NCBI RefSeq assembly: GCF_002906575.1
Contig: NZ_CP026309.1
Coordinates: 1,612,001-1,676,000 of the forward strand
Origin: Salinigranum rubrum
GTDB lineage: Archaea; Halobacteriota; Halobacteria; Halobacteriales; Haloferacaceae
Direction: 5' to 3'
DNA length: 64,000 bases
Part shown: positions 1 through 64,000 of the stretch, piece after piece
How positions within the stretch are numbered: position 1 is the first letter of the stretch
Layout of the letters: each line of letters begins with the position of its first letter
The notes under the pieces: model-generated
The model's database searches: none
Told to the model about the DNA's origin: nothing
What the model saw: only the letters and a program-made list of their open reading frames with translations
Program-made: the position numbers and the translations under genes

Positions 1-480
1 GCCGTTGTGGCGGAACGTCGCCTTGCGGGCGTTGGCCGCGCCCATGTTGACGAACATCCCGCTCAGACCGTCGGGGTCCTGCGTGGCGAGGGCGTTCTGA
101 ACCCAGGCGCCGTAGGAGGTGCCGAGAGTGGCGACCTGCCCGTCGCAGAACGCCTGGTCGGCGAGCCACTCGACCGTGTCCGCGCCGTCTTCGGCCTCCG
201 TCGCGCAGATGTAGAACTCCCCCTCGCTGTCGAATCTCCCACGTACGTCCTGGATGGCGACGACGTACCCCCGAGAGGCGTACCACTCGCCGTGGCGGCT
301 CTGTGCGCCGCGCTTGCCGTAGGGGGTCCGGTCCAAGAGGACGGGGAACGGTTCGTCGACTGGCTCTCGGGTGTCGGGGTCCGCAGGCCGATAGATGTCC
401 GTCGCGAGTCGCGTCCCGTCACGCGTCTCGATCATCACGTCGAGGTCGGCGTGGACCTCGTACTCCGGTTGTGAGACCAT
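1..480 (-). CDS. CocE/NonD family hydrolase, N-terminal part
   Basis: The gene starts with ATG at 480 on the minus strand and runs off the left edge, so only about 160 N-terminal residues are visible. They show the X-Pro dipeptidyl-peptidase/cocaine-esterase alpha/beta-hydrolase fold: an early segment METRDGTRLATDIYRP-like, then RTPYGKRG, then YVVAIQDVRGRFDSEGEF, and the nucleophile elbow GTSYGAW with the catalytic serine. Members hydrolyse amide or ester bonds in small molecules or acyl-proline peptides; the substrate cannot be told from this fragment. It is divergent from the nucleobase permease at 704, with a 223-nt intergenic region between them. The family is clear; the C-terminal jelly-roll domain lies outside the window. 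Confidence 0.85.
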   Translation of the reverse strand, partial: MVSQPEYEVHADLDVMIETRDGTRLATDIYRPADPDTREPVDEPFPVLLDRTPYGKRGAQSRHGEWYASRGYVVAIQDVRGRFDSEGEFYICATEAEDGADTVEWLADQAFCDGQVATLGTSYGAWVQNALATQDPDGLSGMFVNMGAANARKATFRHNG

Positions 481-703
481 GGTGACACCGACCAGGGTAA
501 CGGTCAAGTAACTTGTGACCGGCGCTACCTGTGGACCGGTTCTTATCTGGATACTGATGTGAGATGCGCTGAATAAACGTCCGTTCGCGGCGTAAGCAGT
601 CCCGAGCACCAATAGTTTTATCAGGAATATCAGGGTAACGTACTGTCGACGTTTAACATATGTCGCACCACAGTCAAACCCATCGACACGGCGAGGCAGC
701 ACC

Positions 704-2242
704 ATGAGCGACGCGGCCGGCGAAGGAGCGCACGGGAGCAGCAGTTCGAGCATGGTCGAGTACGGCATCGACGACAAGCCCCCGCTCGGACAGTCGGTCC
801 TCCTCGGCGTCCAGCACTGGCTGACGATGGTCGGGTCGACCATCGCCATCCCGCTCGTACTCGCGGGGGCAGTCGGCTTCGACCCCGCGAACACGGCCCA
901 ACTCGTCGGGACGTTCTTCGTCGTCTCCGGCATCGCGACGCTGGCGCAGTCGACCATCGGAAACCGCTATCCCATCGTCCAGGGCGGGACGTTCTCGATG
1001 CTCGGCCCCGCGCTCGCCATCATCGGCGTCCTCGCGGCGAGCAACGCCTCACCGACGGTGATGATGCGTGAACTCCAGGGGGCGATAATCGTCGCCGGGG
1101 TCGCCGAGGTGTTCATCGGTTATCTCGGCATCTTCGGGCGGCTGAAGCGGTTCATCGGCCCGATCGTCATCGCCGTCGTCATCGCACTCATCGGCCTCGC
1201 GCTCATCAGCGTCCCACAGATCATCAGCGCCTCGCAGAACTGGTACCTCGCCGGGCTCACGCTCGTGCTCATCGTCCTGTTCTCACAGTACCTCGACAGC
1301 TACTCGCGGGTGTTCAAGCTCTTCCCCGTGCTGTTGGGTCTCGGCGGCGCGTATCTCCTGGCGGTCGCTCTCTCGGTGGCGGGCGTCGCCAACCTCGTCG
1401 ACCTGAGCGTGGTCGCGAACGCGCCGCTCGTCCGGCCCATCGTTCCCTTCCAGTGGGGGATGCCGCTGTTCACCGGCTCGTTCGTCGTCGGCATGTTCGC
1501 CGGCATGCTCGCCTCGGCCATCGAGAGCTTCGGCGACTACCACTCCGTCGCCCGGATGGCCGGTGCGGGCGCGCCCAACTCCCGCCGGGTCAACCACGGC
1601 CTCGGCATGGAGGGTCTCGGAAACATGTTCGCGGGCATCATGGGAACCGGTAACGGCTCCACCTCGTACACCGAGAACATCGGTGCCATCGGCATCACCG
1701 GCGTCGCCTCCCGATACGTCGTCCAGGTCGGTGCCGTCGTGATGATCGTCGTCGGCTACGTCGGCGCGTTCGGCGCGCTCGTGACGACCATCCCGAACCC
1801 CATCGTCGGCGGCCTGTTCCTGGCGATGTTCGCACAGATCGTCGGCGTCGGCCTCTCACAGCTCCAGCACGTGGACCTCAACCAGAACCGCAACGTGTTC
1901 GTCCTCGGCTTCGGGCTGTTCGCCGGCCTCTCCATCCCGCAGTACATCTCGAACGTCCAGAGCTCCGAGATGACGCTCGAAGCCGGGTTCTCGTCGGTGC
2001 CCGTCCTCGGTGCTGTCCTCGGTATCCCGGAGGTCGCTCAGACCATCGGCATCATCATGGGGACGCCCATCGCCGTCGGCGGTATCGCGGCGTTCATCCT
2101 CGACAACACTATTCCGGGGACCCGTGACGAGCGCGGCCTGACCGCCTGGGAGGAGATCACCGAGGACGACGACGCGTTCGTCCCGTTCCACGAGCGACTC
2201 CTCGGCGACGACACGACCGAGAGAGACATCGCCGGCGACTGA
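704..2242 (+). CDS. NCS2 family uracil/xanthine permease
   Basis: A 512-residue integral membrane protein of the nucleobase-cation symporter-2 family, which imports uracil, xanthine or uric acid with a cation. After a short Ser-rich cytoplasmic tail, the segment QSVLLGVQHWLTMVGSTIAIP is the family signature, followed by about 12-14 hydrophobic helices. The QGGTFSMLGPALAI stretch and the FGDYHSVARMAGAGAPNSRRVNHGLGMEG region carry the substrate-binding helices with the conserved acidic residue, and GTGNGSTSYTENIGAIGITGVASR is the NCS2 signature. ATG at 704 is preceded by a purine-rich GAGGC 9 nt upstream and by AT-rich boxes near 611-620 and 652-660 that could be the TATA element. With the amidohydrolase at 2979 it suggests uptake and breakdown of pyrimidines. 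Confidence 0.9.
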   Translation: MSDAAGEGAHGSSSSSMVEYGIDDKPPLGQSVLLGVQHWLTMVGSTIAIPLVLAGAVGFDPANTAQLVGTFFVVSGIATLAQSTIGNRYPIVQGGTFSMLGPALAIIGVLAASNASPTVMMRELQGAIIVAGVAEVFIGYLGIFGRLKRFIGPIVIAVVIALIGLALISVPQIISASQNWYLAGLTLVLIVLFSQYLDSYSRVFKLFPVLLGLGGAYLLAVALSVAGVANLVDLSVVANAPLVRPIVPFQWGMPLFTGSFVVGMFAGMLASAIESFGDYHSVARMAGAGAPNSRRVNHGLGMEGLGNMFAGIMGTGNGSTSYTENIGAIGITGVASRYVVQVGAVVMIVVGYVGAFGALVTTIPNPIVGGLFLAMFAQIVGVGLSQLQHVDLNQNRNVFVLGFGLFAGLSIPQYISNVQSSEMTLEAGFSSVPVLGAVLGIPEVAQTIGIIMGTPIAVGGIAAFILDNTIPGTRDERGLTAWEEITEDDDAFVPFHERLLGDDTTERDIAGD

Positions 2243-2337
2243 CCTGAGTCGAGTCGAGCGACGACGACGTCGTTTCCCGGCGTTTCTCCCCCGCGCCGTC
2301 TCACAACTGCAAAGTGCGTCCTCCACGAGCATCGAGT

Positions 2338-2781
2338 ATGAACGACGACGCGGCGGGACCGGCCGAGACGACCATCACGCGGATGGGCCTCCGGTCGGGC
2401 GGGTGGATCGGCTACGACGAGGAGAGCGTGTTCGTCCAGCCCGACGAGGAACAGGGGTACAAAATCGCCCGCGCGGACATCGCCCGCATCACCCTCAACC
2501 CCGTCGAGTGGGACCTCGTCGTCATGAGCCTCCTCCTCGTGGGCATCGGCGGCTACGTGGGGTTCACCCGGAACCCCCTCGTCGGCGTCGGCTTCCTCGC
2601 CGTCGGCGTCTGGAGCGTCTACCGGACCTACTCGAACCGCTACGAACTGGTGTTGTACGTCGACGACCAACCGAAGCCCGTCTCGGTCCACCCGACGCAC
2701 CCGAAGGAGTGCCACCGGACCATCGGTGAGTTGATTCGGTCGGAGGGCGACGAGGGTGAGGGTCGGGTGGAGGCGACGTGA
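2338..2781 (+). CDS. small two-helix membrane protein, function unknown
   Basis: A 147-residue protein read from ATG 2338; an upstream in-frame ATG at 2314 is less likely because its extra residues are basic and unlike haloarchaeal protein. Residues around 65-105 form two adjacent hydrophobic helices (VVMSLLLVGIGGYVGF and LVGVGFLAVGVWSVY). The flanking domain is soluble: an N-terminal region GGWIGYDEESVFVQPDEEQGYKIARADIARITLN and a C-terminal tail with VLYVDDQPKPVSVHP, reminiscent of a small PH-like beta domain. It lies between the permease and the amidohydrolase on the same strand, 95 nt after the former. No functional family is recognised. Confidence 0.7.
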   Translation: MNDDAAGPAETTITRMGLRSGGWIGYDEESVFVQPDEEQGYKIARADIARITLNPVEWDLVVMSLLLVGIGGYVGFTRNPLVGVGFLAVGVWSVYRTYSNRYELVLYVDDQPKPVSVHPTHPKECHRTIGELIRSEGDEGEGRVEAT

Positions 2782-2945
2782 GCCCGATTCGGACGGTGAG
2801 CGTGTGATTCGGTGACTGTGTGAGGTGTCGACGGCGGGGCCGGTCGGTCTCCACGGCGCTCGCATCTGTACTCGAACAGCCACCACCGTCGCCTCGTCGC
2901 TCGTTACGCTTCTACACCCCGACCGAGAACCCCCTCCACACGCAA

Positions 2946-2954
2946 TTATTTATA
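2946..2954 (+). promoter_or_regulatory. TATA box of the amidohydrolase gene
   Basis: TTATTTATA is centred about 28 nt before ATG 2979, placing the start of transcription at or next to the start codon. This supports a leaderless transcript and the chosen start. Confidence 0.5.
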
Positions 2955-2978
2955 CTAGACCGCTGAAATCCGCATGTC

Positions 2979-4409
2979 ATGACAGCCGAGGCTGCGGACT
3001 TACGAGTCACGAACGCGCGGGTCGTCACCCCGAGCGGAACCATCGACGGCGGCGTCGCCGCCAAGGACGGGAAGATCGTCGCGGTCGGGACGGAGGCGAA
3101 CCTCCCCGACGCGGAGGAGGAGATCGACGCCGAGGGGAACTACCTCGTGCCGGGCTTCATCGACCCCCACGTCCACTGGGGACTCTCCCGGTACGAGTTC
3201 GACTACCACGAGGGCCTCGCCCACGACTTCGAGACCGAAACACGGGGCGCTGTCCACGGCGGCGTCACGTCGGTCGTGAACTTCCTGCTCCAACCCGACC
3301 CTTATCTCCCCGACATGGACTTCTTCCGGTCCGTCGGGGCCGAAAACTCCTACATCGACTTCGCGTACCACGCCATCGTCCACCAGGACCACCACGTCGA
3401 AGAGATCGAGGAACTCGCCGAGGAGGGTATCCGCTCGTTCAAGGTGTTCTTCAACTGGTACAAACACGCCTCTCCCGAGTTAGGAATCGACCACTCCGAC
3501 GCCGGGCGAACCTATCGGGTGCTCGACAAAGTGTCCGAGATGCCCCACGGCATCGTGATGTTCCACGCCGAGAACGAGGACCTCGCGTACGAACTCCGCC
3601 AGGACCTGATGGAGGAGGGTCGCAACGACCTCGAAGCGTGGACCGAGGCCTCGCCCAACGTGGCCGAGGCGATGCAGATCGAACAGATCGCCATGCTCAC
3701 GGAGTTCACCGACTCGCGGTCGTACATCGTCCACATGAGCACGGGCGAGGGCGTCGATATCTGCGAGCGCTACCAGGAGAAGGGTGTCAACGTCCACGCC
3801 GAGACGCTGCCCGCCTTCCTCTCGCACACGAAACACGACACCGAACTCGGAACGTGGGGGAAGATTTCGCCGCCGCTCAGGGGAGAGGCGTCGAAGAAGC
3901 GCCTCTGGGAGGGGATTCGAACCGGCGTGGTCGACTACGTCGGCACCGACCACTGCCCGCACAAGGTCGAGTTCAAGGAGAAGGGGGAAGGGAAACACGG
4001 CGACATGTGGGACGCCATCCCCGGCGACAACAACGGTATCGAGTACCTCCTGCCGGTGATGATGTCCGAAGGGGTGAACAAGAACCGCATCTCGATGGAG
4101 CGCTGCGTGGAGGTGTGCTCGACGAACAACGCCAAGCGGTGGGGCCTCTACCCGCGAAAGGGCGCCCTCGCCGAGGGATCCGACGCCGACATGGTCATCG
4201 TCGACCTCGACAAGTCCGCAGTGGTCGACGACGACTTCTACCACACGATGGAACCCGGGTACTCGACGTTCCACGGCCAGGAACTGACGGGTCTCCCGAC
4301 CCACACCATCGTCGGCGGCGAAGTGGTCGTCGAGGACGGCGAACTCCTCGTCGAGAAGGGCGGCCGCGACTACCTGCCCCGGTACGACGAGGGCGTGCCG
4401 AGTAGCTAA
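2979..4409 (+). CDS. dihydropyrimidinase/dihydroorotase-type amidohydrolase
   Basis: A 476-residue cyclic amidohydrolase. It shows the binuclear metal site of the hydantoinase/dihydropyrimidinase/allantoinase group: GFIDPHVHWG gives the HxH pair (His64, His66), IRSFKVFFNW supplies the lysine expected to be carboxylated (about Lys155), further His ligands follow in AYHAIVH and YIVHMSTGEG, and GTDHCPH gives the catalytic Asp. The final 50 residues are the beta-sandwich closing segment (KGALAEGSDADMVIVDLD). The length is usual for the family. Substrate could be dihydropyrimidines, hydantoin or allantoin; the adjacent uracil/xanthine permease favours nucleobase catabolism. The active-site set looks complete. 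Confidence 0.88.
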   Translation: MTAEAADLRVTNARVVTPSGTIDGGVAAKDGKIVAVGTEANLPDAEEEIDAEGNYLVPGFIDPHVHWGLSRYEFDYHEGLAHDFETETRGAVHGGVTSVVNFLLQPDPYLPDMDFFRSVGAENSYIDFAYHAIVHQDHHVEEIEELAEEGIRSFKVFFNWYKHASPELGIDHSDAGRTYRVLDKVSEMPHGIVMFHAENEDLAYELRQDLMEEGRNDLEAWTEASPNVAEAMQIEQIAMLTEFTDSRSYIVHMSTGEGVDICERYQEKGVNVHAETLPAFLSHTKHDTELGTWGKISPPLRGEASKKRLWEGIRTGVVDYVGTDHCPHKVEFKEKGEGKHGDMWDAIPGDNNGIEYLLPVMMSEGVNKNRISMERCVEVCSTNNAKRWGLYPRKGALAEGSDADMVIVDLDKSAVVDDDFYHTMEPGYSTFHGQELTGLPTHTIVGGEVVVEDGELLVEKGGRDYLPRYDEGVPSS

Positions 4410-5062
4410 GATCTATGCGGTAATTTAGTCCATCTATTTTTGTGCTGTGTGGATCACACAGCGGCTGTCGGTCACGAGTGAGGTGGGTGTGACGGAGGGC
4501 GATATTGATCAGTACAGAGAACGTCTTTAGCGGTAGTCGGAGAGACACTCGTCCACGAAGCTAGTCGGTCCAACAGGAAGACTGCGCCGCGCGGTCGCCA
4601 GAGCGGTGTATGCCTCACGCCTCCCCAACCGGTCGCTCGTGCACGGAGGCACGAGCGGTCCCTCGCGCGCCGTTCGCTCGCGTTCCTCGCTCACTTTCGC
4701 GCGCCGACCGTCACAAAACGAGGCGGTGGCGCGTGACGGTGCGCGCTCCCGTCGCGCGCCTCACGCGCGAGGGATGACCGAGCGACGGAACGAACGGAGT
4801 GAGTGACCGAGCGAAGGAATCGGCTGGGGAGGTCTTCGTGAACGAGTGAAACGAGTGAACGAACGGCTCGAAGCGGCGAAGCCGCTTCGGTGGTGTGGCT
4901 GCGGTCTCACCGCGCCCGTGCACCGTGCGGTCGCTGTCGCCTTGCACGCTCTCTCGCTGTCAGCTCCACACGTTCCCTCCCGATATGCGTCCCGTCGTAG
5001 TCAGCGAACAGCATCCAATCAGAGATAAATACTTGTATCAGAGTGACCGTGTCCGAGTCCCC
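4410..5062. other. gene-free intergenic region with small inverted repeats
   Basis: Between the convergent ends of the amidohydrolase and the DUF58 gene there are about 650 nt with no credible gene. The start (4415-4460) is AT-rich with a T5 run, suitable for transcription termination. The middle is a skewed stretch of repeated GAGCG/CGAACGAG-like words (4640-4870), common in haloarchaeal intergenic DNA. A perfect 9-bp inverted repeat CGAAGCGGC/GCCGCTTCG lies at 4869-4889 with a GAA loop. ATG-initiated frames here have random composition and were not called. Confidence 0.5.
4444..4462. repeat. perfect 19-nt palindrome
   Basis: GCTGTGTG-GAT-CACACAGC, 8-bp arms with a 3-nt spacer, 35 nt after the amidohydrolase stop and directly after a T5 run. 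It could be a hairpin at the transcript end or a dimeric protein-binding site. Confidence 0.45.
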
Positions 5063-5923
5063 TCAGCCCACCCACAGCGACGCGAACGAGTCGAAGAAAT
5101 CGTCGCCGGTGTCGACGAGCGCGTGGGTCGCCCGGAGGTCGCTCGCGCGCTCGGCCACCTCGCCCGTGAACTGCTGGAGGCGCGTCTGGTACTGCTGGGC
5201 GAGTCGCCCGCCGAAGTACGTGCGGAGTTCCCGGTCGGTCTCGGGCTCCTCGAAGACCGTATCGCCCATCACCTCGGGGTCGAGTTCGTCGGGCGAGAGC
5301 ACCTGCGCCGTGACGAGTTCGTTCCGCGCGAGCGCCGCCAGCCCCTCCTCGATGTCGTCGAGTTCGCCCAGGAAATCGGAGAGGACGACGACGAGCGACC
5401 GACTGGAGATGCTCGCGGCGTAGCTCTCTAAGGCGGCGCGGAAGTCGGTCCTGCCCCCGAGTTCGTGTTCGTTCAGGAGGTCGATGACGCGGAGGAGTTC
5501 CCCGCGGTTCGAACGGCCGGTGTCGAGGCGCTCGAAGTCGTCGCCGAACGTCGAGAAGCGGAAGTCGTTGTTCTCCTCGGCGGTGAGATAACAGAAGCCG
5601 AGGCCGAGTTTGGCGGCGTACTCGAACTTGTGTCGTTCACCCTCGCCGAAGTCCATCGACTCCGAGGAGTCGACGAGGACGTGGACGGTGAGGTTGCGCT
5701 CCTCCTCGTACTGTTTGATGTAGTACTCCTCGGTTCTCGCGTAGAGCTTCCAGTCGATGAGGCGGGTGTCGTCGCCGGGCGCGTATCTCCGGTAGTCGGA
5801 GAACGTGAGCCCCTCGCCGACGTCGGGCGACTCCTGTTCGCCCTGGTGCTGGGACGTGGTCTCGCGCTTCAGCGACGAGTCGAAGCGGTCGAGTTCGTCG
5901 AGGAAGTCCGGGTCGATGGTCAT
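5063..5923 (-). CDS. DUF58 family vWA-like protein of the MoxR cluster
   Basis: A 286-residue DUF58 protein. The family hallmark FSDYRRYAPGDDTRLIDWKLYART is present at about residues 41-63, followed by a degenerate von Willebrand A fold: LVDSSESMDFGEGERHKFEYA gives a DxSxS MIDAS-like motif (about residues 87-91) and LVVVLSDFLGELDD a later strand. It is the last gene of a six-gene minus-strand operon and follows the MoxR ATPase by 27 nt; such pairs are known to act with MoxR in assembly or maturation of protein complexes, sometimes metal-containing. The target here is unknown. Confidence 0.85.
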   Translation of the reverse strand: MTIDPDFLDELDRFDSSLKRETTSQHQGEQESPDVGEGLTFSDYRRYAPGDDTRLIDWKLYARTEEYYIKQYEEERNLTVHVLVDSSESMDFGEGERHKFEYAAKLGLGFCYLTAEENNDFRFSTFGDDFERLDTGRSNRGELLRVIDLLNEHELGGRTDFRAALESYAASISSRSLVVVLSDFLGELDDIEEGLAALARNELVTAQVLSPDELDPEVMGDTVFEEPETDRELRTYFGGRLAQQYQTRLQQFTGEVAERASDLRATHALVDTGDDFFDSFASLWVG

Positions 5924-5950
5924 CTCACGCGCTCTCCGTTCTCGCGTCGG

Positions 5951-6892
5951 TCATTTCGACTCGGCGACGATGGCGGAGACGACGTCGTCGGCGTCCAGCC
6001 CCTCGCGTTCCGCGCGGAAATCGATGATGATGCGGTGTCTCAACACGGGCGGGGCCATCGCCTCGATGTCTTCCCACTTGACGTGTGTTCGTCCTCTGAG
6101 GAAGGCTCGGGCCTTCGCCGTCAGGACGAGCGCCATGCTCGCGCGGGGACTCGCGCCGTACTCGATCTGTTCGTGCTCGCGGGTCGCCCGCGCGAGGTTC
6201 ACCGCGCGGTCGCGGAGGTCGTCCGCGATGGGGACCTCCCTGACGAGTTGCTGGATCTCCTGTATCTCCTCGCGTGTGAGCACGCGCTCGACGTCCGGCA
6301 CGCGCCCGCCCTCGGTGTAGAGGCGGACGATCTGTCGTTCCTCCTCGAACGAGGGGTAGTCGACGAGGATTTTCAGGAGGAACCTGTCGGTCTGGGCCTC
6401 GGGCAGCGCGTACGTCCCGCCCTGGTCGATGGGGTTCTGCGTGGCGAGGATGAAAAACGGTCGGGGGAGGTCGTACGTCTCGCCCGCCGCGGTCACCTGC
6501 TTCTCCTGCATCGCTTCTAAGAGCGCCGCCTGCGTCTTCGGCGTCGCGCGGTTGATCTCGTCGGCGAGGACGATGTTCGCGAACACCGGCCCCTTCTCGA
6601 AGACGAACTCACGGTTCCCCTCGGTCTCGCGGATGATCTCGGTGCCCGTGATGTCGGAGGGCATCAGGTCCGGCGTGTTCTGGATGCGGGAGAACTGCAG
6701 GTCCGTCACCGCCGACAGGGTTCGAATCATCGACGTCTTCCCGAGTCCGGGGTTCGATTCGAGGAGCGCGTTGCCGTCGGCGAGGATGCAGACCAAAATT
6801 TGTTCGATGACGTCCGTCTGGCCGACGATTCGCTTGCCGACCTCGTCGCGGACCCGACTCAACTTCGACTGGAGATGTTCGATATCACTCAT
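5951..6892 (-). CDS. MoxR family AAA+ ATPase
   Basis: A 313-residue MoxR-type ATPase starting at ATG 6892; longer in-frame starts upstream would overlap the preceding gene and add low-complexity sequence. Walker A ESNPGLGKT is at about residues 45-53, Walker B IVLADEIN at about 107-114, sensor-1 LATQNPIDQGGTYALPEAQTDRF follows, and a C-terminal lid contains SPRASMALVLTAKARAFLRGR. MoxR proteins are thought to be chaperone-like ATPases working with vWA proteins, which are encoded directly upstream and downstream. The start codon lies 1 nt after the stop of the previous gene, so it is translationally coupled. Confidence 0.9.
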   Translation of the reverse strand: MSDIEHLQSKLSRVRDEVGKRIVGQTDVIEQILVCILADGNALLESNPGLGKTSMIRTLSAVTDLQFSRIQNTPDLMPSDITGTEIIRETEGNREFVFEKGPVFANIVLADEINRATPKTQAALLEAMQEKQVTAAGETYDLPRPFFILATQNPIDQGGTYALPEAQTDRFLLKILVDYPSFEEERQIVRLYTEGGRVPDVERVLTREEIQEIQQLVREVPIADDLRDRAVNLARATREHEQIEYGASPRASMALVLTAKARAFLRGRTHVKWEDIEAMAPPVLRHRIIIDFRAEREGLDADDVVSAIVAESK

Positions 6893-6893
6893 A

Positions 6894-7976
6894 TCAGGTG
6901 TCGCTGTCGCTGTCGTCCGTTTCGCGTATCCGTAAGTTGTACTCCCGGATGAGCTCCGCGTCCTCGAGCTGTTCGCTCTCGGCGAAGCCCGCCTCCTGTC
7001 CCTCGACGTCGCCGCTCCCGGCGAACCCGCTGGAGTCGTAGGCGGCCGGGGCGCTGTCGCTCCCGTCGTCACCGCCGCCCTGCGTCGAGAGCGTCGTGTT
7101 CAGCGTCTCCTCGCCCGCGGTCACGTCCTCGGGCTCGCCGAGGACGCCGCTGGCGTCCTGGAGACCCTCGTACTCGGAGCTCTGATCGTCCCCGCCGGCG
7201 TCGTCCTCGGGACCGAGGTCGCGGACGTTGAGGTCGACCACGGCGACCTGGATGCTGGCGAGGCTTATCGCCGTGACGATGACGACGGTCAGAAAGACCC
7301 GTTTGAGGTTCACGAGACCGATGCTCGACGTCCGCCGCAGGCGGGCGAGCACGTCCTCGTAGAGCGCGAGCGCCATTCGGGAGTCGCGTCCCGACTCGAC
7401 GGTGTCGCGAGCCGTCCGGAGCGCCTCCCGAACTCCCGGGTTCGCCCCCTCGAACTGTTCGACGAACGGGCGACGCGTCCGGGCGACGAACTCGGCGAGG
7501 AAGACCAGAACGCCGGCGGCGAGCCCGGCGACGATAGACGTCTGCAGCGGCGCGGGCGGCGCGCCGGTGTAGCCCACGATGGCGTCGAAGAGGGCGCGCG
7601 GCCACGGGAGCGTCGTCGGAATCTCCTGGGGTCTCAGGACCTGGAGGAGGATGTTCACCACGAGCACCGCGAGGGCGGCGTCCACGGCCGCGTAAATCAG
7701 GGCGACCTTGTACCCCTCGCGGCGGACCTGCTTCAACGCGCGTCGCATCCGCGCGTCCGGGGACTTCCCCGCCTCCGTGTCCGACCGCTGTCGCTCGAGG
7801 TCCTCCCGGTACTGCTCGTCCTCGGCGGCTTGCTGGCGTTCGCGTCGCTCCGCCTGCTTCCGCTCGGCGTCGGCGCGTCTGCGCTGTCGCCGCCGCTCGA
7901 ACCACCCCTGGCTCTCGCCCCCGTCCTCCCGAGGCACGTCGTTCCCCGCCTCTCGGCGGGTGTCGTTCCCATCCAT
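6894..7976 (-). CDS. haloarchaeal membrane protein of the MoxR operon
   Basis: A 360-residue protein with no firm functional assignment. Residues 20-75 are highly charged and probably coiled (ERRRQRRRADAERKQAERRERQQ). Membrane helices follow at about 93-112, 145-163 and 228-248. The C-terminal 100 residues are acidic and Gly/Ser-rich. Position between the coiled-coil protein and the MoxR ATPase, with a 1-nt overlap upstream and a 1-nt gap downstream, makes it a dedicated component of the same membrane complex. Confidence 0.7.
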   Translation of the reverse strand: MDGNDTRREAGNDVPREDGGESQGWFERRRQRRRADAERKQAERRERQQAAEDEQYREDLERQRSDTEAGKSPDARMRRALKQVRREGYKVALIYAAVDAALAVLVVNILLQVLRPQEIPTTLPWPRALFDAIVGYTGAPPAPLQTSIVAGLAAGVLVFLAEFVARTRRPFVEQFEGANPGVREALRTARDTVESGRDSRMALALYEDVLARLRRTSSIGLVNLKRVFLTVVIVTAISLASIQVAVVDLNVRDLGPEDDAGGDDQSSEYEGLQDASGVLGEPEDVTAGEETLNTTLSTQGGGDDGSDSAPAAYDSSGFAGSGDVEGQEAGFAESEQLEDAELIREYNLRIRETDDSDSDT

Positions 7977-8611
7977 CAGCTACACGCACCCGGCTTCGGC
8001 TCTGCGGCCTGATTACAGATGGTGTTGATCCGGCTCCGGAGGTCGTCGATCTGCGAGTTGAGCGAGTCGATCTCGCTCTCCAGGCTGGAGACCTCCGACC
8101 GGAGCGAGCTGATGGTGTCTTCGAGGTTCTCGTTCTCCTCGACGAGGTCGTTGTTCTCCGCTTCGAGTTCGTCGATCGACTCTTCGAGTTCCGCCCGGTC
8201 GTCCTCCAGCGACCGGACCTGCGACTGCAGCGAATCGACGCGGTTGCGCGCCTCGGAGAGGTCCTGTCTCGTCTCCTGGAGGCTCGAGGAGGTCTCGGAG
8301 AGTTCGCTCTGGGTCGACTGCAGCTGCTCTTCGGTGTCGTCGAGGTTCTGTGAGACCTGTGAGACGTCGCCGCGCGTCGTCTGCAGGCTCTGGTTCAGCT
8401 CGCGCAACTGCGTCTGCGTCGCGTCGAGCCGTTCCTGCGTCGACTGCAGTTCGCTTCGTAACTCCCCGTTCCGCTCGCGGAGTTCCGCGTTCTGCGTGTC
8501 GAGCTGCTCGACCGAGTGTTGGTAGTACATGGTCGCTCCCGCCGTCCCGACGACGGACGTGACGATGAGGAGGACGAGGGCGAGGTTGATGGAGGAGCCG
8601 AGGGCACTCAT
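7976..8611 (-). CDS. membrane-anchored coiled-coil protein
   Basis: A 211-residue protein with one N-terminal helix (about residues 8-28, NLALVLLIVTSVVGTAGATMYY) and then about 165 residues of almost unbroken heptad-like coiled coil rich in Gln, Leu, Glu and Ser, ending in a short Cys-containing tail (ICNQAAEPKPGACS). It overlaps the upstream vWA gene by 4 nt (ATGA) and the downstream gene by 1 nt. The architecture suggests a spacer or oligomerisation rod outside the membrane for the vWA/MoxR assembly. No catalytic motif is seen. Confidence 0.75.
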   Translation of the reverse strand: MSALGSSINLALVLLIVTSVVGTAGATMYYQHSVEQLDTQNAELRERNGELRSELQSTQERLDATQTQLRELNQSLQTTRGDVSQVSQNLDDTEEQLQSTQSELSETSSSLQETRQDLSEARNRVDSLQSQVRSLEDDRAELEESIDELEAENNDLVEENENLEDTISSLRSEVSSLESEIDSLNSQIDDLRSRINTICNQAAEPKPGACS

Positions 8612-10983
8612 GTCAGACCACTCTCACTGCGGCTTCGCCCCCGGTACACTTGAAGACGACGGAGCACGATTTCGCCGAAGTACAGGAGTAACGCGAGCAG
8701 GAGTGCGAGCCACGTCCACGACTGCTCCAGCGTCCGGACGCGGGTGGACTCCTGGCGGGCGAACTCGGCGATTTCGGCCGCCTGGCTCGGCTCGAACTGC
8801 CGCCCGCCGGTCGTCTGTACCACCGAGCGTAGCTCGCCCGTCTGCCCGAACGAGCCGTACTCGCTCTGGTAGTTGACCGCGTACGTGGCGTCGAGCACCT
8901 GGTTGAACCCCGTCTCGTTCGGGGTGAGCGTCGCCTGGTAGACCCCGGTCGACGTCTGTCTGAAGTCGACCGCGTCGCTCTGTGGCCGCTCCCGCCCGCG
9001 GAAGACGACCGTCGTCGACTCGCCCACCCTCGTGTCGGAGACGTCCGTGACGCCCTCGCTCTTCCGCTCGGGGTCGCCGATGGCGTAGTTCACCGTCTTC
9101 GTGACGAGCAGCGAGTCCGGCTGTTCGAGGAGCCCGTCGAGCGTCCCGTCGGAGCCGTACGCCGTGATCGTGGCGACGCGACCCAGCCCGTAGCGCCAGG
9201 AGGCGACCGCGGGCGTCCCGTCGCTCGTGGCGACGAGGAAGTCCGCACCGCGCCGGATGGCGACGTCGTTCGCGCTCGACGGACTGGACTCCAGCGTGAC
9301 GCCGCTCGTGATGAAGGAGTTCGGGTCGACGATGGTGAGCCCCTCGCCCTCGAACCGCCGCGAACTCCCCCCGAAGAAGAGGCGGAGCCGGTCGGTCTCG
9401 GTGGCGCGGAAGTACGTCCCCCCCGACTGGGAGGCGATGCGCTGGAGGGTCCGCTCGTCGACCGAGCGGCCGGCACCGATGGTGATGACGCGCGTCCCGC
9501 GCGAGCCGAGTTGGTTCGCGGCGGTCGCCGCCTCGCCCACGCTGTCCTGGCCGTCCGAGAGCAGGATGACGGTCCCCTGCTCGCCGCCGAGCATCTCCTC
9601 CGCTCCCCTGAGCCCGGCGGAGATGCTCGTCGCCCCGCCGCTCTCCAGCCTTCGAATGCGGTCCTCCAGGAAGCCGCGGTTCTCCGCGAGCGGCTGTGGC
9701 TCGGCCACGGAGTACGCCTGGTAGTTGAACGCGACGATGCCGACCGTGTTCTCGTCGCCGAGCTGGTTCAGCGCGTCCAGCGCGATGGACTTCTGCAAGC
9801 GCATGCCGGACTCGGCGCTCCCGGAGATGTCGATGGCGAGGACGACCGTCGCGCTCCCCGCGGAGGCTTCGCCGAACGTGACCGGGAGCATCGAGGCGAT
9901 GGAGGAGCCCTCGTACCCACCGTTCTCGAACGAGTTGTCGCCGCCGACGACCACGAGCCCGTTCCCGTCGATGACGAACCGCTGGAGCGTGTCCACGTTT
10001 CCGATGTCCTGTGCGGCCTGGTCCTGGATGACGACCGCGTAGTACTCGTCGAGGTTCTCGGGGATGGTCTGGGCCTGCTCGACGTCGTACAGCGACGAGA
10101 GGTAGTTCCGGAGGGGGTAGCTTCCGCGCGAGACGTACAGTATCTTCGGTCGCTGCACCACGCGGACGGTCTTCCGGTAGACGTTGTTCTGCTCGAACGT
10201 GTCCGGCCCGCTCACCGTCGCCGTTATCCGATGGGAGCCGACCGACTGGAAGGTGTACGAGAAGTCGACCGAGCCGCTTCCGTTTACCTCCCGGCTCAGA
10301 ACCTCCTCACCGTCGGCGGTGACGGTCAGCTGGGAGTTCTCGTCCAGTTCCGTCCCGTCGACGCGGACGAGGAACGTGCTCTCGACGCCCGCGGCCGCCT
10401 TCGCCGGCCCCGACACCGTGACGTACCGCTCCGGCTCCCGGGTTTCGAGGTCGACGGTGCTGACCGACGCGTTCAGCGAACTCGCGAGGTCCGCGGCCGA
10501 GCCGAGGCTCCGTCCCTGCGTCACCTGCCCGTCGGAGACGAGGACGACGCTCCCGTTCTCCTGGAGGTTCGCGGCGACCCCGTCGCCGATTGGTGACTGG
10601 GTCCCGTCGGCGATGGTCGCGACGGTCACGGGCACGCCCTGTTCTTCGATGTTCGTGGCGAGGCGGTCGGTGACGTTCTGATTCACCTGCATGCTGTCGG
10701 AGCGGTCGGCGAGCAGCGTCACCCGCGGGTCGCCGGTCGTTTCGCGCGTCACCACGGTGTAGGGGCCCGCGGCGGCTGTGACGAGGAGCACGGCGACCAG
10801 CACGCGCGAGGCGAACACGAGTCGGCGGCTCCGCGTCGAGGCGGTCCCCTCCCCGCGCAGGACGAGCCACCACAACGCGGCGAGCACGACCGGAATCGCG
10901 ACGAGCGCCAGCGGGCGTTCGAGCCCCACGACGAGGTCACCGAGCGTCGCCTCCGTCTGTAGCAGGAGCGAGAGCCCCGACAT
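8608..10983 (-). CDS. large membrane vWA protein (BatB-like)
   Basis: A 791-residue protein. Two N-terminal helices (about residues 26-44 and 57-75) precede a first degenerate vWA-like part with LLADRSDSM. A second, intact-looking vWA domain has the MIDAS motif LAIDISGSAESG near residue 385 and a conserved TxxSDG-like strand VILLSDGQDS. A final helix (about 757-775) anchors the C terminus. A family-typical glutamine-amidotransferase-like middle section (ILYVSRGSYPLRNYLSS, VVVGGDNSF) is present. Start and stop overlap neighbouring genes by 1 and 4 nt. Likely partner of the BatA-like protein encoded upstream; function in the haloarchaeal cell is unknown. Confidence 0.8.
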   Translation of the reverse strand: MSGLSLLLQTEATLGDLVVGLERPLALVAIPVVLAALWWLVLRGEGTASTRSRRLVFASRVLVAVLLVTAAAGPYTVVTRETTGDPRVTLLADRSDSMQVNQNVTDRLATNIEEQGVPVTVATIADGTQSPIGDGVAANLQENGSVVLVSDGQVTQGRSLGSAADLASSLNASVSTVDLETREPERYVTVSGPAKAAAGVESTFLVRVDGTELDENSQLTVTADGEEVLSREVNGSGSVDFSYTFQSVGSHRITATVSGPDTFEQNNVYRKTVRVVQRPKILYVSRGSYPLRNYLSSLYDVEQAQTIPENLDEYYAVVIQDQAAQDIGNVDTLQRFVIDGNGLVVVGGDNSFENGGYEGSSIASMLPVTFGEASAGSATVVLAIDISGSAESGMRLQKSIALDALNQLGDENTVGIVAFNYQAYSVAEPQPLAENRGFLEDRIRRLESGGATSISAGLRGAEEMLGGEQGTVILLSDGQDSVGEAATAANQLGSRGTRVITIGAGRSVDERTLQRIASQSGGTYFRATETDRLRLFFGGSSRRFEGEGLTIVDPNSFITSGVTLESSPSSANDVAIRRGADFLVATSDGTPAVASWRYGLGRVATITAYGSDGTLDGLLEQPDSLLVTKTVNYAIGDPERKSEGVTDVSDTRVGESTTVVFRGRERPQSDAVDFRQTSTGVYQATLTPNETGFNQVLDATYAVNYQSEYGSFGQTGELRSVVQTTGGRQFEPSQAAEIAEFARQESTRVRTLEQSWTWLALLLALLLYFGEIVLRRLQVYRGRSRSESGLT

Positions 10984-12785
10984 CAGAGGTCACCCCGTCG
11001 CCGCAGGTAGGCCAGTTCGAGCAGCGTGACGAGGAGCGCCGCCCCCGCGGCGAACTCGGTCACCGACCGTGGGACGAGCCGCGTCTCCTCGCGGACGACC
11101 GCCCCCGCGCTGTCGGACCGTTCTTCGAGCGGCGTCGCCCGAACGTCCGACTCGGGTTCGCTCAAAAGCGAGACGCCGATGCGGCGCCCGCCGACCTGGT
11201 AGTAGCCGGTCTCGTCGAGGACGACGCCAGTCTGGGTCACCACCCCGCTCGGCGTCTGGATACGCGTCTCGCTCTCGAACTGCAGCCGGTCGCCGGCCGG
11301 CCGATTGAGTTCGGGCAGGGTGTCCCTCCCCGCGAGGTAGAACACCGCCCGCTTCCAGAACACCGGGTACTGGAAGTTGAACTTGAACGACGACGACTCC
11401 TCGATGTAGCCGTAGTACAGCACCCGACCGGAGCCGCGGTCGGCGGTGGCGATGAGCGGCGAGCCGTCGCCCAGTTCGACGAGCGACCGTCCCTCGCGGA
11501 GGGGCCCGGCGATGTACGTCTCGGGGGGCGAGAACGTGATGTCGCGGGTCAGCGACTCCGACGCCGTCCGCCGGATGGCGGGGCTCTGACCGGTCCCGGT
11601 CGGCTCGACGAGCAGGAGGTCTCCGTACCGTCCGGGGAGGTTCGCCTGCGCCTGGATGGCGACGCCGCCGCCGCTTTCGAGCACGTCGCGGCCGGCCTCG
11701 ACGTTCCCCTGGAGGAGCCGGGAGGGGTCGAGGTTGCTGTAGACGATGACGTCGTACGAACTGCTGTCGACGGTCGTCGGCGGCTCGTCGACGGTCAGTT
11801 CGACCTCCGGAATCACCGACAGTGCCGTCGCGAGGTAGCGGTTCCGGTCGTTCGTCAAGAGCAACACGTCGATGGTCGCGTCCTCGGGCGCGGCGAGATA
11901 AAGCGTGTCGTCGAGGGCGAACGAGTCGCCCGGGCTCATCTGCAGCCGTGCGCCACCGGCGGGGACGGTGAACGTCGCCGTCGCGACGTCGCCGGACGCC
12001 AGCGAGAGTTCCGCGCGCTGGTTCCCGACCGTCAGTGCACGGCGGACGTCCTCGTCCCCGTAGTTCTTCACGGAGACGGTCACCTCGCGGCCGGTGAAGC
12101 TGGCGCCGATGATGCCGACGTTGTCCGCGCCGCCGCCCGCGAACTGGCGGAGTTCGACGCGGAGGCCCTGCGCCCGCGCGGCCTGGACGGCGTCCGGCCA
12201 GTCGGACTCGTCGGCGAAGTCGCTCAGCACGACGATCTGCGCGTTCTCGCCGGCGATAGCCGACGCCGTCGAGAGGGCCGCGCGGAGGTCGCCGTTCGTC
12301 GCGGTCACTTCGAGGTCGTCGAGGGCCGTCGTCGCCTCGTCGGGCGGCACCGCGCGGGCGAGGACGCGCGGTTCGTCCGCCGCGAGGACGACGCTCGTCG
12401 TCCCCGTCACCTCCTCGCGAGCGGCGGCGACGGCCTGTCCGAAGCGGCTCGCCCCGCCGTCTGTGGTCGTCATCGACCCGCTCCCGTCGACGACGAGCAC
12501 CGTCTCTTCGACCGTGGTCTCCTCCGAAACCGAGACGTACGGCGTCGCGAGCGACGTCGCCAACAACACCAGCGCGACCACCTGGATGAGCAACAGCAGG
12601 CTCCGGAGCAGTCGTTCGAGGATCGGACTCGACGCCGACTGCCCGAGCTGCTCCGTGAGGAACTGGAGCGTGGGCAGTTCGACGCGTTCGGGCTCGGGCT
12701 TGATGAGGTACAGCACCACCAGTGGCGGCACCGTCAGGAGGGCCAGAAGCCCGAGCGGCGTGAGAAAGACGTCGGAGAGGACCAT
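10983..12785 (-). CDS. BatA-type vWA membrane protein
   Basis: A 600-residue protein and first gene of the operon. The N terminus is a typical aerotolerance-regulator (BatA) domain: a helix at 6-28, then PEPERVELPTLQFL and a second helix at about 64-84. The vWA domain follows with VLVVDGSGSM (MIDAS DxSGS, about residues 97-105) and IVVLSDFADES. The C-terminal half resembles a beta-sandwich plus amidotransferase-like region, ending in a helix at about 578-596. TATA-like CATAAAACCA at 12814-12823 lies about 30 nt upstream, so the operon is probably transcribed from here. It is coupled to the next gene by a TGATG overlap. Confidence 0.82.
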   Translation of the reverse strand: MVLSDVFLTPLGLLALLTVPPLVVLYLIKPEPERVELPTLQFLTEQLGQSASSPILERLLRSLLLLIQVVALVLLATSLATPYVSVSEETTVEETVLVVDGSGSMTTTDGGASRFGQAVAAAREEVTGTTSVVLAADEPRVLARAVPPDEATTALDDLEVTATNGDLRAALSTASAIAGENAQIVVLSDFADESDWPDAVQAARAQGLRVELRQFAGGGADNVGIIGASFTGREVTVSVKNYGDEDVRRALTVGNQRAELSLASGDVATATFTVPAGGARLQMSPGDSFALDDTLYLAAPEDATIDVLLLTNDRNRYLATALSVIPEVELTVDEPPTTVDSSSYDVIVYSNLDPSRLLQGNVEAGRDVLESGGGVAIQAQANLPGRYGDLLLVEPTGTGQSPAIRRTASESLTRDITFSPPETYIAGPLREGRSLVELGDGSPLIATADRGSGRVLYYGYIEESSSFKFNFQYPVFWKRAVFYLAGRDTLPELNRPAGDRLQFESETRIQTPSGVVTQTGVVLDETGYYQVGGRRIGVSLLSEPESDVRATPLEERSDSAGAVVREETRLVPRSVTEFAAGAALLVTLLELAYLRRRGDL

Positions 12786-12813
12786 TGGCAGGGGGAATGA
12801 GCCGGGTACGTAT

Positions 12814-12823
12814 TGGTTTTATG
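12814..12823 (-). promoter_or_regulatory. promoter of the vWA/MoxR operon
   Basis: On the minus strand CATAAAACCA sits 29-38 nt upstream of the ATG at 12785, the spacing of an archaeal TATA box for a leaderless or near-leaderless transcript. Confidence 0.4.
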
Positions 12824-12959
12824 CTGTGTGTCGTCGATATCCACCCGACGGCTCGCGGCGTCGAACAGCGTTATCGTCCGTGACATACTTTCTTCGGCCA
12901 CTATCCATCACACTGATAACAAGGTCAACCGAGGGTTATATTCCTCCTTTTTTTCAAAC

Positions 12960-12969
12960 AAGATATATA
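12960..12969 (+). promoter_or_regulatory. promoter of the glycan operon
   Basis: The TATA-like sequence AAGATATATAC lies about 30 nt before ATG 12996, within an unusually AT-rich 60-nt patch (12925-12970). It supports 12996 as the start rather than an in-frame codon further upstream. Confidence 0.5.
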
Positions 12970-12995
12970 CCCAAGTCAGACGACAGTCCACACCA

Positions 12996-13787
12996 ATGGA
13001 ACCTCCCTCCAGTTCGTCCACAGCCCGGAGCGAACCCGCTCCGGAGACGGACAGCGTTGCTGATCTCTCTCGGGAGTCGACCGACGAGGTAGTGCCGCGG
13101 TCGGTCTCGATAGTCGTCCCGACGTTCAACGAGGCGGAGAACGTCGAACGCGTCATCGCGCGGTGTCGACAGGCGATGGACGGGCGGGATTACGAACTCC
13201 TCATCGTCGACGACGACTCGCCCGACGGCACCTGGCGCGTCGCCGAGACGGCGAGCGAGGACATCGACGAGGTCCGCGTGTTCAGGCGGCAGTCGGAGCG
13301 TGGACTCGGTACGGCGGTCGTTCACGGGTTCGAACGGGCGACGAAGGACTTCTGCGTCGTCATCGACGCCGACCTCCAGCACCCCCCTGAACTCATCCCC
13401 GAACTGGCGAACCACGTCACCGAGTACGTCGACGTCGTCATCGGAAGCCGATACCGTAAGGGCGGGCGCGTGGTGAACTGGCCGCTCAGTCGCCAGCTCA
13501 TCAGCCGCGGCGCCATCGCGCTCACGAAGCTCTGTCTCGCGGAGACGCGGGGGCTCAACGACCCCCTCAGCGGCTTCTTTCTCGTCCGCCGGTCCGTCAT
13601 CGACGACGCCGACCTCGACCCGATGGGCTACAAGATCCTCTTAGAGGTGCTCGTCGAGTGTGAGTACGGCCACGTCGTCGAGGTGCCGTACCAGTTCGAC
13701 GAGCGGCGCTTCGGCCAGTCGAAGCTCACGACGGACTCCTGTCGAGCGTTCGTCGAGCACCTCATGACGCTGCGGAGTCGAGCATGA
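12996..13787 (+). CDS. GT2 polyprenol-phosphate mannosyltransferase-like protein
   Basis: A 263-residue GT-A fold enzyme of the dolichol-phosphate mannosyltransferase group, lacking the C-terminal membrane domain some members have. SIVVPTFNEAENVERVI, then LLIVDDDSPDGTW and VVIDADLQHPPELIPEL supply the nucleotide-sugar and metal-binding acidic motifs; NDPLSGFFLVRR is the QxxRW-region equivalent of this subfamily. It would transfer mannose or another hexose from a nucleotide sugar to dolichyl phosphate on the cytoplasmic face. The 30 N-terminal residues are Ser-rich and disordered. It overlaps the next gene by 4 nt and opens a five-gene surface-glycan locus. Confidence 0.85.
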   Translation: MEPPSSSSTARSEPAPETDSVADLSRESTDEVVPRSVSIVVPTFNEAENVERVIARCRQAMDGRDYELLIVDDDSPDGTWRVAETASEDIDEVRVFRRQSERGLGTAVVHGFERATKDFCVVIDADLQHPPELIPELANHVTEYVDVVIGSRYRKGGRVVNWPLSRQLISRGAIALTKLCLAETRGLNDPLSGFFLVRRSVIDDADLDPMGYKILLEVLVECEYGHVVEVPYQFDERRFGQSKLTTDSCRAFVEHLMTLRSRA

Positions 13788-14947
13788 GTCGGCGGGTCGC
13801 CCTGTGTACCCACTTCTCGGTCGAGCACTTCCGCGGCGGCGAGAAGTGGGTCGCCGACGTCGCGAACCGACTCGCCGCCGACGGCGTCGACGTCGACGTC
13901 TACGCGTTACCGTACGCCCCCGGCGGCGAGCGCCGCGTCGACGCCCGGGACGTGCTCGACGACGGCGTCGGCTACACCGAGGGGTGGCGACACGACGTCT
14001 CGGGGTACGACACGGCCTACGTGATGTACACGCCGGGAATGGGGCTGTGCTTCTCCATCTCGTCCGGCACGCGGACCATCGCCGGCATCCACTCGTGGGC
14101 GTTCATCACCGACAAACTGTTCGAGTCCCACTACGGCGTGGCGCCGACCGCCGCGAAGCTCTGTTACCGGCTCGTGGGAGCGAACGAACTCCGCCGGTAC
14201 GACGTCGTCCACGCGGTCTCGCGGGTGTTCGACTCGCCGCACCCCGAGACGACGTACGTCCCGAACTTCGTCGACACGACCCGCTTCCGGCCGGGCCGCG
14301 CCCCCCTGCACGAGGAGTTCACCGTCCTGGTCACCGCCGCACACATCCGCGAGAAGGGGTGGGACGTCGTCCAGCAGGTCGCGGACCGCCTCCCCGCGGA
14401 CGTCCGACTCGCCACGACCGGCGAGTGCTCCCACCCGCACATCGACGCGCTCGGCTTCCTCGACGAGGACGAACTCGCCGACGCGTACGCGGCGGCGCAC
14501 CTCGTTCTCCACCCGACCCGAGTGGACACAGACAGCATGGTGATCAACGAGGCGCTCGCCTCGGGGACGCCCGTCATCTCGTCGCCGCTGCCGACGCACG
14601 TCCGGACAGACGAGGCCGCGATGCACGCCAACTCGGCGTCGGAGATCGTCGACCGCATCACCGACCTCGCCGAGGAGTTCCGCACCGACCGCGCGCGCTA
14701 CGACGCGCGGTGTGCGCTGGCACGCCAGCACGGGCGCAACCGGGACGCGGAACTCGTCTACCGGCGACTCCGCCGACTCCTGTTCCCCGACTGGATTCCC
14801 GATTCCGCGGACGCGACCGACCCGACGGAACCGACGACGGTGACCGGCGTCACCACAGACACGGGAGACGCAGCGCCCGACACGCCGACGCACGCGCTCG
14901 GAAACGGTGACGGGCAGACGAGCCACGAGGGCACCACGACCCAATGA
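13784..14947 (+). CDS. GT4-like glycosyltransferase
   Basis: A 387-residue GT-B type glycosyltransferase. The N-terminal domain begins VALCTHFSVEHFRGGEKWVADVANRLA; the C-terminal domain holds FTVLVTAAHIREKGWDVVQQVA and the donor-binding segment HPTRVDTDSMVINEALASGTPVISS, in which the acidic residue of the usual EGF/EAL motif is met by NEALASG. The last 50 residues are a Thr/Asp-rich disordered tail. It overlaps both neighbours by 4 nt, so it is translationally coupled with the GT2 gene and the GtrA-DUF2079 gene, pointing to one glycan assembly pathway. The sugar is not identifiable. Confidence 0.82.
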   Translation: MSRRVALCTHFSVEHFRGGEKWVADVANRLAADGVDVDVYALPYAPGGERRVDARDVLDDGVGYTEGWRHDVSGYDTAYVMYTPGMGLCFSISSGTRTIAGIHSWAFITDKLFESHYGVAPTAAKLCYRLVGANELRRYDVVHAVSRVFDSPHPETTYVPNFVDTTRFRPGRAPLHEEFTVLVTAAHIREKGWDVVQQVADRLPADVRLATTGECSHPHIDALGFLDEDELADAYAAAHLVLHPTRVDTDSMVINEALASGTPVISSPLPTHVRTDEAAMHANSASEIVDRITDLAEEFRTDRARYDARCALARQHGRNRDAELVYRRLRRLLFPDWIPDSADATDPTEPTTVTGVTTDTGDAAPDTPTHALGNGDGQTSHEGTTTQ

Positions 14948-17900
14948 GCGGCACTCACCTCGTCGAGGAGTATCTCGCCCCCGGGTCGCGGAACCGACGC
15001 CTCCTGCAGTACGTCCTCGTCGGTGCGCTCGGTCTCGGCGTCAACCAGGGCGTCCTCTTTCTCGCCACGGGCGTCGCCGGCCTCTCGTACGTCATCGGCG
15101 GCACCCTGAGCCGCGTCCTCAGCGTGCTGGTGAACTACGCGGTCAACGACGCGTGGACCTGGGGCGGGCGCGGCGACCCCGGCCCCCGGGAGTACGTCGT
15201 CCGCGGCTTCAAATACGTGCTCACGCGAATCGTCGGCATCGGCATCGGCCTCGGGGCGCTCGTCCTGTTCGTCGAACTCCTCAGCCTTCACTACCTCGTC
15301 GCGAACGTCCTCGCCGTCGGCGTGGGCATCGCGTGGGGGTTCGGGGCGAGCGAACGCTGGGTCTGGCGCTCCGACGACGCGGCCCCGACGCGCCTCGGTC
15401 GCCTCCTCGGACGGCTGCAGGCGCGGCTGGCCGGTCAGGACGACTCCGACCCCGCCGACCGTCGGACGAAGAGCGAGCGTCTCGGCGACCGTCGGGTCCG
15501 TGATTCGTCGACCGTCTCGATCGTACGACGGCGTCTCGGCCGGATCGGGGACCGGTTCGACCGCCTCGCCGAGCGGACTAGTCGCTCGGTCACTCCGGCG
15601 GTGCGACGGGGGCTCGACCGACTCGACCGCGTGGTCGTCCCGCCGGTGCGACGGGGGCTCGACCGACTCGGTGCCCTGCTCAACCGGTTCGCCGACCGCC
15701 TCGGCCGCGCTCGGACGGCGACTCCCGACCAGGGCGCACCGGCGGTCGACGGCGGACAGGTCCAGCGCCACGTCCCGACCCTCGACCGGTACGAACTCCG
15801 CGAGCGTCTCGTCGGCATGGACCGCGCCACGATCGCCGTGTTCGCGCTCGCCGGCGGCCTCTTCGTCGCCTTCACCGTGTACACCTCGCTCCTGTACCGG
15901 GGGTACCAGCTCACCGGGGCGGACTTCGGGTCGTACCTCCACATGTTCTGGACGACCGTCAACGGCCACGGCTTCCTCCAGCAGGGGAAGTTCCGCGCCG
16001 GCCACCCGAGCGGCGTCTACTGGGGGCACACTTCTCGCTCACGCTGCTCGCGTACCTCCCGTTCTTCGCCATCTGGCAGTCGCCGTACGCGCTCCTCGTG
16101 GCGAAGTCGTTCGTGCTCGCGGTGAGCGTCCCCCTCCTGTGGTTCGTCGCGCGCGAGCACATCGAGAGCAAACGGCTCGCCGGCCTGGTCGTCCTCTCGT
16201 ACGCGTTCAACCCGTTCCTCTGGTCGGCGTGGGCGTTCGACTTCCAGGAGCAGTCCCTGTTGCCGCTGTTGGTGTTCGTCGGCTACCTGCTGTACGCCCG
16301 CGGCCGCCGGGTCGGCTTCCTCGTCTTCCTCCTGCTCGCGATGTTCACGAACGAGTTCGTCGTCCCCGTCTCGCTCGGCTTCCTCCTCGGCCTCGCCGTG
16401 AGCAGCCTGCGGGACGGCGCGCTCGACCGCCGCGCCCTCCAGACGGTGGCCGCGGGAATCGGACTGGCCGTCTTCGCCCACGTCGTCGCGGGCTTCGTCA
16501 TGGGCCAGTTCAGCACGGTCAGCGGCGTCCCGGTCCGCGTCCTCGCCCCGCCGTTCCAGCCGCTGGTCGAGGGGTCGCGCGTCTCGCTCGGACAGCTGAT
16601 CCCCATCGCCATCATGAACCCCGACGTCGCGTTCCGGGCGCTCACGGTCGACATCCAGCGGAAGGTGATCTACCTCATCGCCTTCTCGTTGCCCCTGCTG
16701 TTCGTCGCGTACGCCGACGAGGTGACGCTCGGCTCGCTCGCACCCTTTGTCGGCTTCGCCTGGCTCGTCTCGAACCGCGGGTCGTACGTCACGTTCCGGG
16801 CGCACTACCCGCTCTACCTGCTTCCGTTCGTCTACATCGGCGCGGTCCGGGCGCTCGCACGGTGGGAACACCTCCTCCCCCGACCGTCGACGCTCTCCGC
16901 GGTCGAACTCCCCTGGACGACGGCCGCGAAACTGGCCGTCGCCATCCTCCTCGTCAACGCCGGGGCGTTCGTCGTCATCGGCGGCGGGAACATGAAGCCG
17001 GTCGACTCGAAGACCGACCACCACGAGGTCATCCAGGCGGGGCTGGCCGCCGTTCCACAAGACGCTTCGGTCGTCACCCAGAACGACCTCTACCCGCACA
17101 TGGCCCGCCGGCCCGACTCCTCGTTCATCGTGACGCCGTACGAGTTCGACCGGTACGAACGCGAAATCGGCCCGATCACGCCGGAGTACATCGTCTACGA
17201 CACCGAACTCCGCGGCTTCTGGGTCGACCAGGTGCTCGACTCGTTCGACTCGCGCGTCGGCACCGAGTACCAGCTCTACCGGTACGAGGACGGCTTCTGG
17301 GTGTTCAAGCGCGGCTACGAGGGGACCCCGACCGCCCTCACCACCGACCGAGAACTCACCTGGGTGACCGACGACCACACGTTCGAACCGGGCGTGTTCA
17401 CGACGGAGTCCACGACGGAAGTCAGCGACTTCCTCGTCAGCCAGAACGGTGACGCCGGCGAGCGCATCTGGTACGGTCCGTACGCCGTGTTCGCACCCGG
17501 CACCTACACGGCGACCTTCCAGGTGTACGCGACGGGCACCGGTGACCGTCCGGCCGCGACAGTCGACGTCGCCGTCGGCGAGAACCACCGCGTCGTCGCC
17601 ACCGAGCAGGTCGCCTCCGAACCCGGCGTCCAGGAGGTCACCGTCGCGTTCACGCTCGACCGCCCGACCAGCAAGGTCGAGTTCCGCGGCGCGCACGCCG
17701 CCCCCGGCGGAACGGTCGCCTTCGGCGGCGTCACCGTCGAGAGACAGGACGCTGCGGCCTCGTCGGACGCCGATGCGGCCTCGTCGGACACCGACGCGAC
17801 CCTGACGGACGGCGATTCGACCGCGGCGGCCTCGACCAGCGCGAGCGTCGCCGCCGACCACGGCGCCGTCGCCGTCGAGAACGGCGCTGTCGCCGCTGAC

Positions 17901-18014
17901 CATGGCGCCGTCGCCGCCGCAGTCGACCAGACGCCGCTCGACCGACAGACGCAGACGCACAGCCCCCGACTGACCACCGACTCACTCACCACTGCAACGG
18001 AGCCACTCCGATGA
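14944..18014 (+). pseudogene. GtrA-DUF2079 fusion membrane protein, frameshifted at 16022-16026
   Basis: A roughly 1020-residue reading frame broken by one missing base. Residues 20-140 are a four-helix GtrA domain (polyprenol-linked sugar flipping). A charged linker contains a 15-residue repeat (VRRGLDRLDRVVVPP). DUF2079 begins near residue 290 with TGADFGSYLHMFWTTVNG, and its multi-helix part resembles the separate DUF2079 protein at 19442. At a G5 run (16022-16026) the frame shifts: one extra G would give YWGAHFSLTLLAYLPFF, matching YWGGHFTLTLLAFLPLF of the paralogue. The second part continues to 18014 with a C-terminal beta domain and an Asp/Ala-rich tail. Both halves look conserved, so either a sequencing error or a recent mutation. 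It overlaps both neighbours by 4 nt. Confidence 0.8.
15599..15670 (+). repeat. 45-nt-period direct repeat in the linker
   Basis: Two identical 27-nt copies lie at 15599-15625 and 15644-15670, 45 nt apart, beginning CGGTGCGACGGGGGCTCGAC. They encode VRRGLDRL twice in the GtrA-DUF2079 linker. Confidence 0.7.
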
Positions 18015-19387
18015 AGACTCTCCTCGTTACCGTCGACGCCTGGCGCGCTTCCCACACCTCGTTCGCTGCCCCGACCGCCGGGGGAGACGAGCCACCGGTC
18101 CCGTACACGCCGAACATCGCGTCGCTCGCCGAGTCGGGGACCGCCTTCACGCAGGCGGTCAGCCACGGCCCGGCGACCCCCTACGCGTTCCCGGCGCTTC
18201 ACACCTCGTCGCTGCCGCTCTCACACGGCGGCTACGAGCGTATCGACGAGTCGCGGACGCTCACCAGCGAGGCCCTCTCTCGTGGGGGCTACCACTGCGT
18301 CGGCGTCCACGCCAACCCGTGGCTCGGTGAACGCTACGGCTACGCGCGCGGCTACGCCGAGTACAGTGACGTCGGGGAGTTCTCGCTCCCCTTCCTCGAC
18401 GACATCCGCGAGGAACTCATCGGCCGCTTCGGTCTCGACCACCCCGTCTACCGCGCGGCGCAGTACGCCTACCGCTACGTGCAGAAGCCGCTCTCGTCGC
18501 TCGGCGGCGGCGGGAACGACGAGATAGCGACGGCGCGCGAGGCGCTGCAGTCGGCCCCCGACGACTCGTTCGTCTGGGTCCACCTGCTCACGCCGCACGC
18601 GCCGTACACGCCCGAGAAGGAGTACCGCGAGGCGATGGGCGTCCCGAACTTCAAGGGAAGCGCGATGTCGCTGTCGACCCGCGCCCAGCACGACCCCGAC
18701 TCGCTCTCGCCCCCCGAGCGGGCGGCGGTCAGGCGACTGTACGCCGCGTCCGTCCGGCAGGCCGACGCCGAGGTGGCGCGGATACTCGACGCGGCCGACG
18801 ACGACACGCTCGTCGTCGTCTCCGCCGACCACGGCGAGGCGCTCTTCGAGCACGGGCAGGTCGGCCACGAACCGGCGCTGTACGACGAACTCGTCCGCGT
18901 CCCGCTCGTCGTCCGCCCGCCCGCCGGCCACCCCGTCGAAGCCTCGCAGGTCGACACGCAGGTCAGACACGTCGACATCGGACCGACCATCCTCGACTAC
19001 GCCGGCGTCGACGTGCCGGACGGGTGGGTGGGCCGGTCGCTCCGCCCCGCCATCGAGGGCGAGGAGGTCGGCGAGGAACTGGCCGTCTCGGAGGTCGCCT
19101 CGACGGCGACGACGCCCGGCCAACTCGACCCCGACGCGCTCCAGGTCGCCGTCCGGACGCCGGAGCGGAAGGTCGTCGCCACCACCGACGGGACGGTCCT
19201 CGGGTTCGACCTCGTGGCCGACGCCGGCGAGACCGATCCGGTGACCGACCCGACGGGCGGCGACTGGACGCGCCTGCGCGATGCGTTGTCGGCGCGGCTC
19301 GACGAGATCGAAGTCGGCGAGAGCGCGGCGGTCGAACGTGACGACGAGACGGAGCAACGACTTCGCGACCTCGGGTATCTGGAGTGA
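18011..19387 (+). CDS. sulfatase-like alkaline-phosphatase-superfamily protein
   Basis: A 458-residue sulfatase-fold protein beginning MKTLLVTVDAWRASHTSF, where the usual VDxLR metal motif appears as VDAWR. YTPNIASLAESGTAFTQAVSHGPATPYAFPALHTS covers the region where sulfatases carry C/S-x-P-x-R; here that motif is not canonical (ATPYAFPAL), so Thr or Ser may serve as nucleophile. WVHLLTPHAPYTP and VVSADHGEALFEHGQVGHE give the downstream metal ligands. It has no signal peptide. Such proteins are common in archaeal glycan loci and may be sulfatases, phosphoglycerol or phosphoethanolamine transferases. It overlaps the preceding gene by 4 nt. Confidence 0.8.
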   Translation: MKTLLVTVDAWRASHTSFAAPTAGGDEPPVPYTPNIASLAESGTAFTQAVSHGPATPYAFPALHTSSLPLSHGGYERIDESRTLTSEALSRGGYHCVGVHANPWLGERYGYARGYAEYSDVGEFSLPFLDDIREELIGRFGLDHPVYRAAQYAYRYVQKPLSSLGGGGNDEIATAREALQSAPDDSFVWVHLLTPHAPYTPEKEYREAMGVPNFKGSAMSLSTRAQHDPDSLSPPERAAVRRLYAASVRQADAEVARILDAADDDTLVVVSADHGEALFEHGQVGHEPALYDELVRVPLVVRPPAGHPVEASQVDTQVRHVDIGPTILDYAGVDVPDGWVGRSLRPAIEGEEVGEELAVSEVASTATTPGQLDPDALQVAVRTPERKVVATTDGTVLGFDLVADAGETDPVTDPTGGDWTRLRDALSARLDEIEVGESAAVERDDETEQRLRDLGYLE

Positions 19388-19441
19388 GCCCGATGGTCCG
19401 AGCGGTCCAGCGCGATTCCCGACCGACGGAGGGCACGGACG

Positions 19442-21376
19442 GTGTCTGACGAGTCGAGTCGGCGCTACGCCCGCCCGGGGGAACTCACCCCCCTGACGAC
19501 GGTCGTCGCCGTCGCCGTCCTCGGGGCCCTCCTGGCCGTGGTGACGGAACCGCGCGGCGTGCCGTACGTCGTCGCCACCGTCGCCGGCGGCATCGGCGGG
19601 TTCCTCGCCGCGCACGTCGGGGCTCGGTCGCTTCGGGACATCGGCACCCGTCGTCTCCTCGCGGCCGTCGCCGTGACGAGCGGGGCGTTCGCGGCCGCGC
19701 TGCTCGTCGCGCTCGACGCCGGCGTCAGGCCGGCGCTCCTCCCCGTGGTGGCCGTGGTGTGTGGCTTCGCGTGGCTCGGCGGTCTCGGCGTTCGGAGCGC
19801 CATCGACCTGCCGGTGACGCCCGTCGCGGCCCGCACCGCCGTCGAGCGCATCGACCGCCCGACGTGGTACGTCATCGGCCTCGCGGCCACGCTGTTCGCC
19901 GCCTTCTCGCTGTACACCGCGTGGCTCTACGCGGCCTACTGGATGGGCGGTTCGGACTTCGGCGCGTACGTCCACATGTTCTCGACGACGCTCGACGGCG
20001 AGGGACTCCTGCTCCACGGCAAGTACCGCGTGAGCCAGCCGCAGGGGTCGTACTGGGGCGGGCACTTCACGCTCACGCTGTTGGCGTTCCTCCCGCTGTT
20101 CGCGCTCGTCCCCTCGCCGCTCACGCTGCTCGTGGCGAAGTCGGCCGTCGTCGCGGCGAGCATCCCGCTCGTCTGGGCGTTCGCGCGCGACCTGATCGGC
20201 GACGACACCATCGCCGGGTTGCTCACCGTCTCGTACGCGCTGAACCCGTTCCTCTGGTCGGCGTGGGTGTTCGACTTCCAGGAGCAGGCGCTCCTCCCAC
20301 TCTTGGTGTTCGGTGCGTTCTGGGCGTACCACCGCGACCGGCGGGGCGTGTTCGTCGTGCTGGCGACGCTGGCGTTTCTGACGAACGAGTTCGCGGTCGT
20401 CATCTTCGCCGGTGGACTCGCCGGCCTGACGGTCGCCGTCGCGCGCGCGGGCGAACTCCGCGAGCGCGCGCCGACGCTCGTCGTGACCGCGCTCGCCGCC
20501 CTCGCCGTGTTCGCGCTCGGTGCCGTGGTCACGACCCGGTTCAGCGTCGACGCCGGGATTCCCTACGCCTCGTTCGCCGAACCGATCAAGCCGTATCTGG
20601 GGACCCGGACGGGCATCGGACAGGTGCTCCGCGTCGTCCTCGCGGAGCCGATGCTCCTCGCGGAGTCGTTCTCGGTCCAACTCACCCAGAAGCTGCTCTT
20701 CTTCATCGCGCTGTTCGCGCCCGTGTTGTTCCTCTCGCTGAGCGACGAACTCTCCGCGGGCGCGATGGTCCCCTACCTGGGATTCGCGTGGTTCATCGCC
20801 GGACGCGAGATATACCACATGTTCGGCGCGCACTACCCCTTCTACCTCCTCCCGTTCATCTACGTGGGCGCCATCCGGGTGCTCAGTCGGGTCGAGATTC
20901 CGACGCCGTCGCGGGCGCTCCTCAGACGGCTGCTCGTCACCGTCATCCTCGTCAACCTCTTCGCCGGCTTCGCCGTCGGCGCCGACCACAACGTCTTCCC
21001 GGTCCAGACGAACCCCGAACACAACCAGGTGGTCGAAGCCGCCATCGAGGGGATTCCAGAGGAGGCGTCGCTCCTGACGCAGAACGACCTCTACCCGCAC
21101 GTCGCGACCAGACCCCAGGCGACGTACGTCGGTCGACCGGACATGTTCCGGATGTACCAGGAGGCGCACGGACCCGTAACGCCGACGTACGTCCTCGTCG
21201 ACGGAGGACTCGTCGCCCGTCAGAACGACTGGTCCACCCCCGTTGAGGAGGCGCTCGGCGAGCGACTCGAAGAGGAGTACGGGCTCCTGCGGTGTGAGGA
21301 CGGCGTCGCCGTCTATCGCCACGGGTACGACGGACCGGTCGAAGGCATCACCCAGCAACAGCCCGGTCAGTGCTGA
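19442..21376 (+). CDS. DUF2079 multi-pass membrane protein
   Basis: A 644-residue protein with a GTG start at 19442, 54 nt after the sulfatase gene. About 13 hydrophobic helices are visible. The DUF2079 core starts at GGSDFGAYVHMFSTTLDGEG and continues through YWGGHFTLTLLAFLPLFALV, NPFLWSAWVFDFQEQALLPLL and FLTNEFAVVIF; the latter acidic loop motifs are typical of GT-C-like membrane enzymes. It is a paralogue of the second half of the GtrA fusion upstream and provides the reference frame for spotting the frameshift there. A role in transferring a lipid-linked sugar outside the membrane is plausible but unproven. Confidence 0.82.
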   Translation: MSDESSRRYARPGELTPLTTVVAVAVLGALLAVVTEPRGVPYVVATVAGGIGGFLAAHVGARSLRDIGTRRLLAAVAVTSGAFAAALLVALDAGVRPALLPVVAVVCGFAWLGGLGVRSAIDLPVTPVAARTAVERIDRPTWYVIGLAATLFAAFSLYTAWLYAAYWMGGSDFGAYVHMFSTTLDGEGLLLHGKYRVSQPQGSYWGGHFTLTLLAFLPLFALVPSPLTLLVAKSAVVAASIPLVWAFARDLIGDDTIAGLLTVSYALNPFLWSAWVFDFQEQALLPLLVFGAFWAYHRDRRGVFVVLATLAFLTNEFAVVIFAGGLAGLTVAVARAGELRERAPTLVVTALAALAVFALGAVVTTRFSVDAGIPYASFAEPIKPYLGTRTGIGQVLRVVLAEPMLLAESFSVQLTQKLLFFIALFAPVLFLSLSDELSAGAMVPYLGFAWFIAGREIYHMFGAHYPFYLLPFIYVGAIRVLSRVEIPTPSRALLRRLLVTVILVNLFAGFAVGADHNVFPVQTNPEHNQVVEAAIEGIPEEASLLTQNDLYPHVATRPQATYVGRPDMFRMYQEAHGPVTPTYVLVDGGLVARQNDWSTPVEEALGERLEEEYGLLRCEDGVAVYRHGYDGPVEGITQQQPGQC

Positions 21377-21469
21377 GCCCCGGCCCCGTCGACCCGTTCT
21401 CGCACCCGTACTAAGACGCCGGGGAGTCACATCCGACGCCGAGTGCGGCGCTCCACGGGACGGCCCCGC

Positions 21470-22114
21470 TCAGTCAGCTTCGCCGACGGACGCCCGGGCG
21501 AGTCGGTAGAGCGGACGGGCGACGAGCAGGACGGCGACCACGCCGGCAACGACGAGGTAACGGACGTCGATGTCGACGTCGTACACGGCCCGGCCGAGCG
21601 CGCTCCCGACGAGGACGTAGCCGACCGCCCAGGGGAGTTCGCCGAGGAGCGTTCCGACGACGAACGCCCGAAGCGGGACGCCGGAGACGCCCGCCGCGTA
21701 CGAGACGACGTCGGCCGGCGTCGGCGAGAGGCGCGCGGCGGTCGTCCCCCGGAACCCGCCGACGTGGTCGACCGTGTGCGTCCCCCAGTCACCGAGCGTC
21801 CCGAACCACCCGCTGTCGGGCGCGTGGCGGGCGACGAGGTACGGCGGCAGGCAGGTGACGACCGTCGCGGCGAGCGCGACGGGGATGCCGACGACGAGGC
21901 CGAACCGGTAGCCGACGAACACGGTCACGAGCGTCACCGGGACGAGCACGAACGCGCGGACGAGAAGGAGCGGAACGAACACGAGCGCGAACAGCCACAC
22001 GTCGACGGTGGCGAGGCGGACGAAGAGGTCCCGAGGGGAGACGACGACGGTGCCGACGACCGCAGCGAGCGCCAACAGCCCGAGTCCGGCGAGTCGACGG
22101 CGTCGCCCGTTCAC
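21470..22114 (-). CDS. VTT (TVP38/TMEM64, DedA-like) membrane protein
   Basis: A 214-residue protein with about five to six hydrophobic segments. The VTT signature is visible: an FVGYRFGLVVGIPVALAATVV segment, then the amphipathic loop with FRGTTAARLSPTPADVVSYAAGVSGVPLRAFVVGTLLGELPWAVGYVLVGSALG, in which the G-x-x-x-G-E-x-P motif is conserved in this family of membrane remodelling or lipid scramblase proteins. It is convergent with the DUF2079 gene (93-nt gap) and divergent from the Lrp gene. Substrate unknown. Confidence 0.8.
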   Translation of the reverse strand: MNGRRRRLAGLGLLALAAVVGTVVVSPRDLFVRLATVDVWLFALVFVPLLLVRAFVLVPVTLVTVFVGYRFGLVVGIPVALAATVVTCLPPYLVARHAPDSGWFGTLGDWGTHTVDHVGGFRGTTAARLSPTPADVVSYAAGVSGVPLRAFVVGTLLGELPWAVGYVLVGSALGRAVYDVDIDVRYLVVAGVVAVLLVARPLYRLARASVGEAD

Positions 22115-22228
22115 GCCGCGGGCTACGGCGGGAAACGGTTCAAGCGTGACGGTTTTCCCCCGACCCTCCCGCGGCCGTCAGAACCGCGACGGGGTCCACC
22201 TGTCTCGTCGTCCCGACGGTTCGCAAAC

Positions 22229-22238
22229 GCTTTACTGC
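22229..22238 (+). promoter_or_regulatory. promoter of the Lrp-aminotransferase pair
   Basis: GCTTTACTGC lies about 27 nt before ATG 22259, the position expected for the TATA box of a leaderless transcript; this decides the start over longer in-frame readings. Confidence 0.4.
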
Positions 22239-22258
22239 ATGCGGGCACGCGAGTTCGT

Positions 22259-22747
22259 ATGGACGAGAAGCGGGAACTGCTCGACCTGCTGCAGGACAGT
22301 GCGCGAGAGAGCACCGCCGACATCGCTCGGCAGCTCGGCATGGAGGAGGCAGCGGTCGAAACGCTCATCGCGGAACTCGAAGACGAGGGCGTCATCCGGG
22401 GCTACCAGGCCGTCATCGACTGGGGCACCGTCGAGGGCGAGCGGGTCACGGCGATGGTCGAACTCAACGTGGAACTCGACCGCGAGACGAAGTACACCGA
22501 CATCTCCGCCCGCATCGCGAAGTTCCCCGAGGTCTCGGACCTCAAACTCGTCTCCGGCGACTACGACTTCGCCGTCGAGGTCGTCGGCGACTCGATGCAC
22601 GACGTGTCGATGTTCGTCTCCGAGCGCATCGCGCCCATCCCCGAGGTGACCCAGACGGTGACGCACTTCGTGATGGACACGTACAAGGAGCGCGGCATCG
22701 AGTTCGGCGACCACACCGACGACGACCGGCTGAACTTCTCACCATGA
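22259..22747 (+). CDS. Lrp/AsnC family transcriptional regulator
   Basis: A 162-residue regulator starting at ATG 22259. The N-terminal winged helix reads ELLDLLQDSARESTADIARQLGMEEAAVETLIAELEDEGVIRGYQAVIDW, followed by the RAM effector-binding domain (TAMVELNVELDRETKYTDISARIAKFPEVSDLKLVSGDYDFAVEVVGDSM). Members sense amino acids. The stop overlaps the start of the adjacent aminotransferase by 4 nt, so it very likely regulates or senses the substrate of that enzyme. Confidence 0.9.
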   Translation: MDEKRELLDLLQDSARESTADIARQLGMEEAAVETLIAELEDEGVIRGYQAVIDWGTVEGERVTAMVELNVELDRETKYTDISARIAKFPEVSDLKLVSGDYDFAVEVVGDSMHDVSMFVSERIAPIPEVTQTVTHFVMDTYKERGIEFGDHTDDDRLNFSP

Positions 22748-23895
22748 AGCGCGCCGACCGAGTCGAGGCCATCCCGCCGTCGGGTATCCGGCGGTTCTTC
22801 GAAATCGCCGAGGAGATGGACGACGTCATCTCGCTCGGGGTGGGCGAACCCGACTTCAGCACGCCCTGGGCCGCGCGAACCGCGGCGATCGACTCCCTCG
22901 AACGGGGGAAGACCTCCTACACCGCCAACCGGGGGATGCGCGAACTCCGCGAGGAGATTTCGACGTACGTCCGTCGGTGGGACCTCGACTACGACCCCGA
23001 CGAGGAGATACTGGTGACGACGGGCGCGTCGGAGGCTGTCGACCTCGCGGTCCGCTCGGTGGTCGACCCCGGCGACACCGTCGCTGTCCCACAGCCGTCG
23101 TACATCTCGTACGTCCCGACGGTGACGTTCGCCGGCGGCGAGACCCTCGGCGTGCCGACCTCCCACGAGGACGACTTCGTGCTCACGGCCGACGCCCTGG
23201 CCGAGGCGGGTGCCGACGAGGCCGACGCGCTCATGCTCTGTTACCCGAACAACCCGACCGGGGCGGTGATGACCGAATCGGAACTCGAAGACGTCGCCGC
23301 CTTCTGCCGCGAGCACGACCTCGTCGTCCTCTCCGACGAGATATACGCCGGCCTCCGCTACGACGACGAGCACACCTCTATCGCCTCTCTCCCCGGAATG
23401 CGCGAACGGACGGTCGTGTTCAACGGCTTCTCGAAGACGCACGCGATGACCGGGCTCAGACTGGGCTTCGCGCTCGGCCCCGCCGACGCCATCACGGCGA
23501 TGAACCGCGTCCACCAGTACACGATGTTGTCGTCGCCGACGACCGCCCAGCACGCCGCCATCGAAGCGCTCCGCAGCTGTGACGACGCGGTCGAGGAGAT
23601 GCGCACCCAGTTCGACCGCCGTCGTCGGTTCGTCATCTCGCGGTTCAACGAGATGGGGTTAGAGTGCTTCGAGGCGAAGGGCGCGTTCTACGCGTTCCCC
23701 TTCTGCGGTGGCGACGACGAGCAGTTCGCCGAACGGCTGTTGCGAGAGCAGAACGTCGCGCTCGTGCCCGGACGCGTCTTCGGCTCGGGAGGCGAGGGCC
23801 ACCTCCGCGTCTCGTACGCGACGGGGATGGGTGAGCTACGAGAGGCGCTCGACCGAATCGAGACGTTCGTCGCCGAGCAGTGGACGGTCGCGTAG
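22744..23895 (+). CDS. class I/II pyridoxal-phosphate aminotransferase
   Basis: A 383-residue fold-type I aminotransferase. Key residues are in place: VGEPDFSTP near the N terminus, SYTANRGMRELREEI, ASEAVDLA for phosphate binding, CYPNNPTGAVM with Asn170, LSDEIYAGLRYD with Asp198 and Tyr201, FNGFSKTHAMTGLRLG with the Schiff-base Lys231, and a C-terminal Arg in GEGHLRVSYA. Most similar in style to archaeal aspartate/alanine-type transaminases; substrate is not certain. It is the second gene of a coupled pair with the Lrp regulator. Confidence 0.9.
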   Translation: MKRADRVEAIPPSGIRRFFEIAEEMDDVISLGVGEPDFSTPWAARTAAIDSLERGKTSYTANRGMRELREEISTYVRRWDLDYDPDEEILVTTGASEAVDLAVRSVVDPGDTVAVPQPSYISYVPTVTFAGGETLGVPTSHEDDFVLTADALAEAGADEADALMLCYPNNPTGAVMTESELEDVAAFCREHDLVVLSDEIYAGLRYDDEHTSIASLPGMRERTVVFNGFSKTHAMTGLRLGFALGPADAITAMNRVHQYTMLSSPTTAQHAAIEALRSCDDAVEEMRTQFDRRRRFVISRFNEMGLECFEAKGAFYAFPFCGGDDEQFAERLLREQNVALVPGRVFGSGGEGHLRVSYATGMGELREALDRIETFVAEQWTVA

Positions 23896-23944
23896 GGGTT
23901 CGCTCCGCTCTCGACCGTTCCACCAGCGCGGTGAGGTGTTCCGT

Positions 23945-24550
23945 TCACTCCGTCTCGTCTTCGTCGTCGTCGAACTCGACGCCTCGGCCGAGGTCGTGAT
24001 ACAGCGCGGAGAGGTCGTCGCCCTCCTCGAACTGTCCGAGCGTCTCGTCCAGTTCGTCCCGGAGGTCGGTGAGCTGCTCGTCGAGCTGCTGGTACTCCTC
24101 GCTCTCCGCGAGCGCGGTCGGGCCTTTTTCGGACTCCAGCAGTGCCTTCTTCGAGGCCAAGGAGAACAGCTCTTGCACGCCGGTGTCGTACGCGCTCCGC
24201 AGGAGGAGGTTCGAGGTCGTCTCGTGGAGGGCGTCCTTCGAGACCGGCTTGACGAGGTAGTCGTCGAACCCCATCGCGACGATGTCGAAGTCGGGTTCGA
24301 CGGCCGTCACCATCGCCACCCGGCAGTCGAAGCCGCGCGAGCGGATCTCGGCGAGGGCCTCGTCACCTGAGAGGTCCGGCATCCGGCGGTCCAAGAGGAC
24401 GACCGAGACGCTTTCGTCGAGCTTCTCCAGTGCCTCGCGACCGCCGTATGCGACCCGGACGTCGTACTCGTCGTCGAGCCAGGTCGCGTACAGGTCCGCG
24501 AGATCCGGCTCGTCTTCAACGATGAGAACGACGGGCTTCTCGTCACTCAT
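23945..24550 (-). CDS. HalX-type response regulator
   Basis: A 201-residue protein with an N-terminal receiver domain: acidic pocket VEDEPD (Asp13), phospho-acceptor Asp54 in VVLLDRRMPD, and conserved Lys101 in YLVKPVSK. The C-terminal part (about residues 110-180) is the HalX domain (TTSNLLLRSAYDTGVQELFSLASKKALLE, then a coiled-coil stretch YQQLDEQLTDLRDELDE), a haloarchaeal effector domain. The tail is very acidic. No partner kinase gene is adjacent. It sits between the aminotransferase (convergent) and the TrmB gene. Confidence 0.9.
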   Translation of the reverse strand: MSDEKPVVLIVEDEPDLADLYATWLDDEYDVRVAYGGREALEKLDESVSVVLLDRRMPDLSGDEALAEIRSRGFDCRVAMVTAVEPDFDIVAMGFDDYLVKPVSKDALHETTSNLLLRSAYDTGVQELFSLASKKALLESEKGPTALAESEEYQQLDEQLTDLRDELDETLGQFEEGDDLSALYHDLGRGVEFDDDEDETE

Positions 24551-24748
24551 TGGTGGGGAAAGGGTGTCTCTCGGACACTCACTCGGGCAGATGGTGTGAG
24601 AGTATATGAACGTACCCCACGCCCGAACGGGGTGGTCGTCGTGTCAGCGCCCAGCGGCGGGGTTCGCATGGCTGTATCGCAACGTGGGGCGGACCACATA
24701 TAATTATTCCTGCACTCGTCGGGTTGCCGGCACGAGCCGGGTGACCGT

Positions 24749-25829
24749 TCATCGCGCTTCCGTCATCTCACGAACGGTAATGCGCGTCGCTTCGACGTCT
24801 TCGAGGACCGCCCCCCAGCCGCCGACCGAGTACGCCTTGCCGTCGGAGATGACGGTCAGGCTCACCTGCCCCGCAAGCTGTGAGAGCGCGGGCGAGCCGC
24901 CCGAGGCGGTCCCCCGGAGTAGTGGACGTCGGTGACGTGACCGACGAACGACATCGCCTCGCCCGTCTCGGTGTCGAAGCCGTCGACGGCGACGCGGATG
25001 CGCGCCCCGTCGTTCAGCATCGGTTCGATCTCGCGGACGCACTGGCGGATGTCGGCGTAGTCGAGGGGAGCGACGCCGACCGCGAGGAGTACACCGTGTC
25101 CCACACCTCCCACAGGCAGGTGAGGAAGTACCAGTGGAAGACGTACGTGAGCGTGTAGTCGTCGACGAGGACGCCGTACTGGTTCAGCGAGTGAGCGTGC
25201 GGCGCGAAACACGTGTTCGTCCGGTCGACGATGGCGACGAACGGCGTCGGGAGCGTGCGGTTCCTGACCTCGGTGACGACCCCGTCGAACCGCGCGATTC
25301 CCGGGATGGCCGCACCGCTCTCCTCGTCGGTGTGGATGGAGAGCTTGATGATGGCGCCGCTGTCGAACGCCCGTCGGAGCGCCGGGCGGAGCTTCTCGAA
25401 CTGGGGGGGCGTCACCGCGAGTTGGACCTCGTTCTCCGCCTCGCTGATGAGTGCCTTCGCCCGGTCGAAGACGGTGTCGAACCGCTTGACGATACTCACC
25501 TTGTGCGTGTCGACCGCCGGCTCCTGCCAGCGTTCTTCGATCTCCTCGGCGGCCTCCGTCAGCATGGTCGCGCGCTCGCGGAGGTCGGCGAGCACCTCGT
25601 TCGGGTCGCGTGCGCGGGCGTGGAGGCTGTCCTGTTCGTACGTCTCGATGTACCCCTTCCCCTCGAGATCGCGGAGCACGTCGTAGATGCGGGCCGTCGG
25701 GACGGTGCAGGCGTCGGCTATCTCGGTCGCGCTCGCCGCGCCGAGCTGCAACAGCGTGTTGTACGCCTCGGCCTGATACTGCGAGAGCCCAGCCTCTTCC
25801 AGTGCGGCGCGGAGTTCGGCCGTATTCAT
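24749..25829 (-). pseudogene. TrmB family transcriptional regulator with two frameshifts
   Basis: A TrmB-like sugar-responsive regulator of about 360 residues once two single-base gaps are repaired. ATG 25829 is chosen because a TATA-like GGTTATTACG lies at 25856-25865. The N-terminal winged helix reads LRAALEEAGLSQYQAEAYNTLLQLGAASATEIADACTVPTARIYDVLRDLEGKGYIE, followed by a coiled coil and the effector domain. The frame breaks at a G4 run (25065-25068): an added base gives SLPLDYADIRQCVREIEPMLND. It breaks again at a C5 run (24911-24915): an added base gives YSGGTASGGSPALSQLAGQ. All three pieces are conserved in sequence, so consensus errors are more likely than true decay. Confidence 0.8.
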
Positions 25830-25920
25830 CGATTGTGTGTCAGAACGCTCCCCGGCGTAATAACCTTCGTCACTCACACGGCGAGGAAATCGCGGGACCG
25901 AGTCGGTGTCGAGCCGCCAG

Positions 25921-27411
25921 CTACTGGTCGGGGCTGTAGTTCGGTGCCTCGTCCGTGATCATCACGTCGTGGGGGTGCCCCTCGGTCTGGCCGGCCGCGG
26001 AGATGCGGACCAGCCGGGAGCGCTCTTTGAACCCCGGTAGCGTCTCGGCGCCGACGTAGCCCATTCCGGACTTCATTCCGCCCACCAGCTGGTGGAGTTC
26101 GGAGGCGAGCGTCCCCTTGTACGGCGTGGCGGCCTCCACGCCCTCGGGGACGAACCCCTCGTCCTCGTCCGCGTCCTTCAGGTAGCGGTCTCCTCCTCCC
26201 GAGCGCATCGCGCCGACCGAGCCCATGCCCCGGTACTGTTTGTACTTCTTGCCGTTCATCGTGATGACGCGCCCGGGAGCCTCGTCGGTCCCGGCGAAGT
26301 ACGACCCGAGCATGACGGCGTCGGCGCCGGCGGCGATGGCCTTGATGGCGTCGCCCGAGTACCGGATGCCGCCGTCGGCGATGACCGGCACGCCCGCCGG
26401 CGTGGCGACGTCGGCGACCTCCGCGACGGCCGTGATCTGGGGCATCCCCGCGCCGGTGACGACGCGCGTCGTACAGATGGAGCCGGGGCCGATACCGACT
26501 TTCAGCCCGTCGGCGAAGTCGACGCAGGCCTCGGCGGCCTCCCGCGTGCCGATGTTGCCGACGACGACGTCCGCGTCGACCTCCTCCTTGATCGCGCGGG
26601 CGGAGTCGAGGACGTTCATGTTGTGTGCGTGTGCGCAGTCGATGAAGAGCACGTCCGCATCGGCCTCGTCGGCGGCGACGGCGCGCTCCTCCTCGAAGGG
26701 GCCGACCGCGACCCCGACTCTGAGGCGCCCCTCGTCGTCGCGGGCGGCGTCCTCGTGTTCGCGCCGCTGAAGGATGCCCTGCATCGTCACGAGTCCGACC
26801 AGCCGTCCCTCGTCGACGAGGGGGACGCGCTCGATTTTGTGGTCGTACATGAGTTCGAGCGCGTCGCGGGCGGTGACGTCCTTCGTCGCGGTGATGACCT
26901 CGTCCGTCATGGCCTCCGAGACCTGGTCCGACTCGCCGACTTCGAGGAACGGCCGGATGTCGGTTCCCGAGATGATGCCCAGCACCCTGTCGTCGTCGTC
27001 GACGACGGGCGCGCCGGAGACGCCCGCGCGCTCCATCATCTCGTCGACCTCGCGGACGGTCTGCGTCGGCGAGGCGGTGACGACGTCCTCGCGGCGGATG
27101 AACAGTTCGTCGGCGCGCTTGACGGCCTCGACCTCCGCGACCGTCTCCTCGACGGTCATGTTGCGGTGGAGTACGCCGAGGCCGCCGTTGCGGGCCATCC
27201 CGGCGGCCATTCCCGCCTCCGTGACGGTGTCCATCGCCGCCGAGAGCACCGGGATGTTGATCGTGACGTTCCTCGAGACGCGCGTCGACACGTCGGCGTC
27301 GTCCGGCTCGACGCGCGACTCCATCGGCCGGAGGAGCACGTCGTCGAACGTCAGCGCCTCCGGCACGCGGAGTTTCTCCGAAAAGGGGCCAGGGTCAGCG
27401 TCCTTCGCCAT
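25921..27411 (-). CDS. guaB: inosine-5'-monophosphate dehydrogenase
   Basis: A 496-residue IMP dehydrogenase, which oxidises IMP to XMP with NAD+ in GMP synthesis. From ATG 27411: [27 protein letters not shown] is the family start, [14 protein letters not shown] follows, two CBS domains occupy about residues 105-220 ([27 protein letters not shown]), and the catalytic part has [10 protein letters not shown], the loop Cys in [25 protein letters not shown] and [12 protein letters not shown]. The chosen start is supported by a TATA-like GCTTTTGTCG about 27-36 nt upstream; longer in-frame starts add arginine-rich sequence. It is monocistronic as far as visible. Confidence 0.95.
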
Positions 27412-27727
27412 ATAAGCCGTCAACGAGCGGGCGACAAAAGCGTTGCGAGAACGCACGTGTGTGGGTGGTGCTGGCACCCGTTCACGAGAAGATATCCACG
27501 TTCGTGTACTGTGTGCGATATCACCTGTCACGGGAGCGGGCCGAGCGTCCGCCGGAACGGCGTCGCGGCTGTCGGAACGTATGAGTACACCTGTCGACGC
27601 AATACTTGCACGAAGTCCGTGCCGAGTCGAGAAATACTCACCTGTACGCGCCTGTCGTCGAATATTCGTCAGTCAATCGCGCTCGTACCGACTGTTCTTC
27701 TGTGACGTGCGGACGAGTCCCACACAA

Positions 27728-27738
27728 TCTTTAATATC
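27728..27738 (+). promoter_or_regulatory. TATA-like box, target uncertain
   Basis: TCTTTAATATC at 27728-27738 would direct transcription from about 27760. It could drive the DUF5794 gene with a long leader, or a short unknown transcript. Confidence 0.35.
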
Positions 27739-27846
27739 CTACTCCGGCATGCTTCGAACATGGACTCCGAGCGTCCCATCGCGACCCGCAGTGCCGGTCA
27801 GTCGATTCGTTCCTCCGGCAGCCGATTCTTTACAGCGATGGCACGC

Positions 27847-27858
27847 ACATTTAAACCG
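27847..27858 (+). promoter_or_regulatory. TATA-like box before DUF5794 gene
   Basis: CGCACATTTAAACC contains TTTAAA, the haloarchaeal TATA core, about 100 nt upstream of ATG 27958; transcription would start near 27880 and leave a leader of some 75 nt. Confidence 0.35.
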
Positions 27859-27957
27859 TCCAACGGCGACGACGTTCACTCGAACGTCCGGTGCGAGTCC
27901 AGGTCGGGGTTGCGCCCGTATCGCCGTTCGGCCGATGGTGACGGCCGCTGACGTGAG

Positions 27958-28884
27958 ATGAGCGTCTCTCGGCATCCGATCGCGCTCAGCATCGAGCGAC
28001 AGGTGGGCAAGTCGACCCGCCTGCTCGCGACGGTGATGGCGCTGCCGCTCATCGACGGCATCTTCCCCGCCCTCGTGCTCGCCGGTGCCCTCACCTACCC
28101 GTTCGGCATCATCGAGACGGGCCTCCTGGTGTTCGGCGGCTCCGCAACCGTCGCCGTGATCCTCGCGGAGATGGACGGCTCCCCGCGCGAAATCGTCCCC
28201 TCGATCCTCGTCTTGGGGCTCGTCTTGATCCCCGTCGCGGCGATGGAGGCCGCGCTCGCACCGACCATCGAGAGCATGCTCGACATGCCGACGTTCCAGC
28301 GCTTCGCGGGCCTCGTCATCGTCGCCGTCGCCGCCAAGACGGCGAGCGCGCGGGTCGGCGAGTACCTCCCGCGTCCGGCGGTGATCATCGGCCTCGGCCT
28401 CGTCGCCAGCTTCCAGCCGGGGGGGCTCGACGTCGCGGTCTCCACCGACCCGGTCCTCATCGCGAAGGCCGCCGCGACGGCCGGCGTCGGCGTCGCGTTC
28501 GCGCTCGCCGTCGCCCTCGCGGGGCCGCAGCTCAGAGGCGCGGTCGACATCGACCGCTTCCGCTTCGGCTCCTCGGTGGCGCTCGGCATGCTCGCGCTCT
28601 CGGTCCTCCAGCTCATGCCGACGGAGGCGCCTGTCGCCCTCGGCGTCCTCGTCGTGACGGCGGTGTTCTCGTTCGACCCCGACGGGTCGTCGACGGGGAG
28701 CGAGGACGACAGCGCGGACGACGATGACCCAGTTGTCGCAGCGTCCGACGACGACCCGGCGCCCGAACCCGCAGCGCCCGCGTCGGACTCGGGCGTTCCG
28801 ACGGTGGCCGACGGCGGCGACGACGCCGACGGCGACGCCTACCGCTACCCCCGGAGCGAGGATTCGCGGCTCCCCTGGCTCTGA
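27958..28884 (+). CDS. DUF5794 family haloarchaeal membrane protein
   Basis: A 308-residue protein with about seven hydrophobic helices between residues 20 and 240 (LPLIDGIFPALVLAGAL, GLLVFGGSATVAVILAEMDG, PSILVLGLVLIPVAAMEAAL, AGLVIVAVAAKTASARVGEYLPRPAVIIGLGLVAS and others), followed by an acidic, disordered tail ending YPRSEDSRLPWL. I recognise this pattern as the haloarchaea-restricted DUF5794 family; no biochemical function is known. The ATG at 27958 follows the intergenic region described above. Confidence 0.75.
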   Translation: MSVSRHPIALSIERQVGKSTRLLATVMALPLIDGIFPALVLAGALTYPFGIIETGLLVFGGSATVAVILAEMDGSPREIVPSILVLGLVLIPVAAMEAALAPTIESMLDMPTFQRFAGLVIVAVAAKTASARVGEYLPRPAVIIGLGLVASFQPGGLDVAVSTDPVLIAKAAATAGVGVAFALAVALAGPQLRGAVDIDRFRFGSSVALGMLALSVLQLMPTEAPVALGVLVVTAVFSFDPDGSSTGSEDDSADDDDPVVAASDDDPAPEPAAPASDSGVPTVADGGDDADGDAYRYPRSEDSRLPWL

Positions 28885-29356
28885 CTCGTTTCTCGGTTCT
28901 TCGTCCGGGCGTTCGGCGTGTGTTCGTGGACGTGGACGTCCTGGCGCTCACGGAGGGAGTGAGAGTCGGTGAGGCTGGCGCGGACGCCGCGGCCGCACAG
29001 CACACGGACGCGACGAGACTACGTCCTCCCCAGCCGATTCGAGCACTCCGGCACTCCGTTCGGTCGTGCACTCGTCTCTCTCGCGTGAGAGCGGGCGATA
29101 TCCGCGGTTTCGCTGCTTCCCACTCGCTTTCACTCGTGAGAACGCGGCAAGCCCGCGTGACGTCACGCGCCACCACATCGGTCGGGGAGGGTGCGGCTGC
29201 GAGAACACCGCGTCCGCGTATCGCGGGGCCTCCCTGCTGGGTATCCTAAATCCGACGACGAACGCCTGCACGCGCACGGAGACGCCTCTCCCCTCCACTC
29301 GTCGGCACGAACGGGACGAACTCCTATTACCGATCCGACCCACTCCTCCACGGAGT
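28885..29356. other. gene-free intergenic region
   Basis: About 470 nt with no credible gene. Several short inverted words (for instance CTCTCGCGTGAGAG near 29080-29093) are present. Frames here are shadows of skewed GC composition. A TATA-like CCTATTACCG near 29323-29332 serves the next gene at 29357. Confidence 0.45.
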
Positions 29357-29749
29357 ATGCCCCGATTCACCGTCTCGACCGACGCTCGCCTGTCCGTCGT
29401 CGACATCACCGACAGCGTCCGCGACGTCGTCGCCGACGACCCTTCCGGGGCGGGCGAGCGAGTCTGCACCGTCTTCGTCGAACACACTACGGCCGGCGTC
29501 GTCGTCAACGAGGCCGAGTCGCGCCTGCTCGGCGACATGGAGGCGTACCTGTCTCAGGTCGTTCCCGACGAGCAGTGGGACCACGACGAAATCGACGGCA
29601 ACGCGGACGCGCACCTCCGGACGCTCCTCTTGGGAAACAGCGTCCAGGTCCCCGTGGTCGACGGCGAACTCGCCCTCGGAACGTGGCAGTCGGTGCTGCT
29701 CGTCGAGTGCGACGGACCGCGCCAGCGGACGGTGCGCGTCGTCGTCTGA
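29357..29749 (+). CDS. YjbQ family (UPF0047) protein
   Basis: A 130-residue YjbQ protein starting at ATG 29357, leaderless judging by the AT box 27-30 nt upstream. The conserved motifs are VCTVFVEHTTAGVVVNEAESRLLGDM and DEIDGNADAHLRTLLLGNSVQVPVVDGELALGTWQSVLLVECDGPRQRTVRV; the His, Asn and GTWQ residues form the family's pocket. Some homologues show weak thiamine-phosphate synthase activity, but the cellular role is unclear. Length is usual for the family. Confidence 0.9.
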   Translation: MPRFTVSTDARLSVVDITDSVRDVVADDPSGAGERVCTVFVEHTTAGVVVNEAESRLLGDMEAYLSQVVPDEQWDHDEIDGNADAHLRTLLLGNSVQVPVVDGELALGTWQSVLLVECDGPRQRTVRVVV

Positions 29750-29838
29750 CCCGCGTCCTCGACGGACTCGCTCGACAACGCGCCAGCGCGACTGTGCCGA
29801 TGACGAATCCTTACGTGCCTCGCTCTCCACCCTGGCGT

Positions 29839-30063
29839 ATGAGCAACCGCGTCGTGCAGGGCCGGATGGTAACGCCCGACAAACTCGCCGAACTCATCGA
29901 GGGCTCCCGACCGATGGAGACCGACGCCATCGAGGACGCCGACCGCGACTGTCCCGACTGCGGCGGCAACGTCATCTCGGTGGGCTACATGCCCTCCGTG
30001 ACCGAGTTCGTCACGGGGTACAAGTGCCAAGAGTGCGACTGGAAGGAGACCGACCGCGAGTAG
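29839..30063 (+). CDS. DUF5795 small zinc-ribbon-like protein
   Basis: A 74-residue protein beginning MSNRVVQGRMVTPDKLAEL at ATG 29839. Two CxxC pairs (DCPDCGG and YKCQECDW) are 20-30 residues apart and should bind one zinc ion. The sequence matches the pattern of the haloarchaeal DUF5795 family, abundant but uncharacterised. The tRNA-Trp gene starts 46 nt downstream on the same strand. Confidence 0.8.
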   Translation: MSNRVVQGRMVTPDKLAELIEGSRPMETDAIEDADRDCPDCGGNVISVGYMPSVTEFVTGYKCQECDWKETDRE

Positions 30064-30078
30064 GCGAATCGAAAGCCC

Positions 30079-30086
30079 TTTTAATC
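30079..30086 (+). promoter_or_regulatory. promoter of tRNA-Trp
   Basis: TTTTAATC lies about 26-31 nt upstream of the first tRNA base at 30110, as expected for an archaeal TATA element. Confidence 0.45.
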
Positions 30087-30109
30087 GAATCGCCAAACGA
30101 GAGAGTGCA

Positions 30110-30286
30110 GGGGTCGTGGCCAAGCCCGGCATGGCGACTGACTCCAGAGGCTACCGCCCGGTGACGACACTCCAGACTGATATACCGAGCGACCGACTGA
30201 TCATCGGTCGTGTTGACGACCCTCTGGAGAACCGAGGCGCGACCGGAGATATCAGTCGATCGGGGGTTCAAATCCCTCCGACCCCA
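30110..30286 (+). tRNA. tRNA-Trp (CCA anticodon) with a 103-nt intron
   Basis: The acceptor stem GGGGTCG (30110-30116) pairs with CGACCCC (30279-30285), discriminator A at 30286. The anticodon stem ACTGA (30137-30141) pairs with TCAGT (30252-30256), the anticodon CCA is at 30144-30146, and the T arm contains GGGTTCAAATCCC. Helix CUCC (30142-30145)/GGAG (30245-30248) flanked by 3-nt bulges AGA and ATA forms the archaeal bulge-helix-bulge splice site, placing the intron after position 37. CCA is not encoded. The 3' end is also an integration site (see mobile element). A T-rich stretch at 30293-30297 may end transcription. Confidence 0.95.
30148..30250 (+). ncRNA. tRNA-Trp intron with box C/D-like elements
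   Basis: The 103-nt intron carries GTGACGA (box C-like), CTGA motifs and TGATCATC-type C'/D' elements, with a segment resembling the anticodon region (ACTCCAGA). In Haloferax the equivalent intron guides 2'-O-methylation of C34 and U39 of the same tRNA; this one very likely does too, by homology. Confidence 0.75.
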
Positions 30287-30288
30287 CT
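30271..30288 (+). repeat. att copy 1, inside the tRNA-Trp 3' end
   Basis: AATCCCTCCGACCCCACT occupies the T-arm/acceptor 3' side and two bases beyond. Identical 18-nt copies occur at 32258 and 32397, bracketing the integrase gene. Confidence 0.75.
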
Positions 30289-30477
30289 ATCACTTTTCAC
30301 GCTCCCTCAGGACCCCGAATCGCAATACTGCTCTTGATTCAGGGGCTTCCTCCACTTGATTCGACAACACCCGATGAGGGGTCGGCCCCGGAGCCGTGCA
30401 GGGGATACCAGCAGTGTGGGAGTTGAACCCCGAGAGTGATATATCGCTCCCTGAAATCAAGCAGACAATCAACCCGC

Positions 30478-31053
30478 TCAGTCGGTGTCCTCTTTATCAT
30501 GACGCCCCTCAAACACCATCTCCTCAGACGTGTGGTCAACGAAAACGTGGTCTGGAGTCGGTCCCGTGTACGAGATTGTAACCGTGTATCTCAGCAGTGT
30601 TTCCTCAAGTGTGCATGGTCGCTCCAGCGTTGGGGGATGATAATTGTCGAAAACGACCACTGACAAGCCATCAGATTGCGGATTGAAATACACCTGCTCA
30701 AGTTCAGTTGAACGACAAGACCGCCCACCACTTGGGAATTCCCCCTGAATTCGGATTGTATCGTCGTCGGTGAAGTTGACAGACGCGGAATGATTGAGCG
30801 TCGGTGGAAGCGGACCGTCAGCCCCACCGATAGATACAGAGAAATTCACGCTAGTAACATTGAATACGGATTGATTGGCCGTATCCTGCCGTGAGTTCGT
30901 TTCAGTTGAACTGGCTCCTCCGGGTGTGTTCTGTTCACTTATTGGAGTCTCAGATGAGACTAACTGCTCCCGTGTTGGGGGTTCGTTCGGACTCATTCCG
31001 CAACCAGCGACCAATGTAAGGACGACACAGAAGACTAACAACCGTTTAGTCAT
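30478..31053 (-). CDS. lipoprotein of unknown function on the element
   Basis: A 191-residue exported lipoprotein: basic MTKR, hydrophobic LLVFCVVLTLVAGC with the lipobox cysteine at about residue 18, and a Ser/Thr/Asn-rich linker (about 25-65). The rest is a beta-rich domain with a possible disulphide (SCRSTE and RPCTLEE). It is AT-rich compared with its genomic neighbours, fitting transfer with the integrase. TATA-like CTTTATTCG lies about 27 nt upstream of ATG 31053. No family is recognised. Confidence 0.7.
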   Translation of the reverse strand: MTKRLLVFCVVLTLVAGCGMSPNEPPTREQLVSSETPISEQNTPGGASSTETNSRQDTANQSVFNVTSVNFSVSIGGADGPLPPTLNHSASVNFTDDDTIRIQGEFPSGGRSCRSTELEQVYFNPQSDGLSVVVFDNYHPPTLERPCTLEETLLRYTVTISYTGPTPDHVFVDHTSEEMVFEGRHDKEDTD

Positions 31054-31142
31054 GTAGATGTCAAATCACACTAACGAATAAAGTCTTCCGACGAGTTGGG
31101 TATCCTAATAAAGAAGGCTAAGTTCTATATAAATATAGAACC

Positions 31143-32159
31143 TTACAGCAGGTCGAAGAACCTGTCTCGTCGCTTCCGCTTCTCCTCCTCTTTTGCCGCG
31201 TCGTAGTGCGCGTCCAGAACGTCTACGCCGACGTTCGCTCGTTCCGCGAGGTGTTCCTTTGGATAGTTCTGATTCAGCGCGTAGGTGATGGCCGCTCGGC
31301 GGAGCGGGTGTGGACTCACGGACGATGGACAGCCGGACGCTTCCCGCTTCTTTACGGCCCACTCGCACGTCGCCTGTTCTTTGTCGTGCGGACACTCACC
31401 AGCGTAGATACACGGACGAGTGACCGCGTAGAGGTTCTTCCGGTACGTGTTCGCCGTGACTCGCTGTTGGTAGGTGGTGAATAGCGGTCGTCGGTCGTCG
31501 GCGTCTTCCAGTATATCTACGCGCTTGTGGCCGATGTAGTCGTTCAGTACCGATTGCGTCTCGTCGTCAATTCGGACCTGACGTTGACCGTCGAGTTTGT
31601 TCTTGAGCGGAGTCCCGGTATCCGGTCGGTGTACCACGTTGATGAGTCCCTGCTCTCGGTCGTAATCTTCGAGGTCGAGCGCGAGAACGGTCCCGATTCG
31701 GAATCCGGTGTGCCAGATGAGTTGCGTGATGGCGTGTAGCCGAGTCGCGTACTCGAACTTGCGAAGGAAGTCGAGAACCGCTTTCATCTCGTCCTCCTCG
31801 ATTACAGTGTCGGATACCATCTTCGGGTGGTTCTTTGGCGGCACGTCGATTTTGTCCGCCAGCCCCCCCTCGACTATTCCGCCCTGCTCGCACCACCGGA
31901 TGAACACCCGAAGGGCGCTCAGATTGTTCCGAAGCGTGGCGTACGCGATTTCCTCGGACTTACGCTCCAACTTGAACTGCTTGATGTGGTAGGGCGTGAT
32001 TTGCTCCGTATACTGGACGCCTTCATTCTCGCAGAACTCGATGAACTGCTTAAGCGGGTAGCGGTAGTTCCGCCACGTCGATTCTGACACCATCCCTTTT
32101 CGGTCAGTGAGGAAGTCTTCGACCGCCCGTTCGACACTCAGCTTTGGTATATCGGACAT
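31143..32159 (-). CDS. tyrosine recombinase/integrase
   Basis: A 338-residue phage-type integrase. An N-terminal SAM-like core-binding domain (residues 5-95: SVERAVEDFLTDRKGMVSESTWRNYRYPLKQFIEFC) precedes the catalytic domain. Catalytic residues are visible: Arg154 in HTGFRIGTVLALDLEDYD, His284 and Arg287 in HPLRRAAITY, and nucleophile Tyr319 in DAHYDAA. An extra Cys-rich insert (ECPHDKEQATCEW, about 255-268) could bind zinc and is often found in haloarchaeal integrases. It is presumably the enzyme that used the tRNA-Trp 3' end as target. Confidence 0.9.
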   Translation of the reverse strand: MSDIPKLSVERAVEDFLTDRKGMVSESTWRNYRYPLKQFIEFCENEGVQYTEQITPYHIKQFKLERKSEEIAYATLRNNLSALRVFIRWCEQGGIVEGGLADKIDVPPKNHPKMVSDTVIEEDEMKAVLDFLRKFEYATRLHAITQLIWHTGFRIGTVLALDLEDYDREQGLINVVHRPDTGTPLKNKLDGQRQVRIDDETQSVLNDYIGHKRVDILEDADDRRPLFTTYQQRVTANTYRKNLYAVTRPCIYAGECPHDKEQATCEWAVKKREASGCPSSVSPHPLRRAAITYALNQNYPKEHLAERANVGVDVLDAHYDAAKEEEKRKRRDRFFDLL

Positions 32160-32247
32160 GACTTTGGTCTGTTGTTGAGTATCACAGACGGACGGGTCCG
32201 GAGGCCGTGCAGTAGTTCGGTTTGCGGTCCGCGAGCGGAGCGAGCGG

Positions 32248-32275
32248 CGGGGGTGATAATCCCTCCGACCCCACT
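32248..32275 (+). repeat. att copy 2
   Basis: This 28-nt stretch equals the tRNA-Trp 3' sequence from 30261 except for three adjacent bases in the T loop (TCA replaced by GAT); its last 18 nt are identical to the copy in the tRNA. Confidence 0.75.
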
Positions 32276-32350
32276 TCTCTCGGAACTCACCTCCGAGCGA
32301 GCGCTCCGTCGCTCGCGGACCGCGTGAGTTCCATGTGACGTTGACGAGGA

Positions 32351-32362
32351 GGATTTGAACCC
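32351..32362 (-). repeat. inverted T-arm-like sequence
   Basis: GGATTTGAACCC is the exact reverse complement of the tRNA-Trp T-arm segment GGGTTCAAATCC (30264-30275). The adjoining bases differ, so it could be the 3' end of another tRNA picked up by an element. Confidence 0.45.
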
Positions 32363-32396
32363 AGAGGACGAGCGAAGCGAGGTCCTCGTGGTTCAG

Positions 32397-32414
32397 AATC
32401 CCTCCGACCCCACT
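32397..32414 (+). repeat. att copy 3
   Basis: A third exact copy of AATCCCTCCGACCCCACT, preceded by GGTTCA as in the tRNA. It marks a further, probably older, integration end. Confidence 0.75.
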
Positions 32415-32652
32415 TCGCGCTCAATTTTCCCAGAACGGACAGTATAATGCTCCTACTGCCAGTTTCCGTCGAGACCCAGCAGATTTCATCGGGAGACATG
32501 AACCCCTAAGGGATTCAAGTCTCAGCTGGAGTCTTGTTGAGAACGGGGCGGCATGTTCTCGCCCTGCTCGGCACTAACAATCAGATTCCGAACAGGAGTT
32601 GAAGAGGTGGGTTAATTGGATCTCAGATATGTATGGATGCCGAGCAAATACC

Positions 32653-33135
32653 ATGGCGCCTGTTCAGACTCTACTGACGGTTGGCGGATTAGGGCTGGAC
32701 GTTATCGGTGCGGCGATTATCGCTCTTCCCGACATTCCGAGAGCGAACTTAGTTCTCTGGTCTGCACGTGTCAGGCGGGGGTTGAGCGACATGGAAAGTA
32801 ACGGACTGAGAGAAGGAGAGACGGGTTACAGCGAAATCAAAGATGAGTTGGAGAATATTTATCGACTGGACTTTCCCGATGAGGTGTGGGCCGTGAGAGT
32901 AGGCTTCTACACCATGTCACGATACGGATTCGAGTCAGTTTACTTGTTTGTGGACCCCGAGGATGAAGATGAACAGAAGGCGCTCGGCAAGGAGTTAGGA
33001 CTGCCAGTCGATTATAGGGTCGCCCGCGAGACGATTCAACAAAAGATAGACACGTGGCAGGCTGGCGTGAGAGGATTCGGCTTCTTATTGCTTGCCACCG
33101 GGTTTCTTCTTCAGATAGTGGGCAACCTCATCTAA
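32653..33135 (+). CDS. hypothetical membrane protein next to the element
   Basis: About 160 residues from ATG 32653 (alternatives: ATG 32629 or TTG 32599). A TATA-like AGATATGTA about 25 nt upstream favours 32653. One hydrophobic helix near the N terminus (VQTLLTVGGLGLDVIGAAIIAL) and one at the C terminus (RGFGFLLLATGFLLQIVGNLI) flank a soluble, charged middle with a YSEIKDELENIYRLDFPDEVWAVRV segment. AT-rich codons suggest acquired DNA. No family recognised; similar small proteins occur beside archaeal integrated elements. Confidence 0.6.
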   Translation: MAPVQTLLTVGGLGLDVIGAAIIALPDIPRANLVLWSARVRRGLSDMESNGLREGETGYSEIKDELENIYRLDFPDEVWAVRVGFYTMSRYGFESVYLFVDPEDEDEQKALGKELGLPVDYRVARETIQQKIDTWQAGVRGFGFLLLATGFLLQIVGNLI

Positions 33136-33140
33136 CCGTT

Positions 33141-33309
33141 TCATAACAAGTCGAGGTACTCCTTCCTACCCTGCCGTTCCTGATCCTTCTTCGGAGCGTC
33201 GTAGTGCTTGTTCAGCGGCTCGACTGATACATCCACCCGTTCGGATATCGTCTCCGTCGGTCATCCATTGATCGATGAGGTACGTAATCGGGCCGCGCCG
33301 AACCGAGCG
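33141..33309 (-). pseudogene. decayed integrase C terminus
   Basis: Read on the minus strand, RRGPITYLIDQ, then after a frame change near 33245, ERVDVSVEPLNKHYDAPKKDQERQGRKEYLDLL followed by TGA. This aligns along its whole length with the end of the intact integrase (RRAAITYALNQ...ERANVGVDVLDAHYDAAKEEEKRKRRDRFFDLL). The HxxR histidine is lost and the rest of the gene is absent. It marks the end of an older insertion. Confidence 0.75.
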
Positions 33310-33457
33310 AACCTTGTCAGGCACACTGTCTAGTGATACGGCCCGAGACCGTGGTGAACAACGGTTCTCGTCCGTACTCGCTCGTCGCTCTCTCATGCTT
33401 CTCCTCGTTCGCCCCCGGTCACCCCGCGTTCGTCACGAACGAACATTCACTCTCGCG

Positions 33458-33469
33458 TGATTTATATCG
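33458..33469 (+). promoter_or_regulatory. promoter of the beta-helix lipoprotein gene
   Basis: GTGATTTATATC lies about 25-32 nt upstream of ATG 33492, a good archaeal TATA box for a leaderless message. Confidence 0.5.
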
Positions 33470-33491
33470 CTTCGCCGCCACAACGTAACGT

Positions 33492-34865
33492 ATGACACGT
33501 CCCCGACGGAGCGGACGCCCCTCCTCACCGTGGCGCTCACGTCGGCAGTTCCTCACGGCAACGGGTGCGACCGCCGTCGCGGGGCTGTTGGCCGGGTGTG
33601 GCGGTCGGAGCGGCGACCCAGCGAGCAGCCAGACGCAATCGACGCCGGAGTCGACTCCGACCCCGGAACCGACGCCGACCGAGACGCCGACGCCGGCACC
33701 GACCGGACTCGAAGGTACGTACTTCGTCGACCCCGTCAACGGCGACAACGAGTTCGCCGGCAGCAGCCCCGACACCGCCTTCGCGAGCCTGCAGCCGCTG
33801 ACCACGAACGGCCGGGTCGACCTCGAACCGGGAGACGTCATCAAGCTCCGCGCGACGGCGCCCATCGTCATCGAGGACAACGTCGACTTCTACCTCCAGA
33901 AGGCGACGGCCGAGAACCCCATCGTCATCGAGCCGTACGGCGACGGCCGGCCGGTCCTCGACGCGAACGGGGTCGAGGGCTCCGCGATTCGGCTGGAGGG
34001 CGCGCAGTACATGACGCTCCGCGGCTTCGAGCTAAAAAACGCCGGGAGCGACGGCATCCAGGTCCCCGGTGCGGCGAACGGGAGCCAGCAGGCCATCGGC
34101 TGCGTCTTCGAGGACCTCCTCGTCCACCACTACGGACAGGGAGACAGCACCGAGGGGAACGGTATCGGTTTCTACCGCGACTCGTACGACCACGTCGTCC
34201 GCGACGTCGTCTGCCACCACGGTGCCGTCGACGACAACTCCGACGGGTTCTACATCGGCGGGCAGAACCGCCGGTTCAGCGGCGGCCACCGCTTCGAGCG
34301 CTGCGTCGCGTACCGCAACGCCGACGACGGCTTCGACTTCTTCCGGTGTGACCCCGAGCGCCCGAGTAGCCTCGTCGACTGCGTCGCCTTCGGTAACGGC
34401 CGCGACGGCGAGGGGGCGACCGGCGACGGCAACGGCTTCAAGATGGGCGGCGGGTGGCGCACCGGCGGCAACCACGTCGTCCGCGCCCGGTCGTTCGGCA
34501 ACGATGCCATCGGCTTCGACTGCAACGGCGCGAGCGCCGCGAACACGTTCGACAACTGCACCGCCTACGACAACGGCACGTACGGCTTCGAGTTCACCGG
34601 CGACACCGACCCGGACCACGTCGTCCGCAACTGCATCGCGTTCGAGAACAGCGACGGGCCGGCGAACCTCCTCTACAACGCCCAGTCGGAGGCCAACACC
34701 TGGAACCTCGAAATCGACGACCCGGACTTCGCCAGCGTCGTCAGGGACGAGGAGGCGTTCCTCCACCTCACCGCGGACTCCCCGTGCATCGACGCTGGCG
34801 TCGACGTCGGCGTGTCGTACGTCGGCGCGGCGCCGGACCTCGGCGCGTTCGAGTTCCAGACCTGA
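33492..34865 (+). CDS. Tat-exported beta-helix lipoprotein
   Basis: A 457-residue secreted protein. The signal is a Tat motif with lipobox: RSRRQFLTATGATAVAGLLAGCGG, cysteine at about residue 36. A Thr/Pro-rich linker (PEPTPTETPTPAPT) follows. The body is a right-handed parallel beta-helix: an opening YFVDPVNGDNEFAGSSPDTAFASLQ and coils such as YMTLRGFELKNAGSDGIQV, NSDGFYIGGQNR and NTFDNCTAYDNGTYGFEF, ending DAGVDV...APDLGAFEFQT. This matches pectate-lyase-like (PL9-type) surface proteins; substrate unknown, probably an extracellular polysaccharide. Confidence 0.85.
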   Translation: MTRPRRSGRPSSPWRSRRQFLTATGATAVAGLLAGCGGRSGDPASSQTQSTPESTPTPEPTPTETPTPAPTGLEGTYFVDPVNGDNEFAGSSPDTAFASLQPLTTNGRVDLEPGDVIKLRATAPIVIEDNVDFYLQKATAENPIVIEPYGDGRPVLDANGVEGSAIRLEGAQYMTLRGFELKNAGSDGIQVPGAANGSQQAIGCVFEDLLVHHYGQGDSTEGNGIGFYRDSYDHVVRDVVCHHGAVDDNSDGFYIGGQNRRFSGGHRFERCVAYRNADDGFDFFRCDPERPSSLVDCVAFGNGRDGEGATGDGNGFKMGGGWRTGGNHVVRARSFGNDAIGFDCNGASAANTFDNCTAYDNGTYGFEFTGDTDPDHVVRNCIAFENSDGPANLLYNAQSEANTWNLEIDDPDFASVVRDEEAFLHLTADSPCIDAGVDVGVSYVGAAPDLGAFEFQT

Positions 34866-34909
34866 ACGCCGTCTTCAGCCGTCGGTCGGCGGCGGCCGAC
34901 AGTCGGTCG

Positions 34910-35701
34910 TCAGTCGGACTCGGCCTCCGCCGGTTCGGCGCCGCTCCCGAACTCGACTGTCGTCCCGTCGTGTCGACAGACCTCCAGCGCGTGCTTCGCC
35001 GCGAAGCCCGCGTCGTGGGCGTTCGTCCCGGCGCCGACGCCGACTTTCAGTTCGACACCGACGCTCTCTTCGACGTGGGCGATGGCGTCGTGGTACTGCG
35101 TCGCAGAGAGCGCCGGACAGACCGCGATGATGTTGTCGCCGCCGACGAAAAAGGAAAGCGCGTCGTGTTCCTCGCGCATGTAGCGCATCACGGCGGCGTA
35201 CCCCTGCTCGATCTGGATGAACGAGTCGAACTCGTTGAGCTGGTCGGTGTACTTGCCGGTGGCGTCGTTGACGTCGAAGTGGGCGATGTGGACGTCCGTC
35301 TCCGTTCGGTGCTCGTCGGAGAGGGGTGTCCCTCGCAGCACCTGTCGACGGGTGCTGTCCTGGGCGCTACCGACCTGCTGGAGCCTCTCGGTCGCGTGTT
35401 CGAGCGCGACGGCGGGCCGTTCGTCGACGCCGATGCCGAGGCTCACCGTCACCGGGTAGCGGTTGCCGATCGACTCCTGGAGGAGGGCGTGGTCCTCCCC
35501 GTCCAGGCCGTTCGTGACCGCGACCATGTTGTCGAACCGGGTGAAGAAGACGTAGCCGTCCCGCGCTCCGATGAAGTTCGCGAGGTCGGCGAAGAGCCGC
35601 GACTGCATGGTCTGGAGGTCCATCTCACGGCGCGGTTCGGGGGTGACCGTCCACGGCCCGTAGTTGTCGATCTGGACGAGAGTGAGCTGCGTGTTCGTCA
35701 C
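34910..35701 (-). CDS. gch3: GTP cyclohydrolase III (IIa)
   Basis: A 263-residue archaeal GTP cyclohydrolase, which makes 2-amino-5-formylamino-6-ribosylamino-4-pyrimidinone phosphate from GTP, the first step to riboflavin and F420. The N terminus TLVQIDNYGPWTVTPEPRREMDLQTMQSRLFADLANFI and the repeated GGDEF-like halves are characteristic: GYVFFTRFDNMVAVTNG and ALSFFVGGDNIIAVCPAL, each followed by a PVTVSLGIGV or ELKVGVGAG strand. Length matches the family. It is convergent with the lipoprotein gene. Confidence 0.93.
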   Translation of the reverse strand: MTNTQLTLVQIDNYGPWTVTPEPRREMDLQTMQSRLFADLANFIGARDGYVFFTRFDNMVAVTNGLDGEDHALLQESIGNRYPVTVSLGIGVDERPAVALEHATERLQQVGSAQDSTRRQVLRGTPLSDEHRTETDVHIAHFDVNDATGKYTDQLNEFDSFIQIEQGYAAVMRYMREEHDALSFFVGGDNIIAVCPALSATQYHDAIAHVEESVGVELKVGVGAGTNAHDAGFAAKHALEVCRHDGTTVEFGSGAEPAEAESD

Positions 35702-35772
35702 ACTCGGGGTGTAGGAGGGGGAGAATATCCCTCCTTTGGTTCACCGCCCCACGGATCGACGGTTCAGCCGAC

Positions 35773-36060
35773 TCACCGACTCGCCGTCGTCCCCCACCCG
35801 CCGCCGACCCGTGACCGGACGGCCGTGATGCCGACGAGGAGCGCGAGCCACGTGACGAGCCAGACGAACGCCCAGACGAACACGATAGCCGTCGTCGACA
35901 GCAGCGGAAGGACGCTCACGACGGCGACCACGACCGAGTAGCCGACGGCGAGCGCGACGACGGCCACCGCCAGGCTCACCACCCCACAGGTCGCCTGTCC
36001 GAACCGTCCCACCGGCGTCCACCCCTCGACCGGACAGCGTCTCTGTTTCCCCCAGTTCAT
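35773..36060 (-). CDS. small membrane protein, unknown
   Basis: A 95-residue protein from ATG 36060 (an in-frame ATG at 36084 would add eight residues). The N-terminal WGKQRRCPVEGWTPVGRFG is followed by two hydrophobic helices (about 26-52 and 56-83). No family recognised. It diverges from the HAD hydrolase gene. Confidence 0.55.
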   Translation of the reverse strand: MNWGKQRRCPVEGWTPVGRFGQATCGVVSLAVAVVALAVGYSVVVAVVSVLPLLSTTAIVFVWAFVWLVTWLALLVGITAVRSRVGGGWGTTASR

Positions 36061-36178
36061 GAGCAATGGTAACACGCCACTCAACTTAACGATTCCTCAC
36101 GTCGCGGGGCGAACCATCCAGAAGCGATTCGGGTGGAGAGCCGACAGCCTGAACTCCCCTGCCTCCTCCGGTGCAGAT

Positions 36179-36964
36179 ATGCTCAACGGGGTCATCCTCG
36201 ACGTCGACGGCACCGTCGTCCGCGGCGACGAGGCGTTGCCGGGCGCGCGCGCAGGCCTGGACCTCATCGCCGACAGCGGTCTGCGCCGCCTGTTCGTCTC
36301 GAACAACCCGACGAAACCAGCAGTCGCCTACGAGGCGCGCTTCGCCCGCGCGGGCTTCGACGTCTCCTCCGAGGAGATAGTCACCGCCGCGACCGTCACC
36401 TCCTCGTACCTCGACCAGCACTACCCCGAAGAGGCCCACTTCGTCGTCGGCGAAGCGGGCCTCCGGACGCTCCTGTCGGAGGCGGGTCTCTCGCTCACCG
36501 CCGACCCCGCGGAGGCGACGGTCCTCGTCGCGTCCATCGACCGCGCGTTCGACTACGACACGCTCTGTACGGCGATGCGCGTCCTCGCCGAGGAGTCGGT
36601 GGCGTTCGTCGGCACCGACCCCGACATGGTCATCCCGACCGCCGCGGGCGACATCCCCGGGTCGGGCGCGGTCATCCACGCCATCGCGGGCGTCGTCGGC
36701 CGCGACCCCGACATCGTCCTCGGCAAGCCCTCCGAACCCGCTCGCGACCTCGTCGTCTCGACGCTCGGCCTCGACCCTCGCGAGTGTCTGGTCGTCGGCG
36801 ACCGCCTCGACACCGACATCGCCTTCGGTGTCGCGGCGGGGATGACGACCGCGCTCGTCCGAACCGGCGTGACCGACGACGCCGACCTCGCCGCCTCCGA
36901 CATCGAACCCGACTACGTCCTCGACTCACTCGCCGACCTCTACGAAGTCGACGGACTGGGCTGA
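36179..36964 (+). CDS. HAD-IIA family sugar phosphatase
   Basis: A 261-residue NagD-like phosphatase from ATG 36179. Motif I is ILDVDGTVVRG with the nucleophile Asp near residue 7, motif II FVSNNPTKP, the Lys of motif III in IVLGKPSEPA, and motif IV VVGDRLDTDIAFGVAAGM. The C2 cap lies between motifs II and III. Substrates in this family include 4-nitrophenyl phosphate, glycerol phosphate and AMP. The longer in-frame start would add 40 residues unlike the family. Confidence 0.88.
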   Translation: MLNGVILDVDGTVVRGDEALPGARAGLDLIADSGLRRLFVSNNPTKPAVAYEARFARAGFDVSSEEIVTAATVTSSYLDQHYPEEAHFVVGEAGLRTLLSEAGLSLTADPAEATVLVASIDRAFDYDTLCTAMRVLAEESVAFVGTDPDMVIPTAAGDIPGSGAVIHAIAGVVGRDPDIVLGKPSEPARDLVVSTLGLDPRECLVVGDRLDTDIAFGVAAGMTTALVRTGVTDDADLAASDIEPDYVLDSLADLYEVDGLG

Positions 36965-37041
36965 CGCGGCGCCCCCGTGACTGCCCTCGTTCCCCCCTCC
37001 TGCACAGCCGTTACTGTCGCTCGCGTTTCTCGGACGCACCC

Positions 37042-37176
37042 CTGGCGAAGGTACTCGCAATCTGCGGCGACTTCGGTGAGGACTCCGAGACGACCGATCC
37101 CCAGGTGCTCGACGCCGTCCGGCACTTCTTCGACGAGGACAGGTCCGTCGCGGCGAACGGCGCGCCCCGGTCGTGA
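37042..37176 (+). pseudogene. internally deleted DJ-1/PfpI family relic
   Basis: This frame, without a start codon, reads AKVLAICGDFGEDSETTDP, the N-terminal strand of DJ-1/PfpI proteins, and then jumps directly to QVLDAVRHFFDEDRSVAA, which belongs about 90 residues further on in that family (just before the catalytic-cysteine elbow), ending NGAPRS and TGA. The loss of start, middle and catalytic Cys shows it is dead. Confidence 0.65.
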
Positions 37177-37187
37177 GCGTCTGACGA

Positions 37188-37199
37188 AGAGTTAAATAC
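37188..37199 (+). promoter_or_regulatory. TATA box of a 48-residue protein gene
   Basis: GAGTTAAATACT lies about 20-30 nt before ATG 37216/37222, the spacing for a leaderless transcript. Confidence 0.4.
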
Positions 37200-37215
37200 T
37201 TGCCGTGTGCTACCA

Positions 37216-37362
37216 ATGTTCATGGACGAACCGGTCGAAGCACCGAACAGCCCGTACGTGTTCCGCGAGGAGCGCGAGTCACCCGCGTCACACGACCCCG
37301 AGGAACGGGAAGTCGTCATCGTCGACGGGCGGGCGATGAGCTATCGGATGTACCGGCGGTAG
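37216..37362 (+). CDS. small protein of 48 residues
   Basis: A short frame MFMDEPVEAPNSPYVFREER... ending SYRMYRR, acidic to basic along its length, with haloarchaeal codon use. The start may be ATG 37216 or ATG 37222 (46 residues). A TATA-like GTTAAATACT about 25 nt upstream supports a leaderless gene. No family is recognised; composition and promoter make it more than a chance frame. Confidence 0.5.
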   Translation: MFMDEPVEAPNSPYVFREERESPASHDPEEREVVIVDGRAMSYRMYRR

Positions 37363-37467
37363 CCCCTTCTCTCGCGCGTCCCGCTCACGTGAGGAGTGAC
37401 GACCACAGCGACGGCTCACGGTGTTCGCAGCGAAAAATCGGGGAAAATCGAACGACGGTCGGTCCGC

Positions 37468-37875
37468 TTAGCCCTGGATGTCCGCGCCGCCGTGGACCGT
37501 GATGTCCGCGTGGAGGCCCTCACGGAGCGCGGCGTGGACGTGGCAGATGCCCTCCGCGCGTTCCGTGATGTCGGCGAGCGTCTCGTCGTCGAGGTCGGCC
37601 TCGACGTAGATGTCGAACCGGATCGCCGAGAGGTCGTCGTCGTCGTCGAGGTCGGCCTCCGCGTCGATCTGTATCTTGCCGAGGTCGTCGTTGCCCGTCT
37701 GTTGCCCGCCGACGCGGAACGCCGGGAGGAAACAGGAGGCGTAGTCCGCGACGAGCACCTGGTTCGGTGTCGGGCCGTCGTCGCCGAGGGCGTCGACGTC
37801 GAGGGTGAAGTCGCCGACCTGACTCTTCGAGGCGAAGCCGTCCGTGCTGAGTGTGTGCGTCTGGATATCCGCCAT
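37468..37875 (-). CDS. OsmC family protein
   Basis: A 135-residue OsmC-like protein from ATG 37875 (an upstream in-frame codon at 37905 adds ten residues unlike the family). The two redox cysteines are Cys48 in VADYASCFLPAFRV and Cys111 in GICHVHAAL, separated as in OsmC/YhfA. The middle is very acidic (DLDDDDDL). Such proteins reduce organic peroxides or bind small electrophiles. A second OsmC gene follows upstream on the same strand, 104 nt away. Confidence 0.88.
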   Translation of the reverse strand: MADIQTHTLSTDGFASKSQVGDFTLDVDALGDDGPTPNQVLVADYASCFLPAFRVGGQQTGNDDLGKIQIDAEADLDDDDDLSAIRFDIYVEADLDDETLADITERAEGICHVHAALREGLHADITVHGGADIQG

Positions 37876-37979
37876 GACATCGTACACACCGGACCGGACG
37901 GGCATAAAAACTGATGACTCGGGTCGTCGCTGTGCACGACCCCCCGGACCGTCCCGGGCCTGCGTCGCGTCGAGCGGCC

Positions 37980-38399
37980 TCAGACGAGCGTCGCGTCGAG
38001 CGAGATTTCCGCGCCCGCGAGCACCCGTGAGACGGGGCAGTTCTCCTTCGCCCCCTCCGCGTACTCCATGAACGTCTCGGCGTCGATGCCGGGTACCGAC
38101 GCCTCGACGACGAGTTCGATGGTGTCGATGGTGCCGCTCTCCGTGTCGAGGTGGACGTTCGCCGTCGTGTGGACGCGTTCAGGCTCGTGCCCGTCGGAGG
38201 CGAGTTCGTTCGCAAGCGCCATCGAGAAACACCCCGCGTGTGCGGCTCCGATGAGTTCCTCCGGGTTGGTCCCCTCACCGTCTTCGAACCGCGAGACGAA
38301 CGAGTACGACCCCTCGAAGGCGCCGCTCCCGAGCGACAGGTGCCCCTCTCCGTCCTTCAGGTCGCCTTCCCACGTCGCGTCCGAGCTTCGAGTTGGCAT
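37980..38399 (-). CDS. OsmC/Ohr family peroxiredoxin
   Basis: A 139-residue protein from ATG 38399. Conserved OsmC features: TWEGDLKDGEGHLSLGSGAFEGSYSF, TNPEELIGAAHAGCFSMALANEL with Cys57, and ENCPVSRVLAG with Cys121. It should reduce organic hydroperoxides through the Cys57/Cys121 pair. Classical OsmC subgroup (the spacing and GT-NPEEL motif) differs from the neighbour at 37468. Confidence 0.9.
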   Translation of the reverse strand: MPTRSSDATWEGDLKDGEGHLSLGSGAFEGSYSFVSRFEDGEGTNPEELIGAAHAGCFSMALANELASDGHEPERVHTTANVHLDTESGTIDTIELVVEASVPGIDAETFMEYAEGAKENCPVSRVLAGAEISLDATLV

Positions 38400-38662
38400 A
38401 CGGGTAACAGGACGCGGCGAAACGGCATAAACGCTTTCGCGAACCCACACCGGCGTCGGAGTCCACGCGTGCCAATCCCCCTCGTCCAGCGACGAGAGTT
38501 AGGCGCGACGAGTCCCGAGGAGCGAACGAGGGGATGACCGACGACCGTTGGCGGTCGGCACCGATCGATAAAAACCCATCACCTGCCACAAAATTTCACA
38601 TTTGATATTCTAGTGGCGGGATTTTTGTAACCGCTCGTTCGTACCGTTCTCAGGACAATCAT

Positions 38663-41600
38663 GTGGGAGACCTCGAACCGGAGAACCGCGTGCACCGACT
38701 GACGTTCGATAGGTCTCGAAGGGTCACCCTCGTCGCCGTCGTCATCGCCGTCCTCCTCGGATCGGCCCCCTCGGCTGGTCTCGTGGGATTCGTCGGCGTC
38801 GTCCAGGGGGCCGGTTGTACGACCATCTCGGAGTCGACGACTATCACCTCCCCGGGGTGTTACGTCATCGGCGGCGGCGTCGAGGAACACGAGGACGGGG
38901 ACTACATCCGAATCGAGGCGAGCGACGTCGTCCTCGACGGCGGGGGCCACACGCTCGACGGTGGCGGGAACAACAACGCGGTCCACGTCGACGGCTCGTA
39001 CTCGAACGTCACGGTCCGGAACCTCGTCGTCGAGAACTGGGACCGCGGGATTTTCGTCAAAGACGTGACGGACGCCACGGTCCGCGACGTCGTCGGGCGC
39101 TCGAACAAGCACGCCGTCGAGTTCGACGCGACAGTCTCCTCGACGGTCGACAACGTCTCGGCCTCCGAGAACACGGAGTACGGGGTCTACGTGAAGGGCG
39201 GAACGGACACGACGGTCACGGACAGCACGGCGACGAACAACGGGCGGTCCGGACTGTTCGTGGACGCGTACGAGGTGACGGTCACCGATGTCGTCGCCGA
39301 CTCGAACACCGAGCACGGGGTCTACCTGAAAGACGTATCCGGAGGGACGGTCCAGCGCGCCACCGCGACCGGAAACACCCGCCACGGAATCGCCCTCGAC
39401 GGGAGCCCCGACTCGGTCATCGTCGACTCGACGGCGGACACGAACGGCGAAGACGGCGTCCACGTCCACCACAGCGACCGCAGCACCGTACGAAACGTGA
39501 CCGCGACCGGGAACACCCGCCACGGCATCGCTCTCGAAGACAGCACCGACTCGGTCGTCGTCGACTCGACGGCGGACGCGAACGCCGACGCCGGCATCAG
39601 AGTCCACCACAGCGACCGCACCCTCGTCCGGAACGTCGCCGCCGCCGACAACGCCCACGGCGTTCACCTCTCCTCGGCGACCACGACGCTGAACGACAGC
39701 ACGCTCGCCTCGAACGACGAGGGCGTTCGACTGACGAAACACGTCCACACCGTCGAGAACGTCACCCTCACGTCGAACACCTACGGCGTCTACCTCGACG
39801 AACCCGACGACAACGTCGTCCGGGGGAGTCGGATCAACGCGAGCACCACCGCCGGCATCTACTTCCCCGACGACAAGCCCGAGAACAACCTCCTCTACGA
39901 CAACTACCTCAACAACTCCGCGAACGTCGTGTTCGACGGGAGCGTCCCCCAAACCGACTGGAGCGTCTCGCGGCGGACCAAGACGAACGTCATCGGCGGG
40001 TCGCTCGTCGGCGGCAACTACTGGGCCGCCCCCGACGGGAACGGACCGAGCCAACTGTACGACGACGCCGACGGCGACGGCTTCCTCGACACGCCGTACG
40101 CCGTCGCGAGCGGCACCACCGACGAACTCCCGCTCACCGACGTGACCGCGGCGTTCGCCGTGACTCCCGCCTCCGCCGACTTCGGCACCGTCGCGTTCGG
40201 GTCGACGGCGACGCGGTCGTTCACGGTCGAGAGTCGCGTCGGGAGCGACGTGACGGTCGACTCGTTCGACCTCTCGGGCGACGCCTCCTCGTTCTCGGTT
40301 TCGACCGACCCCGCGCCCGTCACCCTGTCGACGGGCGCGACGACGACCGTCGAGGTGACGCTCTCGCCGACGACGACCGGCAGCCTGTCGGCGACGCTCA
40401 CGGCGGACGCCTCGGCCGACGCGTACGACACCGACACCGCGCTCACGGCGGCGGTCACGGACAGCACGGACCCGACCGCGAGTACCCTGGCCGATACGAC
40501 GGTCGACGAGGACACGTCCGTCTCGTTCGACGGGTCGGGGTCGACGGACAACGTCGGTATCGTCTCGTACTCGTGGGCGTTCGGCGACGGCGCGACGGCG
40601 ACCGGCCAGACGCCGACCCACACCTACGAGACGCCCGGGACTTACAGCGCGGACCTCACCGTGACAGACCTCGTCGGGAACACCGACACGGCGACGCGCA
40701 CCGTCACCGTTCAGGACGTGACGGCACCCGTCGCCGACGCCGGGTCGAACCGGACGGTCCACGTCAACACCGCGGTGTCGTTCGACGCGGGCGGGTCGAC
40801 TGACAACGTCGGGGTCGACTCGTACTCGTGGGACTTCGGCGACAGCAGCGGGACCAACGGGGAAACCCCGACGCACACCTACGGCTCGACCGGCACCTAC
40901 CAGGTCCAACTCGACGTGACCGACGCTGCCGGGAACACCGGCACCGACGACATCACCGTCGAGGTCGTCGACACGACGTCGCCGCTCGCGCTGCCCGGCG
41001 GGGACCGCACGGTCGACGAGGATTCGAGCGTGGCTTTCGACGGCTCGGCCTCGACCGACGACACCGCAATCGTCTCGTACGACTGGGACTTCGACACCGG
41101 CGACACTGCCACCGGTGTCAGCCCATCGTACACGTTCAGCGACCCCGGCAACTACACCGTCACGCTCACCGTCGAGGACGGGGGCGGGAACGTCGCGTCG
41201 AACGAGACGCGCGTCACCGTTCGGGACGTGACGAACCCGACCGCCGACGCGGGCTCCGACGCGACGGTCGACGAGGGCTCCCCGCTCTCCTTCGACGGGA
41301 GCGGGTCGACGGACAACGTCGGCATCGACTCGTACTCGTGGACCTTCGGCGACGGGAACAGTTCGACCGGCCCGCAACCGAGTCACACCTACGCCACACC
41401 CGGGACGTACGCCGCGACGCTCACCGTGACCGACGGCGCGGGCGAGACGGCGGCCGACACGCGCGTCGTCACGGTCCGCGACGTGACCGCCCCGGCCGTC
41501 GACGGTCTCGACGACCGGACCGTTTCGGTCGACGAGTCGGTCGCGTTCGACGCGAGCGGGTCGACGGACGGCGTCGGGGTCGACTCGTACTCGTGGGGCT

Positions 41601-43045
41601 TCGGCGACGGGTCGACCGCGACCGGCGCGACCCCCACACACGCCTACGAGACGCCGGGAACGTACACCGTGACGTACACGGCGACGGACGCGGCAGGCAA
41701 CGGTAACACGACGACTGCGACGGTGTACGTCTCGGACACGGTCGCTCCCACCCCCGACACCGGCGGCGACCGGACCGTCTCGGTCGGCGAGTCGGTCGCG
41801 TTCGACGCGAGCGGGTCGACGGACGACGTCGGCGTCGCCGCGTATCGCTGGTCGTTCGCCGACGAAACCGACGTAACCGCCGCGACCACGACCCGGACGT
41901 TCGAGACGAGCGGGACCTACTCGGCGACGCTCACGGTCCGCGACGCGGCCGGGAACCGCGCGTCCGAGACGGTCCTCGTCACCGTCGAAGACGAGCCGAA
42001 CGAAAGCTCGGGTGGCGGCGGGAGCGGGGGTGGTGACGGCGGTGGCAGTGGGGTCGGGAGCGGTGGTGTGACCGCCCCGTCGACCGCAGCGCCGACGAGT
42101 CCCGACGAGTCCGACGCGGCGTCCGAGCCGACGGTTCAGACGGCGGAGACGACCGTCAGCGCCGACGAACCGACGTCCGTCGACCTCTCCACGGACGGTG
42201 ACGCCGCGACTGCCCCGCCGGTCGGCGTCACGGACATCGGGTTCACGCCCGCGGTGAGCGAGGAGGTCTCGCTCCAGGTCACCTCGGCGCAGAACCTCGA
42301 CGGCTCACCCGCGTTCGACCGCGACGACAACACCGAACTCCTCTCGAACGTCCGGGTCGACCACTCCATCGACAACGCCGACGTCTCGGACGTCGAAATC
42401 GGCTTCCGCGTCTCGAAGGACCGACTCGCGGGCCTCGGCGTCCCCGCCGAGGACGTCGCGCTCTACCGACACCAGGAGGGAACCTGGGCAGAGCTTCCGA
42501 CGACAGTCGTCGGCGAGACCGCCGACGCGTACGCCTTCCGCGCGTCCTCTCCGGGGCTCTCCGAGTTCGCGGTCGGTGCGAAACAGCCCAACTTCGCCCT
42601 CCAGACCGTCCGGGTCGCCGTCGAGGAGATCCGGGTCGGCGACGACATCCAGGTGTTCGTCCGCATCACCAACGACGGCGGGGCCGACGGCTCGTTCGTC
42701 GCGAACCTCGTCATCGACGGCGAGGTGGTCGAGAACCGTGAACTGACCATCGCCGCCGGCGGCCGCCGACAGGTCCGGTTCGCCCGACCCATCGGCGCGG
42801 TCGGTTCGTACACCGTCCAGGTGAACGACGCGCTCGCCGGCGAGGTCATCGTCACGAGCGGCGACGGCGACGCCACCGCCTCGTCCGCGTCCTCGTCAGC
42901 GTCGAGCACCGACACGGACTTGGGAACCGAAACCCAGGGAGGCGAACCCGCGACGTCGGGTCCCGACGCCGGAACGCTCGGCGTGGTCGGCGTCGGCGTG
43001 CTCGTCCTCCTCGGACTGGTCGGCTACTACCGACGGGAGTCCTGA
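38663..43045 (+). CDS. large PKD/beta-helix surface protein with PGF-pre-PGF domain
   Basis: A 1460-residue surface protein starting with GTG 38663. A hydrophobic signal segment (about 22-45) precedes: a right-handed beta-helix of PbH1/NosD repeats (about 55-440, for example DVVLDGGGHTLDGGG and many NTxxGVYL coils); a choice-of-anchor/ASH-like domain (about 490-610); six PKD domains in tandem (about 615-1110) with the repeated VDSYSWxFGDG and HTYxTPGTY motifs; a Gly/Ser-rich hinge; a PGF-pre-PGF domain (about 1180-1310, with GTWAELPTTVV and GLSEFAVGAK); a CARDB-like domain; and a C-terminal helix ending YYRRES. It lacks the PGF tripeptide of archaeosortase substrates, so it is probably held by the helix. 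The neighbouring promoter region (38575-38640) is AT-rich. Confidence 0.85.
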   Translation: MGDLEPENRVHRLTFDRSRRVTLVAVVIAVLLGSAPSAGLVGFVGVVQGAGCTTISESTTITSPGCYVIGGGVEEHEDGDYIRIEASDVVLDGGGHTLDGGGNNNAVHVDGSYSNVTVRNLVVENWDRGIFVKDVTDATVRDVVGRSNKHAVEFDATVSSTVDNVSASENTEYGVYVKGGTDTTVTDSTATNNGRSGLFVDAYEVTVTDVVADSNTEHGVYLKDVSGGTVQRATATGNTRHGIALDGSPDSVIVDSTADTNGEDGVHVHHSDRSTVRNVTATGNTRHGIALEDSTDSVVVDSTADANADAGIRVHHSDRTLVRNVAAADNAHGVHLSSATTTLNDSTLASNDEGVRLTKHVHTVENVTLTSNTYGVYLDEPDDNVVRGSRINASTTAGIYFPDDKPENNLLYDNYLNNSANVVFDGSVPQTDWSVSRRTKTNVIGGSLVGGNYWAAPDGNGPSQLYDDADGDGFLDTPYAVASGTTDELPLTDVTAAFAVTPASADFGTVAFGSTATRSFTVESRVGSDVTVDSFDLSGDASSFSVSTDPAPVTLSTGATTTVEVTLSPTTTGSLSATLTADASADAYDTDTALTAAVTDSTDPTASTLADTTVDEDTSVSFDGSGSTDNVGIVSYSWAFGDGATATGQTPTHTYETPGTYSADLTVTDLVGNTDTATRTVTVQDVTAPVADAGSNRTVHVNTAVSFDAGGSTDNVGVDSYSWDFGDSSGTNGETPTHTYGSTGTYQVQLDVTDAAGNTGTDDITVEVVDTTSPLALPGGDRTVDEDSSVAFDGSASTDDTAIVSYDWDFDTGDTATGVSPSYTFSDPGNYTVTLTVEDGGGNVASNETRVTVRDVTNPTADAGSDATVDEGSPLSFDGSGSTDNVGIDSYSWTFGDGNSSTGPQPSHTYATPGTYAATLTVTDGAGETAADTRVVTVRDVTAPAVDGLDDRTVSVDESVAFDASGSTDGVGVDSYSWGFGDGSTATGATPTHAYETPGTYTVTYTATDAAGNGNTTTATVYVSDTVAPTPDTGGDRTVSVGESVAFDASGSTDDVGVAAYRWSFADETDVTAATTTRTFETSGTYSATLTVRDAAGNRASETVLVTVEDEPNESSGGGGSGGGDGGGSGVGSGGVTAPSTAAPTSPDESDAASEPTVQTAETTVSADEPTSVDLSTDGDAATAPPVGVTDIGFTPAVSEEVSLQVTSAQNLDGSPAFDRDDNTELLSNVRVDHSIDNADVSDVEIGFRVSKDRLAGLGVPAEDVALYRHQEGTWAELPTTVVGETADAYAFRASSPGLSEFAVGAKQPNFALQTVRVAVEEIRVGDDIQVFVRITNDGGADGSFVANLVIDGEVVENRELTIAAGGRRQVRFARPIGAVGSYTVQVNDALAGEVIVTSGDGDATASSASSSASSTDTDLGTETQGGEPATSGPDAGTLGVVGVGVLVLLGLVGYYRRES

Positions 43046-43101
43046 ACGGTCGCGCTTCGCGCTCTGTTCCGTTCTCTCCGCCTTTACTCGGTTCCTATCG
43101 T

Positions 43102-43196
43102 CTGTCTTCCCGCTCTCCTCGGCTGTATCCCCACCGCTGTATTCCGCTCTCCTCGGCTGTATCCCCACCGCTGTCTTCCCGCTCTCCTCGGCCTGT
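43102..43196 (+). repeat. tandem repeat of about 34 nt, 2.8 copies
   Basis: Units start CTGTCTTCCCGCTCTCCTCG and continue GCTGTATCCCCACCG; copies begin near 43102, 43137 and 43171. It lies between the convergent ends of the surface protein and sensor kinase genes and is pyrimidine-rich on this strand. Confidence 0.75.
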
Positions 43197-43226
43197 CTCT
43201 CGTTCCGCCTCTCCCCCTCGTCGAGG

Positions 43227-44927
43227 CTACGAACCGTCGGCCGCCCGCGGGAGCGACACGGTGACGACCGTCCCCCGCGGCTCGTTGTCGGCGAAGTCGA
43301 GCCGCCCGCCGGAGTGTTCGACGAGCCACCGCGAGAGCCACAGTCCGACCCCGCTCCCGTGTTCGAGCGCCGTCTCGTGGCCCTCGGTCACGGCCTCCAG
43401 TTCGTAGTCGGAGATGCCGGGGCCGTTGTCCCGCACCACGATGCGAACCTCGCCGCTCACACGGCTGTCGGGACCGTCGGTGTCCAGCGGCGCGTCCCCT
43501 CCGTCCGTCTCGCCCGCCGTCCTCGCCGAGACCGACACCTCGACGCAGGGAGCGGCCGTGTCGTTGTGTTCGCAGGCGTTCTCGACGAGGTTCCGGACCG
43601 CCTCCTCGACCGCCGGCGCGGCGAACGCCGTCGCCGCCGACCCTGGCGGGAGGTCGGTCGTGACCGTCGTCTCGGGGTACGACGCCCCGACGTCGGCGAC
43701 GACGCGCTCGACGAGCGAAGCGACGTCGAGTTCCCCGCGCTCGGTCGCGGTGTCGTCCAGTCCCTCGTCGATCCACCGCGCTTTCTCCCCGAGGTCGACC
43801 AGGTCCCCTCCCGTCGTCTGGATGGTCGCGGCCGCGGACGCGACCAGTTCCCCGTCGGCGCGCTCCTCGATGAGGTCGGCGTACCCGAGGATGACGTTCA
43901 TGTCGTTGCGGAGGTTGTGCCTGAGGATGCGGTTCAGAACGGAGAGCCGCTCCTCGCGCTCGTGGACCGCGGCCTCCCGTGCGGCCAGCCCCGCCGAGAG
44001 TTCGTTGAACCCCTCCCCGATCTGTATCCACTCCTCGCTGGCGGAGAGGTCCAGCGAGTGACCGTGCTGGCCGTCGAGGAGCGACGAGAAGCCCTCCAGC
44101 AGGCGGTCGGTCTGTCGGAGGTTCATGCGCGATTCCCACACCCAGAAGCTGACGACCGAGAGCAGTACGAGGAGGAGGCCGACCCCCTGTGCGACCGCCA
44201 GCGTCTGGAGCTGAGCGTTCAGCTGTGAGCGGTCGCGCTCGACGGTGAGTTGCCACCCGACGCCGTCGACGCGGGCCGTCCCGGTCAGCACCTGCTCGAA
44301 CCGCTCGTCGCTGTCGAACAGGACCGTGTCGCTGGCCGTGACGGTCACGCGCTGTCGCCGCGTGTCGAGCGTGGCGACCGGGCCGAGCAGGGTGTCGGTC
44401 GAGACGTACATCGACGCGGCGAACACGCCCTGGAGGCCGTCGTCGGTGATGATCGGCGCGCTGACGACGACGAGATACCGGTCCCTGCCGGGCACCGCCT
44501 CGGGCGCGGAGACGTACGAACTCCGCCGCGTCGCCTCCACGAAGTACGCCTCGTCGGAGACGTCGCTCCCGATGGTTTCGCGCCGGACCGACTCGTCGAT
44601 CTGTCCGCCGAACGCCACGACGGTGCCGTTGGCGGCGACGACCTGCGCGGCGAAGAAGCGGCTGTTGTTGACCACGCCTCCGATGGTCGTCCCGCTCTTC
44701 GAGACGTTCGCCGTCGCCGGCTGCGAGGCGACGTAGCCGATGTAGTCGCGGCGCTCACGGACCCGGGTAGCGATCTGGTCGGCCGCCAGCGCCGCCGACT
44801 CGTCGACGCTCGCCTGGTTTCGCTGGAGCGTCTCCTGCTTGTACAGTTCGAGCCCGCCGTAGGTGAGGCTCGACAGCACGAGCGTCACGACGATGAGCAG
44901 GACGACGAACGTGGTTCTGAGTTTCAT
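43227..44927 (-). CDS. membrane sensor histidine kinase
   Basis: A 566-residue kinase. Helix 1 (about 7-25) and helix 2 (about 245-265) enclose a dCache-like extracellular sensor domain with YLVVVSAPIITDDGLQGVFAASM. A HAMP-like linker leads to the H-box RILRHNLRNDMNVILGYADLIEE with phospho-acceptor His337, the N-box VRNLVENACEHND, the G1 box VRDNGPGIS and G2 HGSGVGLWLSRWLVEHSGG. It should phosphorylate a separate receiver; none is adjacent. The ligand is not evident. Confidence 0.88.
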   Translation of the reverse strand: MKLRTTFVVLLIVVTLVLSSLTYGGLELYKQETLQRNQASVDESAALAADQIATRVRERRDYIGYVASQPATANVSKSGTTIGGVVNNSRFFAAQVVAANGTVVAFGGQIDESVRRETIGSDVSDEAYFVEATRRSSYVSAPEAVPGRDRYLVVVSAPIITDDGLQGVFAASMYVSTDTLLGPVATLDTRRQRVTVTASDTVLFDSDERFEQVLTGTARVDGVGWQLTVERDRSQLNAQLQTLAVAQGVGLLLVLLSVVSFWVWESRMNLRQTDRLLEGFSSLLDGQHGHSLDLSASEEWIQIGEGFNELSAGLAAREAAVHEREERLSVLNRILRHNLRNDMNVILGYADLIEERADGELVASAAATIQTTGGDLVDLGEKARWIDEGLDDTATERGELDVASLVERVVADVGASYPETTVTTDLPPGSAATAFAAPAVEEAVRNLVENACEHNDTAAPCVEVSVSARTAGETDGGDAPLDTDGPDSRVSGEVRIVVRDNGPGISDYELEAVTEGHETALEHGSGVGLWLSRWLVEHSGGRLDFADNEPRGTVVTVSLPRAADGS

Positions 44928-45036
44928 CTCTCCTCGGGCGCTCGTGGGACACGGACGCCGTACACTGTCCGAGCAGAGCGCGCGCCCCCTCTAAAGTACG
45001 CTGGCGCGAGTATCGCGCGCGAAAATCAGGCGTTCG

Positions 45037-45470
45037 TCAGTTCGACTCGACGGACCGGCGGAGTCGAGAGAGCGTCTCGTCGAGTTCCCGCTCGTTGTAC
45101 GCCCGGACCACCGGATCGAACAGCCGAGCCAGCGGACCGCCCGGAACGGTGAACGTCGCTTCGCAGGTGACGAGCGTCCCGTCTCCATCGGGTCGGAGCC
45201 GCCAGTCCATCTCGCCGTCGATCCCTCCCCGAAGCTCGAATCGGAGCCGATGTGGCGGGTCGTGTGCGACTGCTTCGACCGACCCCCGGAGCGGGAGGCC
45301 GAACAGCCGGTAGGTGTAGCCCGCGCGATGACCCCCGTCCGGGAGGGGTTCGACCTCGTGGACCGACGAGATACTCGGCGAGATGCGCTCGTGGTTCGAC
45401 GGCGTGTCGAGGAACGCGAACACGTCCTCGGGGGTGCGGGAACCCGTTCGGTCGCGGAGACGGTCACCAT
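45037..45470 (-). pseudogene. SRPBCC family protein, frameshifted at 45430-45434
   Basis: A 144-residue START/polyketide-cyclase-like protein once one base is restored. ATG 45470 gives MVTVSATERVPAP; at the G5 run (45430-45434) one more base gives APPEDVFAFLDTPSNHERISPSISSVHEVEPLPDGG, the normal start of this family. The remainder YRLFGLPLRGSVEAVAHDPPHRLRFELRGGIDGEMDWRLRPDGDGT and CEATFTVPGGPLARLFDPVV is intact. Such proteins bind hydrophobic ligands. A consensus error is likely. Confidence 0.75.
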
Positions 45471-45556
45471 CGTCGGTCGTACGGTGCCGACGGAAAAAAC
45501 AGTGACTCGACGTGGGCCGGTGGGCGCTCCGGACGACCCGGTTCGGCGTTCGAGGC

Positions 45557-46278
45557 TCAGAGTTCGAACGTCTCGTCGCCCGCGAGGACGTGGACCTCGG
45601 CGTCGTTGCCGGTGCCGGCCACCTCGTTCACGAAGTCGTCGGTGTCGACCTCGATGGGGGGAACGTGCCGTAGTGCATCGGGAACGCGTGGTCGACGTCC
45701 AGCCAGTCGACGGCGATGGCCGCCTGCATCGGTCCCATCGTGAAGTGGTCGCCGATGGGGACGGCGGCGGCGTCGGGTTCGAGGTACGGGCCGATGACGT
45801 CGCGCATCTCCGACATCAGGCCGGTGTCACCCGCGTGGTAGAACGTCGTCGACTCCTCGTCGGAGACCTGCGTGGGCTTCGTGTCCGAGACGACGTACCC
45901 GCCGGGCATCCCGGCGTCGTTCGCGTAGCCCGTCATGATGCCGTTGGTGTGGTCGGCGCGATGCATCGTCACGTAGGCGTCGCCGCACTCGACGGTCCCG
46001 CCGATGTTCATCCCCATGCCGCCGACGGCTTCCTCGAATCCCATCTCCTCTTTCGCGTACTCGACCAACTCGGGCGTCGCGACGAGCGTCGCCTCCGAGA
46101 ACTCGCCCGCGTGGGCGATGTGATCCGCGTGCCCGTGTGTGAGCAACACGAAGTCCGGCGTGTCGACGTCAGCCGGTTCCAGCGAGGTGTGTGGGTTGTC
46201 GAAGAACGGGTCGATGAGTAGCGAGGTGTCGTCGACCTGTACGTGCCAGCAGGAGTGTCCGTGCCAGGTGAGTTCCAT
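45557..46278 (-). pseudogene. UPF0173-type metallo-beta-lactamase-fold hydrolase, frameshifted at 45656-45661
   Basis: Starts [15 protein letters not shown] at ATG 46278, with CATTTATGTAG as TATA about 27-35 nt upstream. The metal motif THGHADHI, then His in [13 protein letters not shown], Asp in [13 protein letters not shown] and the HYGTFPP ending are those of the UPF0173 metal-dependent hydrolases. At the G6 run (45656-45661, C6 in the gene) one extra base continues the frame as [34 protein letters not shown] and TGA at 45557, which is the normal family C terminus. Substrate unknown. Confidence 0.82.
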
Positions 46279-46407
46279 ATCCACGCGGAAGTTGTGCCGA
46301 GAGCTACATAAATGATGCCGCGGCGGCAGGACGTCCCGGAAGCGACGGGCGCGCCGCGACCGGGAGGCTTGACAGCGTTTATCACCCGTGCCACACGATG
46401 GGAGACG

Positions 46408-47586
46408 ATGTCCGAGCCACGACTCGTCACCGTCGGTCTGTCCGACCTCGGTCGGACAGACCTGCCCGGCCGGGACCTGTTCTCGGCCGCGCTCGCCGAC
46501 GCGTTCGAGGGCCTCCCGGACCCCGCGGAGGTCGTCGACGCGCTCTACCTGGGCAACCAGTCCGAACAGTACGAGAACCAGATCATGCAGGGGACGCTGA
46601 TGGCCGAGTGGGCCGGCCTCCGGTACGTCCCGGCCGAGCGCGTCGAGGGCTGTGCCGCCGCGGGCGCGCTCGCGCTGAAGAACGCCGTCCGGGACGTCCG
46701 CGCGGGCGTCCACGACGCGGTTCTCGCCTGCGGCGTCGAGAAGATGACCGCGGGCGGGACCGAGGGCGCGACGAACGCGCTGGCGGCGGCGTTCGACCGC
46801 GCGCTCGAACAGCGGTCGGGGGTGACCGCGCCGGCGCAGTACGCGCTGCTCGCCCAGCGGTACCTCCACGACACCGAGGCGACCGAGACCGACCTCGCCC
46901 GCATCGCCGTCAAGAACCACCGCAACGGCGCGCGTAACCCGAACGCCATGTTCCAGCGGGAGATCGACGTCGACACGGTCCTCGAATCGGCGCCGGTGGC
47001 CCGACCGCTGAAGCTGTACGACTGCGCGCCCGTCACCGACGGGGCCGCCGTCGCACTCGTGACGAGCGCCGACCTCGCCGACGACCTGGTCGACCGGGAC
47101 GACCAGGTCCGCGTCGCCGGATCGGCCGTCACCGCGAACAACATCGCCGTCGCCGAGCGGGACATGACGTTCGTCGAGGGCGCACACCGCGCCGCGAGCG
47201 ACGCCTACGAGCAGGCCGGCGTCGACGCCGCCGCCGTCGACATCGCGGAGGTCCACGACGCCTTCACCGTCTGCGAGGCGATGCTCTCGGAGGCCGTCGG
47301 CTTCGCGCCCCGCGGCCGAGGGGTGGAGTCCGCGCTTTCCCCCGCCGAACGCAGCGAGGGCTGGACCGACGTCCACGTCAACACCAGCGGCGGCCTGAAG
47401 GCCCGCGGCCACCCCATCGGCGCGACCGGCGTCGCCCAGGCCGCCGAGGCGTACGAACAGTTGACCGGACGCGCCGGCGACCGCCAGCGCGAATCGGAGG
47501 TGGCGCTCCTGCTCAACGAGGGCGGCGTCGCCGACGCGGTGACGGCCGCGCACGTCCTCGTCGGGCCCGGGGGGGTGTCGCGATGA
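46408..47586 (+). CDS. thiolase/acetyl-CoA acetyltransferase family protein
   Basis: A 392-residue thiolase from ATG 46408; a TTTATC box lies about 27 nt upstream. The [20 protein letters not shown] region, [33 protein letters not shown] and C-terminal [18 protein letters not shown] are those of SCP2/archaeal-type thiolases. The active-site loop reads [16 protein letters not shown]: the cysteine is one residue earlier than in the usual VEGACASGG motif, and position five is Ala. It is coupled by a 4-nt overlap with a DUF35 gene, the standard archaeal thiolase partner. Confidence 0.85.
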
Positions 47587-48080
47587 CCGACGGCTACGAC
47601 AGCGACCGCGGCGCTGCGGACGACGCCGAAACCGACGCCGCCCGTCCGCTCGCGCGCGAGGACGTCGCCGCCGACAGTCCGTTCACGCTCCCGGGCTTCT
47701 TCGACGCGCTCGCCGACGACCGCCTGCTCGCCGCCGAGTGCCGCGACTGCGACGCCGTGTTGGTGCCGCCGCGCCCCGCCTGCTACGAGTGCGGGAGTCG
47801 CCGCGTGTCCCTCTCGGAGCAGTCGAAGACGGGGACCGTCTACTCCTACACGGAGATCAGCCGCCCGCCGACGGCGTTCGAAGACCTCGCGCCGCTCACC
47901 CTCGCCGTCGTCGAGTTAGACTCCGGCGGCCGACTCACTGGCCGTGTCGACGCCGCGTACGAGGACCTCGACATCGGGACGCCGGTCGAGATGGCGACCC
48001 GAGAACCGGACTTCGACGCCGAGGCGGTCCTCTCGTACGAGGCCGACTGGCCGATTCACGTCTTCGAGCCGCTGGAGTGA
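47583..48080 (+). CDS. DUF35 OB-fold/zinc-ribbon acyl-CoA-associated protein
   Basis: A 165-residue protein with an acidic N-terminal tail, a rubredoxin-like zinc ribbon (Cys53, Cys56, Cys67, Cys70 in [26 protein letters not shown]) and an OB fold ([40 protein letters not shown]). In archaea this family bridges thiolase and HMG-CoA synthase to channel acetoacetyl-CoA. Here only the thiolase is adjacent (4-nt overlap). Active complex formation is inferred. Confidence 0.88.
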
Positions 48081-48184
48081 CGGCCAGGCGGGGCCAGGCG
48101 GCGAGGGCTCTCGCCGACTGATTCACGGCGACGAGCCGGGGAGGGTCCCGTCGTTCTCTTCGACCGTCGCGTCCTCGGAACGGC

Positions 48185-48511
48185 TCAGACCGGGTCCTCG
48201 GTGATTTCGACGATGCGGACGTTCTCGACGAACTCGTTCCCGCCCTCGACGATGAACTGGACGTCCGTGCCGGGCAAATCGCCGCCCTCTTCGCCCAGTT
48301 CCTCGGGGAGGGAGACGCTCGTGACGTCGTCGTAGGTGACGCCGCGGCGCTGGATGACCCGGTCGCCGTACTCGAACTGGGTCCACCCCTCGTCGGGGCC
48401 GAGTTCGTCCTTGTCGAAGTACTCCTGGGTGTCCTGGCTGACGACCTCGTCGCCCTGTTCGACCGTCGTCTTCGCGTCGCCGTCGCGGTACTGGTGGACG
48501 TGGACGATCAC
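48185..48511 (-). CDS. hypothetical acidic protein
   Basis: A 108-residue frame from GTG 48511; no ATG is available and a TTG at 48562 would add 17 basic residues. Sequence: HVHQYRDGDAKTTVEQGDEVV, a Trp-containing middle EGWTQFEYGDRVIQRRGVTYDD and an ending NEFVENVRIVEITEDPV, with predicted beta strands. Codon use and acidity are typical of haloarchaeal genes. No family recognised. Confidence 0.55.
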   Translation of the reverse strand: MIVHVHQYRDGDAKTTVEQGDEVVSQDTQEYFDKDELGPDEGWTQFEYGDRVIQRRGVTYDDVTSVSLPEELGEEGGDLPGTDVQFIVEGGNEFVENVRIVEITEDPV

Positions 48512-48641
48512 GAACGTCCGTTTCGCCCGCCCGTGACCAGTGACTGCTGCTGGCGAACGCAAGCAGCGTGCGCGCCTCGACTTCGCCGTCTCGGGTCCGC
48601 GACCTCGCAGGTGCCGTTCGACCCCGGCGACATCGCCCGCT

Positions 48642-49495
48642 TCAGACGACCTGACGCGCCGACGGGCTGACCCCGAGGAGCGCCCGCGCCTCGCGGGGCG
48701 TCGCGACGGGCCGTTCGAGTTCCTCGACGATGCGGACCGCGCGCTCGACCAACTGGGCGTTGTCGCGGGCGGGTTCGCCGCGGCGGTAGTAGAGGTTGTC
48801 CTCCATTCCCACCCGGACGTGGCCGCCGAGGACGACCGAGAGGGTCGTCAGCGGAAGCTGGTGGGGGCCCGTCGCGAGCACGCTGAACTCCGCGCCCTCG
48901 GGAGGTTCGAGACGAGGTTGACGACGTTCTCCGGGCGGGCCGGGGTAAAGCCCGGGCCGAAGATGAGGTTGACATAGGGGCGCTCGCCGACGAGGCCCGC
49001 CTCCCGGAGGCGGTCGACCTCCGAGAGCTGCGCGCCGTTGAACACCTCCAGTTCGGGGACGACCCCCTTCTCGCGCATCTCGCGGGCGAGGGCGTCGATG
49101 TTCGCCCGCGAGTGCTGGGTGATCTGCTCGTACCCCCGGTTGAACGGCCCGAGGTCGAGCGAGGCCATCTCGGGGAGCGGGTCCGTCCGGAGGCCGTGGA
49201 CGCGGTCGTCGAGCGGGCCGCACCCCCCCGTCGAGTGCTGGATAATCACGTCGCCGCAGGCGGCCCTGACCGCCTCCGTGACCTCCTGGAGGCGCGAGAG
49301 GTCGTGTGCGCCATCGGAGTCGCGGGCGTGGAGGTGGAGGACGGCGGCGCCCGCGTCGACGGCGTCGGCCGCCTGGGCGGCGATTTCGGCCGGCTGTTCG
49401 GGGAGGTTCGGGTGTTTGTCCTTGCCGTGGACGCCGCCGGTCAGGGCGGCCGTGATGACGACCGGCTTCCCGGCGCGGTAGTCGGCGTAGCTCAT
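48642..49495 (-). pseudogene. BKACE (DUF849) beta-keto acid cleavage enzyme, frameshifted at 48900-48902
   Basis: A 284-residue TIM-barrel enzyme if one base is restored. ATG 49495 opens MSYADYRAGKPVVITAALTGGVHGKDKHPNLP; the zinc-binding HLHARDSDG and QHSTGG motifs are present, with LDLGPFNRG and GPGFTPARPENVVNLVSNLP following. At a G3 run (48900-48902) the frame shifts; an added base continues PEGAEFSVLATGPHQLPLTTLSVVLGGHVRVGMEDNLYYRRGEPARDNAQLVERAVRI, the normal family end with its Asp/Glu and His ligands. Members condense beta-keto acids with acetyl-CoA; substrate unknown. Confidence 0.82.
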
Positions 49496-49554
49496 GTCCG
49501 AGAGACGGGTGTGAGAGTCATTGCTATGCAGTGACTTCCGGTCCTCACCGCCTC

Positions 49555-50049
49555 CTAACGCGACCGGTTCGCGCCCCGGTCGTCCGACCACGCCCCCGGG
49601 AGTTCGTCGAGCGGGAGCGGGACGAACATTTCGAGGTCCGGGAGGTCGCCGAGGACGACCCGCCCGTCGCGTTCGACCCACGCGTGCGCCGCGAACTCAC
49701 CACCCTCCCGGCGGACGCCGATCCGAAGCGTCGAGGCGTAGCCGTACCGCGCGAGCAACGCGCTGCCGGTCAGTGCGCGGGGGAGACAGGTCGTCTCGAC
49801 CGGGACGGTCCGACTCGCGACGTCGACCGCCCAGACGAGTCGGTCGACCGTCGGCGCCTCCGTCGAGGGGACCGGAAGCCACGAGCAGACGCGGTCGACC
49901 GTCGCGGCGACGCGGCGCACCGAGACCCGGCGGGTGACGAGGAGCGCCCGGGAGAGAACGAGCAACGCCGCCGCTTGGACGAGCGCGACCCGGTCGCTCG
50001 GCGGGAACGCGCGGAACCGAGCTACTCTGGACACCGCGACGCTGGACAC
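49555..50049 (-). CDS. lasso peptide biosynthesis B2-like leader peptidase
   Basis: A 164-residue protein of the transglutaminase-like B2 family (GTG start at 50049). The catalytic triad is readable: Cys88 in TVPVETTCLPRALTGSALLARYGY, His122 in FAAHAWVERDGR and Asp135 in VVLGD. The N-terminal 75 residues contain the hydrophobic helical region typical of B2. In lasso-peptide pathways it cuts the leader after the Thr(-2)-X(-1) pair. It starts 7 nt after the PqqD gene stops, is last in the five-gene operon and shows no obvious defect. This gene is the strongest sign that the locus is a RiPP pathway. Confidence 0.88.
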   Translation of the reverse strand: MSSVAVSRVARFRAFPPSDRVALVQAAALLVLSRALLVTRRVSVRRVAATVDRVCSWLPVPSTEAPTVDRLVWAVDVASRTVPVETTCLPRALTGSALLARYGYASTLRIGVRREGGEFAAHAWVERDGRVVLGDLPDLEMFVPLPLDELPGAWSDDRGANRSR

Positions 50050-50056
50050 CGGCGTC

Positions 50057-50347
50057 TCACGCCGGGTCGACGACGGCGACCAGTCCCGCCTCGACCAACT
50101 CCGAGAGGAACGCGCGGACGTCGTCGTCGGCCGTCGCGGCGTCGACGTCGAACTCCTCGCGGACCGATTCGACGACCGCCCGGACGGGCCGTGGCTCGTC
50201 GACGAGGTCGAACACCCGCGACCCGACCGCGTTCATCCCGTGGTACGTTCCCGCGGCGACGTTCAGGAGGACGCGCTCCCCGCCGACGTCCGCCGAGACC
50301 GAGTCGGACGTCGCGACCACCGTCGTGTCCGCATCGAGTGCTGTCAT
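50057..50347 (-). CDS. PqqD-like RiPP recognition element protein (lasso B1-like)
   Basis: A 96-residue PqqD-fold protein from ATG 50347; ATG 50374 would lie inside the promoter box. The pattern VLLNVAAGTYHGMNAVGSRVFDLVDEPRPVRAVVESVREEFDVDAATADDDVRAFLSELVEAGLV is the winged-helix RRE: a beta-hairpin, then helices, with the family's Leu-N-x-x-x-G-x-Y-x-x-x-N motif. In lasso clusters this protein binds the leader through its Y-P-L residues and hands it to B2. Box ATAACTAT at 50373-50381 resembles the boxes upstream of the precursors. Confidence 0.85.
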   Translation of the reverse strand: MTALDADTTVVATSDSVSADVGGERVLLNVAAGTYHGMNAVGSRVFDLVDEPRPVRAVVESVREEFDVDAATADDDVRAFLSELVEAGLVAVVDPA

Positions 50348-50372
50348 GGTCTCCGAGACGCGACCATGAGAC

Positions 50373-50381
50373 ATAGTTATC
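50373..50381 (-). promoter_or_regulatory. internal promoter before the PqqD-like gene
   Basis: Minus-strand GATAACTAT, 26-34 nt upstream of ATG 50347, matches the CATAACTAA box found at each precursor cassette. It gives B1-B2 their own promoter and fixes the start. Confidence 0.5.
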
Positions 50382-50426
50382 GTCCGGCTCGACGGGTTAG
50401 ACGGCTCCTAAGGGGCGCTCGGACGA

Positions 50427-52295
50427 CTACGGGGCGTCCCCTCGAGAACCGTCGTTCGTGACATCGCCGCCGTCCTCGCCACCCCCGCCGTCGGGACGCA
50501 CCGCCAGTTCGCGCGCGGAGAAGAGGTCGGCGTAGGGGCCGCCCGCGCGCACCAGGTCCGCGTGTCGGCCGGATTCGACGACGCGGCCCTCGGCGACGGT
50601 GTAGATGCGGTCGGCGTCGGCGACGCTCGCGAGTCGGTGGGTGACGGCGACGACGACGGCGTCGGCCGACGCCTCGCGAACGGCCGCGAGCACCTCCCGT
50701 TCGGTCGTCGCGTCGAGGTTGCTCGTCGCCTCGTCGAGCAAGAGTACCGCGGGCGACCGGAGCAGCGCCCGCGCGATGGCGACGCGCTGGCGCTGCCCCC
50801 CCGAGAGGCGGACCGCGTCCTCGCCGAGGCGGGTGTCGTACCCCGCCGGGAGCGCGCGGGCGAACGCGTCGACGCCCGCGGCTCGACAGGCCCGCTCGAC
50901 GGCCGCGTCGTCCGCGTCCGGCCGCCCGACGAGGACGTTGTTCCGGAGCGTGTCGTCGAAGACGTACGGGTTCTGTCTGACGACGGCGACGCGCTCGCGC
51001 CACGCGGGGGCGTCGACCGTCCGGAGGTCGACGCCGTCGACACGGACCGCGCCCGCGTCGGGGTCGTACAGTCGCGCGAGGAGCGAGACGACCGTCGACT
51101 TGCCCGCGCCGGACTCGCCGACGACGGCGACGAACTCGCCCCGCCTCGCGTGGAGCGTCGCGTCCGTCAGCCCGCTCTCGTCGTCGCCGTACCGGAAGGT
51201 GACGCGGTCGAGTGCAACCGAGGTCACCGGCTCGGGGACGGGCGCGTCCCCGCCCGTGACGGCGGGGCGCTCGCGCAGTTCGTGCAGGTCGCGGAGCGTG
51301 TCGACCAGGTGCGGGAGTTCGCCGTCGATGTAGTAGACCCCGCCGTGGATGGACGACACCGTCGGCGCGAGCCTGAGCATCGTGAAGAAGAACAGCCCGA
51401 CCGCGCCCAAAGAGAGCGCGGACCAGACGAGCGCGGCGTACATCAGCCCGATGACCACGACGGCGGCCGCGAACTTGTGGAGATTCGTCACCAGCGCCTG
51501 CCGCACCGCGAGGCCGACGGTCGCGTCGGCGTAGTCGTCGACCGCCTCGGCGTACCGGTCGGCGACGGTCGGTTCGAGGCCGAACAGACGGACCTCGCGG
51601 AGCCCCTGAACGCCCGACTGCGCGTGCGACTGCATCGACCGGTTGGCGTCCGCGATTCGGCCCCCGACGTCGTAGGCGGCGCCGACAGCCGACCGAATCC
51701 CCAGCGTGACGCCGCCGAGAACGACGAACGCCACGAGCGTCAAAATCGGCTCGACCACGAGCGCGAGGGAGACGTACACCGCCGCCAGCAGCGTCTGCTC
51801 GACGGTCTTCAGGACGCTCCCCAGCACGCGGGCCGGGTAGCTCGACTGCGTGACGAGCGTGTTCAGGAGGTCGTCGGAGCCCCGGTCGTCGAGATACGCG
51901 AGGTCGGCGTCGAGGACGGCCTCGAAGACGTCGGTCTTCAGGTCGCGGACGTAGTCGGTGACGAGTCGCACCCGGAGGTAGCGGACGAGGATGGCCGTTC
52001 CGAACCGGAGGCCGACGGCGACCCCCGCGCCGGCGAGGACGGTGCCGAGTGTGAACGGGACGCCGACGGCGGCGTACGCGTCGGCGAACAGCCCGACCGC
52101 GCCGTCCGTCGCGGGCGTCGCGAGGCTCTCGGCGGTGGCGCGCTCGACCACCGGGAGGAGGAAGCTCAGCCCCAGCCCCTCGAACACCGCGGTCAGGAGG
52201 CTGAGGACGACGACGGCGACGAACCGTACCGGGTCGTAGCGGGCGACGGTCGCCAGCGCGTCGAGCCGTTCGCGCCGACGCTGGCTCGCACTCAC
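50427..52295 (-). CDS. ABC exporter (lasso D-like), membrane and ATPase domains fused
   Basis: A 622-residue half-transporter. Six membrane helices lie in about residues 25-315; the ATPase domain follows with Walker A VGESGAGKST (about 392-401), Q-loop VVRQNPYVFD, signature LSGGQRQR (about 498-505) and Walker B VLLLDEATSNLD (about 517-528), H-loop VTHRLAS. This is the MsbA/peptide-exporter arrangement without an N-terminal peptidase domain, typical of lasso D proteins. It would export the mature peptide and may provide immunity. Its start overlaps the preceding gene by 4 nt. Confidence 0.88.
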   Translation of the reverse strand: MSASQRRRERLDALATVARYDPVRFVAVVVLSLLTAVFEGLGLSFLLPVVERATAESLATPATDGAVGLFADAYAAVGVPFTLGTVLAGAGVAVGLRFGTAILVRYLRVRLVTDYVRDLKTDVFEAVLDADLAYLDDRGSDDLLNTLVTQSSYPARVLGSVLKTVEQTLLAAVYVSLALVVEPILTLVAFVVLGGVTLGIRSAVGAAYDVGGRIADANRSMQSHAQSGVQGLREVRLFGLEPTVADRYAEAVDDYADATVGLAVRQALVTNLHKFAAAVVVIGLMYAALVWSALSLGAVGLFFFTMLRLAPTVSSIHGGVYYIDGELPHLVDTLRDLHELRERPAVTGGDAPVPEPVTSVALDRVTFRYGDDESGLTDATLHARRGEFVAVVGESGAGKSTVVSLLARLYDPDAGAVRVDGVDLRTVDAPAWRERVAVVRQNPYVFDDTLRNNVLVGRPDADDAAVERACRAAGVDAFARALPAGYDTRLGEDAVRLSGGQRQRVAIARALLRSPAVLLLDEATSNLDATTEREVLAAVREASADAVVVAVTHRLASVADADRIYTVAEGRVVESGRHADLVRAGGPYADLFSARELAVRPDGGGGEDGGDVTNDGSRGDAP

Positions 52296-53596
52296 CGCCT
52301 CTCACGTCCTTCCGTATCCGGCCGCCAGAGCGCGCTGGCGAGCCGCAGGGGTCGGACGACGTGGTAGAGACGGTGCAGCGCACGCGGGAGCGGAACGGTC
52401 TCGGCGTCGACCTCCTGGGGCTCGAAGCCGAGACGGAGCCGGTACAGCAGCCACGCACGGCGCGAGTCACAGAGGAGGGCGTCGACGATGCGGGCACGGG
52501 GGCCGTCGACGCCGAAGGCGGCCGTCAGGGGCTCGGTGTCGTAGTCGGTCACCGCGTCGGCGACGACGGTTCGGACCCTCGGGTCGGCCCGCGCCCGCGC
52601 GAGCACGAGCGGGGGGACCGGGGCGTCGGCCGTCTCGGCCGCGAGCAGGACGCAGGCCGCGAGGACGCGCCGAGCACCCAGCGCGTCCGCGCGAGCTTCG
52701 ACGACCGGCCAGTCCACGTCGACGCGGGTCAGCAGGGCGGCGACGTCGACGGCCCAGCCGAGGCGGTTCCAGTGGTGTTTGGCCCCGTGGCGGGCCAGCA
52801 CCAGCAAGCGGTCCTCGTGACCGAACGTGGGGACGGACCGCCCCCCGACGACGACGTCGACCCGGCGATTCCAGCAGTCGTCGAACGTGAGCGGGAACGG
52901 GCGGACGCGGGAGCCGAGTCGCCAGCGGAGTTCGACCACGACGCCGTCGTGTCTCACAAAGCGGAACTCCGCAGGCGGTCTGACGACGTGGCCGCCGCGG
53001 GCGACGTCGGCGGGCGAGAACCGGGTTGGGTCCTCGGGGTCGAGTGCGAAGCCGAGGTCGGCGAGCGCTGTCGCCGCGGCCGGCAGGTCCTCCCGCGGCA
53101 CGAACAGGTCCAGGTCGGAGAAGGCGCGGCCGCCGACGTCGCCGTAGGCGACCGTCGCCAGGACCGGCCCCTTGTAGGCGAGTGCGCGGACGCCGCTGGC
53201 CCCGAACGCGTCGAGTATCGCGTGCAGCGCGGTGAGGAGGTGGAGGCTCCGCGCCATCATCCGCCGGCGGTACTCCCCCGTCTGGTCTCGAAGCGCAGCG
53301 GGGAACGCTTCGCCCCCGTTCTCGACGTGGGTGCAAACGAGCGGCCCGACGCCGAGGGCGGACGCCGCGGCGAGCACCTCCTTCGGGTCGGACTCGCGTG
53401 CGAGCGCCACCGCGTCCGCTCGCTCGTCGCCGCTCGGTGTCGGACGCGCCAGACACCGGACGAGGTCGACGGCGGCGCGTCCGTGGGCGTCCGGGATGTC
53501 GGTTCCGTCGGTCGCTGCGGGGGTCGACATCGCAGTCGCGGGGGCGTCGGACCGCGTCGCCGCCGCGTCGACGACTCCCGGGTCGGATCGGGTCAC
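52292..53596 (-). CDS. NTP_transf_5 nucleotidyltransferase (RiPP-cluster type)
   Basis: A 434-residue protein of the NTP_transf_5 nucleotidyltransferase family. The active site is YKGPVLATVAYGDVGGRAFSDLDLFVPRED with the metal-binding Asp161-x-Asp163, the GDVGGR loop, and a third acidic residue downstream. The N-terminal 35 residues are disordered. Such proteins accompany some lasso clusters (with a kinase) and at least one adds sugar to the phosphorylated peptide. It overlaps the kinase-like gene upstream and the ABC gene downstream by 4 nt each. It could instead modify another target. Confidence 0.8.
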   Translation of the reverse strand: MTRSDPGVVDAAATRSDAPATAMSTPAATDGTDIPDAHGRAAVDLVRCLARPTPSGDERADAVALARESDPKEVLAAASALGVGPLVCTHVENGGEAFPAALRDQTGEYRRRMMARSLHLLTALHAILDAFGASGVRALAYKGPVLATVAYGDVGGRAFSDLDLFVPREDLPAAATALADLGFALDPEDPTRFSPADVARGGHVVRPPAEFRFVRHDGVVVELRWRLGSRVRPFPLTFDDCWNRRVDVVVGGRSVPTFGHEDRLLVLARHGAKHHWNRLGWAVDVAALLTRVDVDWPVVEARADALGARRVLAACVLLAAETADAPVPPLVLARARADPRVRTVVADAVTDYDTEPLTAAFGVDGPRARIVDALLCDSRRAWLLYRLRLGFEPQEVDAETVPLPRALHRLYHVVRPLRLASALWRPDTEGRERR

Positions 53597-54528
53597 TGTC
53601 CGCGCTCCCGGCCCAGTTCGTCCTCGACGGCCCGGACCACGTCTCCGAGCGATTCGAACTCGCGAGGGCGTTCGAGTCGAGCGACGGGGACAGCGCTTGC
53701 GACGGCCACTGACCGGTCCAGGGCGAGCGACGCCTCTTCGCGGCGACCGTGCGTCCCGATGGTGTAGGCGTTGCGCGCGAGTTCGATGGCCGCCGCCGCG
53801 GGCGGTAGCGGCGTGATGGATAGTTCGTCGCCGTCGAGCACGCGGTAGACCGCCCCCAGCGGGAGTTCGGCGCTGTCTCCGTCTCTCGCCCGGTAGAACC
53901 GCTCCGTGTTCGTCGGTCGCTGCTCGGTGTGAGCCGCCGTCCCGCCGTCCGCGACGGGCGCGAGGCCGTCAGCGAGATATGCCGCGGCGTCGTCGTCGAG
54001 TTTCAGCGACGCGAACCCCGGGCGGACGAGCGGCCCCGTCTCCGTCACCCGGACCGCGACGATGTCGTCGGCGAGGGCGCGGTGGCCGGCGTCGACGAAC
54101 GCCGCGGCCAGCGTCGACTTGCCCGCGCCCGAGGCCCCGACGAACGCGACGGCGACGCCGTCGACGCCGACGGTACTTCCGTGGAGGACGAGGTGCCCCC
54201 GCTGGTGGAGCAGGAAGTTGAACGCCGAACCGAGGACGATCCAACGGACGTCCCGCTCTCTGGCTCCCTCGGCGGGGTCGACGACGATGGAGACGCCGTC
54301 GCTGACGCGGACCCGACAGGCGGGGTAGACGAGCGTGAACTCCCTGGGGTCGTCGAAGACGAGTCGCGGTCTCCCGTCCTCTCCGAGTTCGCCCGGCACC
54401 GTCCCGAGTTCGACGGTCACGTCCGGTTCCGTGTCGGACGGCCCGGGCGGGAGTTCTGGCAGCGGGAGCGCCGAAGCGACGCTGAGGCCGAACGCCGTGT
54501 ACCGAGAGGGGGAGCCGCTGGCTGTCAT
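53593..54528 (-). CDS. HPr-kinase-like protein (lasso K-like)
   Basis: A 311-residue P-loop kinase related to HprK/LasK. From ATG 54528 (GTG 54534 is possible): an N-terminal domain, then HLVLHGSTVGVDGVAVAFVGASGAGKSTLAAAF with Walker A at about 131-139, and HRALADDIVAVRV with the acidic pair Asp154-Asp155. In paeninodin-type lasso clusters such kinases phosphorylate a serine of the precursor or core. It is the first gene of the maturation operon; TATA-like CCTATACTTAC (54554-54564) lies about 30 nt upstream. Confidence 0.82.
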   Translation of the reverse strand: MTASGSPSRYTAFGLSVASALPLPELPPGPSDTEPDVTVELGTVPGELGEDGRPRLVFDDPREFTLVYPACRVRVSDGVSIVVDPAEGARERDVRWIVLGSAFNFLLHQRGHLVLHGSTVGVDGVAVAFVGASGAGKSTLAAAFVDAGHRALADDIVAVRVTETGPLVRPGFASLKLDDDAAAYLADGLAPVADGGTAAHTEQRPTNTERFYRARDGDSAELPLGAVYRVLDGDELSITPLPPAAAAIELARNAYTIGTHGRREEASLALDRSVAVASAVPVARLERPREFESLGDVVRAVEDELGRERGQ

Positions 54529-54553
54529 GCCCACTCAAGGGACGGACACGGTG

Positions 54554-54564
54554 GTAAGTATAGG
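54554..54564 (-). promoter_or_regulatory. promoter of the kinase-NT-exporter operon
   Basis: Minus-strand CCTATACTTAC sits 26-36 nt upstream of ATG 54528 (20-30 nt before GTG 54534). Confidence 0.45.
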
Positions 54565-54724
54565 TCGCATTACCGGTCTTGGCGAGTCGTTAACACCAGT
54601 TGCGAGAGCCGATGGTCGTTCGGAGGACGCCGTGACGACCGCTCTTCGAGGGTGCACGTCTCTCGACACCTCACGGCACGTTCGCGTTCGCTGAAAACGA
54701 GGGGAAGGAAGTGATCGTCTGACG

Positions 54725-54814
54725 CTAGTACGTCGGTTCACTCCCGTAGTACTCGCCCTGTGTGAGTGATTCGATGCGGCCGTACGTTTCGAGGGTTGGT
54801 TGCTCGTACTCCAT
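54725..54814 (-). CDS. lasso-type RiPP precursor 1
   Basis: A 29-residue peptide gene. Leader MEYEQPTLETYGRIESLTQ matches YxxPxLxxxGxxxxxTx exactly (Tyr3, Pro6, Leu8, Gly12, Thr18). Predicted core after residue 19: GEYYGSEPTY, with Gly1 and a Glu at position 7 that could close a seven-residue macrolactam ring, and the common GSEP motif. A hairpin CGGGG/CCCCG (54822-54836) lies 8 nt before the start and box CATAACTAA at 54864-54872. It is closest to the maturation operon. Confidence 0.8.
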   Translation of the reverse strand: MEYEQPTLETYGRIESLTQGEYYGSEPTY

Positions 54815-54821
54815 CTGTGTT

Positions 54822-54872
54822 CGGGGGGAGTCCCCGTATCAGCCGCGAACGGAACGTATCGAGTTAGTTATG
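54822..54872 (-). promoter_or_regulatory. cassette-1 promoter box and 5' hairpin
   Basis: Box CATAACTAA at 54864-54872 followed by a leader of about 25 nt containing stem CGGGG/CCCCG (54822-54826/54832-54836), ending 8 nt before the ATG. Confidence 0.5.
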
Positions 54873-55118
54873 ATTCGACACGGGGCGAGTTAGCGTGCTC
54901 GCAGGGAGCGAATGGGCGGATTAAACCGACGAATCGCGAACCGAACGACGTCCGGCAGGTCTGCGGTGTCGGACGCAGGTCACGCCGCGCGTACACACAG
55001 AACAGAGACGACAGCGTCTGCGTCCACGACGATTGCCGCGTCGGTGGTCGTCGACTGCGCGCGACTGATGTGTGTGATTCGTCCGTCGAAACGATGAAAA
55101 CCGACGCGACTTCCGTCG

Positions 55119-55214
55119 CTATCGCCGCTTCAACGGTGTGCTGCCGTTGTCGCCTCCTTGGGTGAGTGATTCGACGTGCCCGTACGTTTCGAGGGTGGGT
55201 TGCTCGCAGGTCCG
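55119..55214 (-). pseudogene. decayed RiPP precursor 2
   Basis: Same gene structure as the other cassettes, but the start ATG has become CGG (55212-55214) and leader Tyr3 is Cys. The remaining leader EQPTLETYGHVESLTQ is intact; core GGDNGSTPLKRR has Thr in place of the Glu of GSEP. Promoter box and hairpin (55222-55237, 55265-55273) are still present, so decay is recent. Translation from a non-ATG codon cannot be excluded. Confidence 0.65.
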
Positions 55215-55384
55215 CAGTTGCCGGGGACGAGCCCCCGTGACGCCTCTGAAGACGGGTGATCCCGTTAGTTATGTCGTGGCACAGTCCGCCCCGTGACATC
55301 GAACGCGAACACGAGATGGGAAAACGCGAACCCTCCGCGCCGAACAGAGGTGTGATGTGTTTCAGGGAAGGTGAGGTGTCGGTT

Positions 55385-55480
55385 CTATGTGATGTCGTAG
55401 ACTGGTTCGCTCCCGGTCGCTTCCTGAGTGAGTGATTCGATGCGGCCGTACGTTTCGAGGGTGGGTTGCTCGTAGGTCAT
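55385..55480 (-). CDS. lasso-type RiPP precursor 3
   Basis: A 31-residue peptide. Leader MTYEQPTLETYGRIESLTQ keeps Tyr3, Pro6, Leu8, Gly12, Thr18. Predicted core EATGSEPVYDIT starts with Glu rather than Gly; GSEP places Glu at position 6. Hairpin CGGGG/CCCCG at 55488-55502 and box CATAACTAT at 55530-55538 lie upstream. Confidence 0.75.
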   Translation of the reverse strand: MTYEQPTLETYGRIESLTQEATGSEPVYDIT

Positions 55481-55487
55481 CAGTTGC

Positions 55488-55538
55488 CGGGGGGAGTCCC
55501 CGTGACGAGTCTGGAGACGAGGGAACACCATAGTTATG
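55488..55538 (-). promoter_or_regulatory. cassette-3 promoter box and 5' hairpin
   Basis: Box CATAACTAT (55530-55538) and stem CGGGG/CCCCG (55488-55492/55498-55502), same layout as at cassette 1. Confidence 0.5.
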
Positions 55539-55680
55539 TGTTGACGTGGACCAGTACTCTCGAACTAATCGGGCTCGTTCGCGACCAGAGTCACCGTGGT
55601 CCGTGGTCGCGATGGTGTGGACTCGCCGCGGGGGGTGTCCCGCGAAACGTAGCCGAGCGGCGTTGTCGTCGTTGTTCGGG

Positions 55681-55770
55681 CTCTTTGAGCGGTGTGCTTC
55701 CGTTGTACGATTCCCGGGCGAGCGGTTCGACGCGGCCGTCCGTTTCGACGGTGGGTTGCGCGGAGGACAG
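55681..55770 (-). pseudogene. strongly decayed RiPP precursor 4
   Basis: A degenerate copy: the ATG position is CTG, leader residues read SSAQPTVETDGRVEPLAR (Tyr3, Leu8 and Thr18 replaced), and the core-like part ESYNGSTPLKEP has no proper stop. The hairpin and promoter box are not recognisable. It shows the array has lost members. Confidence 0.55.
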
Positions 55771-56074
55771 CCGCAGTCGGGAACGCCCGCATCGGTGGCG
55801 GTCCGCGTCCCTTCTCCGGTCGCCACCTGCGGCGTTGGTCGTGCGTCGGTTCGGTGAGGACTGTCGACCGTCACGTTCACTGCCCCGGTCACGGCAGTGG
55901 CAGAACCGCCGTCCCGGCCCAGTGACGAACGCCGATTCGACGGTGGCGGAGCCGTGGTGGTCGCGGCGCTGGTGTCGAGTTTTTCGTGATCCTCGTGGTC
56001 GGTGACGTGCTGGGCGGAGAAGAGCGGTGAATCGTTCGAAATATCGAAGATAGAGCGGTGACCGACCGCCGCCG

Positions 56075-56170
56075 CTATTCGACTTTGACCGGGTAGCTTC
56101 CGTTGTCGTATACCTGGGTGAGCGATTCGACGTGTCCGTACGTTTCGAGGGTGGGTTTTTCGTAGGTCAT
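56075..56170 (-). CDS. lasso-type RiPP precursor 5
   Basis: A 31-residue peptide. Leader MTYEKPTLETYGHVESLTQ is intact. Core VYDNGSYPVKVE carries GSYP instead of GSEP and begins with Val; no acidic residue falls at positions 7-9, so it could not form a standard lasso ring. Promoter box CATAACTAT at 56235-56243; the leader hairpin is weak. Confidence 0.72.
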   Translation of the reverse strand: MTYEKPTLETYGHVESLTQVYDNGSYPVKVE

Positions 56171-56234
56171 TTTCAGGCGAGAACGTCCGTTCCGGCGGCA
56201 GTTCCCGTGTTGGTTCCGGACGGGACCCATCGAG

Positions 56235-56243
56235 ATAGTTATG
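56235..56243 (-). promoter_or_regulatory. cassette-5 promoter box
   Basis: CATAACTAT on the minus strand, 65-73 nt before the ATG at 56170. Confidence 0.45.
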
Positions 56244-56382
56244 CGTTGGTTGGACCGCGAGTCGGACTATCAGTTCCGTCGTTGCGTTACCGCGTCGGTT
56301 ACGCCGGCGGCCGGGGACGGCTTCCGAACCGGCGGCTGTCCACCAGAACGTATTCGGATCCTGAAAGGTATCGGTGCCGTCC

Positions 56383-56478
56383 CTAGAAGTAGGTCGGTTC
56401 GCTCCCGTTGTAGTCTCCTCCCTGGGTGAGCGATTCGACGCGACCGTACGTTTCGAGGGTGGGTTTCTCGTAGGTCAT
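56383..56478 (-). CDS. lasso-type RiPP precursor 6
   Basis: A 31-residue peptide and the most lasso-like member. Leader MTYEKPTLETYGRVESLTQ matches the B1 recognition motif; core GGDYNGSEPTYF has Gly1 and Glu8, the classic pair for an eight-residue macrolactam, with tail PTYF. Hairpin CGGGG/CCCCG at 56486-56499 begins 8 nt before the ATG and box CATAACTAA is at 56527-56535. Confidence 0.8.
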   Translation of the reverse strand: MTYEKPTLETYGRVESLTQGGDYNGSEPTYF

Positions 56479-56485
56479 CTGTTGT

Positions 56486-56535
56486 CGGGGGAATCCCCGT
56501 GGTTGCTCCAGAGTCCGGTGAACGGGTTAGTTATG
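56486..56535 (-). promoter_or_regulatory. cassette-6 promoter box and 5' hairpin
   Basis: Box CATAACTAA (56527-56535) and stem CGGGG/CCCCG (56486-56490/56495-56499). Confidence 0.5.
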
Positions 56536-56744
56536 CGTCGACACTGGCCGAGACGACGGTCTTAATCCTGTTTTACCCCGTGAGTCTCCCGTGTTCGTGA
56601 ATACCCGTCGTAACGACTCAGGAACCAGTCAGGGTCGTTCCGTCGCTCGGGACCCGCTCGTGACCGTCGGAGGCAGCCGTGTGTCGCCCCCGCAGGTGCT
56701 CACACGAAAACCAAATCGCGGCGGTAGGTCGTCGTTCGGTCCCC

Positions 56745-56828
56745 TTACAGCGGTTCGCTGTACTTCTCTAGCTGGGTGAGCGATTCGACGCGACCGTACG
56801 TTTCGAGGGTGGGTTTCTCGTAGGTCAT
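56745..56828 (-). CDS. lasso-type RiPP precursor 7
   Basis: A 27-residue peptide. Leader identical to precursor 6; core LEKYSEPL, the shortest of the family, with SEP retained and Glu at positions 2 and 6. Hairpin at 56836-56850 and box CATAACTAA at 56878-56886. Divergent from the first acetyltransferase gene at 57026. Confidence 0.75.
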   Translation of the reverse strand: MTYEKPTLETYGRVESLTQLEKYSEPL

Positions 56829-56835
56829 CTGTTGT

Positions 56836-56886
56836 CGGGGAGGTTCCCCGTGAGTGGGTCGTATAATATCCATTTGATTAGTTATG
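56836..56886 (-). promoter_or_regulatory. cassette-7 promoter box and 5' hairpin
   Basis: Box CATAACTAA (56878-56886) and stem CGGGG/CCCCG (56836-56840/56846-56850). Confidence 0.5.
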
Positions 56887-57025
56887 CGTTGGCACGGACA
56901 CGTTCGGCCCCGTTTCCGTTTCACAATGGTCCGTTAATCCGACGCGACGACGGAGCGACACGCGATGTGGATGACTGCTCGTTCTGTGAGCGCATAACCA
57001 AGTCGCTCGCTCGCGTCGAGAGCGC

Positions 57026-58149
57026 ATGTCTCTCGCACGTCCTGTGGAGCGGTTCGAGCGGAAAGGGGTCGACTACGTCGTCCGGCCGTACGAGGACGGC
57101 GACCGGGAGGGATTTCTCGACGTGGTCGCGTCGTCGAGCGGAACCCACCTCGGGTCGGAGTGGTTCGACGCGCTCTACGGGAACGTGCCGCACCTCGACC
57201 ACGTTCCGGTGGTCGTCGTCGAGGACGAACGCGAGGGTGAGCTCGTCGGCATCCGTCCGTACACCCCGTTCCTCGTCCGCGGGGGGACGAGACGGCGCTC
57301 GCGCTGTTGAGCCGCGACACCATCGTCCACCCCGACCACCGCCGCCGAGGTCTGTTCACCGCCTCGACGGAGTACTCGCTCGACCAGTACGCCGACAGCG
57401 ACGTCGCGTTCGTCTTCTCGCACTCGAACGCCAACTCCCGCCCCGGCTACCGGAAGATGGGGTGGCAGTACGCCGCGTGGCAGGTGACCCGCTACCGGCC
57501 CCGGGACACGACCGCGTTCGTCGCTCATCGACTCGGCCGGGACAAGCGGTTCGCGTCGCCGCTTCCGGGTGTCGCCACCGACCTCTACGTCGCCGCCCGC
57601 GACCGTCTCCGGCGCACCGGCGAGGAGTTCGAGGTGTCGGCCACCGACGGCGTGACCATCGATACCCTCGCCTCCCTTCACGACCGGCCGTCGGGCCGTC
57701 CGGACGGCGTCCACCCCGTCTTCGACGAGGCGACGCTTCGGTACTTCCTCGGGAGCCCGGAGTTCGCACGGCCACGGACGTACGTCGCCCGGGCGCACGG
57801 CGAAGTCGTCGCCGCGCTCGTCGTCTGCCACCGGCGGTTCCACGGGACGAACTGGCTCTCCGTCGCCCACGTCGCGCCGCTCGCCGGCGGCGACCGCTGG
57901 GAGGGGGCGCTGTCGACGCTCCTCGGTCACGCAATCGCCGACGCCCCCGACGTCGACGCCTACCGCGTCGCCATCCCCTTCCCGGAGTCGGTGCTCGCCT
58001 CGCACGGGTTCCTCTCCGACCGCCACCCGCCGATGTCGCTCCTGGAACCGCCGCGGTTGAAACTCGGTATCCGCCCGCTCGACGGGAACTGGTCGCTCGG
58101 CGGCGCGTCGTTGCTCGATGCCGAACCGCTCTGGACGCTCAGCGGGTAA
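57026..58149 (+). pseudogene. GNAT family acetyltransferase 1, frameshifted at 57281-57286
   Basis: A 374-residue two-domain GNAT protein if one base is restored. It starts MSLARPVERFERKGVDYVVRPYEDGDREGFLDVVA; at G6 (57281-57286) one extra base continues RGGDETALALLSRDTIVHPDHRRRGLFTASTEYSL, with the acetyl-CoA-binding R/Q-x-x-G-x-G/A-like loop HRRRGLF. A second half (about 235-374) follows, with NWLSVAHVAPLAGGDRWEGAL. The CATAACCA box at 56993-57000, about 30 nt before the ATG, resembles the precursor promoter. It has a tandem paralogue at 58684. Confidence 0.8.
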
Positions 58150-58341
58150 CGCTTCCCGCCGCGACGTGAACGGCCACCTCGAACGCGCCGACTGGAATCA
58201 CCACGGAGCCGTTGTCCCGGTCGAGTCACTCGACGGACTCGTGGGCGGCCGTGCGGACGTCTCGACCAGCACGGAGGCCGTCCGCTGGTCTGTGTTCTGT
58301 CTCCGAAGGATTCGCGGAGGTTTTCGGACGGCCGACAGCCC

Positions 58342-58428
58342 CTAGAACGGTTCGCTGCCGATGATCTTGACCCGTGTGAGCGATTCGACGCGGCCGTACG
58401 TTTCGAGGGTGGGTTTCTCGTACGTCAT
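58342..58428 (-). CDS. lasso-type RiPP precursor 8
   Basis: A 28-residue peptide. Leader MTYEKPTLETYGRVESLTR ends in Arg instead of Gln; core VKIIGSEPF has Val1 and Glu at position 7. Hairpin at 58439-58453 and box CATAACTAA at 58480-58488. It lies between the two acetyltransferase genes. Confidence 0.75.
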   Translation of the reverse strand: MTYEKPTLETYGRVESLTRVKIIGSEPF

Positions 58429-58438
58429 GTGTGATGTT

Positions 58439-58488
58439 CGGGGGGGTACCCCGTGCGCCTCCGGATGCTATCGGTCGTGTTAGTTATG
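58439..58488 (-). promoter_or_regulatory. cassette-8 promoter box and 5' hairpin
   Basis: Box CATAACTAA (58480-58488) and stem CGGGG/CCCCG (58439-58443/58449-58453). Confidence 0.5.
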
Positions 58489-58683
58489 CTGTGACCCGCA
58501 CTCTCGAACGGTCGTTAACGCGCCGATAGACACGCTCTCTCGCGTCACCCCCGCTTCACGGGCGAAGAGGCGGGAGAGGTGACGAGGCCGAACAACGGGC
58601 GAGTGCGCGCACGCGACGGGACGGCTCCGGCGCCGACGCGCGGTGGGCCGCATAACCAAGCCGCCCGCCCGCGTCGGGAGACC

Positions 58684-59813
58684 ATGTCGCTCACAGGCCC
58701 GGTCGAACGCTTCGAACGGAAGGGGGTCGACTACGTCGTCCGACCGTACGAGGACGGTGACCGGGACGGTTTCCTCGACGTGTACGCGACGGTCACCGAC
58801 CTCCGTCTCGATGCGGAGTGGTTCGACGCGACCTACGAGGCCGTCCCGCACCTCGACCACGTCCCGGTGGTCGTCGTCGAAACCGGCGACACGGTGGTCG
58901 GGCTGTGTCCGTTCGGTCCACTCCCGATCCGCGGTGGGAGCGACGAGCGTGAAGAGACCGCCCTCGCGCTGTTGAGCCGTGACGTCGTCGTCCATCCCGA
59001 CCACCGGCGCCGGGGGCTGTACACGGCAGCGTTGGAGTACGCCCTCGCATGCTACGCCGACCACCCCGCGGCGTTCGTCGTCGCTCCCTCGGTCGTCGAG
59101 TCCCGTGCGGCCAACGAGAGACTGGGCTGGACGTACGGACCGCCCCGGAAGACACACTACCGGGTACGGGACGCAACGGCGTTCGTCGCGCATCGGCTCG
59201 GACCGCGGAGACGCTTCGCCGCGCCCCTTCCGGGCGCCGCCCTCGACGCCTACGTCGTCGCCCGAGACCGCCGCCACCGCGATGCTTGCAGGGTCGAGGT
59301 GACGCGAACCGACGGCCTGGCGGTCGACATCCTCGTCGACCTCCACACGCGGCCGTCGGGCCGTCCAGCGGCCGTCTCCCAGCGTTCGACGCCGAGACGC
59401 TCCGGTACGTCCTCGGAAACCCGGAGTTCGCGCGACTCGCGACGTACGTCGCCCGCGAGCGCGGCGAGGTCGTCGCGGCTCTCGCCGTTCATCCACGCCG
59501 GCACCACGGGACGGATTGGCTCTCTGTCGTTCACGTCGCGCCGCTCGCCGGCGGCGACCGCTGGCGAGGAGCGCTCTCGGCCCTCCTGTGCCGTGCTATC
59601 CGCGACGCGCCGGCGGTCGACGCCTACCGCGTTGCCGTTCCCTTCCCCGAGTCGGTGCTCGCCGCGCACGGGTTCCTCTCGGATCGACACCCACCGATGT
59701 CGCTCCTGGAACCGCCACGGCTCCGACTCGGCTGTCGGCCACTCGGAGACGCCGGCTGGACCCTGGGCGGAGAGCCGGTCCTCAGCGACTACCTCTGGAC
59801 GGTCGTCTGGTGA
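58684..59813 (+). pseudogene. GNAT family acetyltransferase 2, frameshifted at 59378-59380
   Basis: A 376-residue paralogue of the protein at 57026, with near-identical opening (SLTGPVERFERKGVDYVVRPYEDGDRDGFLDV), acetyl-CoA loop DHRRRGLYTAALEYAL and ending FPESVLAAHGFLSDRHPPMSLLEPPRLRLG. At a C3 run (59378-59380) one base is missing; restoring it gives GRPAAVSPAFDAETLRYVLGNPEFARLATYV, matching the paralogue. Box CATAACCAAG at 58651-58660 serves as promoter. Together with precursor 8 it repeats the precursor-7/GNAT-1 arrangement. Confidence 0.8.
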
Positions 59814-59906
59814 CGCGGCCGCGTCGCACGTCCGACGAACGAGTCGGCCTCGTCGCTCCGACTGCGGATGACAACCCCTAAGTTTAGGCTCACCAAAACC
59901 CGGGCG

Positions 59907-60482
59907 ATGAGGCTGTCCCGACGCGACGCGCTCGCCGTCCTCGCAGGGCTCGGTGCCGCAGGCGGGGGTGCGGCTCTGGGCGTTATCGGGACGCACGACG
60001 CGCCGGTCGCCGGTGACGGTCGTCCGGTGGACGGGGAGGACGAACGCGAGGACGAGGACGCTCTCTCGGTTCTCGTCGCGGCCGCGGAGGTACTCTATCC
60101 GTCAGACGTCGACGGTCACCGGGCGTTCGTCGAGACGTACGTCGCCGGGCGTCGCCGGACCGACCCGGACCACTACGCGGGCGTCGTCTCCGCGGCGAGA
60201 GAACTCGACGCCGTCGCCCGCGACTGGCACGACACCGCGTTCGCAACGCTCGCTCCGGAGACGCGCGACCGCCTCCTCCGCGACCTGGGCGTCGACGTCG
60301 CCGACCCCGACCCCGCAGGGAACGTCTCGGACAGGCTCCGTTTCTTCGTCGTGAACGACCTGCTGTACGCCTTTTACACGTCGCCGACCGGGGGCGAACT
60401 GGTCGGGACGGAGAACCCGACGGGCTACCCCGGCGGACTCGAATCGTACCAGCACGGCCCGGGGGCGGTCGACGATGGCTGA
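59907..60482 (+). CDS. gluconate 2-dehydrogenase subunit 3-like protein
   Basis: A 191-residue protein with a Tat-like signal (MRLSRRDALAVLAGLGAAGGGAALGVIG) from ATG 59907, supported by a TATA-like TAAGTTTAGG about 20-28 nt upstream. The mature part (DALSVLVAAAEVLYPSDVDGHRAFVETYVAGRR and FFVVNDLLYAFYTSPTGGELVGTENPTGYPGG) is the small-subunit family of membrane gluconate/sugar dehydrogenases. It overlaps the GMC oxidoreductase gene by 8 nt, its catalytic partner. Confidence 0.85.
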   Translation: MRLSRRDALAVLAGLGAAGGGAALGVIGTHDAPVAGDGRPVDGEDEREDEDALSVLVAAAEVLYPSDVDGHRAFVETYVAGRRRTDPDHYAGVVSAARELDAVARDWHDTAFATLAPETRDRLLRDLGVDVADPDPAGNVSDRLRFFVVNDLLYAFYTSPTGGELVGTENPTGYPGGLESYQHGPGAVDDG

Positions 60483-62055
60483 GGGGAGAGCGCCGTCGCC
60501 GCCGGCGGACGTCTGCGTCGTCGGGTCGGGACCGGCCGGCGCGCTCGTGGCGTGTCGGCTCGCGGAGGCGGGTCACGACGTCGTAATCTTGGAGGCCGGG
60601 CCGCGGTTCGACGGGAACCGAGAGAGCCGGATGGAGACGCATCTCCGGCCCGATATGGACAACCCCTGGGAGATGGGCGGCCCCCGCGACGCGTACGCCT
60701 CCTCGGGTGAGAAACACTACCCGCTCAACGCCGCGCGGGTCAAGGGCGTCGGCGGGTCGTCGCTGCACTGGCACGGGATGGTGATGCGCTTACACGAGCG
60801 GGACTTCGAGCTTCGCTCCCGACACGGCGTCGGCGCCGACTGGCCCTTCTCGTACGAGGACCTCCGCCCTCGCTACCGCGAGGCCGAGCGCGAACTGGGC
60901 GTCGCGGGCGCGCTCGACAACCCCTACGCCCCGCCGCGCGAGGAGCCGTTCCCCCTCCCCGCGTTCCCACCGTCGTACTCCGACTCGCTGTTCGCCCCTG
61001 CCTGTGAGACACTCGGCATCGACATGCACTCGGTCCCGAACGCGCGCAACTCCGAGCCGTACGGGGGGCGAAGCGCCTGCGTCGGCTACGGGACCTGCAA
61101 GCCCGTCTGCCCCTCCGGGGCGAAGTACACCGCCGAGACCCACGTCACCCGCGCCGTCGAGGCGGGCGCGCGCGTCATCGACCGCGCGCCGGCGCAGCGA
61201 CTCGAACACGACCCGTCGGGGGAGCGAGTCGAGCGCGCGGTGTACGCCACGCCCGAGGGGGTGTACGAGCAGGAGGCCCGTCGGTTCGTCGTCGCCGCCG
61301 GCGGCGTCGAGACGCCGCGACTCCTGCTGCTCTCCGACTCGGAGACGTATCCGGACGGTCTCGCCAACTCCTCGGGGCTCGTCGGGCGGTACTTCATGGA
61401 CCACCTGTTCGCGGGGATGGGCGGCAGGCTCGACGCCGACACCCGCCAGCACCACGTCGGCTTCAACACCAGCGAGTCTCACCAGTTCTACGACGACACC
61501 GACCCCGTGAACGGCCTGAAGCTGGAGTTTCTCAACTACGCCGGCCCGACCGTCGCGGGCGCGGCGCTCTCCTCGGACGCGTGGGGCGACGAACTCCGCG
61601 ACGAGGTGCGGGAGGTGTACGGCACCCAGATCGGAATGGGCGCGCTCGTCGAGCAACTCCCACGAGCCGAGAACCGGGTGACGCTCGATCCGAGCACCAG
61701 GGACGACCACGGCAACCCCGTTCCCGACGTCCAGTGGTCGCTCGACGCGGAGACGAAGGCGGCGCTCCGACGGGCGAACGAGCTACAGGAGCGGGTCCTT
61801 TCCGAACTCGGCGTCGACATCGAGTGGCGCGTCGGCCCCGACAACACCGGGCCGGCCTTCCACCACATGGGGACGACGCGAATGGGGACCGACCCCGCGG
61901 AGAGCGTCGTCGACCCTTCGCTTCGGACACACGACCTCTCGAACCTCTGGCTCGTCGGGTCGAGCGTCTTCCCCACGGGCGGCGCGATGAACCCGACGCT
62001 CACCATCGCGGCACTCGCCCTCCGGGCCGCAGCGGCGCTCGCGGAGGGGCTCTGA
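60475..62055 (+). CDS. GMC family oxidoreductase
   Basis: A 526-residue FAD enzyme. The Rossmann motif is VCVVGSGPAGALVACRLAEAGHDVVILEAG (about 12-41), with GVGGSSLHWHGMVMR, a CVGYGTCKPVCPSGAKYT segment, and the C-terminal HHMGTTRMGTDPAESVVDP plus GGAMNPTLTIAALALRAA. It resembles the large subunit of gluconate 2-dehydrogenase, working with the preceding small subunit to oxidise sugars or sugar acids. The export signal is only on the partner, as expected for co-transport through Tat. Confidence 0.88.
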   Translation: MAEGRAPSPPADVCVVGSGPAGALVACRLAEAGHDVVILEAGPRFDGNRESRMETHLRPDMDNPWEMGGPRDAYASSGEKHYPLNAARVKGVGGSSLHWHGMVMRLHERDFELRSRHGVGADWPFSYEDLRPRYREAERELGVAGALDNPYAPPREEPFPLPAFPPSYSDSLFAPACETLGIDMHSVPNARNSEPYGGRSACVGYGTCKPVCPSGAKYTAETHVTRAVEAGARVIDRAPAQRLEHDPSGERVERAVYATPEGVYEQEARRFVVAAGGVETPRLLLLSDSETYPDGLANSSGLVGRYFMDHLFAGMGGRLDADTRQHHVGFNTSESHQFYDDTDPVNGLKLEFLNYAGPTVAGAALSSDAWGDELRDEVREVYGTQIGMGALVEQLPRAENRVTLDPSTRDDHGNPVPDVQWSLDAETKAALRRANELQERVLSELGVDIEWRVGPDNTGPAFHHMGTTRMGTDPAESVVDPSLRTHDLSNLWLVGSSVFPTGGAMNPTLTIAALALRAAAALAEGL

Positions 62056-62076
62056 CCGATCAGCCGGGAAGACGGC

Positions 62077-62757
62077 TCAACGGTCGGTTTCGAGCGTCTC
62101 GGCGCGGTTTCGGTCCCGGGCGTCGGCGAGCGTCGTGTTGACGAGTCCCTTCATGCCGCGGCGGAGTCGTTCCGAGGCGGCCTGACTCGAGATGTCGAGT
62201 TCGTCCGCGACGTCCTGAAGCGAGGCTCCGCGCGGGATGGAGAAGTAGCCGCTCCGCAGCGCGGTGAGGAGCGTCTCGTACTGGGCGGCGGTGAGGCCGA
62301 ACCGGTGTTCGGGCGCTTCCTGCTCCCGGTCGTACACCGCGCGGATGTGAATGTCGAAGTCGGCCTCCCAGCAGCGTTCGCGAAACGAGGCGATGGCCTC
62401 GCGGTTCGGAAAGCGCATCCGGACGAACCAGCCCTGCCCGTCGTTCTCCGCGTGAAGGACGGCGCCGTCGAGGTCGACCAGCGCCCGGTAGGCTTCGACC
62501 TCCGGGACCCCCCCGGCGTACTGGACGCGGTAGAGGCGGGCGTCGTTCTCCTCGGCGAGCAACTCGAACGTCGCGATGGTCGGGTCCTCCGCGAGCGCGG
62601 CCTCGAACCGGTCGAAATCGCCCCCCGACGCCCAGAAGAGGTTCCGCAGTGGAATCGCGTCCGATGCGTCCAGCGTGTCGACGACGACGGACATCTCCGG
62701 TGTGCGCTGAAGCGCGTGTGAGAGGACGTCCGTGTCGATGTCGAATTCTACGATCAT
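62077..62757 (-). CDS. HTH-10 (Bat-type) transcriptional regulator
   Basis: A 226-residue haloarchaeal regulator. A sensor-like N-terminal domain (FDIDTDVLSHALQRTPEMSVVVDTLDA...) is followed by the HTH-10 domain: EHRFGLTAAQYETLLTALRSGYFSIPRGASLQDVADELDISSQAASERLRRGMKGLV (about 155-212). This architecture is common for bacterio-opsin-activator-like regulators. It is convergent with the GMC gene; target unknown. Confidence 0.88.
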   Translation of the reverse strand: MIVEFDIDTDVLSHALQRTPEMSVVVDTLDASDAIPLRNLFWASGGDFDRFEAALAEDPTIATFELLAEENDARLYRVQYAGGVPEVEAYRALVDLDGAVLHAENDGQGWFVRMRFPNREAIASFRERCWEADFDIHIRAVYDREQEAPEHRFGLTAAQYETLLTALRSGYFSIPRGASLQDVADELDISSQAASERLRRGMKGLVNTTLADARDRNRAETLETDR

Positions 62758-63238
62758 GGCTGTGACGTCGCCGACGACTCCGGACGGTGTCGCGCGAGTC
62801 GGTCGGTGGTCCCTCTACAACACCGACCGACTTGAGCGCTCTGACACCGGGGATACGACGAGCGCGCGCGTCGTTCGCCGTCGTGGGGCGGGACAGCACG
62901 TCGCTCGCCGTCGAGGGCCGGGACAGCACGTGAGCGGGTCCGACCGGTCGGTCGAACGGCGGACCGGACGTCCCCCTCCAGCCAGTGACCCCGGGTCGAG
63001 TTCCGGCTATCGTCTCCGTCGCGGTTGCCGTCGTGTCGGTCGTTGTCCCTAGTTCTCCCCCCTCGTGCCGACCGGCACCAAAAATATCAAAATCCACTCA
63101 CTTAGTGTGTACCGGTGGATATTCATGCCGACGAGCGCTCTCTCGACCGACGGTCGTTCTCCTCCGTGAGAACGACGCGAGAACCGCCGGACGACGCATG
63201 GGCATTCTTAAGGACCGGGCACCGCATTTTCCCCCTAT
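62758..63238. other. intergenic region with a direct repeat
   Basis: About 480 nt without a credible gene. It contains an imperfect 30-nt tandem repeat (62871-62930), an AT-rich patch near 63080-63105 (AAAAATATCAAAATCC), and CATTCTTAAGG at 63211-63221, about 20-28 nt before hisC ATG 63239, as promoter. Confidence 0.45.
62871..62930 (+). repeat. 30-nt tandem repeat, two copies
   Basis: TCGTTCGCCGTCGTGGGGCG plus GGACAGCACG and the next 30 nt TCGCTCGCCGTCGAGGGCCG plus GGACAGCACG; three differences. Confidence 0.7.
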
Positions 63239-64000
63239 ATGCAACCACGGGACCTCTCCGCGCACTCCCCGTACGTCCCTGGACGGGGCGTCGAGGAGGT
63301 CGCCCGCGACCTCGGCATGGACCCCGCGGAGCTGACGAAGCTCTCCTCGAACGAGAACCCTCACGGTCCGAGTCCGAAAGCCGTCGAGGTGCTTCGTGAG
63401 TACGCATCGCAGGTCCACGTCTACCCGAAGGCCTCACACACCGATCTCACCGAACGGCTCGCGACCGAGTGGGGCGTGGACCCGACGCAGGTGTGGGTCT
63501 CCGCCGGCGCCGACGGCTCGCTCGACTACCTCTCGCGTGCCATGCTCGACCCCGGCGACCGCGTTCTCGTCCCCGAACCCGGCTTCTCCTACTACGGGAT
63601 GACCGCCCGCTACCACCACGGGACGGTCGCCTCCTACCGGCTCTCGAAGGGGGACGACTTCGCCCAGACCGCCGACGGCGTCCTGGAGGCGTACGACGGC
63701 GAGCGGATCGTCTACGTGACGACGCCGCACAACCCGACCGGCAGCGAGATGGCCCACGACGAACTCGTTGCTCTCCTCGACTCCGTCGACGACCACACGC
63801 TCGTCGTCGTCGACGAGGCGTACGGCGAGTACGCCGAGCGCGACAGCGCCGCGACGCTGCTGGGAGCGTTCGAGAACCTCGCCGTCACCCGGACGTTCTC
63901 GAAGGCGTACGGCCTGGCGGGGCTCCGCATCGGCTACGCGCTCGTCCCCGCGAGTGGGCCGACACGTACGCCCGCGTGAACACGCCGTTCGCGGCGAACG
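63239..64000 (+). pseudogene. hisC: histidinol-phosphate aminotransferase, frameshifted near 63952, 3' end outside
   Basis: Histidine biosynthesis transaminase from ATG 63239. SAHSPYVPGRGVEEVARDLGMDPAELTKLSSNENPHGPSP is the HisC start; WVSAGADGSLDYLSRAML, TTPHNPTGSEM, VVVDEAYGEYAE and RTFSKAYGLAGLRIGYAL (PLP lysine in FSKAYG) follow. After VP the frame runs to a stop at 63979; with one extra G after 63952 it reads PAEWADTYARVNTPFAAN, the normal continuation, and runs off the window. A single missing base is the simplest explanation. Confidence 0.85.

Follow-up and report, generated by a model that had tools for sequence, protein, structure and literature searches.

A tRNA-Trp gene of Salinigranum rubrum shared by an integrase element and a gene-less two-hairpin unit, a candidate non-autonomous integration cassette

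Mobile DNA of archaea docks preferentially at tRNA 3′ ends, and partial copies of tRNAs serve as markers of where islands end. In the window, by which we mean the whole 64,000-nucleotide stretch of the Salinigranum rubrum genome analysed here, the tail of a tRNA-Trp gene occurs three times in direct orientation, with one integrase gene among the copies. An earlier note on this DNA read the copies as the ends of stacked or successive insertions at the tRNA 3′ end, and the question that the locus raises is what kind of insertion each tail belongs to. The coordinates of all features are collected in Table 1.

Table 1. Features at the tRNA-Trp locus, in window positions.
Feature	Position	Strand	Basis or remark
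tRNA-Trp(CCA) gene, insertion target	30110–30286	+	Rfam tRNA, 45.8 bits; ARAGORN with introns
Copy 1, attL core	30271–30288	+	Within tRNA-Trp save the last two bases
Integrated element, 1,987 bp core to core	30289–32275	none	Missing between tRNA and unit in five relatives
191-aa ORF	30478–31053	−	ORF list; without Pfam or NCBIfam match
338-aa tyrosine recombinase, SNJ2-like	31143–32159	−	Pfam Phage_integrase and SAM-like N-terminal domains
Copy 2, attR core	32258–32275	+	T-arm-like flank upstream, three bases altered
Two-hairpin tRNA-tail unit, 139 bp	32274–32412	+	Displaced ~2 kb from tRNA by the element; 75.7–82.5% to relatives
Hairpin H1	32282–32332	+	Fold
Hairpin H2: inverted T-arm, tip, T-arm	32346–32405	+	Fold and alignment
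Copy 3, tail copy closing the two-hairpin unit	32397–32414	+	

The three direct copies of AATCCCTCCGACCCCACT that the earlier note had listed are all exact and lie far above shuffle expectation, with a mean of 0.05 matches at up to three mismatches and none of 100 shuffles reaching the observed four. The fourth match, at 36725, has three mismatches and lies within the coding ORF 36059–36964, and we take it as chance. Across the whole source genome the window's three are the only copies at up to two mismatches, and the reversed pattern has no match. The target gene does carry an intron, as had been noted (103 nt, 30148–30250), and ARAGORN missed the gene when run without its intron mode. Starting in the T-loop, the 18-bp core reaches two bases beyond the tRNA and is thus not wholly in the 3′ exon, where the earlier note had placed it, because its final CT lies past base 30286. 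Copy 2 is preceded by the T-arm flank that had been described with three altered bases, CGGGGGTgatAATCC compared with CGGGGGTtcaAATCC, and the 121 bp that separate it from copy 3 hold no called gene. That intron-bearing tRNA genes serve as integration targets is not new: in Thaumarchaeota they account for 10 of 39 tRNA integrations (PMC6563490).

The segment from copy 1 to copy 2 has the marks of a tRNA-integrated tyrosine-recombinase element: tail repeats at its borders, an integrase of its own, and absence in relatives. From this comparison we conclude that copies 1 and 2 are the attL and attR of a single element in tRNA-Trp, and the claim of integration at the tRNA-Trp 3′ end stands. Two ORFs of the element were taken as genes. 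The integrase is intact, is 35.7% identical to the SNJ2 integrase over 94%, and has full-length relatives of up to 41% in a search of 60 genomes; identity is 34–37% with 12 haloarchaeal virus records and 29%, over half of its length, with 6 Helicobacter phage records. The SNJ2-type family is defined by Phage_int_SAM and Phage_integrase domains, a range in Halobacteria, and an identity with known members of 30% or more across 60% of the protein (PMC8371274). The window integrase has these domains and this range and exceeds the identity threshold in one pair, that with SNJ2. With the integron-integrase model it scores 23.2 bits, far below the cut-off of 265. The 191-aa product has what we take to be a lipoprotein-like N-terminus with a putative lipobox, and it is nearly an orphan, found in 5 of the 60 genomes including the source, with weak matches in the other four (E 1.6e-5 to 5.3e-4).

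With SNJ2-type integrases and tRNA-integrated pleolipoviruses the element has in common the integrase family, the tRNA 3′ end as target, a short core and an integrase adjoining the distal att (PMC8371274, PMC7911831; att and provirus data from the latter). Unlike SNJ2, which carries two recombination accessory genes beside its integrase, the window element is only 2 kb long, and because no such accessory genes are visible within the 1,987 bp it may be a stripped relative. Its orientation also differs, the start of the integrase gene facing the distal att where in Humcor2 and Halfgib1 the end does. When the ends are joined into an attP, a 6-bp dyad, GTGATA/TATCAC, flanks the core. The element is a further member of a known tRNA-integrated kind.

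Copy 3 has a different origin. In the congeners G001, G002 and G003 a second tail copy lies 140–144 bp past tRNA-Trp, too close for an integrase gene to fit between the tRNA and the tail. By a rule of up to three mismatches in 18, a tail copy without the element follows tRNA-Trp in 7 of 20 relatives; these include G028, with two steps of 129 bp each, and G021, G032 and G012, with one step each. An eighth, G010, was recognised by eye, its tail being one base shorter. Window positions 32248–32413 align to the tRNA-adjacent segment of five relatives (G003 78.6%, G001 75.7%, G002 77.0%, G028 82.5%, G010 80.2%), and the alignments indicate that before the element arrived the locus most likely read tRNA-Trp, then unit. 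Copy 3 thus ends a gene-less two-hairpin unit that adjoins the tRNA in relatives and has been parted from it here by the element. We reject an origin of copy 3 from stacked integrase elements, since relatives carry the repeat without the element.

The earlier note's statement that the copies bracket the integrase gene is accordingly correct for copies 1 and 2 and not for copy 3. It had also named what would speak against it, empty-site strains with the same repeats and no insertion; relatives show just that, for copy 3 only. Its stacked or successive insertions fail in so far as copy 3 was to be a second integrase-element end, and survive as successive events: because units behave as insertions in their own right, the locus probably saw two insertion events of different kinds. 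About 5.6 kb separate tRNA-Trp from such a unit in G030. In G003 the order is opposite to that in the window: beyond the unit lies a decayed relative of the element, with an integrase fragment at 79% identity that contains one stop and a left end at 70%. No relative of the window integrase was detectable in G012 or G021, both of which have Trp units, and the window unit had no match on plasmids at E 0.01.

A unit begins with a pyrimidine-rich stretch (often CTTCT) after the tRNA, followed by H1, a spacer and H2. In H2 an inverted T-arm makes up the 5′ arm, and the 3′ arm is a T-arm that continues into the acceptor tail; the T-arm part is paired and the acceptor part mostly unpaired. H1 aligns poorly across units. 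In having att-like tail repeats at its borders and no recombinase gene, the unit is like an att-flanked passenger. Units elsewhere are 100–160 bp long, gene-less and of the same two-hairpin build at many tRNAs.

How common such units are can be seen from counts of tRNA genes followed by a copy of their own tail. In the source genome this is so within 800 bp for 18 of 47 tRNAs (46 Rfam hits plus Trp, whose own copies lie beyond that distance), a few of the 18 being weak, with two mismatches in 15 or without a hairpin; the reversed tail follows none. When the search was anchored differently and limited to 600 bp, an own-tail copy follows 48 of the 138 tRNAs of three congeneric genomes (20/46 in G000, 8/45 in G003, 20/47 in G001), a count that leaves out WIN17, an ARAGORN tRNA-Asp absent from the Rfam list, and that scores tRNA-Trp of G000 and tRNA-Ala(cgc) of G000 and G001 as unit-free although their units are displaced. 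Controls gave 10 of 5,422 with non-cognate tails, 0 of 138 with the reverse complement, and 0 in each genome with the reversed tail. In G002, 8 of the 17 tRNAs found from a chosen set have an own-tail copy. Units also form arrays: three stand behind tRNA-Gly(gcc) in G000, and in another genome (L416) four tail copies lie 75 bp apart behind tRNA-Arg. We give little weight to the tip motif, which in the four congeners has 22 matches (12 at tRNA genes, 2 at displaced Ala units and 8 elsewhere) and 6 when read backward. The units form a family at many different Halobacteriales tRNA genes, and most of them close with the tail of their cognate tRNA.

A search for the H2 palindrome that did not name the tRNA led back to tRNA genes. 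It found 31 of 99 Halobacteriales genomes, with none for the backward control, and every one of the 30 loci retained stands no more than 276 bp behind a tRNA 3′ end, 25 of them matching at least 14 of that tRNA's last 16 bases. A second pattern was found in 14 of 24 Halobacteriales genomes and in none of the 124 that were taken from elsewhere in the phylum. When tRNAs were sampled directly, taking the best-scoring rather than a random set, an own-tail copy followed 12 of 32 in Halobacteriales; in a different family of the phylum the count was 1 of 31, and that single case is a second tRNA-Gly gene 134 bp further on. The scan of named contigs gave at least 120 stretches; among the 120 listed, 89 have a tRNA just upstream, and 65 of these 89 have at least 14 of 16 tail bases. 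Among the 80 listed by name, 60 have a tRNA upstream (55 of them haloarchaeal by record title), and the remaining 20 comprise 14 bacterial and 6 haloarchaeal stretches; the last six, among the matches listed, are two tRNAs missed by ARAGORN, two contig edges and two unexplained cases. Two DPANN records (L190, L241) have tRNA, H2 and cognate tail together.

In IMG/VR the H2 pattern has nine stretches, none of them a recognisable halovirus. Seven share a palindrome present in two named Bifidobacterium records (L181, L182), and the other two, L160 and L164, look unrelated to it. All three Bifidobacterium-prophage-like loci that we examined have a T-arm palindrome and a tRNA tail 57–64 bp before the integrase start. 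We would regard these prophage palindromes as a parallel only.

Units come and go between species. Behind tRNA-Gly(gcc) there are three in G000, two in G001, two in G002 and none in G003, and behind tRNA-Leu(tag) one, two, none and none, respectively. Behind tRNA-Leu(cag), G001 and G002 have a tail copy 105 bp on. G000 and G003 have none, and what comes after the tRNA in these two genomes can be aligned, practically from the start, with the DNA beyond the G001 unit (scores of 184 and 198 across 250 bp, no shuffle exceeding 30). From these alignments we conclude that units are present or absent by species and that at least one is an exact insertion at a tRNA 3′ end. So clear a case is not the rule: among 47 empty/occupied pairs, four of which are displaced units rather than empty sites, the far flank scored above all shuffles in just 23, and it beat the near flank in 32 and failed to in 15.

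At tRNA-Ala(cgc) the unit lies directly behind the tRNA in G003. In G000 and G001 other DNA lies there, and ~17 and ~26 kb away (lengths taken from coordinates), next to an integrase gene, an att-like tail is followed by a displaced unit. The displaced units give 82.5 and 77.5 against the G003 unit, compared with 14 and 16.5 for the sequence right behind the tRNA. tRNA-Ala(cgc) repeats the layout of the window independently.

Units are also related to one another across tRNAs. Interiors at different tRNAs have a mean normalised score of 0.22 (shuffled 0.106, 99th percentile 0.178), and 41 of 62 units have their closest relative behind a different tRNA. Part of the likeness is inheritance in place, because the score rises to 0.352 when units of one tRNA are compared between genomes. 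Simple GAGCGAAGCGAG-like repeats occur as well and add to interior likeness, an effect that a single-base shuffle leaves in.

The reading that we hold to be probable, with room for doubt, is that tRNA-Trp is shared by an integrase element and by a member of a gene-less, cassette-like family whose units are non-autonomous integration cassettes. Each unit would be a minimal cassette, and integrases that recognise a tRNA tail would recombine tail with tail, which would let units be gained, accumulate and be lost with the tRNA left intact. Tail-to-tail recombination fits because there are direct tail repeats, an exact empty site and stacking; an integrase as the mover is what we infer from them. 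The recombinase-binding or folding part would be H2, whose two arms hold the T-arm in opposite orientations. Plain att recombination does not explain how units have cognate tails after spreading between tRNAs. The target tail may be copied during insertion, or the tail and arm may be acquired later by gene conversion from the adjacent tRNA. The T-arm palindrome is absent from the att regions of SNJ2, Halfgib1 and Humcor2 (3.1 kb each), and these regions lend no support to the unit as a copy of a viral attP. Our searches found no parent element carrying H1 and H2.

The units could instead be what is left of full integrated elements that lost their interior, with arrays as stacked att remnants, which is the earlier note's reading at its strongest. 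Integration leaves tail repeats, units do stack, and the decayed element of G003 adjoins a unit, as this would have it. We nevertheless think it rather unlikely: random deletions would not end at the same place, the two-hairpin build is found behind many tRNAs at a similar length, the interiors of units at different tRNAs are related, and the viral att regions examined have no H2.

We are more doubtful that H1 and H2 serve the tRNA transcript as a terminator, processing signal or small RNA kept by selection or gene conversion. Their fixed place behind tRNA genes and their stable folds would suit such a role, as would a 5′ arm of H2 that fits its own tail to some degree. By duplex energies the own tail was best for 12 of 62 units, in the top tenth for 24 and in the top half for 50; a cruder alignment test with a heavy gap cost saw little or no signal (own tail strictly best in 4 of 64, top 10% in 12, 2 beating 99% of shuffles), and in both tests, which both stand, orthologous and tandem units are non-independent. 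Against this role, 90 of the 138 congeneric tRNAs have no unit within 600 bp, the number of units behind the same tRNA varies between congeners, and at Trp and Ala(cgc) the unit has been displaced by kilobases. Local duplication, in which template switching or unequal exchange at the palindromic T-arm produces the tail copies and the inverted arms where they stand, would account for the near-identical tandem units of tRNA-Gly(tcc) in G001 (0.98) but is very improbable in general, as tandem units of one tRNA average 0.265, hardly above units elsewhere, and H1 and the tips of H2 are non-tRNA sequence common to several tRNAs and genomes.

As candidate cassettes, the units resemble several known systems without matching any of them. 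CIME and similar passengers are att-flanked, integrase-free and stacked at one site, and the units likewise are att-flanked DNA without a recombinase of their own, stacked at one site; they differ in being 100–160 bp, gene-less, partly palindromic and alike in build at many tRNAs. Integron arrays consist of cassettes stacked at a fixed head site, with palindromic recombination sites. Stacking at a fixed head and palindromic sites are shared by the units, but these have no integron integrase or cassette genes, and their head site is a tRNA gene. That Halobacteriales and at least two DPANN archaea might have a tRNA-anchored, gene-less cassette system, with the tRNA gene as array head in the role of attI and units added and removed behind it, recognised by their folded or inverted T-arm build and not by a single fixed sequence, and adopting the tail of the tRNA they join, is a speculation that we consider quite unlikely as it stands.

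The Haloquadratum MITEs, PATEs and SMRs are also short, non-coding, palindrome-bearing haloarchaeal repeats, but theirs are terminal repeats or IS605-like palindromes, and the accessible text describes no tie to tRNA tails (PMC3119063), where the repeats at the units are direct tRNA-tail copies. In Methanopyrus kandleri a palindrome follows about half of the tRNA genes; it differs in being CGTTA(N)9TAACG, ~10 bp from the tRNA and without a tail copy, and its authors found none in other genomes (PMC5217627). A review of archaeal tyrosine recombinases names tRNA 3′ ends as targets and, in its accessible text, does not describe such units (PMC8371274). We found no description of two-hairpin tRNA-tail units in the literature searched, the scope of which excluded subscription papers and preprints, and as far as we can tell the family is an undescribed variant of att-flanked mobile DNA.

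Island-finding would be misled by a unit family that, within a single order, stands behind about one-third of the sampled tRNA genes, and tail copies free of any island would leave integrases several attachment sites to choose from. The origin of these 100–160 bp, cognate-tailed segments is testable in congeners that have units and congeners that lack them.

In the congener genome G003, a relative of the element in the window is present in decayed form beyond the unit (the gene-less two-hairpin segment behind tRNA genes), and its integrase fragment contains a stop. Within the window, the tRNA-Asp called by ARAGORN is absent from the Rfam tRNA search of the window's own genome, and the call is probably false.

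Coordinates of the features discussed
Feature	Sequence	Position	Strand	Source
tRNA-Asp	window	17862-17937	-	ARAGORN
Decayed relative of the window's element	L064	1143-2147		G003
T-arm palindrome with terminal tRNA tail	L163	2326-2381		IMG/VR
T-arm palindrome with terminal tRNA tail	L166	13877-13932		IMG/VR
T-arm palindrome with terminal tRNA tail	L161	1104-1162		IMG/VR

At the three prophage loci in the table (L163, L166 and L161), the T-arm palindrome is 57-64 bp from the start of the downstream tyrosine integrase. Two records named Bifidobacterium (L181 and L182) carry a palindrome of this kind.

The pattern used to search for H2, the unit's second hairpin, also fits a 37-bp palindrome core repeated at contig ends of one Armatimonadetes MAG (L178, L184, L217, L226, L239 and L248); no tRNA lies near this core, which probably represents an unrelated repeat. 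For two haloarchaeal H2 palindromes (L223 at 1025 and L245 at 562), the cognate tRNA was not found just upstream.

The layout of a tRNA, an H2-like palindrome and a copy of the cognate tail extends beyond Halobacteriales to two DPANN archaea, in Woesearchaeota and Nanoarchaeia records (L190 and L241).
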